From Thermodesulfovibrio aggregans (GTDB lineage: Bacteria; Nitrospirota; Thermodesulfovibrionia; Thermodesulfovibrionales; Thermodesulfovibrionaceae), in assembly GCF_001514535.1 (NCBI RefSeq), contig NZ_BCNO01000001.1, positions 1,135,012 through 1,199,011 of the forward strand: a stretch of 64,000 nucleotides of DNA, in the 5' to 3' direction. The notes beneath the pieces were generated by a model. That model saw only the letters and a program-made list of their open reading frames with translations. It did no database searches and was not told where the DNA came from. How positions within the stretch are numbered: the stretch's first letter is position 1; each line of letters begins with the position of its first letter. Positions 1 through 64,000 of this stretch are shown here, one piece after another. The position numbers and the translations under genes are program-made.

Positions 1-116
1 TGAAAGTTTTTGATAAGATAAAAGCTCTTTTAATAGGTTTTTCTCATCGTATTGAGCAAGAACCCCGGCTTGAAGGCAATAGTATGAGCATGATCATAGC
101 TCCAGGAAAAGATTGA
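1..116 (+). CDS. infC: translation initiation factor IF-3, C-terminal end (partial)
   Basis: The window opens inside a gene read from base 3 and stopping with TGA at 114-116. The visible 37 residues end in EQEPRLEGNSMSMIIAPGKD, which matches the C-terminal signature of IF-3 (E-x-x-P-x-x-E-G-x-x-M-x-M-x-x-A-P). IF-3 binds the 30S subunit and checks start-codon pairing. The following gene is rpmI, as expected for an infC-rpmI operon, which supports the call. The start and most of the protein lie outside the window. Confidence 0.85.
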   Translation, partial: KVFDKIKALLIGFSHRIEQEPRLEGNSMSMIIAPGKD

Positions 117-175
117 TAAATTCATAAAAGTTTTATTAAAATATTTTTCTAAACTTATTGAGGAGGAGATTGTTT

Positions 176-376
176 ATGCCAAAACTCAAAACACACAGAG
201 GAGCTGCAAAAAGATTTAAAGTAACAGCTACTGGCAAGATAATGCGTAGAAAAGCAAATAAGAGTCATTTACTTACAGGAAAACCTTCCAAGAGAACAAG
301 AAGTTTAAGACATCCAACTGTGGTTGATGAAACTCAGTACAAAACTATAAAAACCCTGATTCCTTACAAATTTTAA
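176..376 (+). CDS. rpmI: 50S ribosomal protein bL35
   Basis: A 66-residue basic protein beginning [20 protein letters not shown], the conserved N-terminus of bL35 of the large subunit. The ATG at 176 is preceded by a GGAGGAG ribosome-binding site at about 162-168. An in-frame TTG at 158 would place the start on that site and adds residues the family lacks, so it is rejected. The gene sits 59 bp after infC, the normal order. The odd point is what follows: the usual next gene, rplT (bL20), is absent and rpmH comes instead, 15 bp downstream. Confidence 0.95.
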
Positions 377-391
377 TCAGGAGGTTAAAAA

Positions 392-532
392 TTGGGAGCT
401 TATACAACTTACCATCCTCATAAGCTTAAAAAGAAGAGAACACATGGTTTTCTTAAAAGGATGAGCACACCTGGAGGAAGAAGAGTAATAAAAAGAAGAA
501 GAGCAAAGGGTAGATGGAGATTAACTCCTTAA
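392..532 (+). CDS. rpmH: 50S ribosomal protein bL34
   Basis: A 46-residue, very basic protein starting at TTG 392 behind a CAGGAGG ribosome-binding site at 379-385. Its core [17 protein letters not shown] and end [12 protein letters not shown] are the bL34 signature, and 46 residues is within the normal family length. It is short and begins with TTG, so it is easily missed. It heads the familiar rpmH-(rnpA)-yidD-yidC-mnmE block, but rnpA is absent: yidD begins at 514, inside the end of rpmH. Confidence 0.93.
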
Positions 533-738
533 TTTCAAGAGTTTTCCTAATTTTAATAATTTTTTACAGGAGGTTCATATCGCCACTTATGCCTCCTGTA
601 TGTAGATTTTATCCAACATGTTCAGAGTATGCAGAACAGGCAATAAAAAAATATGGTGTAAAAGGTATTTTATTGTCAATAAAAAGACTACTTAAATGTC
701 ATCCATTTCATCCAGGAGGATATGATCCATTAAGGTGA
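514..738 (+). CDS. yidD: membrane protein insertion efficiency factor YidD
   Basis: A 74-residue protein with the YidD signature [15 protein letters not shown] and the end [14 protein letters not shown]. An N-terminal amphipathic or hydrophobic helix (residues about 5-20) would hold it at the inner face of the membrane, where it assists YidC-dependent insertion. The ATG at 514 overlaps rpmH by 19 bases, so the two genes are translationally linked. yidC follows after 4 bp. There is no space for rnpA between rpmH and yidD. Confidence 0.93.
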
Positions 739-742
739 TAGT

Positions 743-2284
743 ATGGAAAATGCAGGATTAAGAGCTTTTTTGGCTGTGCTTTTAAGCATGGTCATTCTTT
801 TTGGCAGTCAGTACTTGTTTACAAAATATTATAAGCCAGCGATTCAGCCTACTGAGCAAAAAGAAGAAAGGAAAAAAGAGGAAAAAACTCAAACTCCTCA
901 AACTCATAGTTTTCCTACTGATAAAAAAGAGGTTAAACCACTGGTAAAAGAGACAAAGTACAAGGAAGTTGTTGTAGAAAATGAAGTCTTTAAGGTAGTC
1001 CTTTCAAATGAGGGAGCTTCTATTAAATCAGTTGAGCTTAAAAAATATAAAGACTCAAAAGGCAATCCTATTAAAATTTCCTCTGGTCAAATTCCTGCTC
1101 TTTCAATAATTAAAGATGGTAAATTTGATTATGCAAAAGTTATCTTCAATATAGATGACTCAAGGGCAACATTTAAAAAATCAAATGAAGCAGAGGTTGT
1201 TTTCACCTATACTGATGACACTATTTCTATTAAAAGAAGTTTTATTTTTAATAAAACCGATTATGTAATTGACCTAAAAGATGAGATAAACGGAATTGGT
1301 TCTCACTATGTATCACTTGGAGAGAATTTCGGAATTTTTGATAAAACTGACGCACCGCACTTCGGTCCAGTAATTCTAAAAGAAGCTGAAAGAATTGAAA
1401 TCAATCCTTCAAAAATAAAAGACACTGTCACATACAGAGAAGGTGTAAAATGGATTGCTCAGGAAGACAAATACTTTTTTTCAGCTATTGTTCCTTTAAG
1501 TAAAGCCGAGAAATTTATTATATTTCCATATAATGGAGATGCTATTGGAGCAGTTGAATTTCAGGATGGAATAAATCAGTACAGGGTATTCACTGCTCCA
1601 AAGGATTATGATTATCTTAAAAAATTTAATGTAGATTTACAACACATAGTTGATTTCGGATTTTTCTCAATTATAGCTCGTCCTCTTTTTTGGTTTTTAA
1701 AACTTCTTTATACGCTCGTTGGTAATTACGGAGTTGCCATAATAATTCTAACAATACTTGTTAGAATTCCTTTTATCCCTATAGTTAATCGTGGACAGAA
1801 ATCAATGCAAAAACTCAGTGAACTTCAGCCCAAATTAATGCAATTGAAAGAACAGTACAAGAATGATCCACAGAGACTTCAAAAGGAGATGATGGAACTT
1901 TACAGAAAGTACAAAATCAATCCAATGAGTGGATGTCTTCCAATATTACTTCAGATTCCTGTATTTTTTGCTCTCTACAAAATTCTCACAATTGCCATTG
2001 AACTAAGACAGGCTCCATTTATGTTATGGATTCATGACCTTTCAGTAAAGGACCCCTACTATATTCTTCCAATTTTAATGGGTGCTACGATGTTAATTCA
2101 GCAGAAGATGACTCCTTCTACTGCAGATCCGACTCAGCAAAAAATAATGTTACTTATGCCAGTAGTTTTTACATTTTTATTCCTGAGTTTTCCTTCAGGT
2201 CTTGTTCTTTACTGGCTTGTAAACAACATATTTGGAATTGTACAACAGTTTTACATTAATCAGAAAATAAAAAAAGCTAAGTGA
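743..2284 (+). CDS. yidC: membrane protein insertase YidC
   Basis: A 513-residue protein of the Gram-negative type. An N-terminal membrane anchor (about 7-26) is followed by a charged linker, a large periplasmic domain (about 60-310), and the conserved five-helix insertase region from about 320 to the end (NYGVAIIILTILVRIPFIP, then NPMSGCLPILLQIPVFFALY). It inserts membrane proteins alone or with SecYEG. The start is supported by AAGGTGA upstream. The stop codon overlaps the GTG start of mnmE. The long periplasmic domain fits a cell with an outer membrane. Confidence 0.97.
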   Translation: MENAGLRAFLAVLLSMVILFGSQYLFTKYYKPAIQPTEQKEERKKEEKTQTPQTHSFPTDKKEVKPLVKETKYKEVVVENEVFKVVLSNEGASIKSVELKKYKDSKGNPIKISSGQIPALSIIKDGKFDYAKVIFNIDDSRATFKKSNEAEVVFTYTDDTISIKRSFIFNKTDYVIDLKDEINGIGSHYVSLGENFGIFDKTDAPHFGPVILKEAERIEINPSKIKDTVTYREGVKWIAQEDKYFFSAIVPLSKAEKFIIFPYNGDAIGAVEFQDGINQYRVFTAPKDYDYLKKFNVDLQHIVDFGFFSIIARPLFWFLKLLYTLVGNYGVAIIILTILVRIPFIPIVNRGQKSMQKLSELQPKLMQLKEQYKNDPQRLQKEMMELYRKYKINPMSGCLPILLQIPVFFALYKILTIAIELRQAPFMLWIHDLSVKDPYYILPILMGATMLIQQKMTPSTADPTQQKIMLLMPVVFTFLFLSFPSGLVLYWLVNNIFGIVQQFYINQKIKKAK

Positions 2285-3663
2285 TTCCATCAGAGTTTGA
2301 CACAATTGCTGCAATAAGCACTCCCTTAGGGGAAGGTGGAATCGGAATAATTCGTATAAGTGGAAAAGATGCAATTAAAATTGCCGATAAAATATTTCAC
2401 TCTCCCAAGGGATTAAAACTTGCAGATGTAAAAACTCATACTATTCATTATGGCTTTATAGTTAATCCTCAAACAGGTGAGAAAATAGACGAAGTTTTAG
2501 TGACTGTTATGCGAGCGCCTCATACCTATACAAGAGAGGATACAGTTGAAATTAACTGTCATGCAGGATACATAACTTTAAAAAAAATTCTTAATCTTGT
2601 TCTTTTGCATGGTGCACGTCTTGCTGAACCAGGAGAGTTTACAAAAAGAGCATTCCTAAGAGGAAGAATTGACCTTAGTCAGGCAGAATCAGTAATAGAT
2701 CTTATAAAGGCAAAAACAGAGCAGGCTCAAAAGATTGCATTAGACCATTTAAGTGGTAAGCTTTCGGAGAAAATTAATGAATTAAGGGATGCTATTACAA
2801 GAGTCTGTGCTCATGTTGAGGCTTACATTGATTTTCCAGAGGAAGACATTGATGGGTTAACTCAGGAACAGATTCAGAGTGAGATAAATAGAGTAAAGGA
2901 AGAGATTAAAAAACTAATTGAAGGATACGAAGAAGGCAAGATTTACAGAGAGGGTTTAAGAGCTGCCATTGTTGGTAAACCGAATGTAGGCAAGTCTTCA
3001 TTACTTAACGCATTACTTATGAAAGATAGAGCAATTGTTACAGAAATTCCAGGAACTACAAGGGATATTATAGAAGAATATGTAAATATTAAGGGAATAC
3101 CTCTTCAAATTGTTGATACTGCAGGAATTCGGGAAGCTCATGATCTGGTAGAGGCAGAGGGTATAAAGAGAAGTTTAAAGGCAGTTGAATTAGCTGAAAT
3201 TATTTTGCTTGTTCTTGACAGTAGTAAACCAATTGACAGTCTCGATGAAGAAATAATAAACAAGATAATCCATAAAAAAGTTATAGTTGTGATAAACAAA
3301 AAAGACATAAAAAGCAGGGAATTTCAACTACCAGAGTCTTTGAAAGATAAGCCAGCAGTTGAGATTTCAGCTTTAAAAGGAGAGGGCATAGAAGAATTAA
3401 AGGAACTTATTTTTAATACAACAATTACTGGAAAATATGAGCAAGAAGGAGTAGTTGTTACAAAACTGAGACATAAAATAGCACTTGATAATGCTCTTGA
3501 GGCACTTGAAAATGCTCTTCAAACTTTTGAAAAAAAAGAGCCTCTTGAGATAACTGCTATGTTTCTCAGAGAGGCTCTGAACTGTCTTGGTCAGATTGTA
3601 GGTGTAGTTACTACTGAAGATATATTGAATATAATCTTCAGTGAATTCTGTATTGGTAAATAG
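2281..3663 (+). CDS. mnmE: tRNA modification GTPase MnmE
   Basis: A 460-residue protein with all MnmE parts: an N-terminal folate-binding domain (DTIAAISTPLGEGGIGIIRISG), a helical domain, an inserted GTPase domain with P-loop GKPNVGKSS (residues about 232-240), switch motif DTAG and NKKD, and the C-terminal FCIGK motif whose cysteine is needed for activity. With MnmG it modifies U34 of certain tRNAs. GTG start at 2281 overlaps the yidC stop. The stop codon abuts, with no spacer, the stop codon of the convergent gene at 3664. Confidence 0.97.
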   Translation: MIPSEFDTIAAISTPLGEGGIGIIRISGKDAIKIADKIFHSPKGLKLADVKTHTIHYGFIVNPQTGEKIDEVLVTVMRAPHTYTREDTVEINCHAGYITLKKILNLVLLHGARLAEPGEFTKRAFLRGRIDLSQAESVIDLIKAKTEQAQKIALDHLSGKLSEKINELRDAITRVCAHVEAYIDFPEEDIDGLTQEQIQSEINRVKEEIKKLIEGYEEGKIYREGLRAAIVGKPNVGKSSLLNALLMKDRAIVTEIPGTTRDIIEEYVNIKGIPLQIVDTAGIREAHDLVEAEGIKRSLKAVELAEIILLVLDSSKPIDSLDEEIINKIIHKKVIVVINKKDIKSREFQLPESLKDKPAVEISALKGEGIEELKELIFNTTITGKYEQEGVVVTKLRHKIALDNALEALENALQTFEKKEPLEITAMFLREALNCLGQIVGVVTTEDILNIIFSEFCIGK

Positions 3664-4545
3664 TTATTTAGTCTTCTGTGGAGTCTCTTCAGGTTTTCCT
3701 CCAATTAAATTTTGATTTAGTATTTCCTGCAAAGCCTTTTCATTAACCTCTACTTTATGCTTCTTTTTCAGTTCTTCAATGTAACTGTTAAACCATTCCT
3801 GCTGTTTTTTTGCTCTGAGTTGTTCAGTAAGTTGTTCTTTAATTTGTTCAAACTCAACTGCTGTTCCCTTTACATCAGTTACTTTAAATATGTAAAGATT
3901 TCCATTCAAGTTTAGAGGCATGCTTATTTGACCCTTTTTTAAGTTAAAGGCAACATTTTCTATCTGTGGGCTTAGTTGTCCTTTTTTAAAGAATCCTATG
4001 TCTCCTCCAGAGGCTTTTGTTTTTTCATCTTTTGAAAGTTCTTTGGCTATGTTTCCAAAGTCTTCACCTTTATCAATTTTTTCATAAACTTTTTTAGCTT
4101 CTTCTTCATTTTTTACAACTATCTGGCTCAATCTTATTTCAGTTGGTTTAATAAACTGGTCTTTGTTTTTTTCATAATAATCTTTTGCGTCTTTTTCGGT
4201 AACCTGTGGTAGATTTTTCAATTCCTGCTCAAGTAACATATTAATAAGTGTGATTTTCTTAAACTCTTCAACTCTTCTCTTAAATTCCTCTGACTTTGCC
4301 AGATCTTTTTTCTTGGCTTCTTCATATAAAACTTCTCTTTTAATTAACTCGTCTTTTAAGCGGTTTACACCTTCAGGTGAAGGAAGAAATACCTTTGTTT
4401 GAGGAGGAAGGCTTTTGAGATCCTCTTGAAGTTCCTTTTTGGTAAGTTTTGATGAACCAGCTTTTACAACTACTTCGTCACCTTTACTGCAAGCAAAAAT
4501 AAGAGAAAAACTTAACAAAATAATAAAAATTTTCAGATATTTCAT
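3664..4545 (-). CDS. SurA/PpiC-type peptidyl-prolyl isomerase lipoprotein
   Basis: A 293-residue exported protein. The N-terminus MKYLKIFIILLSFSLIFACS is a lipoprotein signal with the lipobox cysteine near residue 19. A helical SurA-like N-terminal region follows, then a parvulin (PpiC) domain at about 135-235 (IRLSQIVVKNEEEAKKVYEKI, and GGDIGFFKKGQLSPQIENVAF). It probably assists folding of exported or outer-membrane proteins. The start at 4545 has AGGAG about 8 bases upstream; a longer reading from TTG 4563 overlaps that site. The last ~25 residues are charged and low-complexity. Substrate and exact subfamily are not determinable here. Confidence 0.85.
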   Translation of the reverse strand: MKYLKIFIILLSFSLIFACSKGDEVVVKAGSSKLTKKELQEDLKSLPPQTKVFLPSPEGVNRLKDELIKREVLYEEAKKKDLAKSEEFKRRVEEFKKITLINMLLEQELKNLPQVTEKDAKDYYEKNKDQFIKPTEIRLSQIVVKNEEEAKKVYEKIDKGEDFGNIAKELSKDEKTKASGGDIGFFKKGQLSPQIENVAFNLKKGQISMPLNLNGNLYIFKVTDVKGTAVEFEQIKEQLTEQLRAKKQQEWFNSYIEELKKKHKVEVNEKALQEILNQNLIGGKPEETPQKTK

Positions 4546-4607
4546 AATCTGAACTCCTTTCAAAAAATTTTTTTAATTTAACACTAAATAAGAAGTTTAA
4601 GCAAATG

Positions 4608-4637
4608 TTGACAAAAAAATATTGAAATAGCTATCTT
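4608..4637 (+). promoter_or_regulatory. promoter of mla operon, leaderless type
   Basis: TTGACA at 4608-4613 and TATCTT at 4632-4637, spacer 18 bp. The mlaE ATG is at 4647, about 9 bases after the -10 box, with no Shine-Dalgarno in TAAATCTTCA. The mRNA would start at, or within 2-3 bases of, the start codon. Confidence 0.55.
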
Positions 4638-4646
4638 AAATCTTCA

Positions 4647-5417
4647 ATGGTATCACTTATAAAATTTGTTGGCAGATACACAATAGCACTTTTAATCTTT
4701 TTAGGAAGAATGTTTATCTTCCTTATTGATTCAATTTATCACATTTTTACACCTCCACTTAAACTGAAAAATTTTCTCAGACAGGTAAGATTTTTCGGCA
4801 ACAAATCAATGATTGTAGTAATCTTTACAGGTGCCTTTAGTGGAATGGTTCTGGCTCTTCAGGGTTACTATGCATTAAATAAATTTGGAGCAGAAGCACT
4901 TTTAGGACCTGTTGTAGCACTTTCTCTCATAAGAGAGCTTGGTCCTGTGCTTTGTGCACTGATGGTTACAGGAAGAGCAGGTTCTGCAGTTACAGCAGAA
5001 ATAGGAATTATGCGAATTACCGAGCAGATTGATGCTCTTACAGTAATGGCAGTTAATCCAATGAAGTATGTAGTGGTACCCAATATTCTTGCCGGTATTG
5101 TTACTTTTCCTCTTTTAACTGCAATTTTTGATGTTGTTGGAATATATGGTGGATATCTTGTTTCAGTTCATGCTCTTGGACTCAGTGAAGGCACATATTT
5201 TTCGCAGATGGAACTTTATGTTGATATGGAAGATATAAGAATCGGACTGTATAAGTCATTGAGTTTTGGTCTTCTTGTTACCTGGATATGCACATTTATG
5301 GGGTACAATGCCGGTTACGGTGCAAGAGGTGTAAGCAGGGCGACAACTAATGCTGTTGTTCTTTCTTCTGTTGTTATTCTTCTGTGGGATTATATGCTTG
5401 GAGCATTTCTATTATGA
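4647..5417 (+). CDS. mlaE: lipid-transport ABC permease, MlaE/YrbE family
   Basis: A 256-residue membrane protein with about five or six hydrophobic segments and the family core VIFTGAFSGMVLALQGYYAL and RELGPVLCALMVTGRAGSAV. MlaE is the inner-membrane permease of the Mla phospholipid transport system. It is first in an operon with mlaF (ATGA overlap), mlaD, a TolC-family gene and mlaC. No ribosome-binding site precedes the ATG; a -10 box lies immediately upstream. Confidence 0.93.
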   Translation: MVSLIKFVGRYTIALLIFLGRMFIFLIDSIYHIFTPPLKLKNFLRQVRFFGNKSMIVVIFTGAFSGMVLALQGYYALNKFGAEALLGPVVALSLIRELGPVLCALMVTGRAGSAVTAEIGIMRITEQIDALTVMAVNPMKYVVVPNILAGIVTFPLLTAIFDVVGIYGGYLVSVHALGLSEGTYFSQMELYVDMEDIRIGLYKSLSFGLLVTWICTFMGYNAGYGARGVSRATTNAVVLSSVVILLWDYMLGAFLL

Positions 5418-6169
5418 TTGAAATAAAAGAGCTCTATAAGTCTTTTGGAAAACAGCAGGTTTTAAAAGGCGTTAATTTAACAATAAATGAAGGAGAAGTA
5501 ACTGCAGTTATTGGAAGAAGTGGTGGGGGAAAATCTGTTTTGCTGAAGCATATTGTGGGACTTCTTAAACCTGACAGCGGAAGTATATTTATAAAGGGAG
5601 AGGATATAACAAAGCTAAAAGGAAGCAAACTTGATGAAATAAGAGCGGATATTGGAGTTGTTTTTCAGGGAGGTGCTCTTTTTGATTCAATGACTGTGTA
5701 TGACAATGTTGCTTTTCCTCTTACAGAGAAGACTAAGCTAAGTAAAAAAGAGATTCAGGAAAGAGTTATTAAAGCTCTTTCTGATGTAGGACTAAGAGGA
5801 ATGGAGTATAAATATCCTGCAGAACTTAGTGGAGGTATGCGTAAAAGAGTTGCCCTTGCGAGAGCATTAATAGCTCATCCTAAGATAATTCTTTTTGACG
5901 AACCAACAACAGGGCTTGATCCGATTTTAGTGCGTTCAATTCATAGACTTATAAGAGACACTCAAAAACAATATGGATTTACAGGATTAATAATAAGCCA
6001 TGAAATTCCTGAGATTTTTGATATTTCTGATAGAGTTGCCATGCTTCATGATGGAAGAATTGTTGAAGTAGGAACACCAGAAGAAATTCAGAAAAGTGAA
6101 ACACCGGTAGTAAAAAATTTTATAATGGGAATAGAGGATGGAGGGAACAATGAAAAGGGAAAATCTTGA
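5414..6169 (+). CDS. mlaF: lipid-transport ABC ATPase, MlaF family
   Basis: A 251-residue ABC ATPase: Walker A GRSGGGKS near residue 36, signature LSGGMRKRVALARAL, Walker B ILFDEPTTGLDP and a switch histidine (ISHEI). The FQGGALFDSMTVYDN stretch is typical of the MlaF/Ttg2A group. The chosen ATG at 5414 overlaps the mlaE stop (ATGA); the in-frame ATG at 5384 would add residues foreign to the family. It drives MlaE-coupled lipid transfer at the inner membrane. Confidence 0.93.
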   Translation: MIEIKELYKSFGKQQVLKGVNLTINEGEVTAVIGRSGGGKSVLLKHIVGLLKPDSGSIFIKGEDITKLKGSKLDEIRADIGVVFQGGALFDSMTVYDNVAFPLTEKTKLSKKEIQERVIKALSDVGLRGMEYKYPAELSGGMRKRVALARALIAHPKIILFDEPTTGLDPILVRSIHRLIRDTQKQYGFTGLIISHEIPEIFDISDRVAMLHDGRIVEVGTPEEIQKSETPVVKNFIMGIEDGGNNEKGKS

Positions 6170-6593
6170 AATAGTGGTGGGAGTATTTGTTTTAATTGGA
6201 ATTTTAGCACTTGGTTATCTTTCTTTCAGGCTTGGCAAAATCGACATGTTTCAGACAGGCTACTATACTGTTTATGCAGAGTTTGACAAGGTAGGGGGAA
6301 TTAAAAAGGGTTCAGTTGTTGAGATTGCAGGAGTTCCTGTTGGTACTGTTGAAAAGGTAACATTAAATGATAAATATCAGGCAGTAGTTGAGTTGAAGAT
6401 ATCAAACACCATTAAACTTCCAGATGATTCAATTGCTTCAATAAGAACAAAGGGATTGATAGGGGAGAAATATGTTCAGATTACACCAGGTGGTTCTGAA
6501 CAATATATTGCTCAGAATGGTAAAATTAGAGAAACAGAGTCATCAATAGATATAGAGGAGGTATTGTCAAAATATGTATTCGGGAAAATTTAG
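6150..6593 (+). CDS. mlaD: MCE-domain lipid-binding protein, MlaD family
   Basis: A 147-residue protein with one N-terminal membrane helix (about 7-25) and a single MCE domain (FDKVGGIKKGSVVEIAGVPV, later RTKGLIGEKYVQITPGG). MlaD forms a hexameric ring that carries lipid between MlaFE and the periplasmic carrier. ATG 6150 has GGAGGGA just upstream and lies inside the end of mlaF; the ATG at 6138 is less likely. The C-terminus overlaps the next gene by 20 bases. Confidence 0.9.
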   Translation: MKRENLEIVVGVFVLIGILALGYLSFRLGKIDMFQTGYYTVYAEFDKVGGIKKGSVVEIAGVPVGTVEKVTLNDKYQAVVELKISNTIKLPDDSIASIRTKGLIGEKYVQITPGGSEQYIAQNGKIRETESSIDIEEVLSKYVFGKI

Positions 6594-7935
6594 ATTTTTG
6601 ATCATTACCTTTATAGTTTTATTTTCAACAGTCTGTTTTGCCGAAGATAGAGTAGTTCTTGATCTTAAGGGATGCGTTGAAAGAGCTGTTAAATTTCATC
6701 CAGAACTTGGTGAATACAAACAGGATATTGAAATTTACAAGGCAAAACTTTTACAGGCACAGTCAGCATCTTTCCCTCAGATTGAACTTATGGCTTTAGG
6801 GGGTCCTTCACCAAAAGCAGAAAAAGATGCCATATCTCCAGATATTAAGACAGATGTCAAGTCAACAACAATTAATGGTGTTTTTGGCATGATTACAATG
6901 CAGGTCTTACAACCAATTTATACCTTTGGAAAGATTTCAGGGTACAGAACTGCTGCTGAGGGAGGGATAAAGGTCTCTGAGGCAGAACTTGAAAAAAAAC
7001 GTTCAGAGATTATATTAAAAACGAAAGAACTCTATTGGAGTCTTTCAATGATCAGGGATTTGAGAAACCTTGCCAAAGAAATTAAAGATGAGCTTGAAAA
7101 GGCAATTAAAAGAACAGAAGAGGATTTAAAAAAAGATATTCCCTCTGCCGATGAACTCACTCTTTATAAACTTAAAACTTACCTGGGTGAGGTAAAGAGA
7201 AATCTGAATGAAATTGACAAAAATGAGTCAATAATAATAGAAGCTCTGAAATTCATGACAGGTGTTCCACAAAATACAAAGCTTGAGATAATTACAGAAC
7301 CTTTAAAATATGAAGAAGTAGTATTTAATCCAGATGAATTAATTTCAAAGGCTTTTCAATTAAGACCTGAAATGATTCAAATAAGGGAAGGACTTAAGGC
7401 ACGACAGGCATTAATTGATGTTGAAAAAAGCAATCTTTATCCTCAGTTATTTTTCCTTGTAAAGGGTTCCCTGGCTGGAGCAACTAACAGAGATAGAATC
7501 CACAATCCATATATTTATGACCCTCTAAATGACTCAATGCTTGCAGCAGTGCTTGGAATGAAACTCAATATAGATTTTGGTATAACAAAAGGTAAAATAA
7601 GAGAGGCTGAAATTGAGTATCAAAAAGTGCTTGAAAAGAAAAAACTTGCTGAAAGTGGTATTCCTGTTCAGATTATGAAAGCCTATTATGAACTTTTAGA
7701 GGCAACAAAGTCTGCTCGGGATATGGATGAAGCTTATCAAAATGCTAAAAAATGGCTTGTAACAGCAGATGCAAATATTGATATGGGAGTTGGAGAGACA
7801 AAGGATTTAGCAGATGCTGTTTTAGCATATGCTACTACTAGAGTTAATTACTTAAAGGCACTTTATAATCAAAAGATGGCTATTGCAAATTTACTTCAGG
7901 CATCTGGACTTGATAGAGAAAGGGAGGTTAAGTAA
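6574..7935 (+). CDS. TolC-family outer-membrane channel protein
   Basis: A 453-residue protein with a cleavable signal (FRFLIITFIVLFSTVCFAED) and the two-half coiled-coil plan of the TolC/OEP family: repeated alpha-helical segments such as SEAELEKKRSEIILKTKELY and a second half at about 255-440. It would form a trimeric outer-membrane channel. GAGGAGG lies 12 bases before the ATG. Its place between mlaD and mlaC is notable: the classical Proteobacterial operon has no TolC member, so this protein may be the outer-membrane partner of the Mla system here. Confidence 0.85.
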   Translation: MYSGKFRFLIITFIVLFSTVCFAEDRVVLDLKGCVERAVKFHPELGEYKQDIEIYKAKLLQAQSASFPQIELMALGGPSPKAEKDAISPDIKTDVKSTTINGVFGMITMQVLQPIYTFGKISGYRTAAEGGIKVSEAELEKKRSEIILKTKELYWSLSMIRDLRNLAKEIKDELEKAIKRTEEDLKKDIPSADELTLYKLKTYLGEVKRNLNEIDKNESIIIEALKFMTGVPQNTKLEIITEPLKYEEVVFNPDELISKAFQLRPEMIQIREGLKARQALIDVEKSNLYPQLFFLVKGSLAGATNRDRIHNPYIYDPLNDSMLAAVLGMKLNIDFGITKGKIREAEIEYQKVLEKKKLAESGIPVQIMKAYYELLEATKSARDMDEAYQNAKKWLVTADANIDMGVGETKDLADAVLAYATTRVNYLKALYNQKMAIANLLQASGLDREREVK

Positions 7936-8543
7936 TGAAAAAATTAGCGATATTCTTAATAATAACTTTTTTTACCGTATCATTTGCCTTTGCAGTTGTT
8001 TCACCAAAAGAGCAGATTAAAAAAACTGTCGATAATGTAATAAGTATTCTTAAGGACCCTAAATACAAAGGACAAAAGAAAGCACAACAGAGAAGAGCAG
8101 CTTTAAGAGCAGAAATAAGTAAAGTTTTTGATTTTGAAGAGATGGCAAAACGTTCTCTTGGTGTTTACTGGAAAGACAGAACTCCTCAGGAAAGAAAAGA
8201 GTTTGTTGAGCTTTATAAAGATTTGCTTGAAAGGTCATATAGTGGAAAGATTGAATCCTATACTGATGAAGAAGTAATTTATACAGATGAAAAAATTGAA
8301 AATGGTAAGTTTGCTGAGGTGAAAACAAAGATAATAACTAAAGAACGAAAAGAGATTCCAATTAATTACAGGCTTTATTTTAATGGAAATGAATGGAAAG
8401 TTTATGATGTTGTCATTGAAGGAGTGAGCCTTGTGAGTAATTACCGCAGCCAGTTTAACAAAATAATTCGCACCTACTCCTATCAGGAACTTGTAAAAAG
8501 AATGAAAACGAAACAATTAGAAGAGTTAATGAGGGAGAAATAA
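7935..8543 (+). CDS. mlaC: periplasmic lipid carrier, MlaC/Ttg2D family
   Basis: A 202-residue protein with signal peptide (KKLAIFLIITFFTVSFAFA) and the MlaC fold features: VFDFEEMAKRSLGVYWKDRT, QERKEFVELYKDLLERSY, and the C-terminal LYFNGNEWKVYDVVIEGVSL and SNYRSQFN. MlaC ferries phospholipid across the periplasm between the MlaFEDB-type complex and the outer membrane. Its ATG overlaps the stop of the TolC-like gene (TAATG), closing the operon mlaE-F-D-tolC-C. No mlaA or mlaB gene is present in the window. Confidence 0.92.
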   Translation: MKKLAIFLIITFFTVSFAFAVVSPKEQIKKTVDNVISILKDPKYKGQKKAQQRRAALRAEISKVFDFEEMAKRSLGVYWKDRTPQERKEFVELYKDLLERSYSGKIESYTDEEVIYTDEKIENGKFAEVKTKIITKERKEIPINYRLYFNGNEWKVYDVVIEGVSLVSNYRSQFNKIIRTYSYQELVKRMKTKQLEELMREK

Positions 8544-8544
8544 T

Positions 8545-9027
8545 ATGTATAAGATTTTTTTATTGGAAAAATCACCTTTTTTGTCAAATTATTTGAATGA
8601 AGACAATTTTTCAGTTTTAACTTTTTCAAACATTGATAATGCATTAGAGAGCATTAAGGAACAGAATCCTCATTTGATAATTGCAGGTGCTGATATTGAA
8701 GAGTCAGAATTATTGAATTTTTTTAAGAACATAAGAGAAAAACACTCTCTTTTATTGTCAGTTTTAGCTGTTTTAAACTTTTATTCTTCAATAAATCTTG
8801 AGCAACTTAAAAATTTAGGTGCTGACTTTATTATTAAGCCATTTACAAAAGAAGAGTTAAAACAAAAAGTAGAGTTTTTACTTGGCAAAAAAGAACAGAC
8901 AATCTCTCCTTATGAAGATAATGAATTTATTGAAAAGTTTAGACCTTTTATAAGCAAGGAAGTTAAAATTGAGATACAAAATATTTTTAAACAAATTCTG
9001 GAGGTTATGCAACAGAGAAATGCTTAA
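8545..9027 (+). CDS. degenerate response-regulator receiver protein
   Basis: A 160-residue protein with a CheY-like fold over residues 1-115. The lysine of the family is kept (ADFIIKPFTKEELKQKV), but the phospho-acceptor aspartate appears lost: PHLIIAGADI aligns with PDxxxxDxxM so that the acceptor position is Gly. The N-terminal acidic pair is reduced to one Glu (FLLEKSPF). A short helical tail follows (EKFRPFISKEVKIEIQNIF). It starts 1 base after mlaC stops and ends inside the start of valS. It is probably a phosphorylation-independent pseudo-receiver; target unknown. Confidence 0.7.
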   Translation: MYKIFLLEKSPFLSNYLNEDNFSVLTFSNIDNALESIKEQNPHLIIAGADIEESELLNFFKNIREKHSLLLSVLAVLNFYSSINLEQLKNLGADFIIKPFTKEELKQKVEFLLGKKEQTISPYEDNEFIEKFRPFISKEVKIEIQNIFKQILEVMQQRNA

Positions 9028-11848
9028 GGGAAATGTGATAAGTGACACATATCAACCAAAGGAAGTTGAAACAAAACTTTACAAATTTTGGGAAGAAAAA
9101 GGCTATTTTAAACCTGACAGTAATCCTAAAAAATTGCCTTATTGTATTGTAATTCCTCCCCCAAATGTGACTGGTAGTCTTCATATGGGTCATGCTTTAA
9201 ACGCAACTCTTCAGGATATATTAATCCGATGGAAGAGGATGCTTGGGTATGCTGCTTTATGGATTCCTGGAACAGATCATGCAGGAATTGCGACTCAGAA
9301 TGTTGTAGAAAGAGAACTATTAAAAGAAGGACTGAGTAGATATCAACTTGGTAGAACTGTTTTTCTTCAAAGAGTATGGCAGTGGAAGGAATCATGTGGC
9401 GGAAGAATTATAGAACAACTAAAAAGAATAGGTGCATCCTGTGACTGGTCTCGTCTTCGTTTTACAATGGATGAAGGATTAAGTCAGGCAGTAAAAGAAG
9501 TTTTTCTCAGACTCTTTGAGGAAGGATTAATTTATAGAGATTTAAGACTTATTAACTGGTGTCCAAGATGTCATACTGCTCTTTCTGATCTTGAAGTAGA
9601 ACATGAAGAGCTGGAAGGAAAGCTTTATTATATAAAATATCCCTTTAAAGATGATCCTCAACAATTTATAACAGTAGCTACAACCCGACCAGAAACAATG
9701 CTCGGTGATACAGCAGTTGCTGTCAATCCTGAAGACAAAAGATATAGGAACTTTATTGGAAAAACTCTGATTCTACCTCTTATGAATAGAGAGATTCCCA
9801 TAATTGCAGACAGTGTGGTTGATATGGAGTTTGGAACAGGTGCTGTAAAAGTAACCCCTTGTCATGATTTTAATGATGCTGAGATTGCTCAGAGACATAA
9901 TATTGGCTATGTATGTGTTATTGATGAAGAAGGTAGAATGACAGAGGAAGCGGGTAAGTATAAAGGACTTGATAGATATGATGCAAGAAAGCAAGTGATT
10001 GCAGACCTTGAAAAGCTTGGACTTATTGAAAAAGTTGAAAAACATAAACACTCAGTTGGACATTGCTATAGATGTAAAACAGTTATTGAACCCCTTCAGA
10101 CAGTCCAGTGGTATGTGAAAATAAAGCCATTAGCTGAAGAAGCAGTTAGGGTTGTTCAAGAAGGGAAAATAAGATTTGTTCCTGAAGGCTGGGTTAACAA
10201 CTACTATGCCTGGATGAGGGACATAAAAGACTGGTGTATTTCAAGACAACTTTGGTGGGGGCATAGAATTCCTGTATGGTACTGTGCAAAATGCAAAACA
10301 GAAAAAGGCATTGAACAAGGTGATTTGATAGAGATTTTATTTTACAAACCATTTATTCTTAATGGGAGGGAAATATGGGGTGGTACTTACAATGAACTGA
10401 GAAAACTTGGTATAACAAAGGAAGATATTGAACAGAGAGCAAAAGTTATCAAAATTCCTAAAGAAATTACTCATTTTGCAAGTAGAACTGAACCTGAGGT
10501 TTGTCCTCATTGTGGCAACAGAGAAATAATTCAGGATCCAGATGTTTTAGATACATGGTTTTCCTCTGCCCTATGGCCCTTTTCAACCCTTGGCTGGCCT
10601 GAGGAAACAGAGGATTTAAAGAGATTCTATCCAACAAATGTTCTTGTTACAGGTTTTGATATTATATTCTTCTGGGTTGCAAGAATGATCATGATGGGAA
10701 TGAAATTCATGAAAGATGTTCCTTTCAGGGATGTTTATATTCATGCTCTTGTTAGAGATTCAAAGGGACAGAAGATGAGTAAATCAAAGGGAAATGTAAT
10801 TGATCCTCTTGTTATGATTGAAAAATATGGAGCAGATGCCTTTAGATTTACATTAGCAGCTTTCGCAGCTCAGGGAAGAGATATAAAATTTTCTGAAGAA
10901 CGAGTTGAAGGTTATAGACATTTCATAAACAAAATCTGGAATGCTATGAAGTTTATAATGAGTTTTGCCCATTTAAGAACAAAGGAAAAAGTAATTTTAA
11001 ATGAGTTAAAAGCTATCAAAAACCGATGGATTCTTTCAAAACTTGCAGAGGCGGTAGAAGAAACAAATAAAGCATTAGAGGCATACAGATTTAATGATGC
11101 AGCAAACTCAGTTTATCAATTTTTATGGCATGAGTTCTGTGATTGGTATATAGAGTTGTCTAAGGTTGTTTTATACGCTGAAACAGAGGATAAGGAAGAA
11201 ACTGTTAATTGTCTCTTTTATGTTTTTGAAAATGTTTTAAAACTTTTACATCCATTTATGCCTTATGTGACAGAAGAAATCTGGCTTAATGTATTAAAGA
11301 AGGAATCTTCAATTATGATTTTTTCATATCCTACAGAGGATTCAATGGAAAGAGATGAAGAGTCAATTGAAAATATGGAATACATAATGCAGGCAATTTC
11401 AGGAGTAAGAAGCATTCGGGGAGAGTTAAATATATCTCCTTCTGTAGGGCTTGAGGTGTTTATAAAACCATTAACTGAAAAGGCTCAACAGATTTTAATT
11501 GAGGGGTATCAATTTATACAAAAACTTGCAAGGGCAAAAACATTAAAGATAAGCAAAGACATTGTTAGACAAAAAGGTTCGGCAATCTCAGTAAAAAAAG
11601 AGTTTGAAATTTACATTCCTGTAAAAGAAATGATTGACATAGGACAGGAAAAAAAGAGGCTTATTAAAGAACTTCAAAAAACTGAAGCAGATATTAAATT
11701 TCTTAATAAAAAGCTTATGAATGAGGATTTCATAAAAAATGCACCTAAAGAGGTGGTTGAAAAAGATAAAGAAAAATATGAAGAACTTTTGCTTAAAAGT
11801 GATAAAATAAAAGAGAATCTTAAGGTTCTTGAAGAATTACAGGATTAG
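9020..11848 (+). CDS. valS: valyl-tRNA synthetase
   Basis: A class I aminoacyl-tRNA synthetase of about 942 residues. It has the HIGH-type motif (PPPNVTGSLHMGHAL), the CP1 editing domain with TTRPETMLGDTAVAVNP, a zinc-type cysteine pair (WYCAKCK, CPHCG), the KMSKSKGN loop, an anticodon-binding domain, and a C-terminal coiled coil (about 870-940) typical of ValRS. It charges tRNA-Val. ATG 9020 overlaps the upstream stop; GTG 9035, with AAGGG before it, is an alternative start and would shorten the protein by five residues. Confidence 0.97.
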   Translation: MLKGNVISDTYQPKEVETKLYKFWEEKGYFKPDSNPKKLPYCIVIPPPNVTGSLHMGHALNATLQDILIRWKRMLGYAALWIPGTDHAGIATQNVVERELLKEGLSRYQLGRTVFLQRVWQWKESCGGRIIEQLKRIGASCDWSRLRFTMDEGLSQAVKEVFLRLFEEGLIYRDLRLINWCPRCHTALSDLEVEHEELEGKLYYIKYPFKDDPQQFITVATTRPETMLGDTAVAVNPEDKRYRNFIGKTLILPLMNREIPIIADSVVDMEFGTGAVKVTPCHDFNDAEIAQRHNIGYVCVIDEEGRMTEEAGKYKGLDRYDARKQVIADLEKLGLIEKVEKHKHSVGHCYRCKTVIEPLQTVQWYVKIKPLAEEAVRVVQEGKIRFVPEGWVNNYYAWMRDIKDWCISRQLWWGHRIPVWYCAKCKTEKGIEQGDLIEILFYKPFILNGREIWGGTYNELRKLGITKEDIEQRAKVIKIPKEITHFASRTEPEVCPHCGNREIIQDPDVLDTWFSSALWPFSTLGWPEETEDLKRFYPTNVLVTGFDIIFFWVARMIMMGMKFMKDVPFRDVYIHALVRDSKGQKMSKSKGNVIDPLVMIEKYGADAFRFTLAAFAAQGRDIKFSEERVEGYRHFINKIWNAMKFIMSFAHLRTKEKVILNELKAIKNRWILSKLAEAVEETNKALEAYRFNDAANSVYQFLWHEFCDWYIELSKVVLYAETEDKEETVNCLFYVFENVLKLLHPFMPYVTEEIWLNVLKKESSIMIFSYPTEDSMERDEESIENMEYIMQAISGVRSIRGELNISPSVGLEVFIKPLTEKAQQILIEGYQFIQKLARAKTLKISKDIVRQKGSAISVKKEFEIYIPVKEMIDIGQEKKRLIKELQKTEADIKFLNKKLMNEDFIKNAPKEVVEKDKEKYEELLLKSDKIKENLKVLEELQD

Positions 11849-11857
11849 GAGGAAAAA

Positions 11858-12337
11858 ATGGAAGAGAAGATAGAAATTGAAGGACAAAGTATGGATATAG
11901 TCGAAGCTGAATTTCTCACCATAAAGCAAAGCACGGTAAGGGCAGTTGAAGCAGGTTCGGCAGAGATGCAACAGATCTGTGCTTTAAGTATTGATTCAGA
12001 AAAGGCTGAAATTACACAGGGAGCAATAGGAGTTGTGAAAGCCAATGAAATAAATATGAATCAGTGCATAACCGGAGTTTCAGTGGGACAGAAGACAGAG
12101 ATAAATTTTTCTCTCTGTCCAATTGCTATTGGGAGAGAGGAAGCTAAAGTTAAAAGATCTGCAGCAGGAATAGTTATAGGTAATAATATGGAGGTTAAAA
12201 ACTCTGCAAGTTTATTATTGATAAGTAAAAATATTGAGGGTAATGTTACAACTCTCTTTGACTGGAAAAGTGCTCTTGCAATTACAGCAGTTGCAGGAGG
12301 CATCTACGGACTTTTAAGACTATTTTTTAAAAGATAA
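11858..12337 (+). CDS. unrecognised membrane-anchored protein of 15-residue repeats
   Basis: I do not recognise this 159-residue protein. Residues about 17-138 divide into eight tandem repeats of 15-17 residues, e.g. EKAEITQGAIGVVKA (48-62), NEINMNQCITGVSVG (63-77), QKTEINFSLCPIAIG (78-92) and NNMEVKNSASLLLIS (109-123). A loose pattern is E-[IV]-x-x-[SG]-x-x-G-[IV]-x-[IV]-[GA]. Such spacing suggests a small beta-solenoid. Residues 138-157 form one membrane helix with a basic end (KSALAITAVAGGIYGLLRLF), so the repeats probably face the cytoplasm or form a tail-anchored patch. It has an AGGAGG site and lies between valS and nadC. Confidence 0.75.
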   Translation: MEEKIEIEGQSMDIVEAEFLTIKQSTVRAVEAGSAEMQQICALSIDSEKAEITQGAIGVVKANEINMNQCITGVSVGQKTEINFSLCPIAIGREEAKVKRSAAGIVIGNNMEVKNSASLLLISKNIEGNVTTLFDWKSALAITAVAGGIYGLLRLFFKR

Positions 12338-13194
12338 TGTATTATTCATTAGTTGATGAGCTTTTCAAACTAGCAATCTTAGAGGACATTGGACATGGTG
12401 ATATAACTTCAGAAATAGTTGTTCCTAAAGACTGTGTTGCTTTTGCTGAGATAATCTGTAAAGAAAATTTAGTTCTTGCTGGAATACCCTTTATAAAGAG
12501 ATTTTTTACTATCCTTTCTTCATACTTTAACATTCAAAATGGTATTTTATCTTTTGATGAATACTACTCAGATGGAAGTTTCGTTGAAAAAGGCAGTATT
12601 ATTGCTGTATTAAAGGGAAATGCCAGAATATTGCTTGCAGGAGAAAGAATTGCTTTAAATCTTTTACAGCGACTTTCAGGAATAGCAACTTTTACAAAAG
12701 AATTTGTTGAAAGGATTAAAGATTTAAGGGTAAAAATCCTTGATACAAGAAAGACATCACCTGGATTAAGATTTATGGAAAAATATGCTGTAAGAGTAGG
12801 TGGAGGATATAATCATCGTTTTGCTCTTTATGATGCAGTTTTGATAAAGGACAATCACATTAAAATTGCAGGTTCAGTAAAAGAAGCAGTGCTAAAGGCA
12901 AAAAGCTCATATGGTTATCATAAAATTGAAGTTGAGGTAAAATCTATTGAAGAACTTGAAGAAGCTATCATGGCTGGTGCAGACATAGTAATGCTTGATA
13001 ATATGGATATTGAAGAGATGAAAAAAGCAGTAAAAATTGCTAAAGGTAGAGTTTTACTTGAAGCATCTGGTGGAGTCAATCTTGAAAATGTGAGACAAAT
13101 AGCCTTAACAGGTGTTGATTTTATCTCTATTGGTGCTTTAACGCACTCTGCTAAAGCTGTTGATATAAGTATGAAAATTAAGGAGGTTTTATGA
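12337..13194 (+). CDS. nadC: nicotinate-nucleotide pyrophosphorylase (carboxylating)
   Basis: A 285-residue protein with the quinolinate phosphoribosyltransferase signature: EDIGHGDITSEI near the N-terminus, DTRKTSPGLRFMEKYAVRVG, then GGYNHRFALYDAVLIKDNH and the C-terminal EASGGVNLENV and SIGALTHSAKAVDISMKI. It makes nicotinate mononucleotide from quinolinate and PRPP in NAD synthesis. Its ATG overlaps the stop of the preceding repeat protein and its stop overlaps purM. No nadA or nadB lies nearby. Confidence 0.95.
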   Translation: MYYSLVDELFKLAILEDIGHGDITSEIVVPKDCVAFAEIICKENLVLAGIPFIKRFFTILSSYFNIQNGILSFDEYYSDGSFVEKGSIIAVLKGNARILLAGERIALNLLQRLSGIATFTKEFVERIKDLRVKILDTRKTSPGLRFMEKYAVRVGGGYNHRFALYDAVLIKDNHIKIAGSVKEAVLKAKSSYGYHKIEVEVKSIEELEEAIMAGADIVMLDNMDIEEMKKAVKIAKGRVLLEASGGVNLENVRQIALTGVDFISIGALTHSAKAVDISMKIKEVL

Positions 13195-14219
13195 GTATCA
13201 CTTATAAACAGGCAGGCGTTGATATTGATGAAGCTGACAAATTTGTGAGGATAATTTCTCCTATGGTGAAAACTACTTTTCGTAAAGAGGTTCTTACTGA
13301 TATAGGTCTTTTTGCAGGACTATTTAAGCTTAATACAAGAAAATACAGACAGCCAGTGCTTGTGAGTGGTACTGATGGAGTTGGAACAAAGCTTAAAATC
13401 GCCTTTGAAGCAGACAAACACGATACAGTTGGAGTTGACCTTGTTGCAATGTGTGTGAATGATATTTTGACAGTTGGTGCCGAACCTTTATTTTTTCTTG
13501 ATTATTTTGCCACAGGAAAATTGAGTGCTGAAAAAGCTTCTAAGGTAATAAAGGGGATTGTGGAAGGTTGTAAACAGTCTGGCTGTGCTCTTATAGGAGG
13601 TGAAACAGCTGAATTGCCAGGTTTTTATAGGGAAAATGAATATGATCTTGCAGGTTTTGCTGTAGGAGTTGTTGAAAAGAGCGAAATTATTGATGGAACG
13701 AAGATAGAAGAAGGAGATGCAATAATAGGTTTGGCATCATCAGGTCTTCATAGCAATGGCTTTTCACTGGTAAGAAAAGTTCTTTTTGATATTGGAAAGT
13801 TTAAACTGGAAGACCATATCCCTGAACTTGGCTGTAGCCTTGCAGAAGAGTTGCTTAAGCCAACTAAAATATATGTTAAAGCTTACTTTGCTCTTAAAAA
13901 TAAAGTAAAAATTAAAGGCATGGCTCATATTACAGGAGGTGGTATTCCTGGAAACTTACCGAGAATCTTTCCAGATGGAATTTCTGCAAAGATAGATAAA
14001 AATAGCTGGGATATCCCGCCAATATTTAGTTTTATTGAAAGAGTTGGTAACATTGACAAAAAAGAGATGTTTAGAGTTTTTAATATGGGAATAGGTTATG
14101 TTTTTGTTGTTGACAGCAATGATACAAAAAAGGCATTAAATATCTTAAACAGGAATGAATATAAAGCTTATTTGATTGGTGAGGTAATAAGAGGAAAAGG
14201 AAAAGTCAGAATAGTATGA
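13191..14219 (+). CDS. purM: phosphoribosylformylglycinamidine cyclo-ligase (AIR synthetase)
   Basis: A 342-residue PurM. Visible motifs are SGTDGVGTKLKIAF, the metal/ATP region DLVAMCVNDILTVGAEPLFF, the glycine-rich CALIGGETAELPGFY and GLASSGLHSNGFSLVRKV, and AHITGGGIPGNLPR. The enzyme closes the imidazole ring in purine synthesis. An AAGGAGG site at 13181-13187 precedes the ATG, which overlaps the nadC stop. The gene also overlaps the histidine kinase downstream (ATGA-type), an unusual functional mix in one transcription unit. Confidence 0.95.
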   Translation: MSITYKQAGVDIDEADKFVRIISPMVKTTFRKEVLTDIGLFAGLFKLNTRKYRQPVLVSGTDGVGTKLKIAFEADKHDTVGVDLVAMCVNDILTVGAEPLFFLDYFATGKLSAEKASKVIKGIVEGCKQSGCALIGGETAELPGFYRENEYDLAGFAVGVVEKSEIIDGTKIEEGDAIIGLASSGLHSNGFSLVRKVLFDIGKFKLEDHIPELGCSLAEELLKPTKIYVKAYFALKNKVKIKGMAHITGGGIPGNLPRIFPDGISAKIDKNSWDIPPIFSFIERVGNIDKKEMFRVFNMGIGYVFVVDSNDTKKALNILNRNEYKAYLIGEVIRGKGKVRIV

Positions 14220-15373
14220 AGATATTTCAGAGAGAAGTTCAATTATTAGAATTTTTCTTAAAGTTCATTGAATCTTACTCAGAGCCTCTTGTATTTTTTG
14301 ATCCTGAAAGAATAGAAATAGTTTACATGAATCAGGCTGCAAGGAGTTTTTTAGGTGAGCAATCAGAGTTATCAGGATTTTTTGAAGAACAGGAATATCA
14401 AAACTTTATTAAATTAATTCATGAATGTCATGATATAGAAAAAAGAAGAGTTATGAGTTATAAAAAGCCTGATGGAAGCAAAGGAGTTTTACTTTTCAAT
14501 TTGTATCCAATAGCATGTGAAGATCAAAGGGTTGTATGTTTCAATTTCAATGATATAACAGAAAAAATAAAGAAAAAAGAAGAAAACCGAAGAAGAGAGG
14601 CCCAATTGATACTGCAGGATAAACTAAAATCAGTTGATTTGGTTACTTCAAGTATATCTCATGAGATAAATAACATTTGTAACTTTATGGTTAATAATCT
14701 TAGAATAACATTGCAGGCATGGCAGGATGTTTTTAATCTTATTAAAGAATATGAAAATGACAATGGAGAGTTTCTTTTAGGAGGGATTTCTTCTTCTGAG
14801 ATTGATAAAATTATTCCAAGACTTGTCTTGTCAATAATTGAAGGCATAAATAGAATTTCAGATACAATTGATGATTTCAGAAAATACATAAAGGAAGGTT
14901 TAAAATCGGAATTTACAATCATCGACATTAATGAAATCATAAAGAGAGTGATAACAATTCTTAATCATCATATTTTTATACACACTGAAAATTTTAATCT
15001 TGCCCTTGCAGAAAGATTACCAAAAATTAAAGGGAATGCACAAAAACTTGAACAGGTTATAATAAATTTACTGATGAATGCATTACAGTCATTACCTGAT
15101 AGAAAAAAAGGAGTTTTTTTATCCACAGGCTTAGCTTATGGTAGGATATATATTGAAATTAAAGATGAAGGCATAGGAATTTCAAAAGATATTATGCCTT
15201 ATATTTTTGAGCCCTTTTTTTCAACGAAATACTCAGCCGGTGGTTCAGGACTTGGACTTTATTTATCAAAATCCATAATAGAAGAGCTTGGTGGGGAAAT
15301 TGTAATTAATTCAGAAGAAAACAGGGGTACACAGATACTGATTTATATCCCCTATCATGACAAAAATGGATAA
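14216..15373 (+). CDS. PAS-domain sensor histidine kinase
   Basis: A 385-residue soluble kinase. Residues about 15-115 are PAS-like (EPLVFFDPERIEIVYMNQAA), followed by a short coiled linker, an H-box SSISHEINNICNFMVNNL carrying the phosphorylated His, and an HATPase domain with N-box NLLMNALQSLPD, G1 IKDEGIGIS and G2 GGSGLGLYLSKSIIEELGG. No membrane helix is visible, so it senses a cytoplasmic signal. It overlaps the sigma-54 response regulator by 17 bases and is its evident partner. The pair sits directly upstream of the formate dehydrogenase genes. Confidence 0.9.
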   Translation: MKIFQREVQLLEFFLKFIESYSEPLVFFDPERIEIVYMNQAARSFLGEQSELSGFFEEQEYQNFIKLIHECHDIEKRRVMSYKKPDGSKGVLLFNLYPIACEDQRVVCFNFNDITEKIKKKEENRRREAQLILQDKLKSVDLVTSSISHEINNICNFMVNNLRITLQAWQDVFNLIKEYENDNGEFLLGGISSSEIDKIIPRLVLSIIEGINRISDTIDDFRKYIKEGLKSEFTIIDINEIIKRVITILNHHIFIHTENFNLALAERLPKIKGNAQKLEQVIINLLMNALQSLPDRKKGVFLSTGLAYGRIYIEIKDEGIGISKDIMPYIFEPFFSTKYSAGGSGLGLYLSKSIIEELGGEIVINSEENRGTQILIYIPYHDKNG

Positions 15374-16799
15374 CTTTAAGTACTCTGTAGCAATAGTAGA
15401 CGACGAAAAAGAGTCTTTGTATACTTACTCATTAATTCTAAAACAATCTGGAATTAATGATGTTTTCTTGATTCAAGATCCCCGTGAACTTCCTTTAGTT
15501 TTAAAAGAAAGAGCATTTTCTGTTTTACTTCTTGATCTTTCTATGCCACATATATCGGGTTTTGAGCTTTTAAAGTATCTATCAATGGAATATCCTGAAA
15601 TACCTGTGATTGTGCTTACAGCAATAAAAGAAATAGAGACAGCTGTTGAATGTATAAAGATGGGTGCCAGTGACTACCTGGTAAAACCAGTTGAAAGAAA
15701 TAAACTAATTTCATCAATAAAAAAAGCATTTGAGATGAATCGCCTCAAGGAAGAAATTTTAGGACTTAAACAAAGATTGATAGAGGATAAACTTGAATAT
15801 AAAGAGGCTTTCTCAGAGATTATTACTGTCAATCAAAAAATGAGAGGTATTTTTAAATACCTAGAGGTAATCTCAAAAACAGACCAGCCTGTTTTAATAA
15901 CTGGAGAAACAGGAACAGGAAAAGAACTTATTGCAAGAGCAATTCATAAAATAAGCGGGAAAAAAGGTGATTTTATAGCAGTAAATGTGGCGGGACTTGA
16001 TGATACAATGTTTTCAGATACATTATTTGGACATAAAAAAGGAGCATACACAGGGGCAATCTCTAACAGGGAAGGGCTTATGTCAAAGGCAAATGGAGGG
16101 ACTCTTTTTCTTGATGAAATTGGTGATTTATCTGAAGCTTCCCAGTTAAAGCTTTTAAGAGTTCTTCAGGAAAAAGTTTATTATCCTCTTGGTTCTGATA
16201 TTCCTAAGAGTACTGATGCAAGAATTATAGTAGCAACCAATCAAGACATTCATGAAATGGTTTCTAAAGGAAAATTTAGAAAAGATCTCTTTTATAGACT
16301 TAAAGCTCATCATGTTCATTTACCACCCCTAAGAGAAAGAAAGGAGGATATACCTGTTTTGCTTGAATATTTTATTGAGGAAGCTTCTATTTCTCTCGGG
16401 AAAAAGCCACCTAAGTATCCAAAAGAGGTAATAACCTATCTGATGAACTATTCTTTCCCAGGAAATATAAGAGAATTAAAGATGATAGTTTATGATGCCG
16501 TAGCAAGATGCAAATCTCATTTTTTATCATTGGATGCTTTTAAAGACACAATAGATATAAGTAATAGCATTGACAAAGAGCTTAAAAGCGAAGTAGTAAA
16601 GTTTTACTTACAGATGAGATTTCCTGAAAAATTACCAACCTTAAAGGAAATGGAAGAACTTCTCATTGAAGAAGCTCTGAGAAGAGCCCAGGGAAACCAG
16701 GGTATTGCAGCTTCAATACTTGGCATAACCAGACAGGCACTTAATAAAAGATTACATAAGTTACATAAAAAAACCTCTGAAAAAATTTTTTCTAAATAG
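15357..16799 (+). CDS. sigma-54-dependent response regulator, NtrC family
   Basis: A 480-residue regulator. A receiver domain (residues 8-125) has acidic pair VDDEK, acceptor Asp in LLLDLSMPHISG, Thr in VLTAI and Lys in LVKPVE. The AAA+ domain (about 150-390) has Walker A GETGTGKE, the sigma-54 contact loop GAYTGA (a GAFTGA variant), Walker B TLFLDEIGDL and an R-finger region. A Fis-type helix-turn-helix (QGNQGIAASILGITRQALNK) ends the protein. The ATG at 15366 is an alternative start. Next downstream is a sigma-54-like promoter for fdhA, its most likely target. Confidence 0.92.
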   Translation: MTKMDNFKYSVAIVDDEKESLYTYSLILKQSGINDVFLIQDPRELPLVLKERAFSVLLLDLSMPHISGFELLKYLSMEYPEIPVIVLTAIKEIETAVECIKMGASDYLVKPVERNKLISSIKKAFEMNRLKEEILGLKQRLIEDKLEYKEAFSEIITVNQKMRGIFKYLEVISKTDQPVLITGETGTGKELIARAIHKISGKKGDFIAVNVAGLDDTMFSDTLFGHKKGAYTGAISNREGLMSKANGGTLFLDEIGDLSEASQLKLLRVLQEKVYYPLGSDIPKSTDARIIVATNQDIHEMVSKGKFRKDLFYRLKAHHVHLPPLRERKEDIPVLLEYFIEEASISLGKKPPKYPKEVITYLMNYSFPGNIRELKMIVYDAVARCKSHFLSLDAFKDTIDISNSIDKELKSEVVKFYLQMRFPEKLPTLKEMEELLIEEALRRAQGNQGIAASILGITRQALNKRLHKLHKKTSEKIFSK

Positions 16800-16812
16800 C
16801 GTTTTAAGCAAC

Positions 16813-16830
16813 CATAGTTGCACCCCTATG
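16813..16830. repeat. inverted repeat CATAG-N8-CTATG upstream of fdh
   Basis: CATAG at 16813-16817 and CTATG at 16826-16830. The same half-site recurs in the palindrome at 16862-16876. It lies about 40 bp upstream of the sigma-54-like promoter and may be a binding site for an activator, possibly the adjacent NtrC-type protein. This is inference from position and symmetry. Confidence 0.35.
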
Positions 16831-16861
16831 AATTGTTAATTCCTTGAATAATATAGAAAAA

Positions 16862-16881
16862 TACTATGGCATAGTAATTGT
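16862..16881 (+). promoter_or_regulatory. sigma-54-like promoter overlapped by a 15-bp palindrome
   Basis: TGGCA with GG at 16868-16869, ten bases, then GT at 16880-16881: the -24/-12 spacing of a sigma-54 promoter, though consensus has GC, not GT, at -12. A perfect palindrome TACTATG-G-CATAGTA (16862-16876) covers the -24 element. Transcription would begin near 16893, giving a leader of about 130 bases before fdhA. Confidence 0.45.
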
Positions 16882-16900
16882 TAATAGAATAAATAGATGA

Positions 16901-16944
16901 ATCGATTAAATCTTCCATACAGCCCCCTGAAGATTTTAATCGAT
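16901..16944 (+). promoter_or_regulatory. first leader hairpin of fdh
   Basis: Arms 16901-16915 and 16929-16944 pair over 15 bp with one bulged T (16934). The 13-base loop (16916-16928) ends in CCCCCT. The last five loop bases (16924-16928) are complementary to AGGGG at 16949-16953, the 5' arm of the next hairpin, so the two structures could compete or form a loop-helix contact. Confidence 0.6.
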
Positions 16945-16947
16945 GGT

Positions 16948-16997
16948 AAGGGGAATACTTTAAGGTTTAAAACCTTGAAGTATCCCCTTTTTATTTT
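16948..16997 (+). terminator. intrinsic terminator hairpin inside the fdh leader (candidate attenuator)
   Basis: Arms 16948-16967 and 16971-16989 give 19 base pairs with one bulged A (16955) and a 3-base loop, followed by TTTATTTT. This has the form of a strong intrinsic terminator. It lies 26 bp before the fdhA ATG and downstream of the only promoter candidate seen, with no room for a promoter after it. It therefore either ends upstream transcription or conditionally stops the fdh transcript. Confidence 0.7.
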
Positions 16998-17022
16998 AAA
17001 AAACTAAAAAGGAGGAGGTTTT

Positions 17023-20000
17023 ATGGAGCTTACAAGACGAGATTTTTTGAAAATCTCCACTGGTGCCCTGCTCCTTAGCTCGCTGGGACTCAATCTTGAA
17101 CCTGCAAAAGCCTATGCAGCTGAGCTTAGAACAAAGGGTGCCAAGGAGACAACCACAATCTGTCCCTACTGTTCAGTTGGTTGCAGCATTATTGTTTCTG
17201 TTAAGGATGGCAAGGTTGTTAACACAGAAGGCGATCCTGACAGTCCCATCAATGAAGGAGCACTCTGTCCCAAAGGTGCTTCAATTTATCAGATAGCAAA
17301 CAATCCTTACAGATTGAAAGAACCCCTTTATCGTGCACCTGGAGCAACTGAGTGGAAAAAAATATCATGGGAAGAGGCACTCAATAAGATTGCCAGATTA
17401 GTTAAGAAAACAAGAGACAAATATTTTATCACAAAGAATGAAAAGGGGCAGGTTGTAAACAGAGTAGATGCTATTGCCCATGTTGGTTCAGCAGCCCTTG
17501 ACAATGAGGAATGTTATCTTCTTCAAAAATTAATGCGTTCATGGGGGCTAGTCTATATTGAACATCAAGCCCGTATATGACACTCCCCTACTGTAGCGGC
17601 TCTGGCAGAGTCGTTTGGTAGAGGAGCAATGACCAATCAGTATCAAGATCTTAAAAACGCAGATGTAATCTTAGTAATGGGTGGTAATCCAGCAGAAAAC
17701 CATCCTATAGCAATGAAATGGATAATGAGAGCGAAGGAACAGAGAGGTGCAAAGCTTGTAGTTGTTGATCCAAAGTTTACAAGAACAGCTTCTAAAGCAG
17801 ATCTTTATGTTCCGATTCGTTCTGGAACAGACATTGTATTTTTAGGTGGATTAGTAAAGTACATCATTGATAATAATCTATACTTTAAGGATTATGTGGT
17901 AAATTATACTGATGCTTCATATCTTGTTGATCCTAACTTCAAGTTACCTGATGACCTTGATGGAGTATTTTCTGGCTATGATGAGAAAAAGAGAGCCTAT
18001 GATAAATCAACATGGAAATTCCAGCTTGATGAAAACGGTCTTCCTAAGAAAGATCCAACCCTTCAGAATCCGAACTGCGTATTTCAGCTTTTAAAGAAGC
18101 ACTACTCAAGATATACAATTGATACGGTCTCAAAAATAACAGGTGCACCGAAAGATAAAATTGAGGAATGTTATAAAATTCTTGCATCAACAGGTAAACC
18201 AGACAGAGTTATGACAGAATGTTATGCAATGGGATGGACCCAGCACACAGTTGGAGCTCAGAACATCAGAACAATGGCAATAATTCAGATGCTTCTTGGT
18301 AATGTAGGAATGGCTGGTGGAGGAATCAATGCTCTCAGAGGTGAGTCAAATGTTCAGGGCTCAACAGACTATGGACTTCTTTTCCATATTCTAACAGGAT
18401 ACAATCCAACACCTGTTGCAAGTGATGTAGACCTTAAAACATACATTGAAAAATACACTCCTAAAACAAAAGAGCCAAAGAGTGTTAACTGGTGGTCTAA
18501 CAGACCAAAGTATATTGTAAGTTATCTTAAGGCAATGTATGGTGATAAAGCCACAAAAGAAAATGATTTCTGTTACAGTTATTTACCTAAGAGAGATGAT
18601 GGGCAGAACTGTTCCTGGTTAATGATTTTTGACCAGATGTATAAAGGTAAAATTAAAGGATTCTTTGCATGGGGACAGAATCCAGCGTGCTCAGGTGCAA
18701 ACTCAAATAAAACCAGAAAAGCTCTTGCCAAACTTGAATGGCTTGTCTGTGTAAACCTCTGGGATAATGAAACAGCTTCATTCTGGCGTGGTCCTGGTAT
18801 GGATCCAAAGAAGATTAAGACAGAAGTATTCATGTTACCCTGTGCATCTTCAGTAGAAAAAGAAGGAAGCATTACTAACTCTGGAAGAATTGCTCAGTGG
18901 AGATATAAAGCAGTTGAGCCATATGGAAAAACCATGCCCGATGCAGAAATTATGAATGAGCTTTACTGGAGAGTTAAAAAACTATATGAAAAAGAAAAGG
19001 GAGCATTCCCTGAACCAATAATTAATCTTTCATGGGACTATGGAGAGAAGGATAAAAACGGTAAGATTAAGCATATAGATATACATAAGGTCGCCAAAGA
19101 GATAAATGGATATTTCACAACAGACATACCGGAACATCCTGTTGACAAAAAATCATACAAAAAAGGTCAACAGGTACCAAGTTTCGTTTTACTGAGAGAT
19201 GATGGAAGCACAGCCTGTGGAAACTGGCTGTATTCAGGTAGCTACACAGATGCAGGCAACATGATGGCAAGAAGAGGAAAGGAAGACCCAACAGGACTTG
19301 GGCTCTATCCAAACTGGGCATGGTGCTGGCCTGTAAACAGAAGAATACTTTACAATCGTGCAAGTGTAGATCCACAGGGTAATCCATGGGATCCAAAGAG
19401 AGCTGTTATTAAATGGGATGCAGCAAACAAAAAATGGGTTGGAGATGTACCTGACGGACCAGCTCCTCCACTTGCAATGGAAGGTGGAAAACTTCCATTT
19501 ATAATGAAGCCTCTTGGAGTTGGTGCAATATTTGGTGCAGGAATGGCAGATGGACCATTCCCAACACACTATGAGCCACTTGAGTGTCCATTCCAGGAAA
19601 ATCCACTTTACAAGAAACACAGAATAAATCCAACAGTAAAGCTTTTTGATACAGATGCCGATGCATTTGTATTCTGTGATAACAGATATCCATATGTTGG
19701 AACAACATACAGAGTAACAGAGCACTGGCAGACAGGAGTTATGACAAGACATACAGATTGGTTAAGAGAACTCGAACCGCAGATTTTCGCTGAAATTGAC
19801 CCTGTACTTGCAAAAGAAAAGGGAATAAAGAGTGGAGATAAAGTAATTGTCTCTTCAGCAAGAGGAAAACTATGGGCTATTGCTATAGTTACACCAAGAC
19901 TGCAGCCAATGAAAGTTTTAGGACAGACAATCCACATTGTTGGTCTGCCATGGCATTATGGCTGGAGATTCCCTGAAGATGGTTCTGGTGGAGACAGTGC

Positions 20001-20085
20001 AAATCTACTTACTCCGTCAATTGGTGACCCAAATACCATGATACCTGAGTCCAAGGCATTCATGGTAAACATAGAGAAGGCATAG
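17023..20085 (+). CDS. fdhA: selenocysteine formate dehydrogenase, catalytic subunit (in-frame UGA)
   Basis: A 1020-residue exported molybdenum/tungsten formate dehydrogenase of the FdnG type. The twin-arginine signal is TRRDFLKISTGALLLSS. An N-terminal [4Fe-4S] site (CPYCSVGC, CPKG), the bis-pterin enzyme body and a C-terminal dinucleotide-binding domain follow. A TGA at 17578-17580 interrupts the frame at residue 186 in the context HQAR-I-(U)-HSPTVAAL, exactly the selenocysteine site of the family, and a hairpin follows it, so this is one gene rather than two fragments. GGAGGAGG precedes the ATG. fdhB follows after 10 bp. The enzyme oxidises formate (or reduces CO2) in the periplasm. Confidence 0.96.
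17578..17621 (+). promoter_or_regulatory. UGA selenocysteine codon and SECIS-like hairpin in fdhA
   Basis: UGA at 17578-17580, followed by a hairpin with upper stem 17595-17603/17607-17615 (CGGCTCT-GGC-AGAGTCG core, one G-U) and lower stem CTAC/GTAG (17588-17591/17618-17621). Distance and size match a bacterial SECIS read by SelB. The apical loop is GGC rather than the more usual GU-containing loop. Confidence 0.8.
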
Positions 20086-20095
20086 GAGGTGAAAA

Positions 20096-20839
20096 ATGGC
20101 ACGTAAGGGACTGTTAATAACACCAGATATATGCATAGGATGCAGAGCCTGTCAGGTTGCATGCAAGGAGTGGAATCAACTTCCTGCAACAAAGACAAAG
20201 AATAATGGAACCCATGAAAATCCGCCAGACCTTGATGCAAATAACTTCAATAGAATTAGATTCATTGAACACGCTGATGCAAAGGGAGTTCGCTGGCTTT
20301 TTGTAAGCCAAAGATGCATGCACTGTGGTGAGCCTGCATGTGTTCAGATATGTCCTGTTGGAGCATTGATTAAGGACAAAGAGACAGGTATAGTTTACTA
20401 TGACAAGAACAAGTGCATAGCCTGTCATGCCTGTCGTTCTGCCTGCCCCTTTGATATTCCAAGATATGATCAGGGTGGTAAGGGTAAGATTTCAAAGTGT
20501 CATCTCTGTATAGACAGAGTTAGGGCTGGACTTACACCTGCCTGTGCAAAGACCTGTCCAACAGGAGCAATTAAATTTGGAGACAGAGACGCATTGATAA
20601 AGGAAGCAAAGGCAAAGGGATTCAAGCTTTATGGAGAGACAGATCTTGGAGGATTGGGAGTAGTGTTTGCTCTTAAGGATTCACCAAAGGTATACCAGCT
20701 TACCGAGAATCCTCGTGTATCCGAGTCTGTTGCATTCTGGGGCTCTGTATTGAGAACACTTGTAGGAAGAAGTGGTTCAACAACACCATCCTTTATCAAA
20801 TATCTTGCTCAGAAATCTACAGAGGAAGTAAAGAAATAG
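20096..20839 (+). CDS. fdhB: formate dehydrogenase, iron-sulfur subunit
   Basis: A 247-residue ferredoxin-like protein with four cysteine clusters: CIGCRACQVACKEW, CMHCGEPACVQICPVG, CIACHACRSACPF and CHLCIDRVRAGLTPACAKTCP, so four [4Fe-4S] clusters. It passes electrons from FdhA. The C-terminus (about 200-247) has no convincing membrane helix and no gamma (cytochrome b) gene follows, so the pair resembles the soluble periplasmic FdhAB type, carried out by the FdhA Tat signal. AGGAGG precedes the ATG. Confidence 0.92.
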   Translation: MARKGLLITPDICIGCRACQVACKEWNQLPATKTKNNGTHENPPDLDANNFNRIRFIEHADAKGVRWLFVSQRCMHCGEPACVQICPVGALIKDKETGIVYYDKNKCIACHACRSACPFDIPRYDQGGKGKISKCHLCIDRVRAGLTPACAKTCPTGAIKFGDRDALIKEAKAKGFKLYGETDLGGLGVVFALKDSPKVYQLTENPRVSESVAFWGSVLRTLVGRSGSTTPSFIKYLAQKSTEEVKK

Positions 20840-20845
20840 TTTTAC

Positions 20846-20877
20846 TTCAGGGGAGGCTCAGTCCTCCCCTGAATTTT
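20846..20877 (+). terminator. terminator after fdhAB
   Basis: Arms TTCAGGGGAGG (20846-20856) and CCTCCCCTGAA (20863-20873), 11 bp perfect, 6-base loop, then TTTT. It overlaps the end of the convergent radical SAM gene and may act in both directions. Confidence 0.85.
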
Positions 20878-21850
20878 AAAATTCTACTATCCTTCGTTTT
20901 GGACAACTATAACAGGGAAGAGAAGAATTATCTGAAATAAATTTTTTTCTAAAATCCTTTGAACTTTTCCAGAGAGATGGAAGAGTTCTCTCATTTATGT
21001 TACCAAAATAAGTGTTTTTAAACCCTTCTGCTGGAATTCCTGTGAATACACAGGGAGATACATATCCGAGCGAGTTTATGAAAACTGCATTAAGAGGTTT
21101 TTCAGAACAGGTTTTTCCTTTTTTAAATGGATGGGGTATGTTAAAAGAAACTGATAAATTGAACTTTTTAGCTTCCTTTACAAAATTGGATGCTAAATCT
21201 TTTAGAAAATTGAAATCTTCTTCTGTTTTTGGTATTAGGGATTCGTTTTCAAGAGAACTATCAGGAATGAAATCAAGAAGACTGATTACAATATGGTCAA
21301 TACCTAAGGAGCTTAAATGTTTAGGAATTTCTTCCAGCTCATCAAGATTTGACCTGAGAAGCATATAGGCAATGTGAATCTTTGGATTTGAGGTTTCTTT
21401 TTTTATTTTCATTTCGTTTAACTCACTAATTACTTTAAAAACTCTATCAATTTTCGTTCCAGCACGCAATATATCATTTTTCTTTATTCCTGTAAGTGAA
21501 AAAGCTATTACATCCATTTGAAGCTCGATAATTTTTTCTATGTGGGATTGTTCAATTAACATTCCATTTGTGGTTGTTCCAACTTTGCATCCTGATTTTT
21601 TACCGATTTCTACGAATTTAAAAAAATCAGGATTACAGAAAGGTTCTCCCCATCCCTGAAGATAGAGAAGTCCAACTTTTTTAAGATATGGCTTTATTTT
21701 TAGAAATTCTTCTAAACTCATGTTTTTACCTTTCCAGAGTTTTCTGTGTGTTGTATGGGGGCAGTAAAAACAAGAGGCATTACAAAGTCCTGAGACTTCA
21801 ATTTGAATCCAGTCAAGATGGGGCATTAAGATTTTTTCAATGAATTTCAT
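20876..21850 (-). CDS. radical SAM protein with SPASM-like C-terminus
   Basis: A 324-residue protein with the radical SAM cluster CNASCFYC (residues about 23-30) and the GWGEPF glycine-rich motif. The tail contains further cysteines (CSEK near 262, CVFTG near 280, CYSCPKRR at the end), as in SPASM-type auxiliary cluster domains. It thus probably modifies a peptide or carries out another radical reaction; no substrate gene is visible beside it. It is divergent from hemW with only 17 bp between start codons. A TATAAT box lies 7 bases before its ATG and no Shine-Dalgarno is seen. Confidence 0.8.
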   Translation of the reverse strand: MKFIEKILMPHLDWIQIEVSGLCNASCFYCPHTTHRKLWKGKNMSLEEFLKIKPYLKKVGLLYLQGWGEPFCNPDFFKFVEIGKKSGCKVGTTTNGMLIEQSHIEKIIELQMDVIAFSLTGIKKNDILRAGTKIDRVFKVISELNEMKIKKETSNPKIHIAYMLLRSNLDELEEIPKHLSSLGIDHIVISLLDFIPDSSLENESLIPKTEEDFNFLKDLASNFVKEAKKFNLSVSFNIPHPFKKGKTCSEKPLNAVFINSLGYVSPCVFTGIPAEGFKNTYFGNINERTLPSLWKSSKDFRKKFISDNSSLPCYSCPKRRIVEF

Positions 21851-21867
21851 TTGAGTTATTATAAACT
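21851..21867. promoter_or_regulatory. overlapping divergent -10 boxes, 17-bp intergenic region
   Basis: On the minus strand TATAAT (21863-21858) lies 7 bases before the ATG of the radical SAM gene. On the plus strand TATTAT (21857-21862) or TATAAA (21860-21865) lies 5 or 2 bases before the hemW ATG. Both genes lack a ribosome-binding site. The -35 regions would lie inside the opposite gene and are weak. Confidence 0.45.
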
Positions 21868-23007
21868 ATGACTGCATTTTTTTCATCTCTTTATGTTCAT
21901 GTTCCTTTTTGTGTAAAAAAGTGTAAATATTGCAGTTTCTATTCATTGCCCTATGATGAAGATTTAGAAAAGCTTTATATTAAAGCACTTCTGAAAGAAA
22001 TTGAGATTGCAAAACAGCTTCCTCATCTTCTTAAAACACTATACATAGGTGGAGGAACGCCTTCATGTTTGAGTATTCATGGACTTAAAAAGCTTCTTTC
22101 AAGTTTGAGAGAGAGTTTTAAAATAGCTTCAGAGCTTGAGTTTTCTATTGAGATAAATCCTAAAACAGTTAGCGGAGAAAAGCTTGATTTATTAAAAGAT
22201 TACGGCATTAACAGGTTAAGCATAGGAGTTCAGTCGTTTAATGATAAAGAACTTTTATTTTTAGGAAGGATTCATAATGCTCAAGATGCAGTTAGAACAG
22301 TTGAAATTGCTTTAGAAAAAGGCTTTGAAAACATCTCAATTGATTTGATTTATGGAATTCCGGGGCAGACATTAAAAGGCTGGGAAGAAAGTCTTCACAT
22401 AGCTGTCAATATGCACATCAGACATATTTCGCTCTATGAGCTTTCAATTGAGAAAAATACTCCTCTTAGAGAGGAAATCCTGAAAGGAAAATTTTTACTT
22501 CCCTCAGAGGATGATATTACTGGCATGTACGAATTTGCCACGGATTTTTTAAGAGAAAAAGGTTTTATAAAATATGAGATATCAAATTTTGCTAAAAGAG
22601 GATTTGAATGCAAACACAATATTACATACTGGTTGAGAATGCCCTATCTTGGGCTTGGTCCTTCTGCTCACTCATTTATAGATAGAAAAAGATTTCATAA
22701 CCCTTCAGATTTATTTGCCTATTCAGAAAGTTTACAGAGTGGTGAATTAGCATGGATAGAGGATTACAGAGTTGATGAACTGGAAGAACTAAGAGAGAAG
22801 ATTTTTCTTGGACTTAGAATGACAGAGGGTATTACTATTACTCAGAAATGTTTGCTTGAATTTATGAAAAATTTTGAAAGAGAGAAACTTCTTACTTTCT
22901 CGGAAAACAGAGTAAAACTTACAGACAGAGGAATGCTTGTATCTAACGAGATTTTTGCCCTGGTATTATCACATATTGATAGCTGTCCTGTCTGTAAACA
23001 AGAATAA
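21868..23007 (+). CDS. hemW: radical SAM haem chaperone / coproporphyrinogen oxidase-like protein HemW
   Basis: A 379-residue protein with HVPFCVKKCKYCSF (radical SAM CxxxCxxC), YIGGGTPSCLS, IEINPKT, LSIGVQSFNDKELLFLGRIH and the HemW C-terminal domain (CKHNITYWLRMPYLGLGPSAHS). HemW-like proteins bind haem and act in haem delivery; older annotation calls them oxygen-independent coproporphyrinogen oxidase. The true HemN N-terminal extension is absent. The last 65 bases overlap, tail to tail, the PDZ gene on the other strand. Confidence 0.92.
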   Translation: MTAFFSSLYVHVPFCVKKCKYCSFYSLPYDEDLEKLYIKALLKEIEIAKQLPHLLKTLYIGGGTPSCLSIHGLKKLLSSLRESFKIASELEFSIEINPKTVSGEKLDLLKDYGINRLSIGVQSFNDKELLFLGRIHNAQDAVRTVEIALEKGFENISIDLIYGIPGQTLKGWEESLHIAVNMHIRHISLYELSIEKNTPLREEILKGKFLLPSEDDITGMYEFATDFLREKGFIKYEISNFAKRGFECKHNITYWLRMPYLGLGPSAHSFIDRKRFHNPSDLFAYSESLQSGELAWIEDYRVDELEELREKIFLGLRMTEGITITQKCLLEFMKNFEREKLLTFSENRVKLTDRGMLVSNEIFALVLSHIDSCPVCKQE

Positions 23008-24109
23008 GCAGGTCAGACCCTGAAGCTTTTGAGATGATATCATAGAAGTCATTTACTGAGTTTACAGCTTTTTTATTAATCTCAACAATTATATCATCCT
23101 CTTTCAGAATTCCCAGAGCTGGACTGTCTTCACTGATTTTTTTAACAAGTGCACCTGTTATGGACTTTTTCAGATTTGCCTTTAATTTTTCAGGAATTTC
23201 TGTAATTTCAACACCCTTTATTCCAGAGGTAATAGAAGATTTTGTTTGAATTAGAATTTCTGGAGGTTCTTCAACAGTTACAGAGAAATTTTTCTGAATT
23301 CCCTCTCTTAAAATTTTTAAATTAATGTTCTCTCCAGCAAATTTTGTTGATATAATACTTTGCAAATTCTTCAATTCTTTAATGCTTGAACCGTCTGCTT
23401 CAACAATTACATCTCCTCTTTTCAATCCTGCTTTGTCTGCTGGTCCACCTTCATAAATATTGGTAATAACAACTCCTTCAGAGACAAGTAAAATTTTTCC
23501 AAGTTCCTGAGTGACTGTCTGTCCCTGAAGTCCTAACCAGCCAGGTTTTCTTTTAATTAACCTATTGATCTCTGAATAAAATGGTTTAATTAACAAAACT
23601 TCGGAAACAGTATCACTTTTAGTCACAATTCCCAGAGGGATTAAGTCAAGAGAGATAAGGAGTGAGCCAGGAATATGTTTACCCTGAATAAGGATTTTAC
23701 TATCATTGATAGCTCCCTTTACCAGCAATAAAGAGGTTTCTTCAAGAACTGTAAGAAGAAAAAATAATTCATCCTGTGTATTTAAAATTCCAAAATTTAC
23801 AGGAGTGAGATCTCTTTGTAGTTTTATTAATGCAATATTTAATTTTGAATCTATAGCAACTACAGGATTTTTTGCTCTATCAATCACTGTTGCTGGTATT
23901 ATGGCATAGTTTTTATCTATTGCAACAGCTACTGCTTCATCAAGAGGAATCAGAGAGTATGAAAAATTCTTATAAATTGCCTCAAATTTGTTTTTTAATG
24001 ACGTGGAAAAACTATCTTCTGAATAAAGTTTGCTATTTGAAAATAAAATAGCCGTGATAAAAATAAATACTGTAATTATAACTTTGGCATAATTTTTATC
24101 TGTAGACAT
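22943..24109 (-). CDS. HtrA-like protein with dead protease domain and two PDZ domains
   Basis: A 388-residue exported protein with an N-terminal signal or anchor (VIITVFIFITAILFS). Residues about 50-190 align by pattern with the trypsin-like domain of HtrA, but the triad appears lost: the TNxHV region reads IIPATVI, the DLAVLK region reads NIALIK, and no GNSGGP is present. PDZ1 (about 205-270: GVVITNIYEGGPADKAGLKR) and PDZ2 (about 310-385: ALVKKISEDSPALGILKEDD) are intact. It is more likely a binding scaffold or chaperone than a protease. Its start overlaps the tilS end by 34 bases and its end overlaps hemW by 65. Confidence 0.75.
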   Translation of the reverse strand: MSTDKNYAKVIITVFIFITAILFSNSKLYSEDSFSTSLKNKFEAIYKNFSYSLIPLDEAVAVAIDKNYAIIPATVIDRAKNPVVAIDSKLNIALIKLQRDLTPVNFGILNTQDELFFLLTVLEETSLLLVKGAINDSKILIQGKHIPGSLLISLDLIPLGIVTKSDTVSEVLLIKPFYSEINRLIKRKPGWLGLQGQTVTQELGKILLVSEGVVITNIYEGGPADKAGLKRGDVIVEADGSSIKELKNLQSIISTKFAGENINLKILREGIQKNFSVTVEEPPEILIQTKSSITSGIKGVEITEIPEKLKANLKKSITGALVKKISEDSPALGILKEDDIIVEINKKAVNSVNDFYDIISKASGSDLLILVYRQDSYQYVIIPGQKSR

Positions 24110-25458
24110 CTCTTTGTATTATCATCAATTTTAAATCTGTCGTCAAGTCTATAACCTGCAATGCAAACTATATCTCCGTTACTTTCAATTACAGGAACAG
24201 TATCTCTTTCATCTCTTGGAACTTTTTCATCAACAAAGAAATCCTGAAGCTTTTTCTTTTTACCAAAGCCAAAGGGATAGAAGTAATCACCAGGTTTTCT
24301 TCCTCTTACAATTAGAGGAAATTTAACTTTGTCCATATCTGCATAAATCGTGTTTTTTCCATCGCCAAAATCCTGAAGTTCTTCTCTTTTTATCTCCCTT
24401 AGACTTAAAACCTTATTGCATTCTTTGAGATCTAAATCTGCAGGTTCATTTATTTCGTATGTAGAAAGCTTTTTGGGAAGCTCTGCAGTTACTGTCAAAG
24501 TTGAATATCCCTTTATGGCTCTAATTCCCTTTGGAAGATAAATTCTGTCACCGGGTTTGCCAGTTTTTATGAGTTTAATAATGTCTTCTATGTGATCAAA
24601 TGTTAAACCTTTTAAATCTCTCACGCTATCAATCGCAACTCTCAAAGCTCTTCTTAAGATAACAATATTTAGAACCTCCATTGGATTGCAGAAAAGCTCA
24701 ACAGTTTTGTCAGTTTTTCTGCTCATAAGTCGCATTAAAGCTTTTGTTACAGATACATTTATATAATCATTTTCTTCTCTCAAAATCTCTGCAGTCTTTG
24801 AGATAATTTTTATAGCCTGTGGAGAAATTGATTTTATTACAGGCATCAGGGTTTTTCTTATTCTGTTTCTTAAATACTTTAAGCTTTCATTTGATGGATC
24901 AATGATATAAGAAATATTTTTTTCTGAGAGGAATTTCTCTATTTCTGCTCTTTCAACTTCTATAAGAGGTCTTATTATTTTTTTTCTCACCGGTGGAATT
25001 CCGCTCAATCCAGCAGGTCCTGCTCCTCTTAGAAGTCTCATTATGACGGTTTCAGCCTGATCATCAGCATTATGTGCCACTGCAATTTTGTGTGCTTTAA
25101 TGTTAATGCTTATATGATCAAGTGCTCCATATCTAAGGATTCTTGCTGCTTCCTGAATACTGATTTTTTCAGTTTTTGAAAATTCTCTAACATCTATAGA
25201 TTGAGTGTAAAAAGGTATATTCAGAGAGTCGCACAATTGTTTACAGAATTCTATTTCCTTTGGAACATCATCAGGTCTTAATCCATGATCAATGTATGCT
25301 GCTGAGATTTTTAATCTGTACTCAGTTTTGAGCATATTTAAAACTTGAAGAAGACAGACAGAGTCAGATCCTCCTGAAAGACCTACAAGAACATGGTCTG
25401 CTGTTGAGAGCATATTATATTTTTCAACTGTCTGTTTTACTTTTTTTAGTATGTCCAT
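24076..25458 (-). CDS. tilS: tRNA(Ile)-lysidine synthase
   Basis: A 460-residue TilS. The N-terminal PP-loop is VGLSGGSDSVCLLQVL, followed by AYIDHGLRPDD and IAVAHNADDQAETVIMRLLRGAGPAGL. The C-terminal domain has PLIVRGRKPGDYFYPFGF and KKLQDFFVDEKVPRDERD. It converts C34 of the CAU-anticodon tRNA-Ile to lysidine. There is no Shine-Dalgarno; TAAAAT lies 6 bases before the ATG with TTGTCA 18 bp further up, so it is probably leaderless. Confidence 0.95.
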   Translation of the reverse strand: MDILKKVKQTVEKYNMLSTADHVLVGLSGGSDSVCLLQVLNMLKTEYRLKISAAYIDHGLRPDDVPKEIEFCKQLCDSLNIPFYTQSIDVREFSKTEKISIQEAARILRYGALDHISINIKAHKIAVAHNADDQAETVIMRLLRGAGPAGLSGIPPVRKKIIRPLIEVERAEIEKFLSEKNISYIIDPSNESLKYLRNRIRKTLMPVIKSISPQAIKIISKTAEILREENDYINVSVTKALMRLMSRKTDKTVELFCNPMEVLNIVILRRALRVAIDSVRDLKGLTFDHIEDIIKLIKTGKPGDRIYLPKGIRAIKGYSTLTVTAELPKKLSTYEINEPADLDLKECNKVLSLREIKREELQDFGDGKNTIYADMDKVKFPLIVRGRKPGDYFYPFGFGKKKKLQDFFVDEKVPRDERDTVPVIESNGDIVCIAGYRLDDRFKIDDNTKRCLQIKIMPKL

Positions 25459-25464
25459 CTGTTA

Positions 25465-25516
25465 ATTTTAACTCTCTCTTGATTTTTTTGACAAATTGTT
25501 TTTAAATTAATTTAAA
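25465..25516. promoter_or_regulatory. divergent tilS / dsbC-like promoters sharing a -35 site
   Basis: Plus strand: TTGACA 25488-25493, 17 bp, TTTAAA 25511-25516, serving the gene at 25534 (which has a GTGAGG ribosome site). Minus strand: TTGTCA (25494-25489), 18 bp, TAAAAT (25470-25465), then 6 bases to the tilS ATG. The two -35 hexamers overlap by 5 bp, so RNA polymerase could probably occupy only one direction at a time. Confidence 0.5.
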
Positions 25517-25533
25517 ACTTAAGTGAGGTTTAT

Positions 25534-26262
25534 ATGAAAAAGTTTATAATTTTGATATTTTCAATGCTTTTCCTGCTATCATGCAATTTAACGTCTAATC
25601 CATGTTCGAGCATCAAAGAGAATAGTTTAAAAGAAACACTAAAGATTGATTTTGATAGCATTGTTGAAAAAAATGAGATAAAGGGAACCAATCTTTGTCA
25701 GATTGTTATTAAAAGAGGTGGAGGATTAAATGTTTTTTATGCATATCCTGATGGTAAAACTTTCATATTTGGAGACATCTATAAAGATGGTGTATTTTTA
25801 AGTAAAGTAGCTTTAGAAAGGATTCAGGAAAAAAGCTTTAAAGACTTTCAATCGGAAATTGAAAAAACTGTTGCATTTTCCTACAAACCAGAGGGTGCTA
25901 CCAAGTATATTTATATGATTACTGATCCAGACTGTCCTTTTTGTGAAAAAGCAAAACAATTAGTTAAACAATGGGCAGATTCAAAAAAAGTGGAAGTGAG
26001 AGTAATATTTTTCCCTCTTGAAGGACTTCATCCTGAGGCAAAAGACAAGTCTGTAAGGGCAGTTTGCTCGGGAATGCAGTTTAGTGACTATCTTAACTCA
26101 AAATGGACAGGATCACTATGTCCCGAGGGAATAAAAAAAATAGAAGATTCTATTGCGCTTATGAAAAAAATTAATATTAATGGGACACCTTCTTTTATAT
26201 CCTTTAATGGAAAGCGGGTAATTGGATTTTCACCTGAGGGACTTGATAGCATTATAAACTAA
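25534..26262 (+). CDS. DsbC/DsbG-like thiol:disulfide interchange lipoprotein
   Basis: A 242-residue exported protein. The N-terminus KKFIILIFSMLFLLSCNLTS is a lipoprotein signal (lipobox cysteine at about 17). Residues about 120-240 are a thioredoxin fold with active site DPDCPFCEKAKQL and cis-proline loop NGTPSFISFNG. The linker arrangement (an N-terminal domain before the thioredoxin domain) is that of DsbC-type isomerases. It probably reshuffles disulfides at the outer face of a membrane. It overlaps the convergent LysR gene by 11 bases. Confidence 0.85.
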   Translation: MKKFIILIFSMLFLLSCNLTSNPCSSIKENSLKETLKIDFDSIVEKNEIKGTNLCQIVIKRGGGLNVFYAYPDGKTFIFGDIYKDGVFLSKVALERIQEKSFKDFQSEIEKTVAFSYKPEGATKYIYMITDPDCPFCEKAKQLVKQWADSKKVEVRVIFFPLEGLHPEAKDKSVRAVCSGMQFSDYLNSKWTGSLCPEGIKKIEDSIALMKKININGTPSFISFNGKRVIGFSPEGLDSIIN

Positions 26263-27142
26263 AGGCTTTTTCCTTCAAAAATTTGTAAAAAAGATTGTAT
26301 ATGTAGGGTAAAGTTCTTTGTGTATGAGTAGCTATGTAAAATGTTCTGCTCATCGTGTAGTTCTTTATTCTTGCAATTTTAAGTTTACCACATTCTAATT
26401 CATCTTTGATTGAGTGAATTGAAAGAATTGAAATACCTAAGTTGTTTTTAATTGCCTCTTTTACACTGTCTGTACTGCTTAGGGTGCATACTACATTGAG
26501 TTTTTCTATATTTATTCCCATCTCATGAAGCCATTTCTCCATCTCTTTTTTTGTGCCTGAGCCTTCCTCTCTCATTATAAATGGATACTTGAGAATTTCC
26601 TCAGGCTCAATGAAGGACTCCTTGATAAAGTCAGGACTGGCAATCACAAGCTCGTCATTCATAAAAGGGACATAGTCAATTTTTGATTTATTAAGTTTGG
26701 TTCCTACAACTGCTATTAAGATTTCTCCTGAAAGCATGCTTTCTATTGCAGTTTTTGAATCTGATATGTCAATTCGAATGGAAATTTCAGGATAAGTCTT
26801 TTTAAAAGATGATATTATTCTGGGTAAAATATAAGTCCCTGGTATGCTACTTGCTGCAATATGTAGATTGCCTGAGGGATTGGATTTTACTCTTTGCAAA
26901 ACATCTTTCAGATTTTCAACTTTTTCTACCACTCCGTAAGCATGTTCAAAAAGTATTTCTGCTTCTTTAGTAGGTATGATGTTTTTACCAAATCGGTCAA
27001 ACAATTTGCAGTTTAACTCTGCTTCAAGAGTTTTTATATGCTCACTTATTGTTGGTTGAGTAAGAAATAGTTCTTTAGCAGCTTTTGAAAAACTTTTATT
27101 TTTGAATACTGAGATAAAAACTTTCAATTGATGAATATCCAT
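26252..27142 (-). CDS. LysR-family transcriptional regulator
   Basis: A 296-residue regulator with an N-terminal winged helix-turn-helix (MDIHQLKVFISVFKNKSFSK, AKELFLTQPTISEHIKTLE) and a two-lobed effector-binding domain (about 90-295). ATG 27142 is the family start; TAAAAT lies 7 bases upstream with no Shine-Dalgarno. It is divergent from an outer-membrane protein gene 67 bp away, the usual arrangement for a LysR regulator and its target. The effector cannot be read from the sequence. Confidence 0.9.
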   Translation of the reverse strand: MDIHQLKVFISVFKNKSFSKAAKELFLTQPTISEHIKTLEAELNCKLFDRFGKNIIPTKEAEILFEHAYGVVEKVENLKDVLQRVKSNPSGNLHIAASSIPGTYILPRIISSFKKTYPEISIRIDISDSKTAIESMLSGEILIAVVGTKLNKSKIDYVPFMNDELVIASPDFIKESFIEPEEILKYPFIMREEGSGTKKEMEKWLHEMGINIEKLNVVCTLSSTDSVKEAIKNNLGISILSIHSIKDELECGKLKIARIKNYTMSRTFYIATHTQRTLPYIYNLFYKFLKEKAFSL

Positions 27143-27173
27143 AGATAACATTTTAACAGAAGTAACAATTAAT

Positions 27174-27202
27174 TTGACAGATTTTGTTTTTTTTGATATT
27201 CT
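27174..27202 (+). promoter_or_regulatory. promoter of outer-membrane barrel gene, leaderless type
   Basis: TTGACA 27174-27179, 17-bp spacer, TATTCT 27197-27202, then 7 bases to the ATG at 27210. No Shine-Dalgarno is present. The TTGACA is read as TGTCAA on the other strand, 18 bp from the LysR-gene TAAAAT (27155-27150). Confidence 0.6.
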
Positions 27203-27209
27203 TTTTTAA

Positions 27210-28001
27210 ATGAAACGGTTGATAATTTTTTCAATTTTTTTCTTAATTTTAAGCTCCAATGCCTATTCCTTTGACAGAAAAGGATTTTCACCGACAGCAC
27301 CATTTTCCGTAATCTCTACTTTTTCTGCAGAGTCTCCAAAACAGAATCAGGTAGCAATTGATTTTGGTTTTGAATTTGCAAATGATCCTGACATAAAAAG
27401 AACAAACTTAAATCTTTCCTATGGATTAACCAACAATGTAGAAATTATTGCCAATCTTCCCTATAATCTCTCATATCATAATTCTTTAAATGACAATGGT
27501 GCTGAGGATATTAATTTTGGCTTTAAACACAGAGTAGTTGATGAAACAACATATTTGCCAGCTTTTGCATACATGCTTTATGTATCAGGAGACTTGGGAA
27601 ATGATGAGTTTTCAACAGAAGGTGGTATTGGAGGTGGTTTTATTGTTACCAAAAAGGTAGGACCCGTAAAGGCTCACGGAAACTTAATATATTTTCGCCC
27701 AGACAAAGAAGGACTGAAAGAAACATGGAATATTAATCTTGGTTCAGAGCTTAAAGTAAGCTATAACTCAAGTATTCTCTTTGAGGTCATAGGAAGGAAA
27801 GCTATTAACAAAAACAAAATAGACCTATTAGAATGGAGACTTGGGTATAGAGTAAGGATAACAGATATCTCCTACACTACTGTAAGTACCGGTTTTGATA
27901 TAAAAAACAGAACTCCTGATGTTAGATTTATGTTCGGTATCAGTGTGGTATTACCTTCAGAAAAAAATAAATTCAGAAGAATTGTAGAAGATAATGATTA
28001 A
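27210..28001 (+). CDS. predicted outer-membrane beta-barrel protein, function unknown
   Basis: A 263-residue protein with a signal peptide (LIIFSIFFLILSSNAYSFD). The mature part alternates polar and hydrophobic residues in short strands (NQVAIDFGFEFAND, TNLNLSYGLTNNVEIIANLP, NINLGSELKVSYNSSILFEV, VRFMFGISVVL) and resembles the family of small outer-membrane transporter-like barrels. The final residues are charged rather than the usual terminal aromatic, so barrel assembly is inferred. It is divergent from the LysR regulator, which may control it. Confidence 0.6.
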   Translation: MKRLIIFSIFFLILSSNAYSFDRKGFSPTAPFSVISTFSAESPKQNQVAIDFGFEFANDPDIKRTNLNLSYGLTNNVEIIANLPYNLSYHNSLNDNGAEDINFGFKHRVVDETTYLPAFAYMLYVSGDLGNDEFSTEGGIGGGFIVTKKVGPVKAHGNLIYFRPDKEGLKETWNINLGSELKVSYNSSILFEVIGRKAINKNKIDLLEWRLGYRVRITDISYTTVSTGFDIKNRTPDVRFMFGISVVLPSEKNKFRRIVEDND

Positions 28002-28010
28002 TGGTATAAT
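27982..28010 (+). promoter_or_regulatory. promoter of tat genes, extended -10, leaderless type
   Basis: TTGTAG 27982-27987, 17-bp spacer, TATAAT 28005-28010 preceded by TGG (extended -10), then AATTTC and the ATG at 28017. No Shine-Dalgarno. It overlaps the end of the preceding gene. Confidence 0.55.
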
Positions 28011-28016
28011 AATTTC

Positions 28017-28337
28017 ATGTTTGATTTAGGATTTCAGGAATTAATTGTAATATTTATAGTTGCCCTGCTGATATTTGGTCCCAAAAGGCTTCCTGAACTC
28101 GGATATACTCTTGGTAAAACAATGAATGAGATAAGGAAAGCTTTCCAAAGTGCAAAATCAGAGATGGAGAAAGAGATAAATGAAGTAAAGGAAACAGTGG
28201 ATGATGTTAAAAAAGATATAAAAGATCCACTGGAACTCAAAAATGAACTTTTTAAAGATATGCCTTCTTTGGAAGATTTAAGAATAGATAAACATATTGA
28301 AAATATTGCAAGAAAAGAGATTGAAAAGAAGGAGTAG
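28017..28337 (+). CDS. tatB: twin-arginine translocase subunit TatA/TatB
   Basis: A 106-residue protein with one N-terminal helix (MFDLGFQELIVIFIVALLIF), the GPKRLPELG hinge, and an amphipathic helix followed by a long charged tail. The N-terminal acidic residue and long tail favour TatB, but the FGPKRLPELGxTLGK hinge is shared with TatA, so the subtype is uncertain. It is followed 6 bp later by tatC. The Tat system exports folded cofactor enzymes such as FdhA and PsrA of this window. Confidence 0.85.
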   Translation: MFDLGFQELIVIFIVALLIFGPKRLPELGYTLGKTMNEIRKAFQSAKSEMEKEINEVKETVDDVKKDIKDPLELKNELFKDMPSLEDLRIDKHIENIARKEIEKKE

Positions 28338-28343
28338 TAATGG

Positions 28344-29135
28344 ATGGAAGAGCAGAAAATGTCATTGATGGAACATCTATCAGAACTGAGGAAGAGGATA
28401 GTAGTCTGTCTCGTTGCTCTTCTTATAGCTTTTGTCTTAACATTTAGCTATTCTGAATATATCTTCAAACTTTTACTTTTTCCTCTAAATTATTCTCCCC
28501 AGTTTTCGCTAAAAGAGGGTATAGTTTTTGTCCCTGATCAGAAACTTCAGAATACGAAACTTGTATTTTTAGGTCCTGCTGAAGCATTCTGGATGAACAT
28601 GAAGATAGCGCTTGTATCAGGATTTGTTCTTACAATTCCTGTAATTTTTTATCAACTCTGGAGATTTGTCTCTCCGGGACTTTACTCTCATGAAAAGAAG
28701 TATGTTTTACCCTTTGTACTTGCTGCCACCAGTCTTTTTCTTGTAGGAATTACTTTCTGCTATTTGATTGTGCTACCTTTTGCTATGAGTTTTTTATTAA
28801 ATTATAAAGTGGGCGACTTTTTAATGCCCATGCTTTCTGTAGGGCTCTATATAGACTTTTTATTAAAATTTCTTCTTGCCTTTGGATTTGTTTTTGAGCT
28901 TCCAATTTTAATTGTAATTACTACAAGAATGGGTCTTATAACTCCTCAAACACTTAAAAAATACAGACGCCTGGCAATAGTTCTTGCTTTTGTTGCAGCG
29001 GCAATTATAACTCCAACTCCAGATGCTTTTAATCAAACACTTATGGCAGTTCCGATGATTATACTTTATGAACTCGGCATATGGGTTTCAATAATACTTA
29101 ATAAAAAAGGTAAAAAAGATGGAGGGCAGAACTAA
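28344..29135 (+). CDS. tatC: twin-arginine translocase subunit TatC
   Basis: A 263-residue membrane protein with six helices and the TatC signatures MSLMEHLSELRKRIV, FVSPGLYSHEKKY and the Glu-containing loop in FVFELPILIVITTRMGL, ending in IITPTPDAFNQTLMAVPMI. TatC recognises the RR signal peptide. It overlaps the next small gene by 17 bases, so tatB-tatC-unknown-ychF-like form one unit. Confidence 0.95.
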   Translation: MEEQKMSLMEHLSELRKRIVVCLVALLIAFVLTFSYSEYIFKLLLFPLNYSPQFSLKEGIVFVPDQKLQNTKLVFLGPAEAFWMNMKIALVSGFVLTIPVIFYQLWRFVSPGLYSHEKKYVLPFVLAATSLFLVGITFCYLIVLPFAMSFLLNYKVGDFLMPMLSVGLYIDFLLKFLLAFGFVFELPILIVITTRMGLITPQTLKKYRRLAIVLAFVAAAIITPTPDAFNQTLMAVPMIILYELGIWVSIILNKKGKKDGGQN

Positions 29136-29382
29136 GTCAATTTCAGCAATTGCATCTGACATTGCAGAAGGATTTATTACAGTAAATCCTCTGTTTTTAA
29201 AGAAATTTTCAGAAAAGGATTTAAAAGAACTTCGTGATGTATTAATCAAAAAAGAACGCCAGATAAGGACAGAACCTTTTCCATTCAATGAGCCTTTACT
29301 AATAAGAAAAAGAAATATGAAACTTCAAAGACTTCATCAGGCTATGGTAGTAATAAAAAACTTTATGGAAGGTAAGATATGA
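29119..29382 (+). CDS. unrecognised 87-residue protein
   Basis: I do not recognise this protein. It is predicted soluble and largely helical, with charged stretches (LKKFSEKDLKELRDVLIKKE) and no signal peptide, membrane helix or cysteine. It overlaps tatC by 17 bases at its start (an AAAGATGGAGGGCAG ribosome site region exists only weakly) and the YchF-like gene by 4 bases at its end, so it is very probably translated and coupled to both neighbours. Confidence 0.65.
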   Translation: MEGRTKSISAIASDIAEGFITVNPLFLKKFSEKDLKELRDVLIKKERQIRTEPFPFNEPLLIRKRNMKLQRLHQAMVVIKNFMEGKI

Positions 29383-30428
29383 AAATTGCCCTGACAGGAT
29401 TTTTCAACTCAGGCAAAACCACGATTTTCAATGCAATAACCTGCCAGAAAATTGAAATTTCCTCATATCCAACTCAAGCAGATAAAGTTCACAGAGGAAT
29501 TCTTCAGGTAGATGATTCAAGATTAAAAAAGATAAGTGAGATTGTTAAACCTAAAAAAACAACCTTTGCCCAGGTTGAATGCCTTGATATAGCAGGATTT
29601 ATTAAAGACAATCCCTCACATAATGCTAAAGTTATAAGAGAAATAATGGATGTTGATGCTTTAATATACATTTTACGTGGGTTTGAAGATCTTTCAGTAC
29701 CTTACCAATTTAATACAATTGATCCTGTAAGGGATTTGAATGAACTTGAATATGAATTTATAATGATTGATTTAGATCTTGTGACTAAGAGAATTGAGAG
29801 AATGGCTGAACAAAAAAAGAAGGGACAGAAGATAAATGAAGGTGAAATGGAAGTTCTTACAGTTTTAAGAACTCATCTTGAAAATGGAGAACCTTTACGG
29901 AAGCTTAAACTTACTGAAAAAAACATGAAGCAAATAAGGCATTTGAATTTTTTAACTCTTAAACCAGTTTTTGCAGTTATAAATGCAGATGAAAAGTCTT
30001 TTAACGAAGGGAGATTCAAGGATACAGGCATTTTAACAATATGCGGTTCTCTGGAAAGCGAAATTATACAACTTCCACCGGATGAAATCTCAAGTTTTCT
30101 CATTGCTCTCGGAATAGATGAACCTGTTAGTAAAAAGATTATAAGAAAAGCCTATGAAATTCTCGATTACATATCCTTTTTTACAGCAGGACCACAGGAA
30201 GTAAGAGCATGGAGCATTAAAAAAGGAACAGTGGCAGTAGATGCAGCAGGAAAAATTCATTCTGATATTCAGAGGGGTTTTATTCGGGCAGAGGTAATAT
30301 CTTACGATGACTTTTTATCTTTAGAAGGTGACCTTAATTTAGCAAAACAGAAAGGACTTTTAAGATTAGAAGGAAAGGAATATGAAGTAAAAGATGGGGA
30401 CATAATAACTTTTAGATTTAAAGTATAG
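29379..30428 (+). CDS. YchF/Obg-like P-loop GTPase with TGS domain
   Basis: A 349-residue protein. The N-terminal nucleotide domain has P-loop GFFNSGKTT instead of the usual GxPNVGKS of YchF, G3-like DIAGF, and NADE in the place of the NxxE specificity motif that lets YchF bind ATP. A helical insert (about 125-185) and a C-terminal TGS-like domain (about 268-349: ISFFTAGPQEVRAWSIKKGT, AEVISYDDFLSL, EYEVKDGDIITFRFKV) match YchF closely. It is a diverged YchF family member, perhaps a second paralogue; role unknown (ribosome or stress association in the family). Confidence 0.8.
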   Translation: MKIALTGFFNSGKTTIFNAITCQKIEISSYPTQADKVHRGILQVDDSRLKKISEIVKPKKTTFAQVECLDIAGFIKDNPSHNAKVIREIMDVDALIYILRGFEDLSVPYQFNTIDPVRDLNELEYEFIMIDLDLVTKRIERMAEQKKKGQKINEGEMEVLTVLRTHLENGEPLRKLKLTEKNMKQIRHLNFLTLKPVFAVINADEKSFNEGRFKDTGILTICGSLESEIIQLPPDEISSFLIALGIDEPVSKKIIRKAYEILDYISFFTAGPQEVRAWSIKKGTVAVDAAGKIHSDIQRGFIRAEVISYDDFLSLEGDLNLAKQKGLLRLEGKEYEVKDGDIITFRFKV

Positions 30429-30443
30429 TTTGGGGGTCGGGAG

Positions 30444-32078
30444 ATGAAAAAATTTTTAAGTGAGCTTGACAGGAAGGTAAAGTTACGCTGGAAGATGGTT
30501 ATTCCTCTCGCTTTGGCTATTGCTTTTGGAGTTATTGCAACTGTTATTGTTACTGGCTATGGTGCTTACAAAATTGCCTATGATTCAGCAGTTCATTTTG
30601 GTGCAAAAGAAGTTCCACAGGAAATAATGAAAGAGGTAAGAACACTTCAGCTTGTTTTTGCTGTGCTTGGTTTTCTGGGAATTATTTCAGCTTCGGCAAT
30701 TGTTTACATAACCTATATTGTCACTCACAAACCTGTTAATCTTCTTGCTCAGACACTACAAAAAATATCTGATGGAGATTTAACTGTAAGCGTTGGATTT
30801 AAAGATAGAGTTGATATTGTAGGAAGGCTTGCAAAGAGTATTGATAAGGTTTTACAAACATTCATAAATCTTACTGACAAATCTTTTGAGTATTCTCAAA
30901 GACTTGCTGAGACAGTTGATAAATGTAACAGAGTAATAGACGAAACAATAGAAGGAGCAAAAAAGCAATCACAGCAGGCAAATCAGATTGCTACAGCAGC
31001 TGAGGAGATGACACAGACAATTACAGATATAGCAAACAATGCATCAAAAGCATCTGAAACTGCTCAGGAAACAATGGAGATTGCTAAGAAAGGACAGAAT
31101 CTATCTCAGAATGCTGTTCAGAAAGTTAATATCGTTTATCAAACAACGAATGAACTTGGGCAGATGATAGAAAAACTTAGCAGTTCTGCCTCTGAAATAG
31201 GAGACATTGTAACAGTTATTAAAGACATAGCTGATCAGACAAATCTTCTTGCTTTGAATGCGGCTATTGAGGCAGCAAGGGCAGGGGAACAGGGAAGAGG
31301 ATTTGCAGTCGTTGCCGATGAAGTAAGAAAACTTGCAGAGAGAACAATCAGGGCAACTGAGGAAATTGCTCAGAAAATCAGCATGATTCAAAAGGAAACT
31401 TCAGATACTGCTCAATCAATGAAAAAGGAGCTTACAGAGGTTACAGAAGTAACAGAGGCTGTTAACACCATAGGAAATGCTCTTGGAGAAATTGTCTCTT
31501 CTGTAGTAAAGCTTAAGGATCAGATTACACAGATCGCAACTGCTGTTGAGGAACAGTCTGCAGCAAGTGAGGAAGTTACAAGAAACATTGAAGAATCTGC
31601 AAAGATAGCATCTCAGATAGAGCGCCTTGCAGAGACTATAGTTAAAGATTCCTATGAGATTTTACATGTTTCCTCAGATCTGAGACATACAGCAGCTGCT
31701 GTAAAAACAAAAAGAACACAGCAGATGCTTTTTGACATATTTAAAGGAGATCATGAGCGCTTAATGATAAGAGTTCATGCCCATGTAAAGGGAATTGACA
31801 GACTTGATCCAGACCGACTTGCAGATTATCGTTCCTGTGGATTGGGTAAGTGGTATTACAGCGAAGAAGGACAGAAATTCAGAGATCTGTCAGGTTTTTC
31901 AGAACTGGAGGATGTTCACAGATTGTCACATACTCTTGGAAGAGATATAGTTTTGGCACATAATGCTGGAGACCATGAAAAGGTAAAAAAACTTCTTGAT
32001 GAAGCTCAAAGAAATAGCGAAAGATTGAACAGGCTTTTAGAGCAGCTTAAGAATGGTTATCTTGCAAGATTAGGATAA
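30444..32078 (+). CDS. methyl-accepting chemotaxis protein with C-terminal CZB zinc-binding domain
   Basis: A 544-residue chemoreceptor. Two membrane helices (about 18-42 and 68-92) enclose only about 25 periplasmic residues, so no classical ligand domain is present. A HAMP segment follows, then the signalling hairpin with the tip [20 protein letters not shown] and [10 protein letters not shown]. Residues about 430-530 have the CZB pattern: His in [24 protein letters not shown], and [12 protein letters not shown] with HNAGD. CZB domains bind zinc and have been linked to oxidant sensing. A GGGAG site precedes the ATG. Confidence 0.92.
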
Positions 32079-32102
32079 ACAGTGTTATTATTTAAAATAC
32101 AT

Positions 32103-32194
32103 GGAGAGGTGGCCGAGTCTGGTCGAAGGCAGCCGCCTGCTAAGCGGTTGTGGAGCCAAAAGCTCCACCCAGGGTTCGAATCCCTGCCTCTCCG
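32103..32194 (+). tRNA. tRNA-Ser (anticodon GCU)
   Basis: A 92-base class II tRNA. Acceptor stem GGAGAGG (32103-32109) pairs with CCTCTCC (32187-32193), discriminator G at 32194; no CCA is encoded. The anticodon stem GCCGC/GCGGT encloses loop CTGCTAA with anticodon GCT at 32139-32141 (Ser AGC/AGU). A long variable arm (TGGAGC-CAAAA-GCTCCA) and the T loop GTTCGAATC are present. The DedA gene begins only 15 bases after the tRNA end. Confidence 0.97.
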
Positions 32195-32209
32195 TTCTTT
32201 TATAAAACA

Positions 32210-32818
32210 ATGGATTCTTATTCAATTATAGAGCAGTTTTCCTATCCCGGGTTATTTTTTTTATTAATTCTTGGCGGTCTTGGAGTTCCTTTCTTTCCTG
32301 AAGATTTAATTCTTATTGCCTGCGGAGTTATGATTTCAGTTGGAATTATTAAACCTATTCCTGCAATTTTAATTTCTTATACAGGACTTATTTTATCCGA
32401 CTTTATGCTTTACTGGGCAGGAAGAAAATTTGGTAGAAAAATAGTGACAAATCAGAGATTTGAAAAGATTCTATCTCCTGCAAAGTTTTTGATAATTGAA
32501 AAAAAATTCAGAAGACACAGCACCCTTATAATGCTTCTTGGCAGGCTTCTTGTTGGTTTCAGAACCCAGGTTTTTTTACTCTCAGGAATCACAAGGGTTT
32601 CCATGGCAAAATTTTTAATTATTGATTCCTTTGGTTCTGCAGTTGTTCTTACTATTATGGTTACAGCAGGATATCTTGGAGGAAAATTTTTAGAAAGTGT
32701 AAAAAAGGGCATGTTATACATGGAATATATTGCTGGTTTTCTGGCTGTAATGGCAATAATTATTATTTTAATTTATCTGTCCTATAGGTATGTAACAAAA
32801 TCAAATAATATTTCGTGA
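32210..32818 (+). CDS. DedA-family membrane protein
   Basis: A 202-residue protein with about five hydrophobic segments and the DedA core: LGGLGVPFFPEDLILIACG, LSDFMLYWAGRKFGRKIV, HSTLIMLLGRLLVGFRTQVFLLSG and DSFGSAVVLTIMVTAGYLGG. Family members are implicated in lipid-carrier recycling and membrane homeostasis. The frame is open back through the tRNA, but ATG 32210 is the family start. No Shine-Dalgarno is seen; the 15-base gap after the tRNA suggests expression from the tRNA transcript. Confidence 0.85.
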   Translation: MDSYSIIEQFSYPGLFFLLILGGLGVPFFPEDLILIACGVMISVGIIKPIPAILISYTGLILSDFMLYWAGRKFGRKIVTNQRFEKILSPAKFLIIEKKFRRHSTLIMLLGRLLVGFRTQVFLLSGITRVSMAKFLIIDSFGSAVVLTIMVTAGYLGGKFLESVKKGMLYMEYIAGFLAVMAIIIILIYLSYRYVTKSNNIS

Positions 32819-32835
32819 TTAAATCATTTTATTTT

Positions 32836-32870
32836 TGGTAAAATAATTTAAAACTCTTTTTTGAGAGGTG
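32836..32870 (+). promoter_or_regulatory. extended -10 promoter and ribosome site of por operon
   Basis: TGG-TAAAAT (32836-32844) is an extended -10 box. TTGAGAGGTGG (32861-32871) then supplies a Shine-Dalgarno 5 bases before the ATG at 32876. No clear -35 is seen. Confidence 0.45.
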
Positions 32871-32875
32871 GTTTT

Positions 32876-33448
32876 ATGGAAAAAGTAGAAATAAGATGGC
32901 ACGGAAGAGGAGGGCAGGGAACTGTAACTGCGGCAAAGGTTTTTGCAGATGCCTGCCTAAGTGGTGGTAGATATGTACAGGCATTTCCTGAATATGGACC
33001 GGAAAGAGCTGGAGCTCCCCTTAGAGCATATAATAGAATAAGTTCAAAAGAGCTGAGAATGCATTGTCCTGTTACTAATCCAGATGTTGTTGTCGTTGTT
33101 GACCCAAGTTTGATAGAAAGCATTGATGTTACTGAAGGAGCTAAAGAAGATGCTAAGTTTATAATCAATACTTCCAAAGAACCTGCCGAATTAAGAAAAA
33201 AGCTAAATCTTAAACCAACTCAAAAGATTTACACAGTAGACGCCACAAAAATTGCCATTGAATGCTTTGGAAGACCCATGCCAAATTCGCCGATGGTTGG
33301 TGCATTGAATAGAGTCACAGGTCTTGTAGATCTTGAAACATTACTTGAAGATGTAAGAAAAAGTTTTGGGAAAAAGTTTTCCCAGAAAATAATTGATGGT
33401 AACCTTCTTGCAGTAAAGAGAGGTTACGAGGAGGTGAAGGAAGGATGA
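32876..33448 (+). CDS. porC: pyruvate:ferredoxin oxidoreductase, gamma subunit
   Basis: A 190-residue protein with the gamma-domain signature IRWHGRGGQGTVTAAKVFAD, ALPEYGPERAGAP-type segment (AFPEYGPERAGAPLRAYNRI) and PDVVVVVDPSL. ATG 32876 is chosen because GAGAGGTGG stands just before it; an in-frame earlier start at 32861 overlaps that site. It is the first of four genes in the order gamma-delta-alpha-beta, typical of the four-subunit archaeal/Thermotoga-type enzyme. Substrate could be another 2-oxoacid, but the alpha and beta subunits fit pyruvate best. Confidence 0.88.
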   Translation: MEKVEIRWHGRGGQGTVTAAKVFADACLSGGRYVQAFPEYGPERAGAPLRAYNRISSKELRMHCPVTNPDVVVVVDPSLIESIDVTEGAKEDAKFIINTSKEPAELRKKLNLKPTQKIYTVDATKIAIECFGRPMPNSPMVGALNRVTGLVDLETLLEDVRKSFGKKFSQKIIDGNLLAVKRGYEEVKEG

Positions 33449-33735
33449 TAGGATGGAAAGACATACCACCAGGAATGGTTATATTAGAGCCAGGAAGTGC
33501 ATTAAAAATTAAAACTGGCTCATGGAGAGCTGCCTATAGACCTAAATGGATTGAGGAAAACTGTATTCAATGCCTTCTTTGCTGGCTCTACTGCCCTGAC
33601 AATGCAGTTAAGGTAAAAGATGGAAAGAGAGAAGATTTTGACTATGACTATTGTAAAGGTTGTGGAATCTGTGCACTGGAATGTCCTGGTAAAAAAGGTA
33701 ACAAAGCTATTGTAATGGAAGAGGAGGTAAAATAA
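33445..33735 (+). CDS. porD: pyruvate:ferredoxin oxidoreductase, delta (ferredoxin) subunit
   Basis: A 96-residue protein with two [4Fe-4S] motifs, CIQCLLCWLYCPDNAV and CKGCGICALECPG. The N-terminal part (LKIKTGSWRAAYRPKW) is the PorD leader that docks on the alpha subunit. It overlaps porC by 4 bases and porA by 1 base, with GGAAGG before its ATG. It hands electrons to external ferredoxin. Confidence 0.9.
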   Translation: MIGWKDIPPGMVILEPGSALKIKTGSWRAAYRPKWIEENCIQCLLCWLYCPDNAVKVKDGKREDFDYDYCKGCGICALECPGKKGNKAIVMEEEVK

Positions 33736-34916
33736 TGACGAAGATAGTTGCAGTAACAGGAAATGAAGCAGTTGCTAATGCCTTTCGTCAGGTAGAGCCT
33801 GATGTATGTGCAGCCTACCCAATAACTCCTCAAACAGAGCTCATGCAGAGATTCGCTGCTTTTGTATCCAATGGACAGGTTAAAACAGAGATGATTCTTG
33901 TTGAAAGCGAACACTCTGCTATGAGTGCCTGTGTTGGTGCTGCAGCTGCCGGAGGAAGAGTTGCAACTGCAACCTCTTCTCAGGGACTTGCACTTATGTG
34001 GGAGATTTTATTTATTGCCTCAGGATTAAGACTGCCTATTGTGATGCCTGTTGTAAACAGGGCTCTTTCTGCTCCGATAAACATTCACTGCGACCACTCA
34101 GATGCAATGGGTGCAAGGGATAGTGGATGGATACAACTCTGGAGTGAAAATGCACAGGAAGCTTATGACAACACAATTCAGGCATTCAGGATTGCTGAGC
34201 ACATGGATATAAGACTTCCAGTAATGGTTTGTTATGACGGCTTTATAATAAGTCATTCAATAGAGAGGATTGAGTATCTTGATGATGAAGTGGTAAAAAA
34301 TTTTGTTGGAGAATATAAACCTCTTTATCCACTTCTTGACGTGGACAATCCAAAAAGCTATGGTCCATTGATACTTACTGATCTTTACCATGAAGTAAGA
34401 AAAGCCCATTCTGAGGTATATAAAAAGGTTCCTCAGGTTGTGCTTGAAGTTGCAAAGGAGTTTGAAAAAATATCTGGAAGAGGCTATGGTCTGTTTGAAT
34501 CCTACAGACTTGAGGATGCTGAAATAGGAATTGTAATCTTAAACTCTGCTGCAGGAACAACAAAGGATGTTATAGATGAATACAGAGACAAAGGAGTAAA
34601 GGTTGGGCTTCTTAAGCCAAGGCTTTTCAGGCCATTCCCATATGAAGAGGTTGGAAATGCCCTTAAACACTTAAAAGCAGTTTGTGTTCTTGATAGAGCA
34701 GATGCTTTTGGAGGTTCTTTTGGCCCCCTTTATCTTGATATTGCAGCAAGCCTTTGTAATTTCAAAGAAAAACCAATTTTAATTAACAGAATATACGGAC
34801 TTGGTGGAAGAGACTACATGCCTGAACATGCCGGGCAGGTAATTGAAGAGCTTATAGAGATAGCAAAGACAGGTAAAGTAAAAGTTTTAAAAGAATACAT
34901 AGGAGTGAGGGAGTAA
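33735..34916 (+). CDS. porA: pyruvate:ferredoxin oxidoreductase, alpha subunit
   Basis: A 393-residue protein with TGNEAVANAFRQVEPDVCAA, YPITPQTELMQRFA (the pyrimidine-binding domain I signature), VESEHSAMSACVGAAAAGGR, ATSSQGLALMWEIL and the domain II end ALKHLKAVCVLDRADAFG. Together with PorB it cleaves pyruvate to acetyl-CoA and CO2 (or runs in reverse for CO2 fixation). The GAGGAGG site before the ATG at 33735 is clear. The gene overlaps porD by one base. Confidence 0.93.
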   Translation: MTKIVAVTGNEAVANAFRQVEPDVCAAYPITPQTELMQRFAAFVSNGQVKTEMILVESEHSAMSACVGAAAAGGRVATATSSQGLALMWEILFIASGLRLPIVMPVVNRALSAPINIHCDHSDAMGARDSGWIQLWSENAQEAYDNTIQAFRIAEHMDIRLPVMVCYDGFIISHSIERIEYLDDEVVKNFVGEYKPLYPLLDVDNPKSYGPLILTDLYHEVRKAHSEVYKKVPQVVLEVAKEFEKISGRGYGLFESYRLEDAEIGIVILNSAAGTTKDVIDEYRDKGVKVGLLKPRLFRPFPYEEVGNALKHLKAVCVLDRADAFGGSFGPLYLDIAASLCNFKEKPILINRIYGLGGRDYMPEHAGQVIEELIEIAKTGKVKVLKEYIGVRE

Positions 34917-34917
34917 T

Positions 34918-35874
34918 ATGACAACACCGCTTAATTTAAAGGAATTATCAAAAAAAGAACTAAGATTTACTGCAGGACATCGTCTTTGTGCAGGATGTGC
35001 AGCACCAACAGTTGTTAAAATGATTCTTCTTGCAGCCTGTGACTATCCTGTTGTTGTAGCATCTGCTACAGGATGTCTTGAAGTTTCATCATGCATATCA
35101 ACATACACGGCATGGAAAGTGCCATGGATTCATAATGCTTTTGAAAACGCAGCAGCCACTCTTTCTGGCGTTGAGACAATGTATAGAGCTTTAAAAAAGC
35201 AGGGCAAAATTGATAAGGATATTAAATTTATTGCCATCTCTGGTGATGGTGGAACTTATGATATAGGTTTTCAAAGTCTTTCCGGTGCAATGGAGCGATG
35301 GCACAACATGCTTTATGTATGCTATGACAATGGAGCCTACATGAATACAGGAATTCAGCGTTCTGGAGCAACACCAACTTTTGCTGATACTACTACATGT
35401 CCCGCTGGTTCTGTTATTCCCGGGAAACCACAACATAGAAAGGACCTAACGAGAATAATGGCAGCCCATGGAATTCCCTATGTTGCTCAAGCAAGTCCAA
35501 GTCACTGGCCAGATTTGATGAAAAAGGTGAGAAAAGCTCTTGAGATTGAAGGTCCAAAATTTATCAATGTTTTTACTCCCTGTAATCGTGGCTGGAGAAC
35601 AAGAACAGACGATGCTATACTACTAAGCAGGCTTGCAGTTGAAACCTGTTTCTGGCCTCTCTATGAAGTTGAGAATGGTGTTACAAGAATTACTGTAAAA
35701 CCAAAGGAAAAAAAGCCAATTACAGAATTTCTTAAAGCACAGGGTAGATTTAAACATCTCTTTGAACCAGGAAAAGAAAAACTCATTGAACAGATTCAGG
35801 AAATGGTTGATAAAAACTGGGAAAGACTCTTAAAAGAAGAAGAGATGTTTGCTCCTAAACAGGAAACACAATAA
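34918..35874 (+). CDS. porB: pyruvate:ferredoxin oxidoreductase, beta subunit
   Basis: A 318-residue thiamine-diphosphate subunit: CAGCAAPTVVKMIL holds cluster-binding cysteines, ATGCLEVSSCIST, the ThDP motif ISGDGGTYDIGFQSLSGAME with CYDNGAYMNTGIQRSG, and a later cysteine in FTPCNRGW. These are the cluster and cofactor marks of PorB. It closes the operon and is followed by a strong terminator at 35883. Confidence 0.93.
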   Translation: MTTPLNLKELSKKELRFTAGHRLCAGCAAPTVVKMILLAACDYPVVVASATGCLEVSSCISTYTAWKVPWIHNAFENAAATLSGVETMYRALKKQGKIDKDIKFIAISGDGGTYDIGFQSLSGAMERWHNMLYVCYDNGAYMNTGIQRSGATPTFADTTTCPAGSVIPGKPQHRKDLTRIMAAHGIPYVAQASPSHWPDLMKKVRKALEIEGPKFINVFTPCNRGWRTRTDDAILLSRLAVETCFWPLYEVENGVTRITVKPKEKKPITEFLKAQGRFKHLFEPGKEKLIEQIQEMVDKNWERLLKEEEMFAPKQETQ

Positions 35875-35882
35875 ATTTTGCT

Positions 35883-35921
35883 GGCTCTCTGTGCAAAAAC
35901 ACAGAGAGCCATTCCTTTTTT
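35883..35921 (+). terminator. terminator after por operon
   Basis: Arms GGCTCTCTGTG (35883-35893) and CACAGAGAGCC (35900-35910) pair over 11 bp with loop CAAAAA, followed by ATTCCTTTTTTC. It separates por from nuo. Confidence 0.92.
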
Positions 35922-35931
35922 CATCAATTTT

Positions 35932-35940
35932 TGTTATACT
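35932..35940 (+). promoter_or_regulatory. extended -10 promoter of nuo operon
   Basis: TGT-TATACT: an extended -10 box with TATACT at 35935-35940, about 28 bases before the nuoA ATG and just after the por terminator. No good -35 (TTCCTT at 17 bp). Confidence 0.5.
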
Positions 35941-35967
35941 ATTTGCTACCATTTTTTGGGAGATAGA

Positions 35968-36345
35968 ATGGAAGGGCATGTTTTAACTCAGCGATATTTA
36001 GCTGTTTTAATAGTTATCGTTGTTTCAATAATTATTGGTTTTTCCATGCTTTTTCTGAGCAAACTTCTACGCCCTAAAAGAGCTTATTTTTTAAAACTCA
36101 CTCCCTATGAATGTGGAATTCCCTCCATAGAAGATACCTGGGAAAGATTTAATGTGAAATTTTATATTGTTGCACTCGTGTTTGTTGTATTTGATGTGGA
36201 GACAATTTTTCTCTATCCCTGGGCAGTAGTTTATAAAAAAATTGGTTTTTATGCTTTGGTAGAGATGTATCTTTTTATTTTCATTCTGTTAATTGGATAT
36301 TTTTATGCAATTGGCAAAGGAGTTTTTAACTGGAGTAAAGAATGA
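35968..36345 (+). CDS. nuoA: complex I subunit NuoA
   Basis: A 125-residue protein with three membrane helices and the NuoA signature [20 protein letters not shown] followed by [18 protein letters not shown] 35968 has GGGAGA upstream; a frame-open extension back to 35878 runs through the terminator and promoter and is rejected. It opens an uninterrupted set nuoABCDHIJKLMN. NuoA is part of the quinone-site end of the membrane arm. Confidence 0.95.
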
Positions 36346-36941
36346 TTCACGTTGTTGATACAACTACAGAGCCTGTAGAAGTAGAAAAAGGCATAAAAAT
36401 TATTCCAGCAGCTAATACGATTATTATGACACTTGATAAAATAGCAAGCTGGGGTAGGCGTTCATCTCTCTGGCCTCTTACTTTTGGACTTGCTTGCTGT
36501 GCCATAGAGATGATGGCTACTGCAGCATCACACTATGATCTTGACAGATTTGGTATTATCATGAGGGCTACACCACGACAGGCAGATGTCATGATAGTTG
36601 CTGGAACAGTAACAAAAAAAATGGCTCCTGTAATAGTTAATTTATATCACCAGATGCCTGAACCGAGATATGTTATTGCCATGGGAAGCTGTGCCTGTAG
36701 CGGTGGAGTTTTTAACACTTATAGCACTGTTCAGGGAGTTGATGAAATTTTACCAGTTGATATCTATATTCCAGGCTGTCCACCAAGACCGGAGGCTTTG
36801 ATTGAAGGATTGTTAAAGTTGCAGGAAAAAATAAAAAATGAACCTCATAAAAAAAGAGGATGCATCTCTGGTGTCTGTTTAATTGATCAATCTCAGAGAA
36901 GGTGTAGTTATGAATCCTGCAGAAGTAGTGAAAAAGATTAA
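36342..36941 (+). CDS. nuoB: complex I subunit NuoB
   Basis: A 199-residue protein with the N2-cluster cysteines in [22 protein letters not shown] and [14 protein letters not shown]. It carries the last iron-sulfur cluster before quinone. The C-terminal 30 residues include four extra cysteines ([20 protein letters not shown], then YESC), unusual for NuoB, in the region that overlaps nuoC by 32 bases. Starts by ATGA-type overlap with nuoA. Confidence 0.96.
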
Positions 36942-37449
36942 AGAGCAATTTCCAGAAGAGGTTTTATGGTTTGTATGTTTTAGAGATGAGTGTTCAATTG
37001 TTGTAAAAAAAGAAAAAATAAAAGAAATTTTGAGCTATCTTAAAAATGCACCTGGATTGGAGTTCGACTATCTTGTAGACCTTTCAGCAGTTGATTATCT
37101 TGGTTTTAGAGAATGTCGGTTTGATGTAGTTTATCATCTTATGTCAATTAAATACAGACATAGAATAAGAGTTAAAGCATTAGTACCGGAACAGCAGTGT
37201 TTTATTGATTCTGTCACTGATCTTTGGGCAACTGCAAACTGGTTTGAAAGAGAATGTTTTGACATGTTTGGTATAGAATTTAAGGGACATCCAGACCTTA
37301 GAAGAATTCTTATGCCTGAAGACTGGAATGGATTTCCTTTAAGAAAGGACTATCCTGTAAGAAGTAACTTGGGTGATAAAGAATGGGAAACATATAAGGA
37401 ATTAAAAGAATCTGCAAAAGCCTGGAAAGAAAATGCAGAAGCTAGTTAA
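36910..37449 (+). CDS. nuoC: complex I subunit NuoC
   Basis: A 179-residue protein with the 30-kDa subunit signature [20 protein letters not shown] and [22 protein letters not shown] 36910 gives the family N-terminus [14 protein letters not shown] and has GAGAAGG upstream. It is a separate polypeptide, not the NuoCD fusion of enterobacteria. It overlaps nuoB (32 bases) and nuoD (17 bases). Confidence 0.95.
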
Positions 37450-38626
37450 AAAGATTAAAGAACTCACAGTAAACATGGGTCCACAACATCCTGCGACCCA
37501 TGGAGTTCTGCGCCTTGTTCTTGAGCTTGAAGGAGAGGTAATTAAAAAATGCATTCCCTACATAGGTTACTTGCATAGAGGAGTGGAAAAACTTTCTGAA
37601 GATCTAACTTATGTGCAGAGCCTTCCACTTACTGACAGGATGGATTATCTCTCAAGTATGGTAAACAATGTAGGTTTCTGCATTGCAGTTGAAAAACTTA
37701 TTGGAATTCAGGTGCCAGAAAGAGCGAAGTTTATAAGAACAATGATGGCTGAGATGGCAAGAATATGCAGTCACCTCGTATGGATTGCAACACACGCTCT
37801 TGATATTGGTGCGATGACAGTATTTCTCTATGCTATGAGAGACAGAGAGTATCTTCTTGAGTTATTTGAGATGGTGACAGGTGCAAGACTAACTGTAAGT
37901 TATCCAAGAGTTGGTGGTGTGAGATGTGATGTTAATAATGAATTTCTTGATAAACTATATAAATTTACAGATGAGTTTCCCAAAAAAGTTGAAGAATATG
38001 AAACTTTAATTGATCGCAACAGAGTATGGTTAAAAAGAACAAAAGGAGTTGGAGTAATTACTGCCAAAGATGCAATAAATTGGGGGCTCACAGGTCCCAC
38101 ACTGAGAGGCTCTGGTGTTTACTATGATGTCCGGAAATTTTTCCCCTATGATGCCTATGATAAAGTTGATTTTGAGGTTCCACTTGGTAAAAATGGAGAT
38201 ATATACGATAGGTATAAATGTAGAATGCTTGAGTTCAGACAGTCTAATAGAATAATCAGGCAGTGTATTGAAAAACTTCCAGAAGGACCTATCCTTGCAG
38301 AGAATGCTTTAAGAATAAGGATGCCCGAGTCTCCTTTGAAGATTGATAAAAGAGATATTGTTTTTGAGATATATACTGAAGATAAACAAATTCAGGAGTT
38401 TATCCAGAAATTTACAGAAGTTTATGCCTCAGTGGAGGCTCCCCGTGGAGAGCTTGGGTATTATATTGTATGCGATAGCTCTTCAAAGCCTTACAGAATG
38501 AGAGTTCGTGCACCTTCTTTTGTTCATGCTGGTGTGCTACCTAAACTCTGTGAAGGTTCATTAGTTGCTGATGTTATTGCAAATATTGGTTCAATAGACA
38601 TTGTTTTAGGAGAGTGCGATAGATAA
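37433..38626 (+). CDS. nuoD: complex I subunit NuoD
   Basis: A 397-residue 49-kDa subunit: [34 protein letters not shown], quinone-site His and Tyr regions, [19 protein letters not shown] and the C-terminal [15 protein letters not shown]. It forms the quinone-reducing pocket with NuoB and NuoH. It begins inside the end of nuoC and stops directly before nuoH. Confidence 0.96.
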
Positions 38627-39628
38627 ATGGATACTCTTCATATTATAGTTATAACGATTCTTAAGACTGCTATATATTTTGGAATTCTTATGCTTCATGT
38701 TGCCTACGCAACATATGCTGAAAGAAAAGTGATAGGACATATTCAGCTGAGGCTTGGACCAATGGTTGTTGGTCCCCACGGTTTGTTACAGCCAATTGCA
38801 GATGTTGTAAAACTCATTTTTAAGGAAGATGTTATACCAATAAAAGTAGATAGAACAATTTTCAAAGTTGCACCTCTTATAAGTCTTACTGCAGCTCTCA
38901 GCACCTTTGCTGTGATTCCTGTAAATAAAAACTGGGTTATTGCAGATATAAATGTTGGTTTACTTTATGTTATTGGTATCGCAGGAATAGGGACATATGG
39001 AATTATTTTTGCAGGCTGGTCATCAAACTCAAAGTATGCTTTTCTGGGCGGTCTTCGTTCAGCAGCACAGATGATAAGCTATGAAGTTGCTCTTGGATTA
39101 AGTCTTGTTGGTGTTATTCTAATGGCAGAGTCATTTAACTTAACCGAGATAGTTAACAAACAAAGTGAATACTGGTACGGAATGTTTTTATTCCCGCAGA
39201 TTATAGGGTACTTTGTTTTTGTGGTTGCAATGCTTGCAGAAACCAACAGACTTCCCTTTGATCTTCCAGAGGCTGAGACAGAACTTGTGGCAGGTTACTT
39301 TGTTGAGTATTCTGGAATAAGATTTTCACTCTTTTATCTTGCTGAATATCTTGCAATGTTTTGTATGAGCGCACTAGCCACTATATGTTTTTGGGGAGGA
39401 TGGACAATTCCACCAATTTTAATAAAGAATTTACCATTTCTTGAATTTGTTCCTGGAGTAGTATGGTTTCTTTTAAAAGTTTACTTTCACATATTTTTAT
39501 TTTTCTGGCTTAGAGGCACGCTTCCAAGATACAGATATGATCAGCTTATGGCAATTGGATGGAAGATTTTGATTCCATTAGCACTTGTAAATATTATGAT
39601 TACTTCAATCTTTAAATATTATTCGTAA
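38627..39628 (+). CDS. nuoH: complex I subunit NuoH
   Basis: A 333-residue protein with about eight helices: YAERKVIGHIQLRLGPMVVG, AAQMISYEVALGLSLVGV and the acidic loop AETNRLPFDLPEAETELVAG, a hallmark of NuoH. It joins the membrane arm to the quinone site. The ATG follows the nuoD stop directly. Confidence 0.96.
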   Translation: MDTLHIIVITILKTAIYFGILMLHVAYATYAERKVIGHIQLRLGPMVVGPHGLLQPIADVVKLIFKEDVIPIKVDRTIFKVAPLISLTAALSTFAVIPVNKNWVIADINVGLLYVIGIAGIGTYGIIFAGWSSNSKYAFLGGLRSAAQMISYEVALGLSLVGVILMAESFNLTEIVNKQSEYWYGMFLFPQIIGYFVFVVAMLAETNRLPFDLPEAETELVAGYFVEYSGIRFSLFYLAEYLAMFCMSALATICFWGGWTIPPILIKNLPFLEFVPGVVWFLLKVYFHIFLFFWLRGTLPRYRYDQLMAIGWKILIPLALVNIMITSIFKYYS

Positions 39629-39634
39629 GAGGCT

Positions 39635-40219
39635 ATGAGAGTTAGAGATATAATAGACAAAATCTTCCTGATTGAGATATTTAAAGGGCTTTTACTGACA
39701 CTGAAAATGCTTTTTAGCAAATCTGTGACAATCCAGTATCCCTTTGAAAGAAGAAAAATTCATGACGGTTTCAGAGGCAAGCATGCTCTTGTAAGAGATC
39801 CATTTACAGGAGACGGAAAATGCATTGGATGTATGAGATGTACAACAGTTTGTCCCTCAAGATGCATTTACATTAAAAGAGAAAAAACAGAAAACAGGAT
39901 GGTTGTAACAGATTATGTTATTGATGCTTCAAGATGCATATTCTGTGCATACTGTGTTGAAGCCTGTCCTGTATGTGCTTTAGTTTTGACAGAAGATTTT
40001 GAATACTCATCTTATACAAGAAAAAGCCTTATCTTCGACAAAGAACAGCTACTTAAAAACTGGGATGAATTTGTAAGTAAATGGCCTCACGATTTTTACT
40101 TCAACAAATTCTGGCAACCTCCTGGAATTGATCCATCAAGATGGCCTAAAACAAAGAGAGAGCAAAAGCCTATTCCAATTAAAAGAGTTATTGAGATAGA
40201 GAAGGAGAAAGATGAATGA
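39635..40219 (+). CDS. nuoI: complex I iron-sulfur subunit NuoI
   Basis: A 194-residue protein with two [4Fe-4S] motifs, CIGCMRCTTVCPSRCI and CIFCAYCVEACPVCAL, and an N-terminal amphipathic anchor. In the absence of NuoEFG it is the likely electron entry point, taking electrons from ferredoxin or another small carrier. A tail of about 65 residues beyond the clusters may serve that docking. GAGG lies upstream of ATG 39635. Confidence 0.95.
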   Translation: MRVRDIIDKIFLIEIFKGLLLTLKMLFSKSVTIQYPFERRKIHDGFRGKHALVRDPFTGDGKCIGCMRCTTVCPSRCIYIKREKTENRMVVTDYVIDASRCIFCAYCVEACPVCALVLTEDFEYSSYTRKSLIFDKEQLLKNWDEFVSKWPHDFYFNKFWQPPGIDPSRWPKTKREQKPIPIKRVIEIEKEKDE

Positions 40220-40722
40220 ATCCAGTTGTTGAACAGGCTTTTTTTACGTATTTTTTTATAAGTCTCTGTATTTTAAGTATTGGAGTAATTGCCTCCAGAA
40301 ATATTATTCACAGTGCCTTTTATTTATTGATTTTTCTTCTTCATGTGGCAGCAGTCTTTTTATTCTTAAATGCAGAGTTTTTAATGGTTATTCAGATTAT
40401 CGTTTATGTTGGTGGTGTTCTTGCTCTGTTTATTTTTGCAATAATGGTGATGAATATAAAGGAAGAATTAAAACATAAAAGATTTGTAAGGTTCGCATTG
40501 GCAGGAGTTTTAATTGGGGCTGTGTTCTTCTCTGGAGTTTATCTTTTTGTTAAAGACGCAAAAATTACGGAAAAAAATCTGCCAGAGGTAGATGTAAGTT
40601 TAGTTGGAAAGCTTTTATATTCCTATTATCTCTTACCCTTTGAAATACTCTCTATAGTTTTGCTGGTAGCGCTGATTGGAGGAATAATTCTTGCAAAAAA
40701 GTTACCCAGGGAGGATAGATGA
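40216..40722 (+). CDS. nuoJ: complex I subunit NuoJ
   Basis: A 168-residue protein with five helices and the NuoJ segments RNIIHSAFYLLIFLLHVAAV and VIQIIVYVGGVLALFIFAIM (the pi-bulge helix). It overlaps nuoI and nuoK by 4 bases each. An AGAAGGAG site precedes the ATG. Confidence 0.95.
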   Translation: MNPVVEQAFFTYFFISLCILSIGVIASRNIIHSAFYLLIFLLHVAAVFLFLNAEFLMVIQIIVYVGGVLALFIFAIMVMNIKEELKHKRFVRFALAGVLIGAVFFSGVYLFVKDAKITEKNLPEVDVSLVGKLLYSYYLLPFEILSIVLLVALIGGIILAKKLPREDR

Positions 40723-41021
40723 TACCTCTTGGCTGGTATTTAACTTTAAGTGCAACTCTCTTTACCATTGGATTAGTTGGATTTATCATACGAAAAGACC
40801 TTATTGTGATGCTCATGTGTCTTGAGATTATGTTCAATGCAGTCAATATCGCTTTTGCTTCTTTCAGTTACTATAATGCCAGTTTAACAGGACAGGTTTT
40901 TGTTCTCTTTACAATTGCTGTAGCTGCCTCTGAAGCTGCCATTGGACTTGCTATTGTTCTGGCTCTGGTAAGAAACACTGGGATTAATCACTCCGATGAA
41001 ATTACTCAGTTGAGGAATTAA
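40719..41021 (+). CDS. nuoK: complex I subunit NuoK
   Basis: A 100-residue protein with three helices, the membrane glutamate in MCLEIMFNAVNIAFASF, and a second conserved Glu in AASEAAIGLAIVLAL. Both are part of the proton path along the membrane arm. Standard length for the family. GGGAGG precedes the ATG. Confidence 0.96.
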   Translation: MIPLGWYLTLSATLFTIGLVGFIIRKDLIVMLMCLEIMFNAVNIAFASFSYYNASLTGQVFVLFTIAVAASEAAIGLAIVLALVRNTGINHSDEITQLRN

Positions 41022-41022
41022 T

Positions 41023-42927
41023 ATGGATGAGAGACTTTATTTTTTAATACTTTTATTTCCGTTGGCAGGATTTCTATTTAACATTGTTATTGGCAGATTT
41101 GTGAACACAAGGTGGGTTAGCTGGATTGGGGTGTTGTCAATTCTTGGCTCGTTAGTTGTTTCCCTATTTGCCATTAAGGAAGTTTTTTCAGGAAAAACAA
41201 TTGAATACAATCTCTATACATGGATACTCTCAGATGACTTAAAAGTAAGCTTTGGATATCTTATAGATCAGCTCACTGCAGTAATGCTTTTTGTTGTATG
41301 CTTTGTTGGCTGGCTCATTCACATTTACTCTGTTGGATACATGCACGGAGACCCCGGTTATTCAAGATACTTTGCCTATCTAAATCTTTTTGTGTTTTCA
41401 ATGCTCATGCTCGTAATGGGAAATAATCTTGTCATGCTCTATTTTGGTTGGGAAGCAGTTGGACTTTGCTCGTACTTTTTAATTGCCTTCTGGTATAAAA
41501 AGAAATCAGCTGCTGATGCTGGTAAGAAAGCATTTATAGTTAACAGGATAGGGGATTTTGGTTTTGCCCTCGGTATATTTCTTTTGTTTATAAACGTTTA
41601 TGCACTTAATTATACTGATGTTTTCCCAAAAATTTCTGGACTTCAGGGGCAGACAATAAATCTATTGGGCTGTAATGTTGAGTTAATTACTCTTATTGCA
41701 CTTTTACTTTTCTGCGGTGCTGTTGGAAAGTCAGCTCAGATTCCACTTTATGTATGGCTTCCTGATGCAATGGAAGGTCCTACGCCTGTAAGCGCACTCA
41801 TTCATGCTGCCACAATGGTTACTGCTGGAGTATTTATGGTAACAAGATTAAGTCCTCTCTATAGTCTTTCAGAGACAGCTCTGGCAGTAGTAGCAATCAT
41901 CGGTGCTGTAACAGCCTTTTATTCAGCTACGATAGGAGTTGTCCAGAGAGATATGAAACGCATAATAGCCTATTCAACCATAAGCCAGATTGGATACATG
42001 TTTGCTGCCTGTGGAGTTGCTGCCTATGGTGCAGGTGTATTTCATCTTTATACTCATGCTTTCTTTAAAGCTTTATTGTTCCTCGGTGCAGGAAGTGTAA
42101 TGCATGCAATGGCTGGAGAGCTTGATATATACAAAATGGGTGGATTAAGAAAGAAGATGCCAATCACATATATAACATTTTTAATAGCTGCTTTAGCGAT
42201 TTCAGGAATTCCAGGACTTTCTGGATTTTTCAGTAAAGATGAGATTCTCTGGTATGCCTTTGCCTCTGCAAAGCCTTATGGAAAATTTGTGTGGTTTCTT
42301 TTAACAATTACTGCAGCACTTACAGCTTTCTACACGTTTAGAGTCGTTTTTGTTGCATTTCATGGCAAATTCAGAGGAACTGTAGATGAGTTTAAACATG
42401 TCCATGAATCACCTTCAGTAATGACTGTTCCATTAGTGATTCTTGCCATCGGTTCAGTTTTGGTTGGATATTTTTCAGTTCCTCACTTTCTTGAACCATT
42501 AGTTGGTAAACCGGCAGTTGCAGTTTCTCATGAGAAGGAAAAAGTTGTAATGACAATTTCAATTATTGCTGGACTGCTTGGAATAATTACTGCGTGGTAC
42601 ATGTATATTTTAAAGCCATGGGTTCCAGAGAAATTGACAACCTCTTTCAAAGGCTTATACAAAATCTTATGGAATAAATACTATGTTGATGAGCTCTATA
42701 GTTCACTTTTTGTAAAACCCACTTTATGGATTGCCGACAAATTAATTGAAAGAATAACAGATATAAAGATAATAGAAGGAATTGTAAATGGTATTCCTAA
42801 GCTTATTTACAAAGCAGGCTTATTGATAAGACCTGTTCAAACAGGACAACTTCAGCAGTATGCTATGTTAATGATTGCAGGAGTCATTATTTTTGTTTTA
42901 ATAGTTCTCTCAATTGGAAAATTTTGA
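41023..42927 (+). CDS. nuoL: complex I subunit NuoL (proton-pumping antiporter-like)
   Basis: A 634-residue Mrp-antiporter-type subunit with about 16 helices: MLFYFGWEAVGLCSYFLI-type motif (LYFGWEAVGLCSYFLIAFW), GKSAQIPLYVWLPDAMEGPT, SALIHAATMVTAGVFM, HAFFKALLFLGAGSVMHAM. The long C-terminal part (about 520-634) includes the lateral helix and anchor that run along NuoM/N. It pumps protons, or possibly sodium. Confidence 0.96.
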   Translation: MDERLYFLILLFPLAGFLFNIVIGRFVNTRWVSWIGVLSILGSLVVSLFAIKEVFSGKTIEYNLYTWILSDDLKVSFGYLIDQLTAVMLFVVCFVGWLIHIYSVGYMHGDPGYSRYFAYLNLFVFSMLMLVMGNNLVMLYFGWEAVGLCSYFLIAFWYKKKSAADAGKKAFIVNRIGDFGFALGIFLLFINVYALNYTDVFPKISGLQGQTINLLGCNVELITLIALLLFCGAVGKSAQIPLYVWLPDAMEGPTPVSALIHAATMVTAGVFMVTRLSPLYSLSETALAVVAIIGAVTAFYSATIGVVQRDMKRIIAYSTISQIGYMFAACGVAAYGAGVFHLYTHAFFKALLFLGAGSVMHAMAGELDIYKMGGLRKKMPITYITFLIAALAISGIPGLSGFFSKDEILWYAFASAKPYGKFVWFLLTITAALTAFYTFRVVFVAFHGKFRGTVDEFKHVHESPSVMTVPLVILAIGSVLVGYFSVPHFLEPLVGKPAVAVSHEKEKVVMTISIIAGLLGIITAWYMYILKPWVPEKLTTSFKGLYKILWNKYYVDELYSSLFVKPTLWIADKLIERITDIKIIEGIVNGIPKLIYKAGLLIRPVQTGQLQQYAMLMIAGVIIFVLIVLSIGKF

Positions 42928-42943
42928 AAGCAGAGGTTGATAT

Positions 42944-44557
42944 ATGCATGAGGAAGTGGTAGTTCAAAATAGTAATAACAAAGAACTTGGAAAACATCTT
43001 TTAGTTTCACTTTTGATTCTTTTCCTTATTGGTGGAACTATTTTGATGTTTGGATTAGGGATAAATAATCTACATTTTCCACTTCTCTCAGTTCTTATTT
43101 TCTTCCCAGTTGCAGGTGCTGCCTTAATAGCAGTCCTTCCAAGAGATAAAGAGGAATTAATAAAGTTTTCAGCCCTTTTAATCTCAATTGTTGAGTTTAT
43201 TTTAAGTATTCCTCTGTATGTTTCCTTTAATAAAGCAACACATCATATGCAATTCAGGGAAGAGTATCTGTGGATTCCTCAGTGGGGAATTAAGTATTCT
43301 TTAGGAGTTGACGGAATAAGCGTGCTTTTTATCTTACTTAGCAGTCTTCTTACAATTCTTTGCGTAACAGTTTCATGGAAGGAGATTAACAAAAAGATAA
43401 AAGAGTTCTATGCAGCTTTACTTATTACCCATTCTGCAATGATTGGTGTCTTTATGAGTCTTGATATTTTCCTCTTTTACATATTCTGGGAAGCTATGCT
43501 CATTCCCATGTATCTGATTATAGGAGTGTGGGGTGGGCCGAGAAGAATTTACTCAGCTATAAAGTTCTTTTTGTATACTTTTGTTGGAAGCGTTCTCATG
43601 CTTGTGGGAATTTTAGTTTTGTATTTCCATACAGGCACTTCAGACATTCTTACGCTAATGAAAACTTCATATCCATATAAAATGCAGCTCTGGCTTTTTT
43701 GGGCATTTTTTGCTGCCTTTGCAGTGAAAGTTCCCATGTGGCCTGTCCATACATGGCTTCCAGATGCCCATACAGAGGCACCAACTGCAGGAAGCGTTAT
43801 TCTTGCCGGAATTCTCATTAAGATGGGAGCATATGGATTTTTAAGGTTCAATCTTCCAATGTTTCCAGAGGCAACAGTTGCCATGAAGCCCTTTATGATG
43901 ATTCTTTCTGTGATTGCAATTATTTATGGTGCTTTAATATGTCTGGTACAGAAAGATCTAAAGCGTCTTATCGCCTACAGTTCCGTAAGTCATATGGGAT
44001 TTGTAACACTTGGTATTTTTGCACTCAATCAGCAGGGAATACAGGGTGGAATCCTTCAGATGCTCAATCACGGAATTATTACAGGAGCTCTATTTTTATG
44101 TGTTGGAATTATTTATCAGAGAACCCACACCCGTGAGATAGCTCAATATGGAGGAGTTGCTTCTGTAATGCCTGCCTATTCGGCATTCTTTATGGCTTTT
44201 ACTCTTGCTTCAATTGGGCTACCAGGAACCAATGGATTTATTGGAGAGTTTTTGATACTTCTTGGAGCATTCAAATCATGGAAATTAATGTGTGTACTTG
44301 CTGCAACTGCATTGATTATAGGTGCAGGTTATATGCTCTGGCTTTATCAAAGAGTTTTCTTTGAAAAAACAAATCCAGCTTTCTTACATCACATACATGG
44401 TTATGGAGATTTGAATGCAAGAGAGATAGCTACATTAATGCCACTTCTTGTAGCAGTGCTCTGGATAGGATTTTATCCAAATGCCCTATTAAGTTTTATG
44501 GATCAATCAGTAAGAGAACTAATTAGTCATGTTATATCAGCGGGGGCGGTGAAATGA
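42944..44557 (+). CDS. nuoM: complex I subunit NuoM
   Basis: A 537-residue antiporter-like subunit with about 14 helices: LFYIFWEAMLIPMYLIIGVW, AVKVPMWPVHTWLPDAHTEA, AGSVILAGILIKMGAYGFLR, IAYSSVSHMGFVTLGIFA and NHGIITGALFLCVG. It overlaps nuoN by 4 bases. The N-terminal 20 residues (before the first helix) are polar and longer than usual. Confidence 0.96.
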   Translation: MHEEVVVQNSNNKELGKHLLVSLLILFLIGGTILMFGLGINNLHFPLLSVLIFFPVAGAALIAVLPRDKEELIKFSALLISIVEFILSIPLYVSFNKATHHMQFREEYLWIPQWGIKYSLGVDGISVLFILLSSLLTILCVTVSWKEINKKIKEFYAALLITHSAMIGVFMSLDIFLFYIFWEAMLIPMYLIIGVWGGPRRIYSAIKFFLYTFVGSVLMLVGILVLYFHTGTSDILTLMKTSYPYKMQLWLFWAFFAAFAVKVPMWPVHTWLPDAHTEAPTAGSVILAGILIKMGAYGFLRFNLPMFPEATVAMKPFMMILSVIAIIYGALICLVQKDLKRLIAYSSVSHMGFVTLGIFALNQQGIQGGILQMLNHGIITGALFLCVGIIYQRTHTREIAQYGGVASVMPAYSAFFMAFTLASIGLPGTNGFIGEFLILLGAFKSWKLMCVLAATALIIGAGYMLWLYQRVFFEKTNPAFLHHIHGYGDLNAREIATLMPLLVAVLWIGFYPNALLSFMDQSVRELISHVISAGAVK

Positions 44558-45930
44558 ATATACCTCAGATTCCTTTAAATTTCGAAGCTTTGATTCCTGA
44601 GATGCTTCTTACAGGTTTTGCTTCATTGATTTTGCTTACTGGATTGTTAAAAATCAAAAATGAAATCTTAGTATGGATTTCTGTTTTATTCTTACTCATC
44701 CTTGTTTTAATAGTTCCATTTAAGGAAGGTGAAGCTTTTGGAGGAATGTTTTTAAATGACTTCCTGGCAATATACTTAAAGTTAATAATACTTATTGGAG
44801 CCGCTCTGTCCCTGCTTGTTCTCAATTCGTATTTAAAAGAAAAGTTGATTTTGCTTAAGGAAAGTATAGCTCTTATTCTTTTTTCAGCAGTTGGTATGAT
44901 GCTTCTTGTATCTGCAAAGGAACTAATAAGTTTTTTTGTTTCTTTTGAGCTTATGTCACTAAGCATATATGTTTTAGTTGGAATAAGAAGATATGATATG
45001 AAGTCAAATGAGGCAGCAGTAAAATACTTTATGCTTGGTGGATTATCTTCAGCGATTATGCTTTTTGGAATAGCCTTTCTATATGGAGCTACAAATACTA
45101 CTGATTTTTCAGTTTTGATTAAATCTCTCTCAAATAATTTTGCACTGGTTTATATAGGTATTGGTCTTTTTTTGATTGGACTTTGTTTTAAAATAGCACT
45201 TGTTCCATTTCACATGTGGGCGCCTGATGTATATGAAGGTGCACCAACACCAGTTACAGCATTTATATCAACTTTGCCAAAAGTAGCTATTCTGGGTGCT
45301 TTTGGTAGAATTTTGATTGAGATATTTAGAGACTACTACATTGACTGGAGTAGTTTTCTGATAGTGCTTTCTATTGCTACAATGGCAGTGGGAAATCTTT
45401 TTGCCCTTGCTCAAAGAAACATAAAAAGAATGCTTGCCTACTCAAGTATAGCACATGCTGGATACATTACAATTGGATTGATTGTTGGAACTCAGACAGG
45501 ATTAAATGCAGTGATTGTTTATATGCTTATCTATACTTTAATGAACATCGGAGCATTTGCAATGGTTATAGCTTTCAATGAAGAAGATATTGAAAACTAT
45601 AAAGGACTTCACAAGTTTCATCCTGCACTTTCTCTTGCCATGTTAATATTTATGTTTTCTCTTACAGGTGTGCCTCCTACAGCTGGATTCATAGTTAAAT
45701 TCAGCATATTTCTTCAGGCTGTAAAATCAGGATTTACCTGGCTTGTGATAGTTGCGGTCCTGTTTACAGTAGTATCAGCCTACTACTATCTTAGAGTGAT
45801 AATGTATATGTACATGAAAGATCCTGTAACAGTGCTTAAACCAATTCGTTCAAAAGAACTTGAGATAGCCATAGTTGTCTGTGCAACCGGTGTTGTAATA
45901 TTTGGAATTCTACCAGTTTTTCTAATATAG
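44554..45930 (+). CDS. nuoN: complex I subunit NuoN
   Basis: A 458-residue antiporter-like subunit: SFFVSFELMSLSIYVLVG, ALVPFHMWAPDVYEGAPTPV, RMLAYSSIAHAGYITIGLIV and SLTGVPPTAGFIVKFSIFLQ. It is the last gene of nuoABCDHIJKLMN. The 30 bp to the convergent mltD stop contain no clear terminator. Confidence 0.96.
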   Translation: MNIPQIPLNFEALIPEMLLTGFASLILLTGLLKIKNEILVWISVLFLLILVLIVPFKEGEAFGGMFLNDFLAIYLKLIILIGAALSLLVLNSYLKEKLILLKESIALILFSAVGMMLLVSAKELISFFVSFELMSLSIYVLVGIRRYDMKSNEAAVKYFMLGGLSSAIMLFGIAFLYGATNTTDFSVLIKSLSNNFALVYIGIGLFLIGLCFKIALVPFHMWAPDVYEGAPTPVTAFISTLPKVAILGAFGRILIEIFRDYYIDWSSFLIVLSIATMAVGNLFALAQRNIKRMLAYSSIAHAGYITIGLIVGTQTGLNAVIVYMLIYTLMNIGAFAMVIAFNEEDIENYKGLHKFHPALSLAMLIFMFSLTGVPPTAGFIVKFSIFLQAVKSGFTWLVIVAVLFTVVSAYYYLRVIMYMYMKDPVTVLKPIRSKELEIAIVVCATGVVIFGILPVFLI

Positions 45931-45960
45931 ATTTAAAGATAAGACTTTATACGAAAATAA

Positions 45961-47184
45961 TCAAACTTTTTTGTGGGCTTTTGATTTTATAGTTTTTTTA
46001 CTGTTTTGTGAATTTTTCTTAGATTTTGAGGCTTTTTTCTTATTTGATTTTTTCTTTTCATAAAATTTGTCCTCCGGTGAAGGTGTAAATTTATCACGGG
46101 GAGGAATCATTATTTTAGTGCCCGGTTTTAAATTTTTAAATATTTCAGTTCCATTCATCTCGTATAGAACAGTGGTTGAATATCCTGTTTTTTTGGCAAT
46201 TTTGTAAACTGTGTCACCTTTTTTTGTTAGATATGTATCATAGCTAAAGCGTTTTTCAGGCGATATTTTTTCAAAGTTGGAAAGGAAAGTATCTTTTTTA
46301 TCTTCGGGAATTCTGATAATATACTCTTTGACATTCATTGGAGTAGACCACCTTTTAAGTTCAGGATTGAGTTCTTTGATGGTTCGTACATCAACCTCTG
46401 CACACTTGGCAATTACATCAATATCAGTTGGAGAAGGAATTACAACTTCACTATATTCGATGGAATCTTGCTCCTCTATATTTTCAAATCCAAAATTTTC
46501 AGGTTGTTTTGCAATTGTTAAAGCAGCAATGTACTTGGGTACATAGTTTTTTGTTTCATTTGGTAAATACTTGGTGTTAAGCAGCATCCAGTAATCATTT
46601 TCACCAATCCTATTCATTGCTTTATATATTCTTCCTTCACCGGCATTGTAAGCTGCCAGAGCAAGTGACCAATCTCCAAACATTTTGTAGAGATCTTTAA
46701 GATATTTTGCAGCAGCCACTGTTGATTTAATAGGATCTTTTCTTTCGTCTCTCCACCAGTCAATTACCAAACCGTATCTTTTAGCGGTGCTTTCAATAAA
46801 CTGCCATGGTCCTACTGCATTTGCTCTTGATCGAGCATTCACATTGAATCCGCTTTCTATTAATGGTAAATAAACAAGATCCTCTGGTAAACCCTTTTCT
46901 ATAAGTATTTCCTTCATTTTTTCAATATACTTTGTTGAACGGTTTAACCAGAGGGAAAATTTCTCTTTCAATCTTTCTGAAAATAGATTAATGTGTTTCT
47001 CAATCTTTTCAATAAAACTCTCTTTAGTATCAGGCAAAAGCTTAAAATTTTCATCTCCTGAGAATATTACTTCTTTTTTATCGTCCTGTTTGAGAGAAGG
47101 TGTAATATCCTGATTATCTTCAGCGTAACATGGAATTGAAAGAATAAAAATAAGAAGAGCGATTAGGCTGAGTAAGTTTTTCAT
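45961..47184 (-). CDS. mltD: membrane-bound lytic transglycosylase with LysM domain, MltD-like
   Basis: A 407-residue exported protein. Signal peptide [20 protein letters not shown]; an SLT domain at about 95-240 with the catalytic Glu in [35 protein letters not shown] and [20 protein letters not shown]; one LysM at about 320-365 ([29 protein letters not shown]); and a lysine/serine-rich tail of about 35 residues. It cleaves peptidoglycan glycan strands. A TATAAA box lies 8 bases before the ATG and no Shine-Dalgarno is seen, so the mRNA may be leaderless. Confidence 0.9.
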
Positions 47185-47480
47185 AACTATTTTTTATACC
47201 TTAAATATAATCAATTTTTCAAGTTCTTTTCATTTGAAATCTGAGATTTACAATCGCTTTTTACAACACGGTCAATAATAATAATAGAGCACGGGTTTCC
47301 TTTACCAGGAGTTGTAGTTTTAATCCCTGAATGGTCTTAAAGTCAGAAATTTACTGAAAAAGTAAAGGAATAAGAAACGTTTTATTAAATTTAAATTGAG
47401 GTGCTATAATATTCCCCTTTTTTTATTGTCAATTTGCAATAATTTGTTATAATTAATGTAACAAACAAAAGGAGACAAAT
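47185..47480. other. 296-bp intergenic region with two tandem promoters
   Basis: No gene is supported here. The left end holds the minus-strand TATAAA (47198-47193) of mltD with TTGAAA 18 bp upstream. The right end holds the promoters of the selenoprotein gene: TGC-TATAAT (47402-47410) and TTGTCA-16 bp-TATAAT (47426-47453, also TGT-extended). The middle (about 47290-47350) holds a segment that looks like a CRISPR repeat but occurs once. Confidence 0.6.
47426..47453 (+). promoter_or_regulatory. promoter of dsbA-like selenoprotein gene
   Basis: TTGTCA 47426-47431, 16-bp spacer, consensus TATAAT 47448-47453 preceded by TGT (extended -10). A second extended -10, TGC-TATAAT at 47402-47410, lies upstream. 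AAAGGAGA (47468-47475) is the ribosome-binding site for ATG 47481. Confidence 0.75.
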
Positions 47481-48083
47481 ATGAAAACTTTCAAAACCTT
47501 AATTTTTATAATTTTCATCTTATTCTACGTTTTAAGTGCTAATGCAACTGAAAAGAGATATGACATACCTACTGAAAATTCTCCTGTTATTGGAGATAAG
47601 AATGCCCCTGTTACAGTTGTTGAGTTTATTGATTATCAATGACCACACTGCGTAGAGGTCGGTCCGACCATTGAAAGTTTGGTAAAAGAATTTGAAGGAA
47701 AAATAAAACTTGTAATTAAGTTTTTCCCTTATCAATATAGGGATTATGCAAGGATTGCTGCAGAGGCGGCAGTTGAGGCGTGGAAGCAGGGTAAGTTTGC
47801 CGAGATGCACGAATTATTACTAAAGAGATCGCCAAAACTTGACAGAGACTCTTTAATTGAATATGCAAAAGAGTTAAATCTTGATATTGAAAAATTCAAA
47901 AGAGCTATAGACAATCAGGAAGGCTCATCAATTATTGAGAGAGATCTTAAACTTACAAAAGAATTGGATCTTTATGGTACACCCGCCTTTTATATCAATG
48001 GAATTAAAGTTCTTGGAGTCAGAGATGCTGAATACTTCAAAGAAATAATTTTAAAGGAGCTCAAAAATGTTGAGAAAAAGTAG
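47481..48083 (+). CDS. DsbA-family thioredoxin-fold selenoprotein, active site U-P-H-C (in-frame UGA)
   Basis: A 200-residue exported protein. The signal peptide (KTFKTLIFIIFILFYVLSANA) is followed by GDKNAPVTVVEFIDYQ, the DsbA-type lead-in to CPHC. At codon 54 (47640-47642) the first active-site cysteine is TGA, then Pro-His-Cys57. The frame continues with TIESLVKEFEGKIKLVIKFF, a helical insert, and the cis-Pro loop LYGTPAFYINGIKVLG, all intact to the stop, and a SECIS-like hairpin follows the TGA. It is best read as selenocysteine. It would act as a periplasmic thiol oxidase, reductase or peroxide-handling protein. It overlaps the dihaem peroxidase gene by 17 bases. Confidence 0.88.
47640..47673 (+). 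promoter_or_regulatory. UGA selenocysteine codon and SECIS-like hairpin in dsbA-like gene
   Basis: UGA at 47640-47642. Fourteen bases later, GGTCG (47657-47661) and CGACC (47665-47669) pair perfectly around loop GTC; beyond an A-A mismatch three further pairs are possible (47653-47655/47671-47673). The tip GGUC resembles the GU-bearing apical loop of known bacterial SECIS elements. Confidence 0.7.
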
Positions 48084-49155
48084 TACCATAGTTTTTTTAT
48101 CTCTTTTATTCTTTATAAATTTACTGATAACTATTGAAAGCATTGCAGCCGATAAAACTAAAAAAAAGCTTGAGCCTCTACCTCTTCCTCCTATTCCTAA
48201 AAACAATCCGATGACACCTGAGAAAATCGAACTTGGAAAAAAACTTTTCTTTGACCGCAGACTCTCAGGAGATGGAACAACAAGCTGTGCAAGCTGTCAT
48301 GATCCTGAAAAGGCATTTACAGATGCATCAGAAATTTCACTCAGTTATCCAACAACACGAAATTTCAGAAATGCACCAACATTAATAAATGTAGCCTATG
48401 CAAAATATCTTTTCTGGGATGGAAGAGCAAAATCACTGGAAGAACAGGCAGAGTTTCCAATTATGTCTCCCTTTGAAATGAATCAAAATCTTGATTTTGT
48501 TGAGGAAGAGATAAGAGTTGTCCCTGAATACAGAGAGTCTTTTAAGAAAATTTTCGGTAAAGACGTAAATATAAAACTAATAGCACAGGCTATAGCAGCC
48601 TTTGAGAGAACACTTATATCTAAGAATGCTCCCATTGATAGATATCTAAGAGGTGACAAAAACGCATTAAGTGATGAGGCTAAGAAGGGACTTGAGGTAT
48701 TTACAGGAAAGGGCAAATGCATTGAGTGCCACTATGGAGCTTATCTCAGTGATAACAAGTTTCATGCATTACATGTTCCAGAAAATCCAAAGTATGCAAA
48801 TGAGACCAAATTTATTGTAACTCGTAGATATGTAGCTAAGATAAATAAGTATCCAGACTATGTAAATGTTAGAGAGGACTTAGGTAGATATTTTAAAACA
48901 AGGGAAAAGAGAGACTATAAAGCATTCAAAACACCAACTTTAAGAGAAGTTGCAAAAACTGCTCCATACATGCATAACGGTATATTTAAGAGCCTCGATG
49001 AAGTAATTGATTTCTTTAATAAAGGAGGAGGAGAGGGCAACAAAGCGTTGAAGCCTTTAAATTTAACTGATTATGAAAAGAAAGCATTAAAAACTTTTCT
49101 CATAGAGGCTTTATCGGGTGAAGAAATCAAGATTAAACCACCTGATATTCCATAG
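48067..49155 (+). CDS. dihaem cytochrome c peroxidase, CcpA/MauG family
   Basis: A 362-residue exported protein: signal or anchor (TIVFLSLLFFINLLITIESI), first haem site SGDGTTSCASCHDPEKAF, second haem site GKGKCIECHYGAYLSD, and the family segments RNAPTLINVAYAKYLFWDGR and FKTPTLREVAKTAPYMHNG. It reduces hydrogen peroxide with electrons from a small c-type carrier. It overlaps the selenoprotein gene, so the two are very likely co-expressed and may both serve oxidative defence of the periplasm. It is convergent with the cytochrome b genes. Confidence 0.92.
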   Translation: MLRKSSTIVFLSLLFFINLLITIESIAADKTKKKLEPLPLPPIPKNNPMTPEKIELGKKLFFDRRLSGDGTTSCASCHDPEKAFTDASEISLSYPTTRNFRNAPTLINVAYAKYLFWDGRAKSLEEQAEFPIMSPFEMNQNLDFVEEEIRVVPEYRESFKKIFGKDVNIKLIAQAIAAFERTLISKNAPIDRYLRGDKNALSDEAKKGLEVFTGKGKCIECHYGAYLSDNKFHALHVPENPKYANETKFIVTRRYVAKINKYPDYVNVREDLGRYFKTREKRDYKAFKTPTLREVAKTAPYMHNGIFKSLDEVIDFFNKGGGEGNKALKPLNLTDYEKKALKTFLIEALSGEEIKIKPPDIP

Positions 49156-49176
49156 GATAGGCTCTTAAAAAAAGTT

Positions 49177-49536
49177 TTATGTAGCCATCTCAATTATAGT
49201 ACCAATGATAAATAATAGGAAAAAAATAACTCCTATTAATGCGGTCCATTTCCAGCCAATATATTTCTCTATCCAGGGGATAAAAATTAGAAAGAGCACC
49301 ATAATTCCAGGAATTAATAGACCGCCTACAAAGGTTATATCTGCTGGAAAAAATCTCAACAGCCAGAAAAGCCACAGATAGTACCACTCAGGTCTTGGCT
49401 GATAGGCTGCTGTAAAATCAATTTCTCTGCCAATAACAGGAGGAAAAAGAAAGCTCAGGACAAGTATAACTTCAAAGGTAATTAGAATAAAGAACAAAAT
49501 CTCAATAAGATAATCGGGATAAAATTTCTTTTTCAT
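49177..49536 (-). CDS. cytochrome b C-terminal subunit (subunit IV-like)
   Basis: A 119-residue membrane protein with three helices. The segment AAYQPRPEWYYLWLFWLLRF carries the PEWY motif of the quinol-oxidation site. It is the counterpart of PetD, or of the second half of mitochondrial cytochrome b. ATG 49536 overlaps the stop of the b6-like gene (ATGA); a longer reading from 49584 lies inside that gene. No cytochrome c1 or f gene follows. Confidence 0.88.
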   Translation of the reverse strand: MKKKFYPDYLIEILFFILITFEVILVLSFLFPPVIGREIDFTAAYQPRPEWYYLWLFWLLRFFPADITFVGGLLIPGIMVLFLIFIPWIEKYIGWKWTALIGVIFFLLFIIGTIIEMAT

Positions 49537-50177
49537 AAGGGTTTTGATATTCCGAGTTTTTTTATCATGTGAAAGTGTGCCCAAAGAAGCAGCATGATAA
49601 TCAGCGGAAACCAGAGTATATGCAAGCTATAAAACCTATTGAGAGTTACTCCTGTTACTTCGTATCCGCCTCTTACAATTAATAATAAAGTTTCACCTAT
49701 AAATGGAATTGAACCCACTATATTTGTTCCAACTACAGTTGCCCAGTAGGCTTTCTGATCCCATGGAAGCAAATATCCTGTAAAACCTTCTACCATTACA
49801 ATTATAAATAAGATAACTCCAACAATCCAGTTTAACTCTCTTGGTGGCCTGTAACTTTTAGTTACAAAGACTCTTATTGAATGGATTATAAGGGTTATAA
49901 TCAAAACATTGGCAGACCATTTATGAATTCCCCGCATCAATTTCCCAAGATATACTTCTTCATGAATTCTCTGAATACTCAGGTAAGCTTCATTTTCAGA
50001 GGGAATATAGTAGAATGATAAAAAAAATCCAGAGATAGAACATATTAAAAAAGCTGTAAAGGCAATTCCTCCAAAACAATAGAAATAGTTAATTCCTTCT
50101 GGAATTTTTCTGTCAAAAACTCCTCTATGCGCTGATTTTAATCTGAATCTATCAAGAAACCAATCAATAAGTTTCAT
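49533..50177 (-). CDS. cytochrome b6-like N-terminal subunit
   Basis: A 214-residue protein with four helices. Haem-ligand histidine pairs are visible in GIHKWSANVLIITLIIHSIR and LHILWFPLIIMLLLWAHFH; SYRPPRELNWIVGVILFIIV and GYLLPWDQKAYWATVVGTNI are the b6/b signature. It shuttles electrons across the membrane in a Rieske/cytochrome b quinol oxidase. The gene overlaps the Rieske gene (4 bases) and the subunit IV gene (4 bases). Confidence 0.92.
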   Translation of the reverse strand: MKLIDWFLDRFRLKSAHRGVFDRKIPEGINYFYCFGGIAFTAFLICSISGFFLSFYYIPSENEAYLSIQRIHEEVYLGKLMRGIHKWSANVLIITLIIHSIRVFVTKSYRPPRELNWIVGVILFIIVMVEGFTGYLLPWDQKAYWATVVGTNIVGSIPFIGETLLLIVRGGYEVTGVTLNRFYSLHILWFPLIIMLLLWAHFHMIKKLGISKPL

Positions 50178-50647
50178 ATTTTTATTCCTATAAAGATTTT
50201 GCCATTTTCTATTTTAACAGGAAGTCTATGAAGATTCTCTTTCGGGGGACCTTTAATCACTCTTCCTTGAATATCATATCTTCCACCATGACAGGGACAG
50301 ACAAATTCATTCATTGTTCTGTCAAAATTTACAAGACAACCTAAATGAGTACATACAGGTGAAAGAGCAATGATTGAGTTTTCTTGCTTTACTAAAAAAA
50401 TTTTCAAAGATTTTTCTTTTTCAATGACAATGTCTATTTTTCTTACACCTTCTTTTGGAATTTTGTCTTGAGCTATTTCAAAAAATTTGTATGCTCTGTT
50501 TTTTGGGTTTTTGGGTTTTAAAGAGACTAAACTAACAATCACGAACATAAATCCTGTAATTAAAAATAGGAAATTGATTATCTTTTTTAAAAAAAGCCTT
50601 CTTTTTTGGTTACCTAAACTATCATTTTCTGGTTTAATTTTTTTCAT
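50174..50647 (-). CDS. Rieske iron-sulfur protein
   Basis: A 157-residue protein with one N-terminal helix (about 23-41) and a Rieske domain with [2Fe-2S] ligands in CTHLGCLVNF and CPCHGGRYD. The sequence RRLFLKK before the helix resembles a weak Tat-type signal anchor. ATG 50647 is preferred; a GTG at 50659 would add MYRG. A TATAAG box lies 12 bases upstream, so the leader would be only a few bases long. It is divergent from psrA by about 90 bp. Confidence 0.88.
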   Translation of the reverse strand: MKKIKPENDSLGNQKRRLFLKKIINFLFLITGFMFVIVSLVSLKPKNPKNRAYKFFEIAQDKIPKEGVRKIDIVIEKEKSLKIFLVKQENSIIALSPVCTHLGCLVNFDRTMNEFVCPCHGGRYDIQGRVIKGPPKENLHRLPVKIENGKIFIGIKI

Positions 50648-50671
50648 ACCCCTATACACTTATAAAAATTG

Positions 50672-50700
50672 TTGACAAAAAAATTTTTTTTAGATACTAT
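50672..50700 (+). promoter_or_regulatory. promoter of psrABC
   Basis: TTGACA 50672-50677, 17-bp spacer, TACTAT 50695-50700: near-consensus. GGGGGTGAGGG (50723-50733) provides the ribosome site of psrA, and the leader is about 29 bases. Confidence 0.75.
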
Positions 50701-50735
50701 TTATAAAGTATAACAAAAATAAAGGGGGTGAGGGT

Positions 50736-52928
50736 ATGAGTATTACCCGAAGAAATTTTTTAAAAATTGCTGCTGCCACAGGCGGTCTTGCAATAGCTGG
50801 AACTTCAACTGTAACCTCTGTCTTAGGTCTTGGTAAAAAGCCTGTTTCCTTACCCCAATATATCCCTACTACTTGTGAGATGTGTTTCTGGAGATGCGGT
50901 GTAATTGCAAAAGTTGTTGATGGAAAAGTTGTAAAGCTTGATGGAAATCCCCTTCATCCAAACTCTCGGGGTAAACTCTGTGCAAGAGGACATGGTGGAA
51001 TAGGGCTTCTTTATGATCCTGACAGACTTAAAACTCCTCTTATTAATACAGGTGCAAGAGGAGAAGCGAAATTTAAAAAAGCATCATGGGATGAGGCGCT
51101 TGGCTTTGTTGCAGATAAAATGCAGAAAATTAAGGAAAAATACGGAGCAGAATCAATAGCTTTACTTACACATGGAACAATTTCAACCTATTTCATGCAT
51201 CTTCTTCAAGCTTTTGGTTCTCCAAATTTTGCGATGCCATCTTTTGCTTTATGTAGAGGTGCTCGTGGAGTTGCCTTTGAGCTTACATTTGGAGAAGATG
51301 TAGGTAATCCTGAAAGACTTGATATTCAGAATAGCAAAGTAGTTGTTTTGATAGGTAGTCATCTTGGTGAGAATGCTCATAATTCTCAATGTCAGGAGTT
51401 TGCAGAAGCAGTGGGCAAGGATGCTACTGTTATAGTGGTTGACCCGAGATTTTCTACTGCTGCAGGCAAGGCAAAATACTGGTTGCCAATAAAGCCTGCT
51501 ACTGATTTAGCCCTTTTATTGTCATGGATAAATGTAATAATAAACGAAGGACTTTACGATAAAGAGTATGTTGCAAAATATACCAGTGGTTTTAATGAAG
51601 TTGCTATGGCTGTAAAAGAATATACACCAGAGTGGGCGGAAAAGGAGACTGATATTCCATCTAGTTTAATTGTTGACACAGCAAGAGTAATTGGTAAAAA
51701 CAGACCGCATGTTTTAATCCATCCTGGAAGACACACTGCCTGGTATTCAGATAATGTTCAGCGTCAGCGTGCTGTTGCCATATTGACAGCACTTTTAGGT
51801 GCTTATGGAAGACCTGGTGGAATATATCTCAGTCCAAAGAAAAAACTTGAACCAGTATTCCTATCAGATAAAGATTATCCAGAGCCGCAAAAGCCTGCAT
51901 TAAACAAAGGTGACTATCCATTTGCAGGTGAAGAAGGGGTAACTCATGTAATTGTTAAAGCTACTTTAACAGAACAGCCCTATCCAATAAAGGGCTGGTT
52001 TATTACAGGAACGAACATAATGAAGGCTATGCCAAATCAAAGAGATACATTGAGTGCTATTCAAAAACTTGAACTTCTTGTAGCTGTTGATATGATGCCT
52101 TATGATGGAGTAATGCTTGCTGATGTGGTGCTACCAGAGTGCACCTATCTTGAGCGTCATGACGACCTCTTCACTGTTAAAGAGAGAGCCTTTGGAATTT
52201 CAATTCGTCAACCAGTTGTTCAGCCTATGTATGATTCAAAACCTGGATGGTGGATAGCAAAGGAACTCGGTAAAAGGCTTGGACTTGAAGATTACTTTCC
52301 ATGGAATACTTTTGAAGATTTCTTAAAAATGAAGTGCGAAACTTGGGGAATAGACTACAGCGAGCTTGTAAAGAAAGGATATATAAGTTTTCCAGAAAGT
52401 GAAGCCCCGTACATAACATCTGATAATCAACCAAAATTTAAGACCCCATCAGGCAAGATAGAGCTTTACAGCAAAGAACTTAAAGAAAAAGGTTTTGATC
52501 CTGTTCCAAAATACACAAAACACAAGCAACCACCGGAAGGCTGGTTCAGACTTATTTATGGAAGAGCTCCAGTGCACACTTTTTCAAGAACAACCAATAA
52601 TCCATCTTTGTGGGAACTTATGAAAGAAAATACAGCCTGGGTAAATGCAAAGGTGGCAAAAAAAATGGGACTCAAAAATGAAGATTATATAGTATTGATA
52701 AATCAAGATGGCGTAAAATCTAACAAAGTTCGGATAAAAGTTACAGAGAGAATCAGAGAAGATTGTATTTACCTTGTTCATGGATTTTCCTCTACTTCAA
52801 AACTTCTCCATAGAGCATATTTAAGAGGAGCTGATGATCAGCAGTTAATAACAAAATACGATATTGACCCAATAAGTGGAAGTGTTGGAATGAGAGTTAA
52901 TTTTGTAAAGATTTCCAAGGAGGTATAA
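50736..52928 (+). CDS. psrA: molybdopterin oxidoreductase, polysulfide/thiosulfate reductase catalytic subunit type
   Basis: A 730-residue exported enzyme of the Mo/W-bis-pterin family. The Tat signal is TRRNFLKIAAATGGLAIAGT; the [4Fe-4S] site is CEMCFWRCG with CARG later; the metal ligand is probably Cys173 in PSFALCRGARG; a dinucleotide-binding C-terminal domain ends near residue 725. With psrB and psrC it forms a membrane-bound periplasmic complex. Polysulfide, thiosulfate or tetrathionate are possible substrates; the exact one cannot be told from sequence. It is not a selenoprotein. Confidence 0.88.
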   Translation: MSITRRNFLKIAAATGGLAIAGTSTVTSVLGLGKKPVSLPQYIPTTCEMCFWRCGVIAKVVDGKVVKLDGNPLHPNSRGKLCARGHGGIGLLYDPDRLKTPLINTGARGEAKFKKASWDEALGFVADKMQKIKEKYGAESIALLTHGTISTYFMHLLQAFGSPNFAMPSFALCRGARGVAFELTFGEDVGNPERLDIQNSKVVVLIGSHLGENAHNSQCQEFAEAVGKDATVIVVDPRFSTAAGKAKYWLPIKPATDLALLLSWINVIINEGLYDKEYVAKYTSGFNEVAMAVKEYTPEWAEKETDIPSSLIVDTARVIGKNRPHVLIHPGRHTAWYSDNVQRQRAVAILTALLGAYGRPGGIYLSPKKKLEPVFLSDKDYPEPQKPALNKGDYPFAGEEGVTHVIVKATLTEQPYPIKGWFITGTNIMKAMPNQRDTLSAIQKLELLVAVDMMPYDGVMLADVVLPECTYLERHDDLFTVKERAFGISIRQPVVQPMYDSKPGWWIAKELGKRLGLEDYFPWNTFEDFLKMKCETWGIDYSELVKKGYISFPESEAPYITSDNQPKFKTPSGKIELYSKELKEKGFDPVPKYTKHKQPPEGWFRLIYGRAPVHTFSRTTNNPSLWELMKENTAWVNAKVAKKMGLKNEDYIVLINQDGVKSNKVRIKVTERIREDCIYLVHGFSSTSKLLHRAYLRGADDQQLITKYDIDPISGSVGMRVNFVKISKEV

Positions 52929-52929
52929 C

Positions 52930-53487
52930 ATGCCAAAATATGTGATGGTAATAGATGTTGAAAGGTGTATTGGATGTATGGCATGTGTCATTGCCTGTAA
53001 AAAAGAAAATAATGTTGCAGATGGATACTTTAGAACAAGGGTTGTTGAAGAGGTAAGAGGTGAGTTTCCTTATTTGAAAATGGAATTAAGATCTGAACTT
53101 TGCAATCACTGTGAAAATGCACCATGCATAGATGCTTGCCCTACAAGAGCATCCCATAGGGCAAAGGACGGAACAGTTCAGATTGACAAAAAGAAATGCA
53201 TTGGCTGTAAAGCCTGTATCTTAGCTTGTCCATATGATGCAAGATATTCAACTCCTGAGGGAGTGGCTGATAAATGCACATTTTGTGAACACAGAATAAA
53301 AGAGGGAAAGAAACCTGCATGTGTTGAAACATGTCTTGGTAAGTCAAGAATTTTTGGTGATCTTGACGACCCAAATTCTGAGGTATCACAACTTTTGAAG
53401 AAGCATGATGCGGCGGTCAGACTTGAGTTTGCAGGAACAAAGCCAAGAGTTTTTTACATTAACAAAAAATTTGCAGGAGGGCTATGA
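52930..53487 (+). CDS. psrB: PsrB-like iron-sulfur subunit
   Basis: A 185-residue protein with four cysteine clusters (CIGCMACVIACKKE, CNHCENAPCIDACPT, CIGCKACILACPYD and CTFCEHRIKEGKKPACVETC), so four [4Fe-4S] clusters. It relays electrons from the membrane subunit to PsrA. CAAGGAGG precedes the ATG. It overlaps psrC by 4 bases. Confidence 0.92.
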   Translation: MPKYVMVIDVERCIGCMACVIACKKENNVADGYFRTRVVEEVRGEFPYLKMELRSELCNHCENAPCIDACPTRASHRAKDGTVQIDKKKCIGCKACILACPYDARYSTPEGVADKCTFCEHRIKEGKKPACVETCLGKSRIFGDLDDPNSEVSQLLKKHDAAVRLEFAGTKPRVFYINKKFAGGL

Positions 53488-54473
53488 TGATAGAGATAGG
53501 AATTACAGGAACAAATACAATAACATTTCCCTATCTGGAGGTTTGGGACTGGAGAATTGTTCTTTATCTCTTTTTAGGAGGTCTTTCTGCTGGTATGCTT
53601 GTAATGTGCTCAATAGCGAACTTAAGGATACCGAAGCAGCCTGTTGAAGAGCTTGCTCAGTGCGTTAGAGCACCATTAATTGCCTTTATAGTACTTGCTG
53701 TAGGTGCTTTATTTATAATTTTTGACCTTGGCTCTCCATTTAATCTTATATGGGGTTATTTAACATTTCAGCCTCTCTCTTTGATGTCCTGGGGTACCTG
53801 GGGAGTTCCAATTGTACTTTTTGCTAATGCCCTTTATATCTTAGCTGTAATTCCAAAGGACCAGAGACATCGCCTAAAATTCTCTTTTTTAATAAAGATA
53901 TCTGAAAAACTTGCTCTTAAGATGAGACCTATCGCAAAGTTAAACTTTGCTTTAGGAATATTTCTTGGTATATATACCGGAGTACTTCTCAGCTCTTTCT
54001 CAGCAATTCCTCTCTGGAATAATGCTACACTTCCAATTCTTTTTCTTATTTCTGCTTTGTCCTCAGGTGCAGCTATGATTGTTATAATAGCAAAGAAGGC
54101 AGAGATAAAATTTTTATTCACTAAAATTGACATATGGTTGATAGTTGCAGAACTTGTAGTGATAGCGTTGTTCTTCTATGGACTTTATACCTCAACAGCA
54201 CCATACAAGAAAGCCATTGAGCCATTTTTCTCACTAACCAGTGAACACTTTATCTTTACAGTTGCTTTGATTGCTATATTCTTACTGCTTCCTCTTGCAT
54301 TAAGAATTAAGCTGGGTGAATTAAAAGAATTTCAAAATGAAGTTCATGAAGAGTTTACAAAGGCTCAGATTTTCAGGATGAACTTTGCTGCTGTGCTAGT
54401 TATTGCAGGAACTTTGATTTTAAGAGCAGCAATAGTATATGCAGGACAGTTAACAAAGTTATCGCCTTATTGA
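53484..54473 (+). CDS. psrC: NrfD/PsrC-like membrane subunit
   Basis: A 329-residue protein with about nine helices and the NrfD-type start WDWRIVLYLFLGGLSAGMLV, then DLGSPFNLIWGYLTFQPLSL and SWGTWGVPIVLF. It exchanges electrons with menaquinone at the outer face of the membrane. It begins ATGATG at 53484, overlapping psrB, and is the last gene of the unit. Confidence 0.92.
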   Translation: MMIEIGITGTNTITFPYLEVWDWRIVLYLFLGGLSAGMLVMCSIANLRIPKQPVEELAQCVRAPLIAFIVLAVGALFIIFDLGSPFNLIWGYLTFQPLSLMSWGTWGVPIVLFANALYILAVIPKDQRHRLKFSFLIKISEKLALKMRPIAKLNFALGIFLGIYTGVLLSSFSAIPLWNNATLPILFLISALSSGAAMIVIIAKKAEIKFLFTKIDIWLIVAELVVIALFFYGLYTSTAPYKKAIEPFFSLTSEHFIFTVALIAIFLLLPLALRIKLGELKEFQNEVHEEFTKAQIFRMNFAAVLVIAGTLILRAAIVYAGQLTKLSPY

Positions 54474-54511
54474 TATAATTTAATCATTCATAAAAGAAAG
54501 GAGGTGAAAAA

Positions 54512-54805
54512 ATGAAAAAGGCATTAGTACTTTCAGTAATTCTAACATTTATTCTTGCGGTGACTTTTGCTGGTTTTGCTGCAGAAACAAAGAAAACTGA
54601 GACAGTACAGGGAACAGTTACAAAAATTGATGGGAACAAACTGACAATTAAGAAGGATGACGGAACTGAAGTCACAGTGGAGGTAAAGGATGCGAAAGGC
54701 ATTAAAGTAGGAGACAAAGTTAAAGTAAAGAATGGTGTTGTAACAAAGGAAAAAGAAAAGAAAGAGGCATCACCAAAGAAGAAAAAGGCTGTTGAAGGCT
54801 GTTAA
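54512..54805 (+). CDS. small secreted lysine-rich protein, OB-fold-like
   Basis: A 97-residue protein with a signal peptide (KKALVLSVILTFILAVTFAGFA). The mature part (TVQGTVTKIDGNKLTIKKDD, EVKDAKGIKVGDKVKVKNGV) alternates short strands in the way of small periplasmic OB-like domains, followed by a lysine-rich tail and a final Cys. AAAGGAGGTG precedes the ATG and a terminator follows, so it is a monocistronic gene. Function is not known to me. Confidence 0.75.
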   Translation: MKKALVLSVILTFILAVTFAGFAAETKKTETVQGTVTKIDGNKLTIKKDDGTEVTVEVKDAKGIKVGDKVKVKNGVVTKEKEKKEASPKKKKAVEGC

Positions 54806-54806
54806 T

Positions 54807-54833
54807 AATGAGGGGGGATATTCCCCCTCATTT
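54807..54833 (+). terminator. terminator after small secreted protein gene
   Basis: ATGAGGGGG (54808-54816) pairs with CCCCCTCAT (54823-54831) around a 6-base loop, followed by TTTAAAAATT. Confidence 0.85.
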
Positions 54834-54839
54834 AAAAAT

Positions 54840-54869
54840 TTGACATAAAAACACCGAAACATTTAAAAT
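54840..54869 (+). promoter_or_regulatory. promoter of ferredoxin gene, leaderless type
   Basis: TTGACA 54840-54845, 18-bp spacer, TAAAAT 54864-54869, then 7 bases to the ATG at 54877. There is no Shine-Dalgarno in TAAACCC. Confidence 0.6.
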
Positions 54870-54876
54870 TAAACCC

Positions 54877-55104
54877 ATGCAAACAAAAGTTAAAAAAGGC
54901 TTAATTGTTATTGATTCAGAGAGATGTAAAGGCTGTAAATACTGTATTTTAACCTGCCCAAAAGGCTGCATTGAACTTTCATCAGAGTTTAATGCATCAG
55001 GTTTTTTCCCTGCCAGATTTTCAAATCCTGAAAACTGTATAGGATGTGCAATGTGTGCAGTTGTTTGTCCTGAGATAGCCATTGAGGTCTTTGTAGAAGA
55101 TTAA
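54877..55104 (+). CDS. 2[4Fe-4S] ferredoxin
   Basis: A 75-residue protein with CKGCKYCILTCPKGCI and CIGCAMCAVVCPEIAI. The insertion between the clusters (SSEFNASGFFPARFSNPENC) is like that of KorD/VorD subunits of 2-oxoacid oxidoreductases, but no alpha, beta or gamma genes follow; the next gene is hdrA, 48 bp on. It may be the ferredoxin partner of HdrA, or an orphan delta-type subunit. Confidence 0.85.
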   Translation: MQTKVKKGLIVIDSERCKGCKYCILTCPKGCIELSSEFNASGFFPARFSNPENCIGCAMCAVVCPEIAIEVFVED

Positions 55105-55113
55105 TCCTTTCTG

Positions 55114-55122
55114 TGGTAAAAT
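55114..55122 (+). promoter_or_regulatory. extended -10 box upstream of hdrA
   Basis: TGG-TAAAAT at 55114-55122, identical to the box before the por operon. It lies 30 bases before the hdrA start. Confidence 0.4.
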
Positions 55123-55152
55123 AGTCTAAAACTTTCACAAACGGGGTTAGTT

Positions 55153-56976
55153 TTGAAAATTGGGGCTATTTTTTGTAGTTGTGCCGGTCAGATAGCTGAA
55201 AAAATTGATTTTGAAAAAATAAAACTCTTTGTAAAAGATAAAATCGCATGGTTTGAAAAATTTGATTTAGCCTGCTCAGAGGAAACTAAAAAGAAAATTA
55301 TAAATTTATTAGCCCTGAGAAAACCTGATGGATTATTAATTCTTGGCTGTTCACCAAAGAATAAAGAGTCCCTATTTCACAGTATTGCTGAACAGGCTGG
55401 AATTAACCCTTACATGATAAACTTTGTTAATCTGAGAGAACAGGTTGTGTGGGTCACTGAAAAAAAGGAGGATGCATTAAAAAAGGCATATGCACTCTTT
55501 AACGGAGCTTTGGAAAGATTAAAAAAACAAAAACCTCTTTTTGAAAAACAATTTCCCTTCTGTGATGAAGTAATGATAGTTGGAGGAGGTATAGCAGGTC
55601 TTAAGGCAGCAGTTAGTCTTTCAAAGGCTGGTCGGAAAGTTTATCTCATTGAAAGGGAAAATTCTCTTGGGGGTAAAATCACCAAATATGAAAAACTCTT
55701 TCCAGCCCTTTCCTGTGGACCCTGTGTGGTGCATCCAATGATTGAAGAGGTTTTAAATTCTGATATAGAACTGCGATTAAATTCAGAATTGAAAGAATTA
55801 AAAGGATTTTTCGGAAGCCTTTTTGCAAAGGTTTTATCAAAGCCAGTTTATGTTAATCCTCAAAAATGTATTGGCTGTGGTCAATGTGAAGAAGTCTGTC
55901 CAGTAAATGCTATCAGAGTAGAACCAATGAAACTTCCAGCAGTGGCAAGAATAAATCCTGAACTATGTATTGCACTTCAAGGCGAGGATTGTAACCTTTG
56001 TATAAAAGAATGCCCTGTGCCAGATACGATAAATTTTAATGAGAGGGGAAAAGAGGAAAATATAAAAGTTGGGTCTGTGCTATGGGCAACAGGATTTGAA
56101 CTTATGGATTGTAAAACTATTCCTCAGTTTGGATATGGAAGATTTAAAGATGTATATAATGCTATTGAGTTTGAAGAAATTTTAAACTCTGAAGGACCCA
56201 CAAAGGGAGAAATTTTAACCAGCTCAGGGCAGTCTCCTCAGAGGATTGCCATTATTCACTGTGTTGGAAGTCTTGATGAAAATTTCTATCCCTACTGCAG
56301 TAAAATATGCTGTCAGTATGCTTTTAAGTTTAACAGAGTTATCAGACAGATCTTGCCAGATGTTGAAATAGTTCACTTTTTTAAGGAAATAGTCCTTCCT
56401 GGTAAAAAGGCATACAAACTTTATTCACAGGCAATTAAAGATCCTTTAACGAGAATTTTAAGATATGAAAGTTTAAATGAATTAAAAATTGACAAGGAAG
56501 ATTCTTTAATTATCTATTTCAAGGAATATAAAATTCTCTGTGACATTGTTGTTCTCTGTCCTGCCATTGTTTCTGATAAAAACTTGCCCGAACTTTCAGG
56601 AGTATTTTTAGCAGGTTCTGTGAAAGAGCCAATGACAATTGAGGAAGCAGAAACTGATGCGATGGCGCAGATTGGAGAAATTCTTTGTTTATTTAAAAAG
56701 AAAATAACTAAACAACCATTTATAGCCCAAATAGATTATAATAAATGCAGCCGTTGTGGTATATGTTTATCTCAATGTCCCTATAAGGCAATTGAGATAG
56801 TTGAGGAAAAACCAGAAATTATAGAAGTTTTATGTGAAGGATGTGGGATATGTGTGGCATCCTGTCCTTCAAAGGCAATTGATATGGAAGGTTACAGTGA
56901 AGAACAGATTTACTCTGAAATAGATGGAATACTGAAAGCGATTGAGGAGGTAAGTTATGGCAGTGATTTTACTTGA
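55153..56976 (+). CDS. hdrA: HdrA-like FAD/iron-sulfur protein
   Basis: A 607-residue soluble protein of the heterodisulfide-reductase subunit A family. An N-terminal domain (about 1-125) holds CSCAGQ and LACSE; the FAD domain begins IVGGGIAGLKAAVSLSKAGR with GGKITKYEKLFPALSCGPC; a ferredoxin insert reads CIGCGQCEEVCPVNAI plus CNLCIKECP; two further clusters lie at the C-terminus (CSRCGICLSQCPY, CEGCGICVASCPS). TTG start with GGGG upstream. HdrA proteins bifurcate or transfer electrons, but no hdrB/hdrC, qmo or mvhD genes are present here; instead tusA follows. Confidence 0.88.
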   Translation: MKIGAIFCSCAGQIAEKIDFEKIKLFVKDKIAWFEKFDLACSEETKKKIINLLALRKPDGLLILGCSPKNKESLFHSIAEQAGINPYMINFVNLREQVVWVTEKKEDALKKAYALFNGALERLKKQKPLFEKQFPFCDEVMIVGGGIAGLKAAVSLSKAGRKVYLIERENSLGGKITKYEKLFPALSCGPCVVHPMIEEVLNSDIELRLNSELKELKGFFGSLFAKVLSKPVYVNPQKCIGCGQCEEVCPVNAIRVEPMKLPAVARINPELCIALQGEDCNLCIKECPVPDTINFNERGKEENIKVGSVLWATGFELMDCKTIPQFGYGRFKDVYNAIEFEEILNSEGPTKGEILTSSGQSPQRIAIIHCVGSLDENFYPYCSKICCQYAFKFNRVIRQILPDVEIVHFFKEIVLPGKKAYKLYSQAIKDPLTRILRYESLNELKIDKEDSLIIYFKEYKILCDIVVLCPAIVSDKNLPELSGVFLAGSVKEPMTIEEAETDAMAQIGEILCLFKKKITKQPFIAQIDYNKCSRCGICLSQCPYKAIEIVEEKPEIIEVLCEGCGICVASCPSKAIDMEGYSEEQIYSEIDGILKAIEEVSYGSDFT

Positions 56977-57181
56977 TGCTCGTGGTTTAAAATGTCCTCA
57001 GCCAACAATTCAGATGACAATCAAAGCATTGAAAATGAAAAAAGGAGATATTCTTGAAGTCATTGCAGACTGTCCCACCTTTGAAAATGATGTTAAAAAC
57101 TGGTGCAGAAGAAACAATAAAACTCTTTTATGGATAAGAGATGAAGGCAACGGAGTAAAAAGATGTCAGGTTCAGTTTTAA
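56957..57181 (+). CDS. TusA/SirA-family sulfur carrier protein
   Basis: A 74-residue protein with the TusA signature LDARGLKCPQPTIQMTIKAL, whose Cys accepts persulfide sulfur, and DCPTFENDVKNWCRRNN. It overlaps hdrA by 20 bases and the binding-protein gene by 19 bases. TusA beside HdrA suggests sulfur transfer in the cytoplasm, for example in elemental-sulfur or thiosulfate metabolism. Confidence 0.9.
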   Translation: MAVILLDARGLKCPQPTIQMTIKALKMKKGDILEVIADCPTFENDVKNWCRRNNKTLLWIRDEGNGVKRCQVQF

Positions 57182-58407
57182 AAACTTTTTTAATCATCAC
57201 TATTGCTTTATTAATTCCTTCCTTTTTAGGTGCCGAACAAAATAGTGACAGTATAGTCCTTGGTATGTCAGCTGCTTTTAAGGGTCCAACAGGAGGGCTT
57301 GGAATAGAGCTTTACAGAGGAGCAATGGCATATTTTGAGCATGTCAACAGAAATGGCGGTATTTATGGTAAAAAGATTGTCATTAAAGCCTATGACGATG
57401 GCTACAATCCTATTCCAACAATAAAAAACACTATAAAACTCGTTGAAGAAGATAATGTGTTCACACTTTTCAACTATGTTGGAACTCCTACAGTAACAAG
57501 AATTTTACCGATACTGAAAAGTTACAGCAATAGAAATATCTATTTATTTTTCCCTTTTACAGGAGCACTTCCTCACAGAAAACCTCCCTATGACGAATAT
57601 GTATTTAATTTAAGAGCATCCTATGAACAGGAAACAGGCGGGCTTGTTGAGAATTTCATAAAGATTGGAAGAAAGAAGATAGGAATTTTTTATCAGGCTG
57701 ATGCTTATGGAAGAAGTGGATGGGATGGCGTAAGAAAAACCCTTGCAAAGTATGGCTCTAAAATAGTAGCAGAGGCAACATATAAAAGAGGTGCTAAATA
57801 TTCAGACAGTTTTAAAAAGCAGGTTGAAATTCTCAAAAATGCAGGAGCTGATGCTGTTATCTCTGTGGGTGCCTATGCAGCCTGTGCAGGATTCATAAGA
57901 GATGCAAGAGACATGGGATGGGATGTTCCTATTGCTAATGTGTCCTTTGTAGGAAGTGAATTTATGATTAATCTTCTTCTTGAGGAAGAGAAAAAAACTG
58001 GCAGAAAATACACTTACAATTTGATAAACTCTCAGGTAGTGCCAAGCTATGAAGACATGAGTTTACGAGCTGTAAAGGAATATAGAGATTTAATGGACAG
58101 ATACAATCCTTTACCCCCTTCAGAATTGATGGAGCCAGACTACAGACCTCTTAAATACAGTTTTGTAAGCTTTGAAGGCTTTCTTAATGCAAAGGTTATT
58201 GTTGAAGTTCTAAAAAAACTTGGTAAAGAACCAAAGAGAGAAAATATTAAAAAAGTGGTGGAGCACATAAAAAATCTTGATATAGGAATTGATGAAAAAA
58301 TCAGTTTTTCTCCAACAAAACATCAGGCATTAAATAAAGTTTATTATACGACCTATAAAGATGGTAAATTTGTTCCAATAAAAGACTGGAGTGAATGGAA
58401 AAAATGA
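57163..58407 (+). CDS. periplasmic ligand-binding protein, branched-chain amino-acid/urea-type
   Basis: A 414-residue exported protein: signal [17 protein letters not shown], then the type I binding-protein fold of the LivJ/UrtA group ([58 protein letters not shown]). No permease or ATPase genes accompany it. Instead a histidine kinase and a receiver follow with overlapping or abutting reading frames, so the protein most likely presents a ligand to the kinase rather than to a transporter. The ligand is not known. Confidence 0.85.
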
Positions 58408-60266
58408 GGATGTCAAAGCTTTTTCAGAAAACACTTATTGGAATAATATTTCTTTTTGCCATCATTTTTGTAACAATTAGTATTTTCTCAGGCTGGCATC
58501 TCTATAATAATCTTACTGAAGAGTACAAATCAAAAGGAACAGCCATTGCAAGCAGTATTGCTTCATCTTCTGCAGAAACAATTCTCAATCTTGATTCAGC
58601 AACTGTTCAGGCAATGATAGATCAGTTTCTTGAAATTGAAGGAGTTTCTTATGTTTTTGTTGTTGACTCAACAGGAGAAATAATTTCTCACACATTCATT
58701 CCAACAATCCCTGAAGAGATTAATAAGATTGCTCAGATACATAAAAGTGGTATAAGAGATGTCAGTATAGAAGGGGTTGGAGATTTTTTAGATGTAGTCT
58801 CTCCTATTACAGAAGGAGCTGTAGGATATGTTCATGTGGGAATGAATAAAAATAGCATTAATCAAAAGATGTGGACTGTGCTTGGTAAACAGCTTACACT
58901 TTTATTTATAATTTTTGTTTTTAGTGTAATTCTAGCTTATTTTATGGTTAATAAAATATCTCAGCCACTTAATCAACTCACTGAGTATGCTAAAAAACTT
59001 CTTGCACATGATTTTGATGCTAAGGTAGATATTAAATCAAAAGATGAAATAGGACTTCTTGCCAATACAATGCAATCAATGGCAAACAATATAAACGAGG
59101 TATTTGATAGATATGAGTTTGCACTTAAAGACGCTGTTGTTGAGCTTCAGGATACACTTGCCTATTTAACCACAATAATTGACAACATGGCAGATGGTCT
59201 TATAGTTGTTGATAAAGACGGAGTTATAAATCACATCAATCCTGCTGCATCAGAAATGTTTGGCAAAGCCGAATTTGAGATGATTGGAAAAAAAATAGAA
59301 ATTCTCGGAAAAGAGCTTGATAAGTTAGTAAAAAAATCTCTTAATACTGAAGAAGTTGTATCAACTGAAATAAATCTTGTTAATCAGAAAGTTGGGAAGG
59401 CTGTTGCAAAAAGCATTAAAAAAGAGTATTTCTCTGAAGAATCAGAAGCTAAAGGGATTCTTGGTTCTGTTATTTTAATAAGAGACATTACTCAGGAAAA
59501 AGAAGTTGACAGATTGAAAACCGAATTTATAACAGTAGTAAGTCATGAATTAAGAACTCCGCTCACATCAATACTTGGATTTGTTGAGATAATAAATAAA
59601 AAATTCGTTGAAACTATTCTCCCTCATCTTGATATGAATGATCCAAAATTATCCAAAGCAGTCAATAAGATTAATAAGAACTTTAATATTATTCTTTCTG
59701 AAGGGGAGAGAATAACATCACTTATAAATGATGTCCTTGATATTTCAAAGCTTGAGTCAGGTAAGGCAATATGGAATTTTTCAGAGATTTCATTGGAGGA
59801 AGTTATAACAAATGCATACAAGGCTCTTTCATCGCTTTTTGAACAAAAAGGGATTCCCTGTTATATAGAAGTTCCGCCAGAACTTCCAGTTGTCCTGGGT
59901 GATAAAGAAAGACTTATTCAGGTTGTAATTAATCTACTTTCAAATGCATTAAAATTTACTGAAAGAGGATATGTAAAATGTAAGGCAAGATTTAACGGAA
60001 ATGAAATTATTGTATCTGTAGAGGATACAGGTATTGGTATTCCAGATGAGGAAAAAGAAAGAATTTTTGAAAAATTTAAACAGGTAGGAGATTTAATAAG
60101 GGGTAAACCTAAAGGTACAGGACTTGGGCTTCCAATTTCCAAACAAATTGTTGAAGCTCATGGAGGGAAAATCTGGGTTGAAAGTGAAGTTGGTAAAGGA
60201 AGCACATTTTATTTCACAATTCCTTTAAAGAAAAAGGAGGAAGGCAGTGAAGATATTAATAGTTGA
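58395..60266 (+). CDS. membrane sensor histidine kinase with HAMP and PAS domains
   Basis: A 623-residue kinase: TM1 about 13-35, a periplasmic domain of about 125 residues, TM2 about 162-185, HAMP (about 187-240), coiled coil, PAS (about 260-370: [20 protein letters not shown]), H-box [20 protein letters not shown] and an HATPase domain ([51 protein letters not shown]). It begins inside the end of the binding-protein gene; ATG 58404, giving an ATGA overlap, is an alternative start. The periplasmic loop is a plausible contact for the binding protein. Confidence 0.9.
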
Positions 60267-60621
60267 CGATGAACCTCTCATCAGAGAGTTAATTTTACAG
60301 GTAATTGATGAGATAGAAGATATGGAAATACAGGCAATTGAAGCATCTGATGGCGTTGAAGGTCTTGAATTAATAAAAAAAGAAAAGCCTGACATAGTTT
60401 TATTAGACATAATGATGCCAAAGATGAGCGGATTTGAAATTTGTAGAATTCTTCATAAAGAACCTCCTTCATGGAATATGAAAATTGTTATGCTTACAGC
60501 AAAGGGACAGGAAATCGATAAACAGACAGCGAAAGAGTTGGGAGTAAAATGGTATGTTACCAAACCATTTAAAATAGATGATATAATAAAAATTTTAAGA
60601 GAACTTGCGGAGGGGGAATGA
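60247..60621 (+). CDS. single-domain response regulator
   Basis: A 124-residue receiver with no output domain: [14 protein letters not shown], acceptor Asp in [13 protein letters not shown], Thr in VMLTAKG and Lys in [13 protein letters not shown] start at 60247 behind AAGGAGG, overlapping the kinase by 20 bases. It presumably relays the phosphate to a further protein or acts by protein contact, as CheY does. Confidence 0.92.
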
Positions 60622-61182
60622 ATGAGTCTTGAAAGGTTTTTTATAAGATCTGAAAATGCCTTACTTATAATAACTGATATGCAGGAAAAACTTGCCAAAG
60701 CTATGAAAGAAGAAGTTCTTGCGAAAACAGTGAAAAATATCATTACATTTATTGAACTTTGTAAGCTTTATCAGATTCCAGTTATTTTTACTGAGCAGTA
60801 TCCAAAGGGGCTTGGAAAAACTCTTGAGGAAATAAGAAGTCTTTTATATGAAGAAGCTATTGAAAAATTAGATTTTAGCTGTTTTGGTGAAGAAAAGTTT
60901 GCTGAAAAAATAAAAAAACTTGGAAGGCAGGAGGTCATTCTTACAGGAATGGAAACTCATGTATGTGTATGGCAGACAGCACTTGATTTTCTTGCACGAG
61001 ATTATCATGTTTTTGTGCCATATGATGCTGTTTGTAGCAGAACAAAAGAAAACTGGAAAATCGGTATAAAACTTATGAAAGATGCAGGCGCAGTAATAAC
61101 ATGTACTGAAACACTGATTTTTCAGATTCTAAAGAAAGCAGGAACAGCAGAGTTTAAAAAGATGCTGGAGTTTGTAAAATGA
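60622..61182 (+). CDS. isochorismatase-family cysteine hydrolase
   Basis: A 186-residue hydrolase with the family catalytic marks: Asp in ALLIITDMQEKL, a Lys in YPKGLGKTLEE and Cys in LTGMETHVCVWQTALDFLAR preceded by the cis-peptide region. Members hydrolyse nicotinamide, isochorismate or related compounds; the substrate is undetermined. The length and the GMETHVCV core resemble the YcaC-like group. It begins directly after the receiver gene stop and overlaps the PHP gene. Confidence 0.88.
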   Translation: MSLERFFIRSENALLIITDMQEKLAKAMKEEVLAKTVKNIITFIELCKLYQIPVIFTEQYPKGLGKTLEEIRSLLYEEAIEKLDFSCFGEEKFAEKIKKLGRQEVILTGMETHVCVWQTALDFLARDYHVFVPYDAVCSRTKENWKIGIKLMKDAGAVITCTETLIFQILKKAGTAEFKKMLEFVK

Positions 61183-61829
61183 TTGACTTTCACATTCACA
61201 GTGTATTCAGTGATGGAGAGTTAATACCTGCAGAGATTATAAGAAGAGCTGAGGCAATAGGCTACAGAGCTCTTTCAATAACTGATCATGCAGACCATTC
61301 AAATATAGACCTGATTATTCCAAGAATTGTAAAGGTAATGAAGGAAATTCAACCTTTTACCAATGTTGTTTTACTTCCTGGAGTTGAGCTAACTCATGTT
61401 CCACCTGAGAGTATTCCAGAGTTGGCAAAGGAAGCACGCAAGCTTGGCGCAAAGATAATCATTGTTCATGGTGAGACTCTTGTTGAACCAGTTAAAGAAG
61501 GTACAAACAGAATTGCTTTACAGTCAGACATTGACATACTTGCTCATCCTGGCTTGATAACTGAAGAAGAGGTAACTATGGCAGTTGAACGCGGTATATA
61601 TCTTGAGATTACTTCAAGAAGAGGTCATAGCTTGAGTAACGGACATGTTGCTATCATGGCTTTAAAATATGGTGCAAAACTGGTTATTAATACTGATTCA
61701 CACTCACCGGGAGATTTCATCTCAAAGGAGTTTGCCATAAAAGTATTAAAGGGTGCAGGGCTTAAAGATGAAGAAATCTACAGGGTATTTCAGAATATGG
61801 AAGAAATTGTAAGGAGGAAGATTTCATGA
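61179..61829 (+). CDS. PHP-domain metal-dependent phosphoesterase-like protein
   Basis: A 216-residue protein with the PHP motifs in order: MIDFHIHSVFSDGEL (H-x-H), SITDHADHSN, LLPGVELTHV, IIVHGETL, ILAHPGL and VINTDSHSPGDF. Metal-binding His and Asp residues are all present. PHP proteins hydrolyse phosphate esters such as histidinol phosphate or nucleoside bisphosphates. It overlaps both neighbours by 4 bases; a hisJ-type role is not supported by context. Confidence 0.88.
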   Translation: MIDFHIHSVFSDGELIPAEIIRRAEAIGYRALSITDHADHSNIDLIIPRIVKVMKEIQPFTNVVLLPGVELTHVPPESIPELAKEARKLGAKIIIVHGETLVEPVKEGTNRIALQSDIDILAHPGLITEEEVTMAVERGIYLEITSRRGHSLSNGHVAIMALKYGAKLVINTDSHSPGDFISKEFAIKVLKGAGLKDEEIYRVFQNMEEIVRRKIS

Positions 61830-62428
61830 AGCATAAGGCAGAAGATGTTGAGACTCTTAAAGAAAAATTAGTTGCTCAAAAAAAGAAGTTGGTAATTGGA
61901 GTTTTTATATTTCTTGGTATAGTTTTTCTAATAACAGGCTTTTATATTTACAATCTTAAACAGGAAAGCGATGCAAAAGAGCTTGAATATGAAGCATATA
62001 AGGCATTGTTTCAGAGGAAATTTTCTCAGGCAGGTGATTTATTTGTAAAAGCCTATGAAAAAAAGAAAAAAATTATCTATCTTATGAATGCTGGATATTC
62101 TTACTCTCTGGCAGAAGACAGTAAAAAAGCTATTGAATACTTAAATAAAGTGGCAGGTATGAATGATGAAGCTTTTTCAAATCTTGCAAAATTCAAGATT
62201 GCAATGATTTATCTTAAAAACAATGATAAAGAACAGGCAATCAAAGTTTTAAAAGAAATCGTAAGTGGAAAATCTCTTGTAATGAAAGATGTTTCATTGT
62301 TTGAACTGGCAAAAATAACTGAGAACAAGGAAGAAGCCAGGAAGTATTATGAAGAAATTATCAGTAAATTTCCCGATTCTGCCATAGTTGAAGAGGCAAA
62401 AGAGGCTTTAAAAAATCTGAGTAATTAA
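61826..62428 (+). CDS. membrane-anchored TPR protein
   Basis: A 200-residue protein with one N-terminal helix (KLVIGVFIFLGIVFLITGFY, about 21-41) after a cytoplasmic stretch, then tetratricopeptide-type helical repeats (FQRKFSQAGDLFVKAYEKKK, YSYSLAEDSKKAIEYLNKVA, IYLKNNDKEQAIKVLKEIVS, KITENKEEARKYYEEIISKF). It resembles YfgM-like proteins of the cell envelope. GGAGG precedes the ATG. It is the last gene of the unit that begins at 57163 or earlier. Confidence 0.8.
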   Translation: MKHKAEDVETLKEKLVAQKKKLVIGVFIFLGIVFLITGFYIYNLKQESDAKELEYEAYKALFQRKFSQAGDLFVKAYEKKKKIIYLMNAGYSYSLAEDSKKAIEYLNKVAGMNDEAFSNLAKFKIAMIYLKNNDKEQAIKVLKEIVSGKSLVMKDVSLFELAKITENKEEARKYYEEIISKFPDSAIVEEAKEALKNLSN

Positions 62429-62493
62429 GCTTTTTTCTGAGTTTCTATTTGGTTTTAACTGGAAGGTTGTTTAATCTTATACTGATGAGTGCA

Positions 62494-62531
62494 ATAGAAA
62501 TTAGGGGAGCACCTGCTCCCCTAATTTCTAT
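62494..62531. terminator. bidirectional hairpin between TPR and rhodanese genes
   Basis: ATAGAAATTAGGGGAGC (62494-62510) and its exact complement (62515-62531) form a 17-bp perfect stem with loop ACCT. It overlaps the stop of the minus-strand rhodanese gene and lies about 65 bp after the TPR gene. The T-tract is poor on both strands (TTCCTTT on plus). Confidence 0.7.
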
Positions 62532-62998
62532 TCCTTTACATACTCTGTTGCCAATCTTCCAACTTCTTTAGCAAATTCAGCAATACCACCTTTAAACTGG
62601 AATGCATTGTTAAAACCTATTGCTCTAAGAGCGATTGTGGCTGCTGCAGCTCTATCTCCTGTGTGACATAGTACAGCAATCTTTTTATCCCTTGGAAGTT
62701 TTTTTAAATTTTCAGGTTTAAAAAGTTCATGCATCGGTATTAAAAGTGAGCCTTTCCAGACCGGAGCAATTAGCTTTTGCTCAGCAGGTGTTCTTATGTC
62801 AAGAATAACAAATTCTTCTTTCTTTTTAATCATCTCAAGTATGTCCTTTGTGGTTATCTGGCATGGTCTCATTGTAAGAACTTCAGGGGTCATCTGTGAA
62901 AACATGGTATCAAATTTTTTTGCCATTTCAGTATCATAAGCAAAAGCAGATGTAGTAAGAATTATTGTTGCTAAAAAAATCAAAGCAATTTTTCTCAT
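62528..62998 (-). CDS. exported rhodanese-like protein (second gene)
   Basis: A 156-residue protein with signal peptide (KIALIFLATIILTTSAFA) and one rhodanese domain (about 50-150): FVILDIRTPAEQKL, catalytic Cys in IAVLCHTGDRAAAATIALRA, and NAFQFKGGIAEF. It would transfer sulfane sulfur in the periplasm. It lies 17 bp behind the other rhodanese gene in one unit, with GGAGGGTT before its ATG. Confidence 0.9.
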   Translation of the reverse strand: MRKIALIFLATIILTTSAFAYDTEMAKKFDTMFSQMTPEVLTMRPCQITTKDILEMIKKKEEFVILDIRTPAEQKLIAPVWKGSLLIPMHELFKPENLKKLPRDKKIAVLCHTGDRAAAATIALRAIGFNNAFQFKGGIAEFAKEVGRLATEYVKE

Positions 62999-63015
62999 TT
63001 TTAAACCCTCCTAAC

Positions 63016-63483
63016 TTACTTTTTTATACCTTTACCCATTCCCTGAGGTTCTCCTTTTTCTACGGTTTCTCCAGCCTTTATCCAGACATCAAATCCACCT
63101 TTGAGATTGTATACATTCTTGTAACCAAGTTTCTTTAAATCACAGGTAACGATTGCACCTCTTCCGCCTGTTTTGCAATAAACTAAATAAACTTTATCTT
63201 TATCCGGTATCCATTCATCAGCTTTAAAGTCCATGAGTCCTCTTGGGGTCCATAGAGCTCCAGGAATGTGACCAGCAATGTATTCAGTATACTCCCTTAC
63301 ATCTAAAATGATAGCACCTTTTGCAATTAAATCCTTTGCACCTTTTACATCAACCTCCTGAATTCCACATTGTTTTGCCTCTTTAACACGCTCATCGCTC
63401 AGTGGAGTTGCTGCCCATGTTAAGTTGAAAAGCATAATAAGAATCGCTCCGATGATAAGAAAACTTCTTGTTAAGCTTCTCAC
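63016..63483 (-). CDS. exported rhodanese-like protein (first gene)
   Basis: A 155-residue protein with signal peptide (SFLIIGAILIMLFNLTWAA) and one rhodanese domain: AIILDVREYTEYIAGHIPGA, catalytic Cys in VYLVYCKTGGRGAIVTCDLK and GYKNVYNLKGGFDVWIKAG. GTG start with GAGGAGGTG upstream. It heads a two-gene unit and is divergent from the c-type cytochrome gene at 63666. The paired rhodaneses may feed or consume periplasmic sulfane sulfur. Confidence 0.9.
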   Translation of the reverse strand: MRSLTRSFLIIGAILIMLFNLTWAATPLSDERVKEAKQCGIQEVDVKGAKDLIAKGAIILDVREYTEYIAGHIPGALWTPRGLMDFKADEWIPDKDKVYLVYCKTGGRGAIVTCDLKKLGYKNVYNLKGGFDVWIKAGETVEKGEPQGMGKGIKK

Positions 63484-63504
63484 ATTACACCTCCTCGTGT
63501 TATT

Positions 63505-63523
63505 AATCTGCCCACGGCAGATT
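63505..63523. repeat. inverted repeat in the rhodanese leader
   Basis: AATCTGCC-CAC-GGCAGATT: 8-bp perfect arms with a 3-base centre. It sits just upstream of the ribosome site of the first rhodanese gene and downstream of a minus-strand promoter candidate (TTGACT / TATATA near 63569-63542), so it could be an operator or an RNA hairpin. Confidence 0.5.
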
Positions 63524-63611
63524 TTATACCTTATAGGAGTATATAATTCTGATTTAAGTTAAGTCAAGTTATTAAAAAATAAAAAATTTACCATCACTGG
63601 GTATATAAATA

Positions 63612-63640
63612 TTGACAAAATCTATAAATAAAGATAAAAT
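63612..63640 (+). promoter_or_regulatory. promoter of c-type cytochrome gene
   Basis: TTGACA 63612-63617, 17-bp spacer, TAAAAT 63635-63640. A leader of about 20 bases with TAGGAGG (63653-63659) precedes the ATG at 63666. Confidence 0.75.
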
Positions 63641-63665
63641 TATAGAAAAAAATAGGAGGTATTTT

Positions 63666-64000
63666 ATGGGTAAAAAACGAAATGGTTTGTTTTTAGGTGT
63701 TTTTATTTTATTTTTAGCCTTAGCTCTGGTAGCCTCACAGGGTATATCTCAGCAAAAACCCATAATTGCTAAAGGATGCTCGTTACCTGGATGCCATACG
63801 GCAAAAGCAGGGGAACTATGGGGTAATCTAAAAACTGTCTCTGGAAAAGCTGAGATGATTCAGATTGATACAGGTGCTTTGTGGACAGTCAAGTTTGATG
63901 AAAACACGAAAGTAAAGAACTGGAATCAACCTCTTAACAAACTTCCAAAGGAAAAAGAGATAGCTATCACCTATGTAGAGAAAAATGGCGAGCTCTATGC
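63666..64000 (+). CDS. exported protein with one CX4CH haem-c-like motif (partial, N-terminal part)
   Basis: The first 111 residues of a protein that runs off the window. A signal or anchor helix (residues 7-24) is followed by CSLPGCH (C38, C43, H44), a C-x4-C-H spacing rather than the usual C-x2-C-H for covalent haem c; such spacing is known in some multihaem cytochromes of sulfate reducers. Then follow beta-rich segments (MIQIDTGALWTVKFDENTKV). It may be a haem protein fused to a further domain. It is divergent from the rhodanese genes. Confidence 0.7.
   Translation, partial: MGKKRNGLFLGVFILFLALALVASQGISQQKPIIAKGCSLPGCHTAKAGELWGNLKTVSGKAEMIQIDTGALWTVKFDENTKVKNWNQPLNKLPKEKEIAITYVEKNGELY

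Follow-up and report, generated by a model that had tools for sequence, protein, structure and literature searches.

The window analysed here, a stretch of 64,000 nucleotides from Thermodesulfovibrio aggregans, contains a reading frame interrupted by TGA at the first active-site position of a DsbA-type oxidoreductase. Is this codon read as selenocysteine, and what might the resulting enzyme act upon? The frame, termed dsbU (47481..48083; all features lie on the forward strand), encodes 200 amino acids, terminates with TAG, and holds, as a preliminary description had stated, a single internal stop. This is the TGA at 47640..47642, residue 54 in the context Asp-Tyr-Gln-U-Pro-His-Cys. Under the ordinary code the locus offers just a 134-aa ORF with a TTG start at 47679, so gene callers would truncate dsbU, in line with the same description.

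The further elements it listed were located as well. An AGGAG ribosome site precedes the ATG, a hairpin of sequence GGTCG-GTC-CGACC (47657..47669) starts 14 bases after the TGA, and the gene overlaps the following dihaem gene (48067-49155) by 17 bases. Both the resolving cysteine 57 of the UPHC motif (47649..47651) and the Thr167-cisPro168 loop (47979..47984) are invariant. The promoter it had called good corresponds to a promoter-like site ahead of dsbU-mauG at 47426..47453, of the extended −10, sigma-70-like type (TTGTCA-16-TATAAT with TG), which matches 11 of 12 consensus positions and is the top site of the region; such a match is not proof. The claimed signal peptide holds only as a probable one: the hydrophobic N-terminus (47481..47546, with a cut near ANA/T) resembles such a peptide by its sequence and forms a helix at residues 2-20 in the structural model, and the assignment has no signal-peptide predictor behind it.

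Six-frame searches for DsbU covered 149 relatives first and then 396 genomes of the phylum. The phylum-wide search returned 65 matches above 280 bits, the next matches lying below 200 bits. The internal TGA occurs in all 65 of these close homologues; none of them carries Cys at the residue-54 codon, and none shows decay there. TGA likewise occupies the UxHC codon in 53/53 extracted relatives with at least 47% identity, and the protein is conserved on both sides of it (mean column identity of 65% in a 28-sequence alignment). The hairpin bears the marks of a bacterial SECIS element, namely covariation and codon constraint. Across homologues, 96.8% of cells are paired, with 13 double-sided changes spread over three pairs, and none of 500 shuffles did as well on cells paired or on covariation. 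The codons of Gly61 and Pro62, which lie inside the hairpin, are nearly frozen, as GGT in 51/52 (20% elsewhere in the same genes) and CCG in 52/53 (31% elsewhere), respectively.

The source genome also encodes the required machinery, comprising selA, selB (above the family cut-off), selD, and a tRNA-Sec with anticodon TCA. Its selD (L123, G000:C3:243439-244359) contains one in-frame TGA and is probably a selenoprotein itself. A contrast between Sec and Cys forms by presence of Sec machinery was uninformative, with a selB match in 149/149 relatives, 135 of them above the cut-off. On the combined sequence evidence of conservation, SECIS covariation, and Sec machinery, it is virtually certain that UGA is read as Sec and that DsbU is a genuine selenoprotein; selenium in the protein itself remains unmeasured. 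The opposing account, in which the TGA reflects a pseudogene, a read error, or another reading of the codon, can cite nothing except the stop codon itself. It is hardly conceivable in the face of a TGA retained by every one of the 65 homologues within a protein conserved on either side, a covarying hairpin, and complete Sec machinery, and the first two of these rule it out. An exported UPHC oxidoreductase of the DsbA type using Sec, as first suggested, is thus supported, and nothing that would have refuted it (Cys-carrying homologues, absent sel genes, or frame decay) was encountered.

The assignment to the DsbA type draws on homologue conservation, Pfam, and fold. DsbU matches PF13462 (Thioredoxin_4, 94.5 bits) and PF01323 (DSBA, 66.3 bits), both above the gathering score. 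Its AlphaFold model (pLDDT 92.7) displays a DsbA-type fold with the helical insertion and cis-Pro, and lies closest to ScsC and BdbD (Z ~23 over 166-172 residues); the modelled fold is that of DsbA/BdbD/ScsC. With these proteins (PDB 3eu3, 5idr, 3gyk) DsbU shares the fold, the position of CxxC, and the cis-Pro loop, whereas it differs by carrying Sec where they have the first Cys of CxxC, by the absence of a detected DsbB or VKOR in its genome, and by a predicted specific enzyme target.

Selenoproteins of this kind are already known. DsbA-like and DsbG-like UxxC selenoproteins date back to 2005-2006 (PMC1088965, PMC1794560, PMC13188914), and the DsbU subfamily is not singled out in those portions of the three papers that were available. 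The known forms (PF01323 form 1; NF041057; PMC13188914) have in common with DsbU the thioredoxin fold, UxxC, and a SECIS element directly after the UGA. DsbU is set apart by its UPHC motif, its MauG partner, its place in an FDH operon, and the lack of a Cys form among close homologues. The nearest NCBIfam selenoprotein model, NF041057 (Rcas_1661, a DsbG-like selenolipoprotein), scores 73.5 bits, and membership was rejected as far under the curated cut-off of 190. Two more Sec-containing DsbA-like subfamilies occur in the phylum, with UPYC (L110, L111, L112, L246) and UPFC (L114, L117) motifs. Neither FDH nor MauG was found in the available flanks of these Sec paralogues or of Cys homologues outside the phylum; the scan outside the phylum used Cys patterns, so Sec-carrying homologues there were not covered.

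The gene that follows dsbU encodes a mauG-like dihaem c-type cytochrome (CCP_MauG; 48067..49155), with CXXCH at residues 74-78 and 218-222 and a PF03150 match of 188 bits, above cut-off. The two genes stand in this order in 49/50 testable loci and are adjacent in 19/19 further UPHC loci, which extend to further orders and classes within the phylum. Genome-by-genome searches for each protein recover nearly the same set of genomes, and the two proteins are hardly ever found apart. The sole exception among the 50 testable loci is a tandem duplicate of dsbU (G139, L094:5046-6377), in which one copy reads UTHC and both lie downstream of fdhABC without mauG. At another locus (G008, L032:1558-3165) the DsbU frame continues into MauG as one frame of 536 residues, apparently through a gene fusion or an assembly indel.

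The preliminary description had coupled DsbU to a cytochrome c peroxidase. The pairing stands; the peroxidase label is uncertain. In sequence alignment alone, Phe317 of the partner falls on Met297 of Geobacter MacA, which we take to be the ligand of the high-potential haem. At this position 74 dihaem homologues have 66 Phe, 6 Leu, 1 Val, 1 Ala, and no Met. Because of this replacement, the partner may not be a textbook cytochrome c peroxidase. Two CXXCH sites and the CCP_MauG domain are common to it and to dihaem CCPs and MauG/MbnH (PDB 3hq9, 3l4m, 6e1c). It differs from them by Phe317 and by scores under the NCBIfam cut-offs for MauG (TIGR03791, 241.7 vs 443.85) and MbnH (TIGR04039, 231.7 vs 362.85). 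Judged by sequence, it would appear to be an unusual enzyme, neither a typical CCP nor a typical MauG.

A candidate target emerges from gene neighbourhood. The window holds a second UGA-Sec gene, as had been pointed out from the start: fdhA (17023..20085), encoding a twin-arginine formate dehydrogenase with U186, followed by fdhB (20096..20839) for the iron-sulfur subunit of the same enzyme. This fdhA lies 27 kb from dsbU and is the orthologue, at 68% protein identity, of the fdhA in the dsbU operon of relatives. Beyond the genus, 34 loci extend 2.3 kb or more upstream of dsbU, and in 31/34 of them fdhA/fdhB are found just ahead of it; the linkage recurs in 13 genomes of a second set. Two layouts are seen, fdhA-fdhB-fdhC-dsbU-mauG-fdhE and fdhA-fdhB'-(~1.9 kb)-dsbU-mauG. 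In Thermodesulfovibrio, dsbU-mauG is detached from fdhAB and is usually still followed by fdhE. In most lineages the cassette thus has its place within the fdh operon, and it is on account of this arrangement outside the genus that dsbU and fdhA of the window belong to one functional unit, a connection the preliminary description overlooked. The link to formate dehydrogenase is strong, and dedication of DsbU, with its dihaem partner, to this enzyme is likely in our judgement. A search of the open-access literature for a link between Sec-DsbA, FDH, and MauG found nothing relevant; subscription papers were outside its scope. In one genome (G009, L224 / L254) there is an additional fdhA that shares 83-84% identity with the window gene, lacks TGA at the Sec site, and has both switch cysteines discussed below.

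What DsbU does for this enzyme can be conceived in more than one way. It could be an assembly factor like CcmG/ResA that keeps the dihaem CXXCH cysteines, or the cysteines and Sec of FdhA, reduced for cofactor insertion during export. The near-strict pairing with a c-type cytochrome would fit such a role, as would a CcdA-type DsbD_TM protein in the genome and the accessory gene fdhE in the same operon. Yet the same FDH is present in relatives without DsbU, and the tracking of DsbU by Cys855/Cys885 of FdhA, described next, would be left unexplained; we regard assembly as quite improbable.

In D. vulgaris FdhAB, an allosteric disulfide C845-C872 renders the enzyme nearly inactive and oxygen-stable when formed, and active and oxygen-sensitive when reduced, according to the accessible parts of PMC13397495 and PMC11323313. 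Over its whole length the window FdhA can be aligned with that of D. vulgaris (6sdr, 1340 bits), and it is a close homologue of this Desulfovibrio/Nitratidesulfovibrio enzyme, with both cysteines kept: Cys855 (19585..19587) aligns with C845 and Cys885 (19675..19677) with C872. It differs in that dsbU-mauG travels with the enzyme, whereas the D. vulgaris switch accounts, as far as their available text goes, name no dedicated operator. By alignment, then, the window fdhA carries both residues of the FDH allosteric switch, and a change in its activity upon reduction is inferred.

The distribution of these residues was compared across 84 genomes with this FdhA, DsbU-containing ones being counted where the region was present. 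Both cysteines occur in 48/48 FdhA proteins from genomes with DsbU. Of those of the same type without it, 20/32 retain both and 12/32 have lost at least one. Eight of the genomes with a lost switch keep fdhA-fdhB-fdhC-fdhE with exactly dsbU-mauG missing. The contrast also appears within genera: in one, G043 has DsbU and both cysteines and G021, without DsbU, has C/A; in another, G081 and G073 differ likewise, the latter with C/G. In the second genome set, 13/13 DsbU-linked FdhA proteins have both cysteines. Six divergent second FDHs of DsbU-containing genomes, encoded outside the operon, carry T/S or S/A instead of the pair.

A flat scan of FdhA columns ranked C885 41st of 975 (Fisher). That scan included f10, a separate clade that lacks DsbU and keeps both cysteines, and was set aside as dominated by f10 clade differences in favour of a restricted scan and likelihood and parsimony tests. 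Members of f10 (L191, L194, L196, L199, L202, L203, L205, L209, L211, L214-L216) have fdhA-fdhB', mostly with fdhE, without fdhC or DsbU. The restricted scan left out f10 and a divergent outgroup, an exclusion decided after the confounding had been seen. In the main clade, C885 then ranks first of 943 columns for association with DsbU (48/0 vs 7/11, Fisher 3e-8), the next column reaching 2e-4 and C855 being seventh. A likelihood test of correlated evolution between DsbU and the switch cysteines gave p=9e-6 without f10 and p=2e-6 with it. Strict parsimony, a conservative count in which the two switch columns did not enter the tree and the outgroup was set aside, placed five cysteine losses, 5/5 on branches lacking DsbU (p=0.013), with C885 joint first of 576 columns, tied with its neighbour R888. 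Phylogenetic independence amounts to only about five events. Across these alignments, the presence of DsbU goes together with that of the FdhA cysteines corresponding to the allosteric disulfide.

The main rival to an action of DsbU on the switch is shared ecology. Under this explanation, DsbU-MauG would be a general periplasmic oxidative-defence pair, lost together with the FDH switch where oxygen is rare, without direct contact between DsbU and FdhA. The dihaem partner does belong to a peroxidase family, the switch guards FDH against O2 (PMC13397495, in its available part), and the disappearance of the cysteines along with dsbU and mauG is consistent with a vanished oxygen problem. However, there is no need for a general defence pair to be housed within the fdh operon, as it is at most loci in several families and classes, and of 943 columns it is the two switch cysteines on which the signal centres. 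We consider this explanation unlikely, if less so than assembly.

The hypothesis we put forward instead is that DsbU-MauG acts on the switch disulfide of FdhA, a proposal without biochemistry whose chances of being right or wrong appear about equal. DsbU would be a periplasmic thioredoxin-fold selenoenzyme with the active site U54-P-H-C57, forming with its co-translated dihaem cytochrome a cassette dedicated to the periplasmic selenocysteine formate dehydrogenase. The twin-arginine leader of FdhA implies that FdhA, DsbU, and the dihaem protein should all lie outside the inner membrane. There, DsbU would exchange electrons with the FdhA surface disulfide (C845-C872 in D. vulgaris, C855-C885 here), and by reducing it convert the oxygen-safe resting form into the active one. 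Its electrons would come from the CcdA-type membrane protein, and the dihaem protein would remove peroxide. The reverse is also possible, with oxidation passing from peroxide through MauG and DsbU to FDH and the enzyme locked for protection. Reduction is slightly preferred because the source genome has a CcdA/DsbD_TM protein and no DsbB or VKOR detectable at E 0.001. This combination speaks for reduction, or for an oxidising role of the dihaem partner, rather than for the classical DsbA-DsbB pathway; the direction remains undetermined.

DsbU is not required for the disulfide. The fdh loci of D. vulgaris presumably lack DsbU although the disulfide is kept, and the f10 family retains it likewise without DsbU. 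Seven main-clade genomes without DsbU, some of them incomplete, still have both cysteines. A bolder extension, in which a selenocysteine thiol-disulfide enzyme and a dihaem enzyme form a dedicated module of two proteins that writes and erases the allosteric disulfide of the periplasmic FDH when peroxide is sensed, placing one selenoenzyme under the control of another, is offered tentatively, as a possibility that may well prove wrong.

Work on CO2 reduction includes the study of metal-dependent formate dehydrogenases, whose oxygen-protecting disulfide switch has been described in vitro; the accounts of that switch, in the parts available, name no natural operator. Its operon context and its correlated loss with the switch cysteines make dsbU-mauG a concrete candidate for this operator. 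With DsbU, the selenoproteins also gain a subfamily in which Sec is fixed throughout the phylum and whose members standard annotation will truncate.
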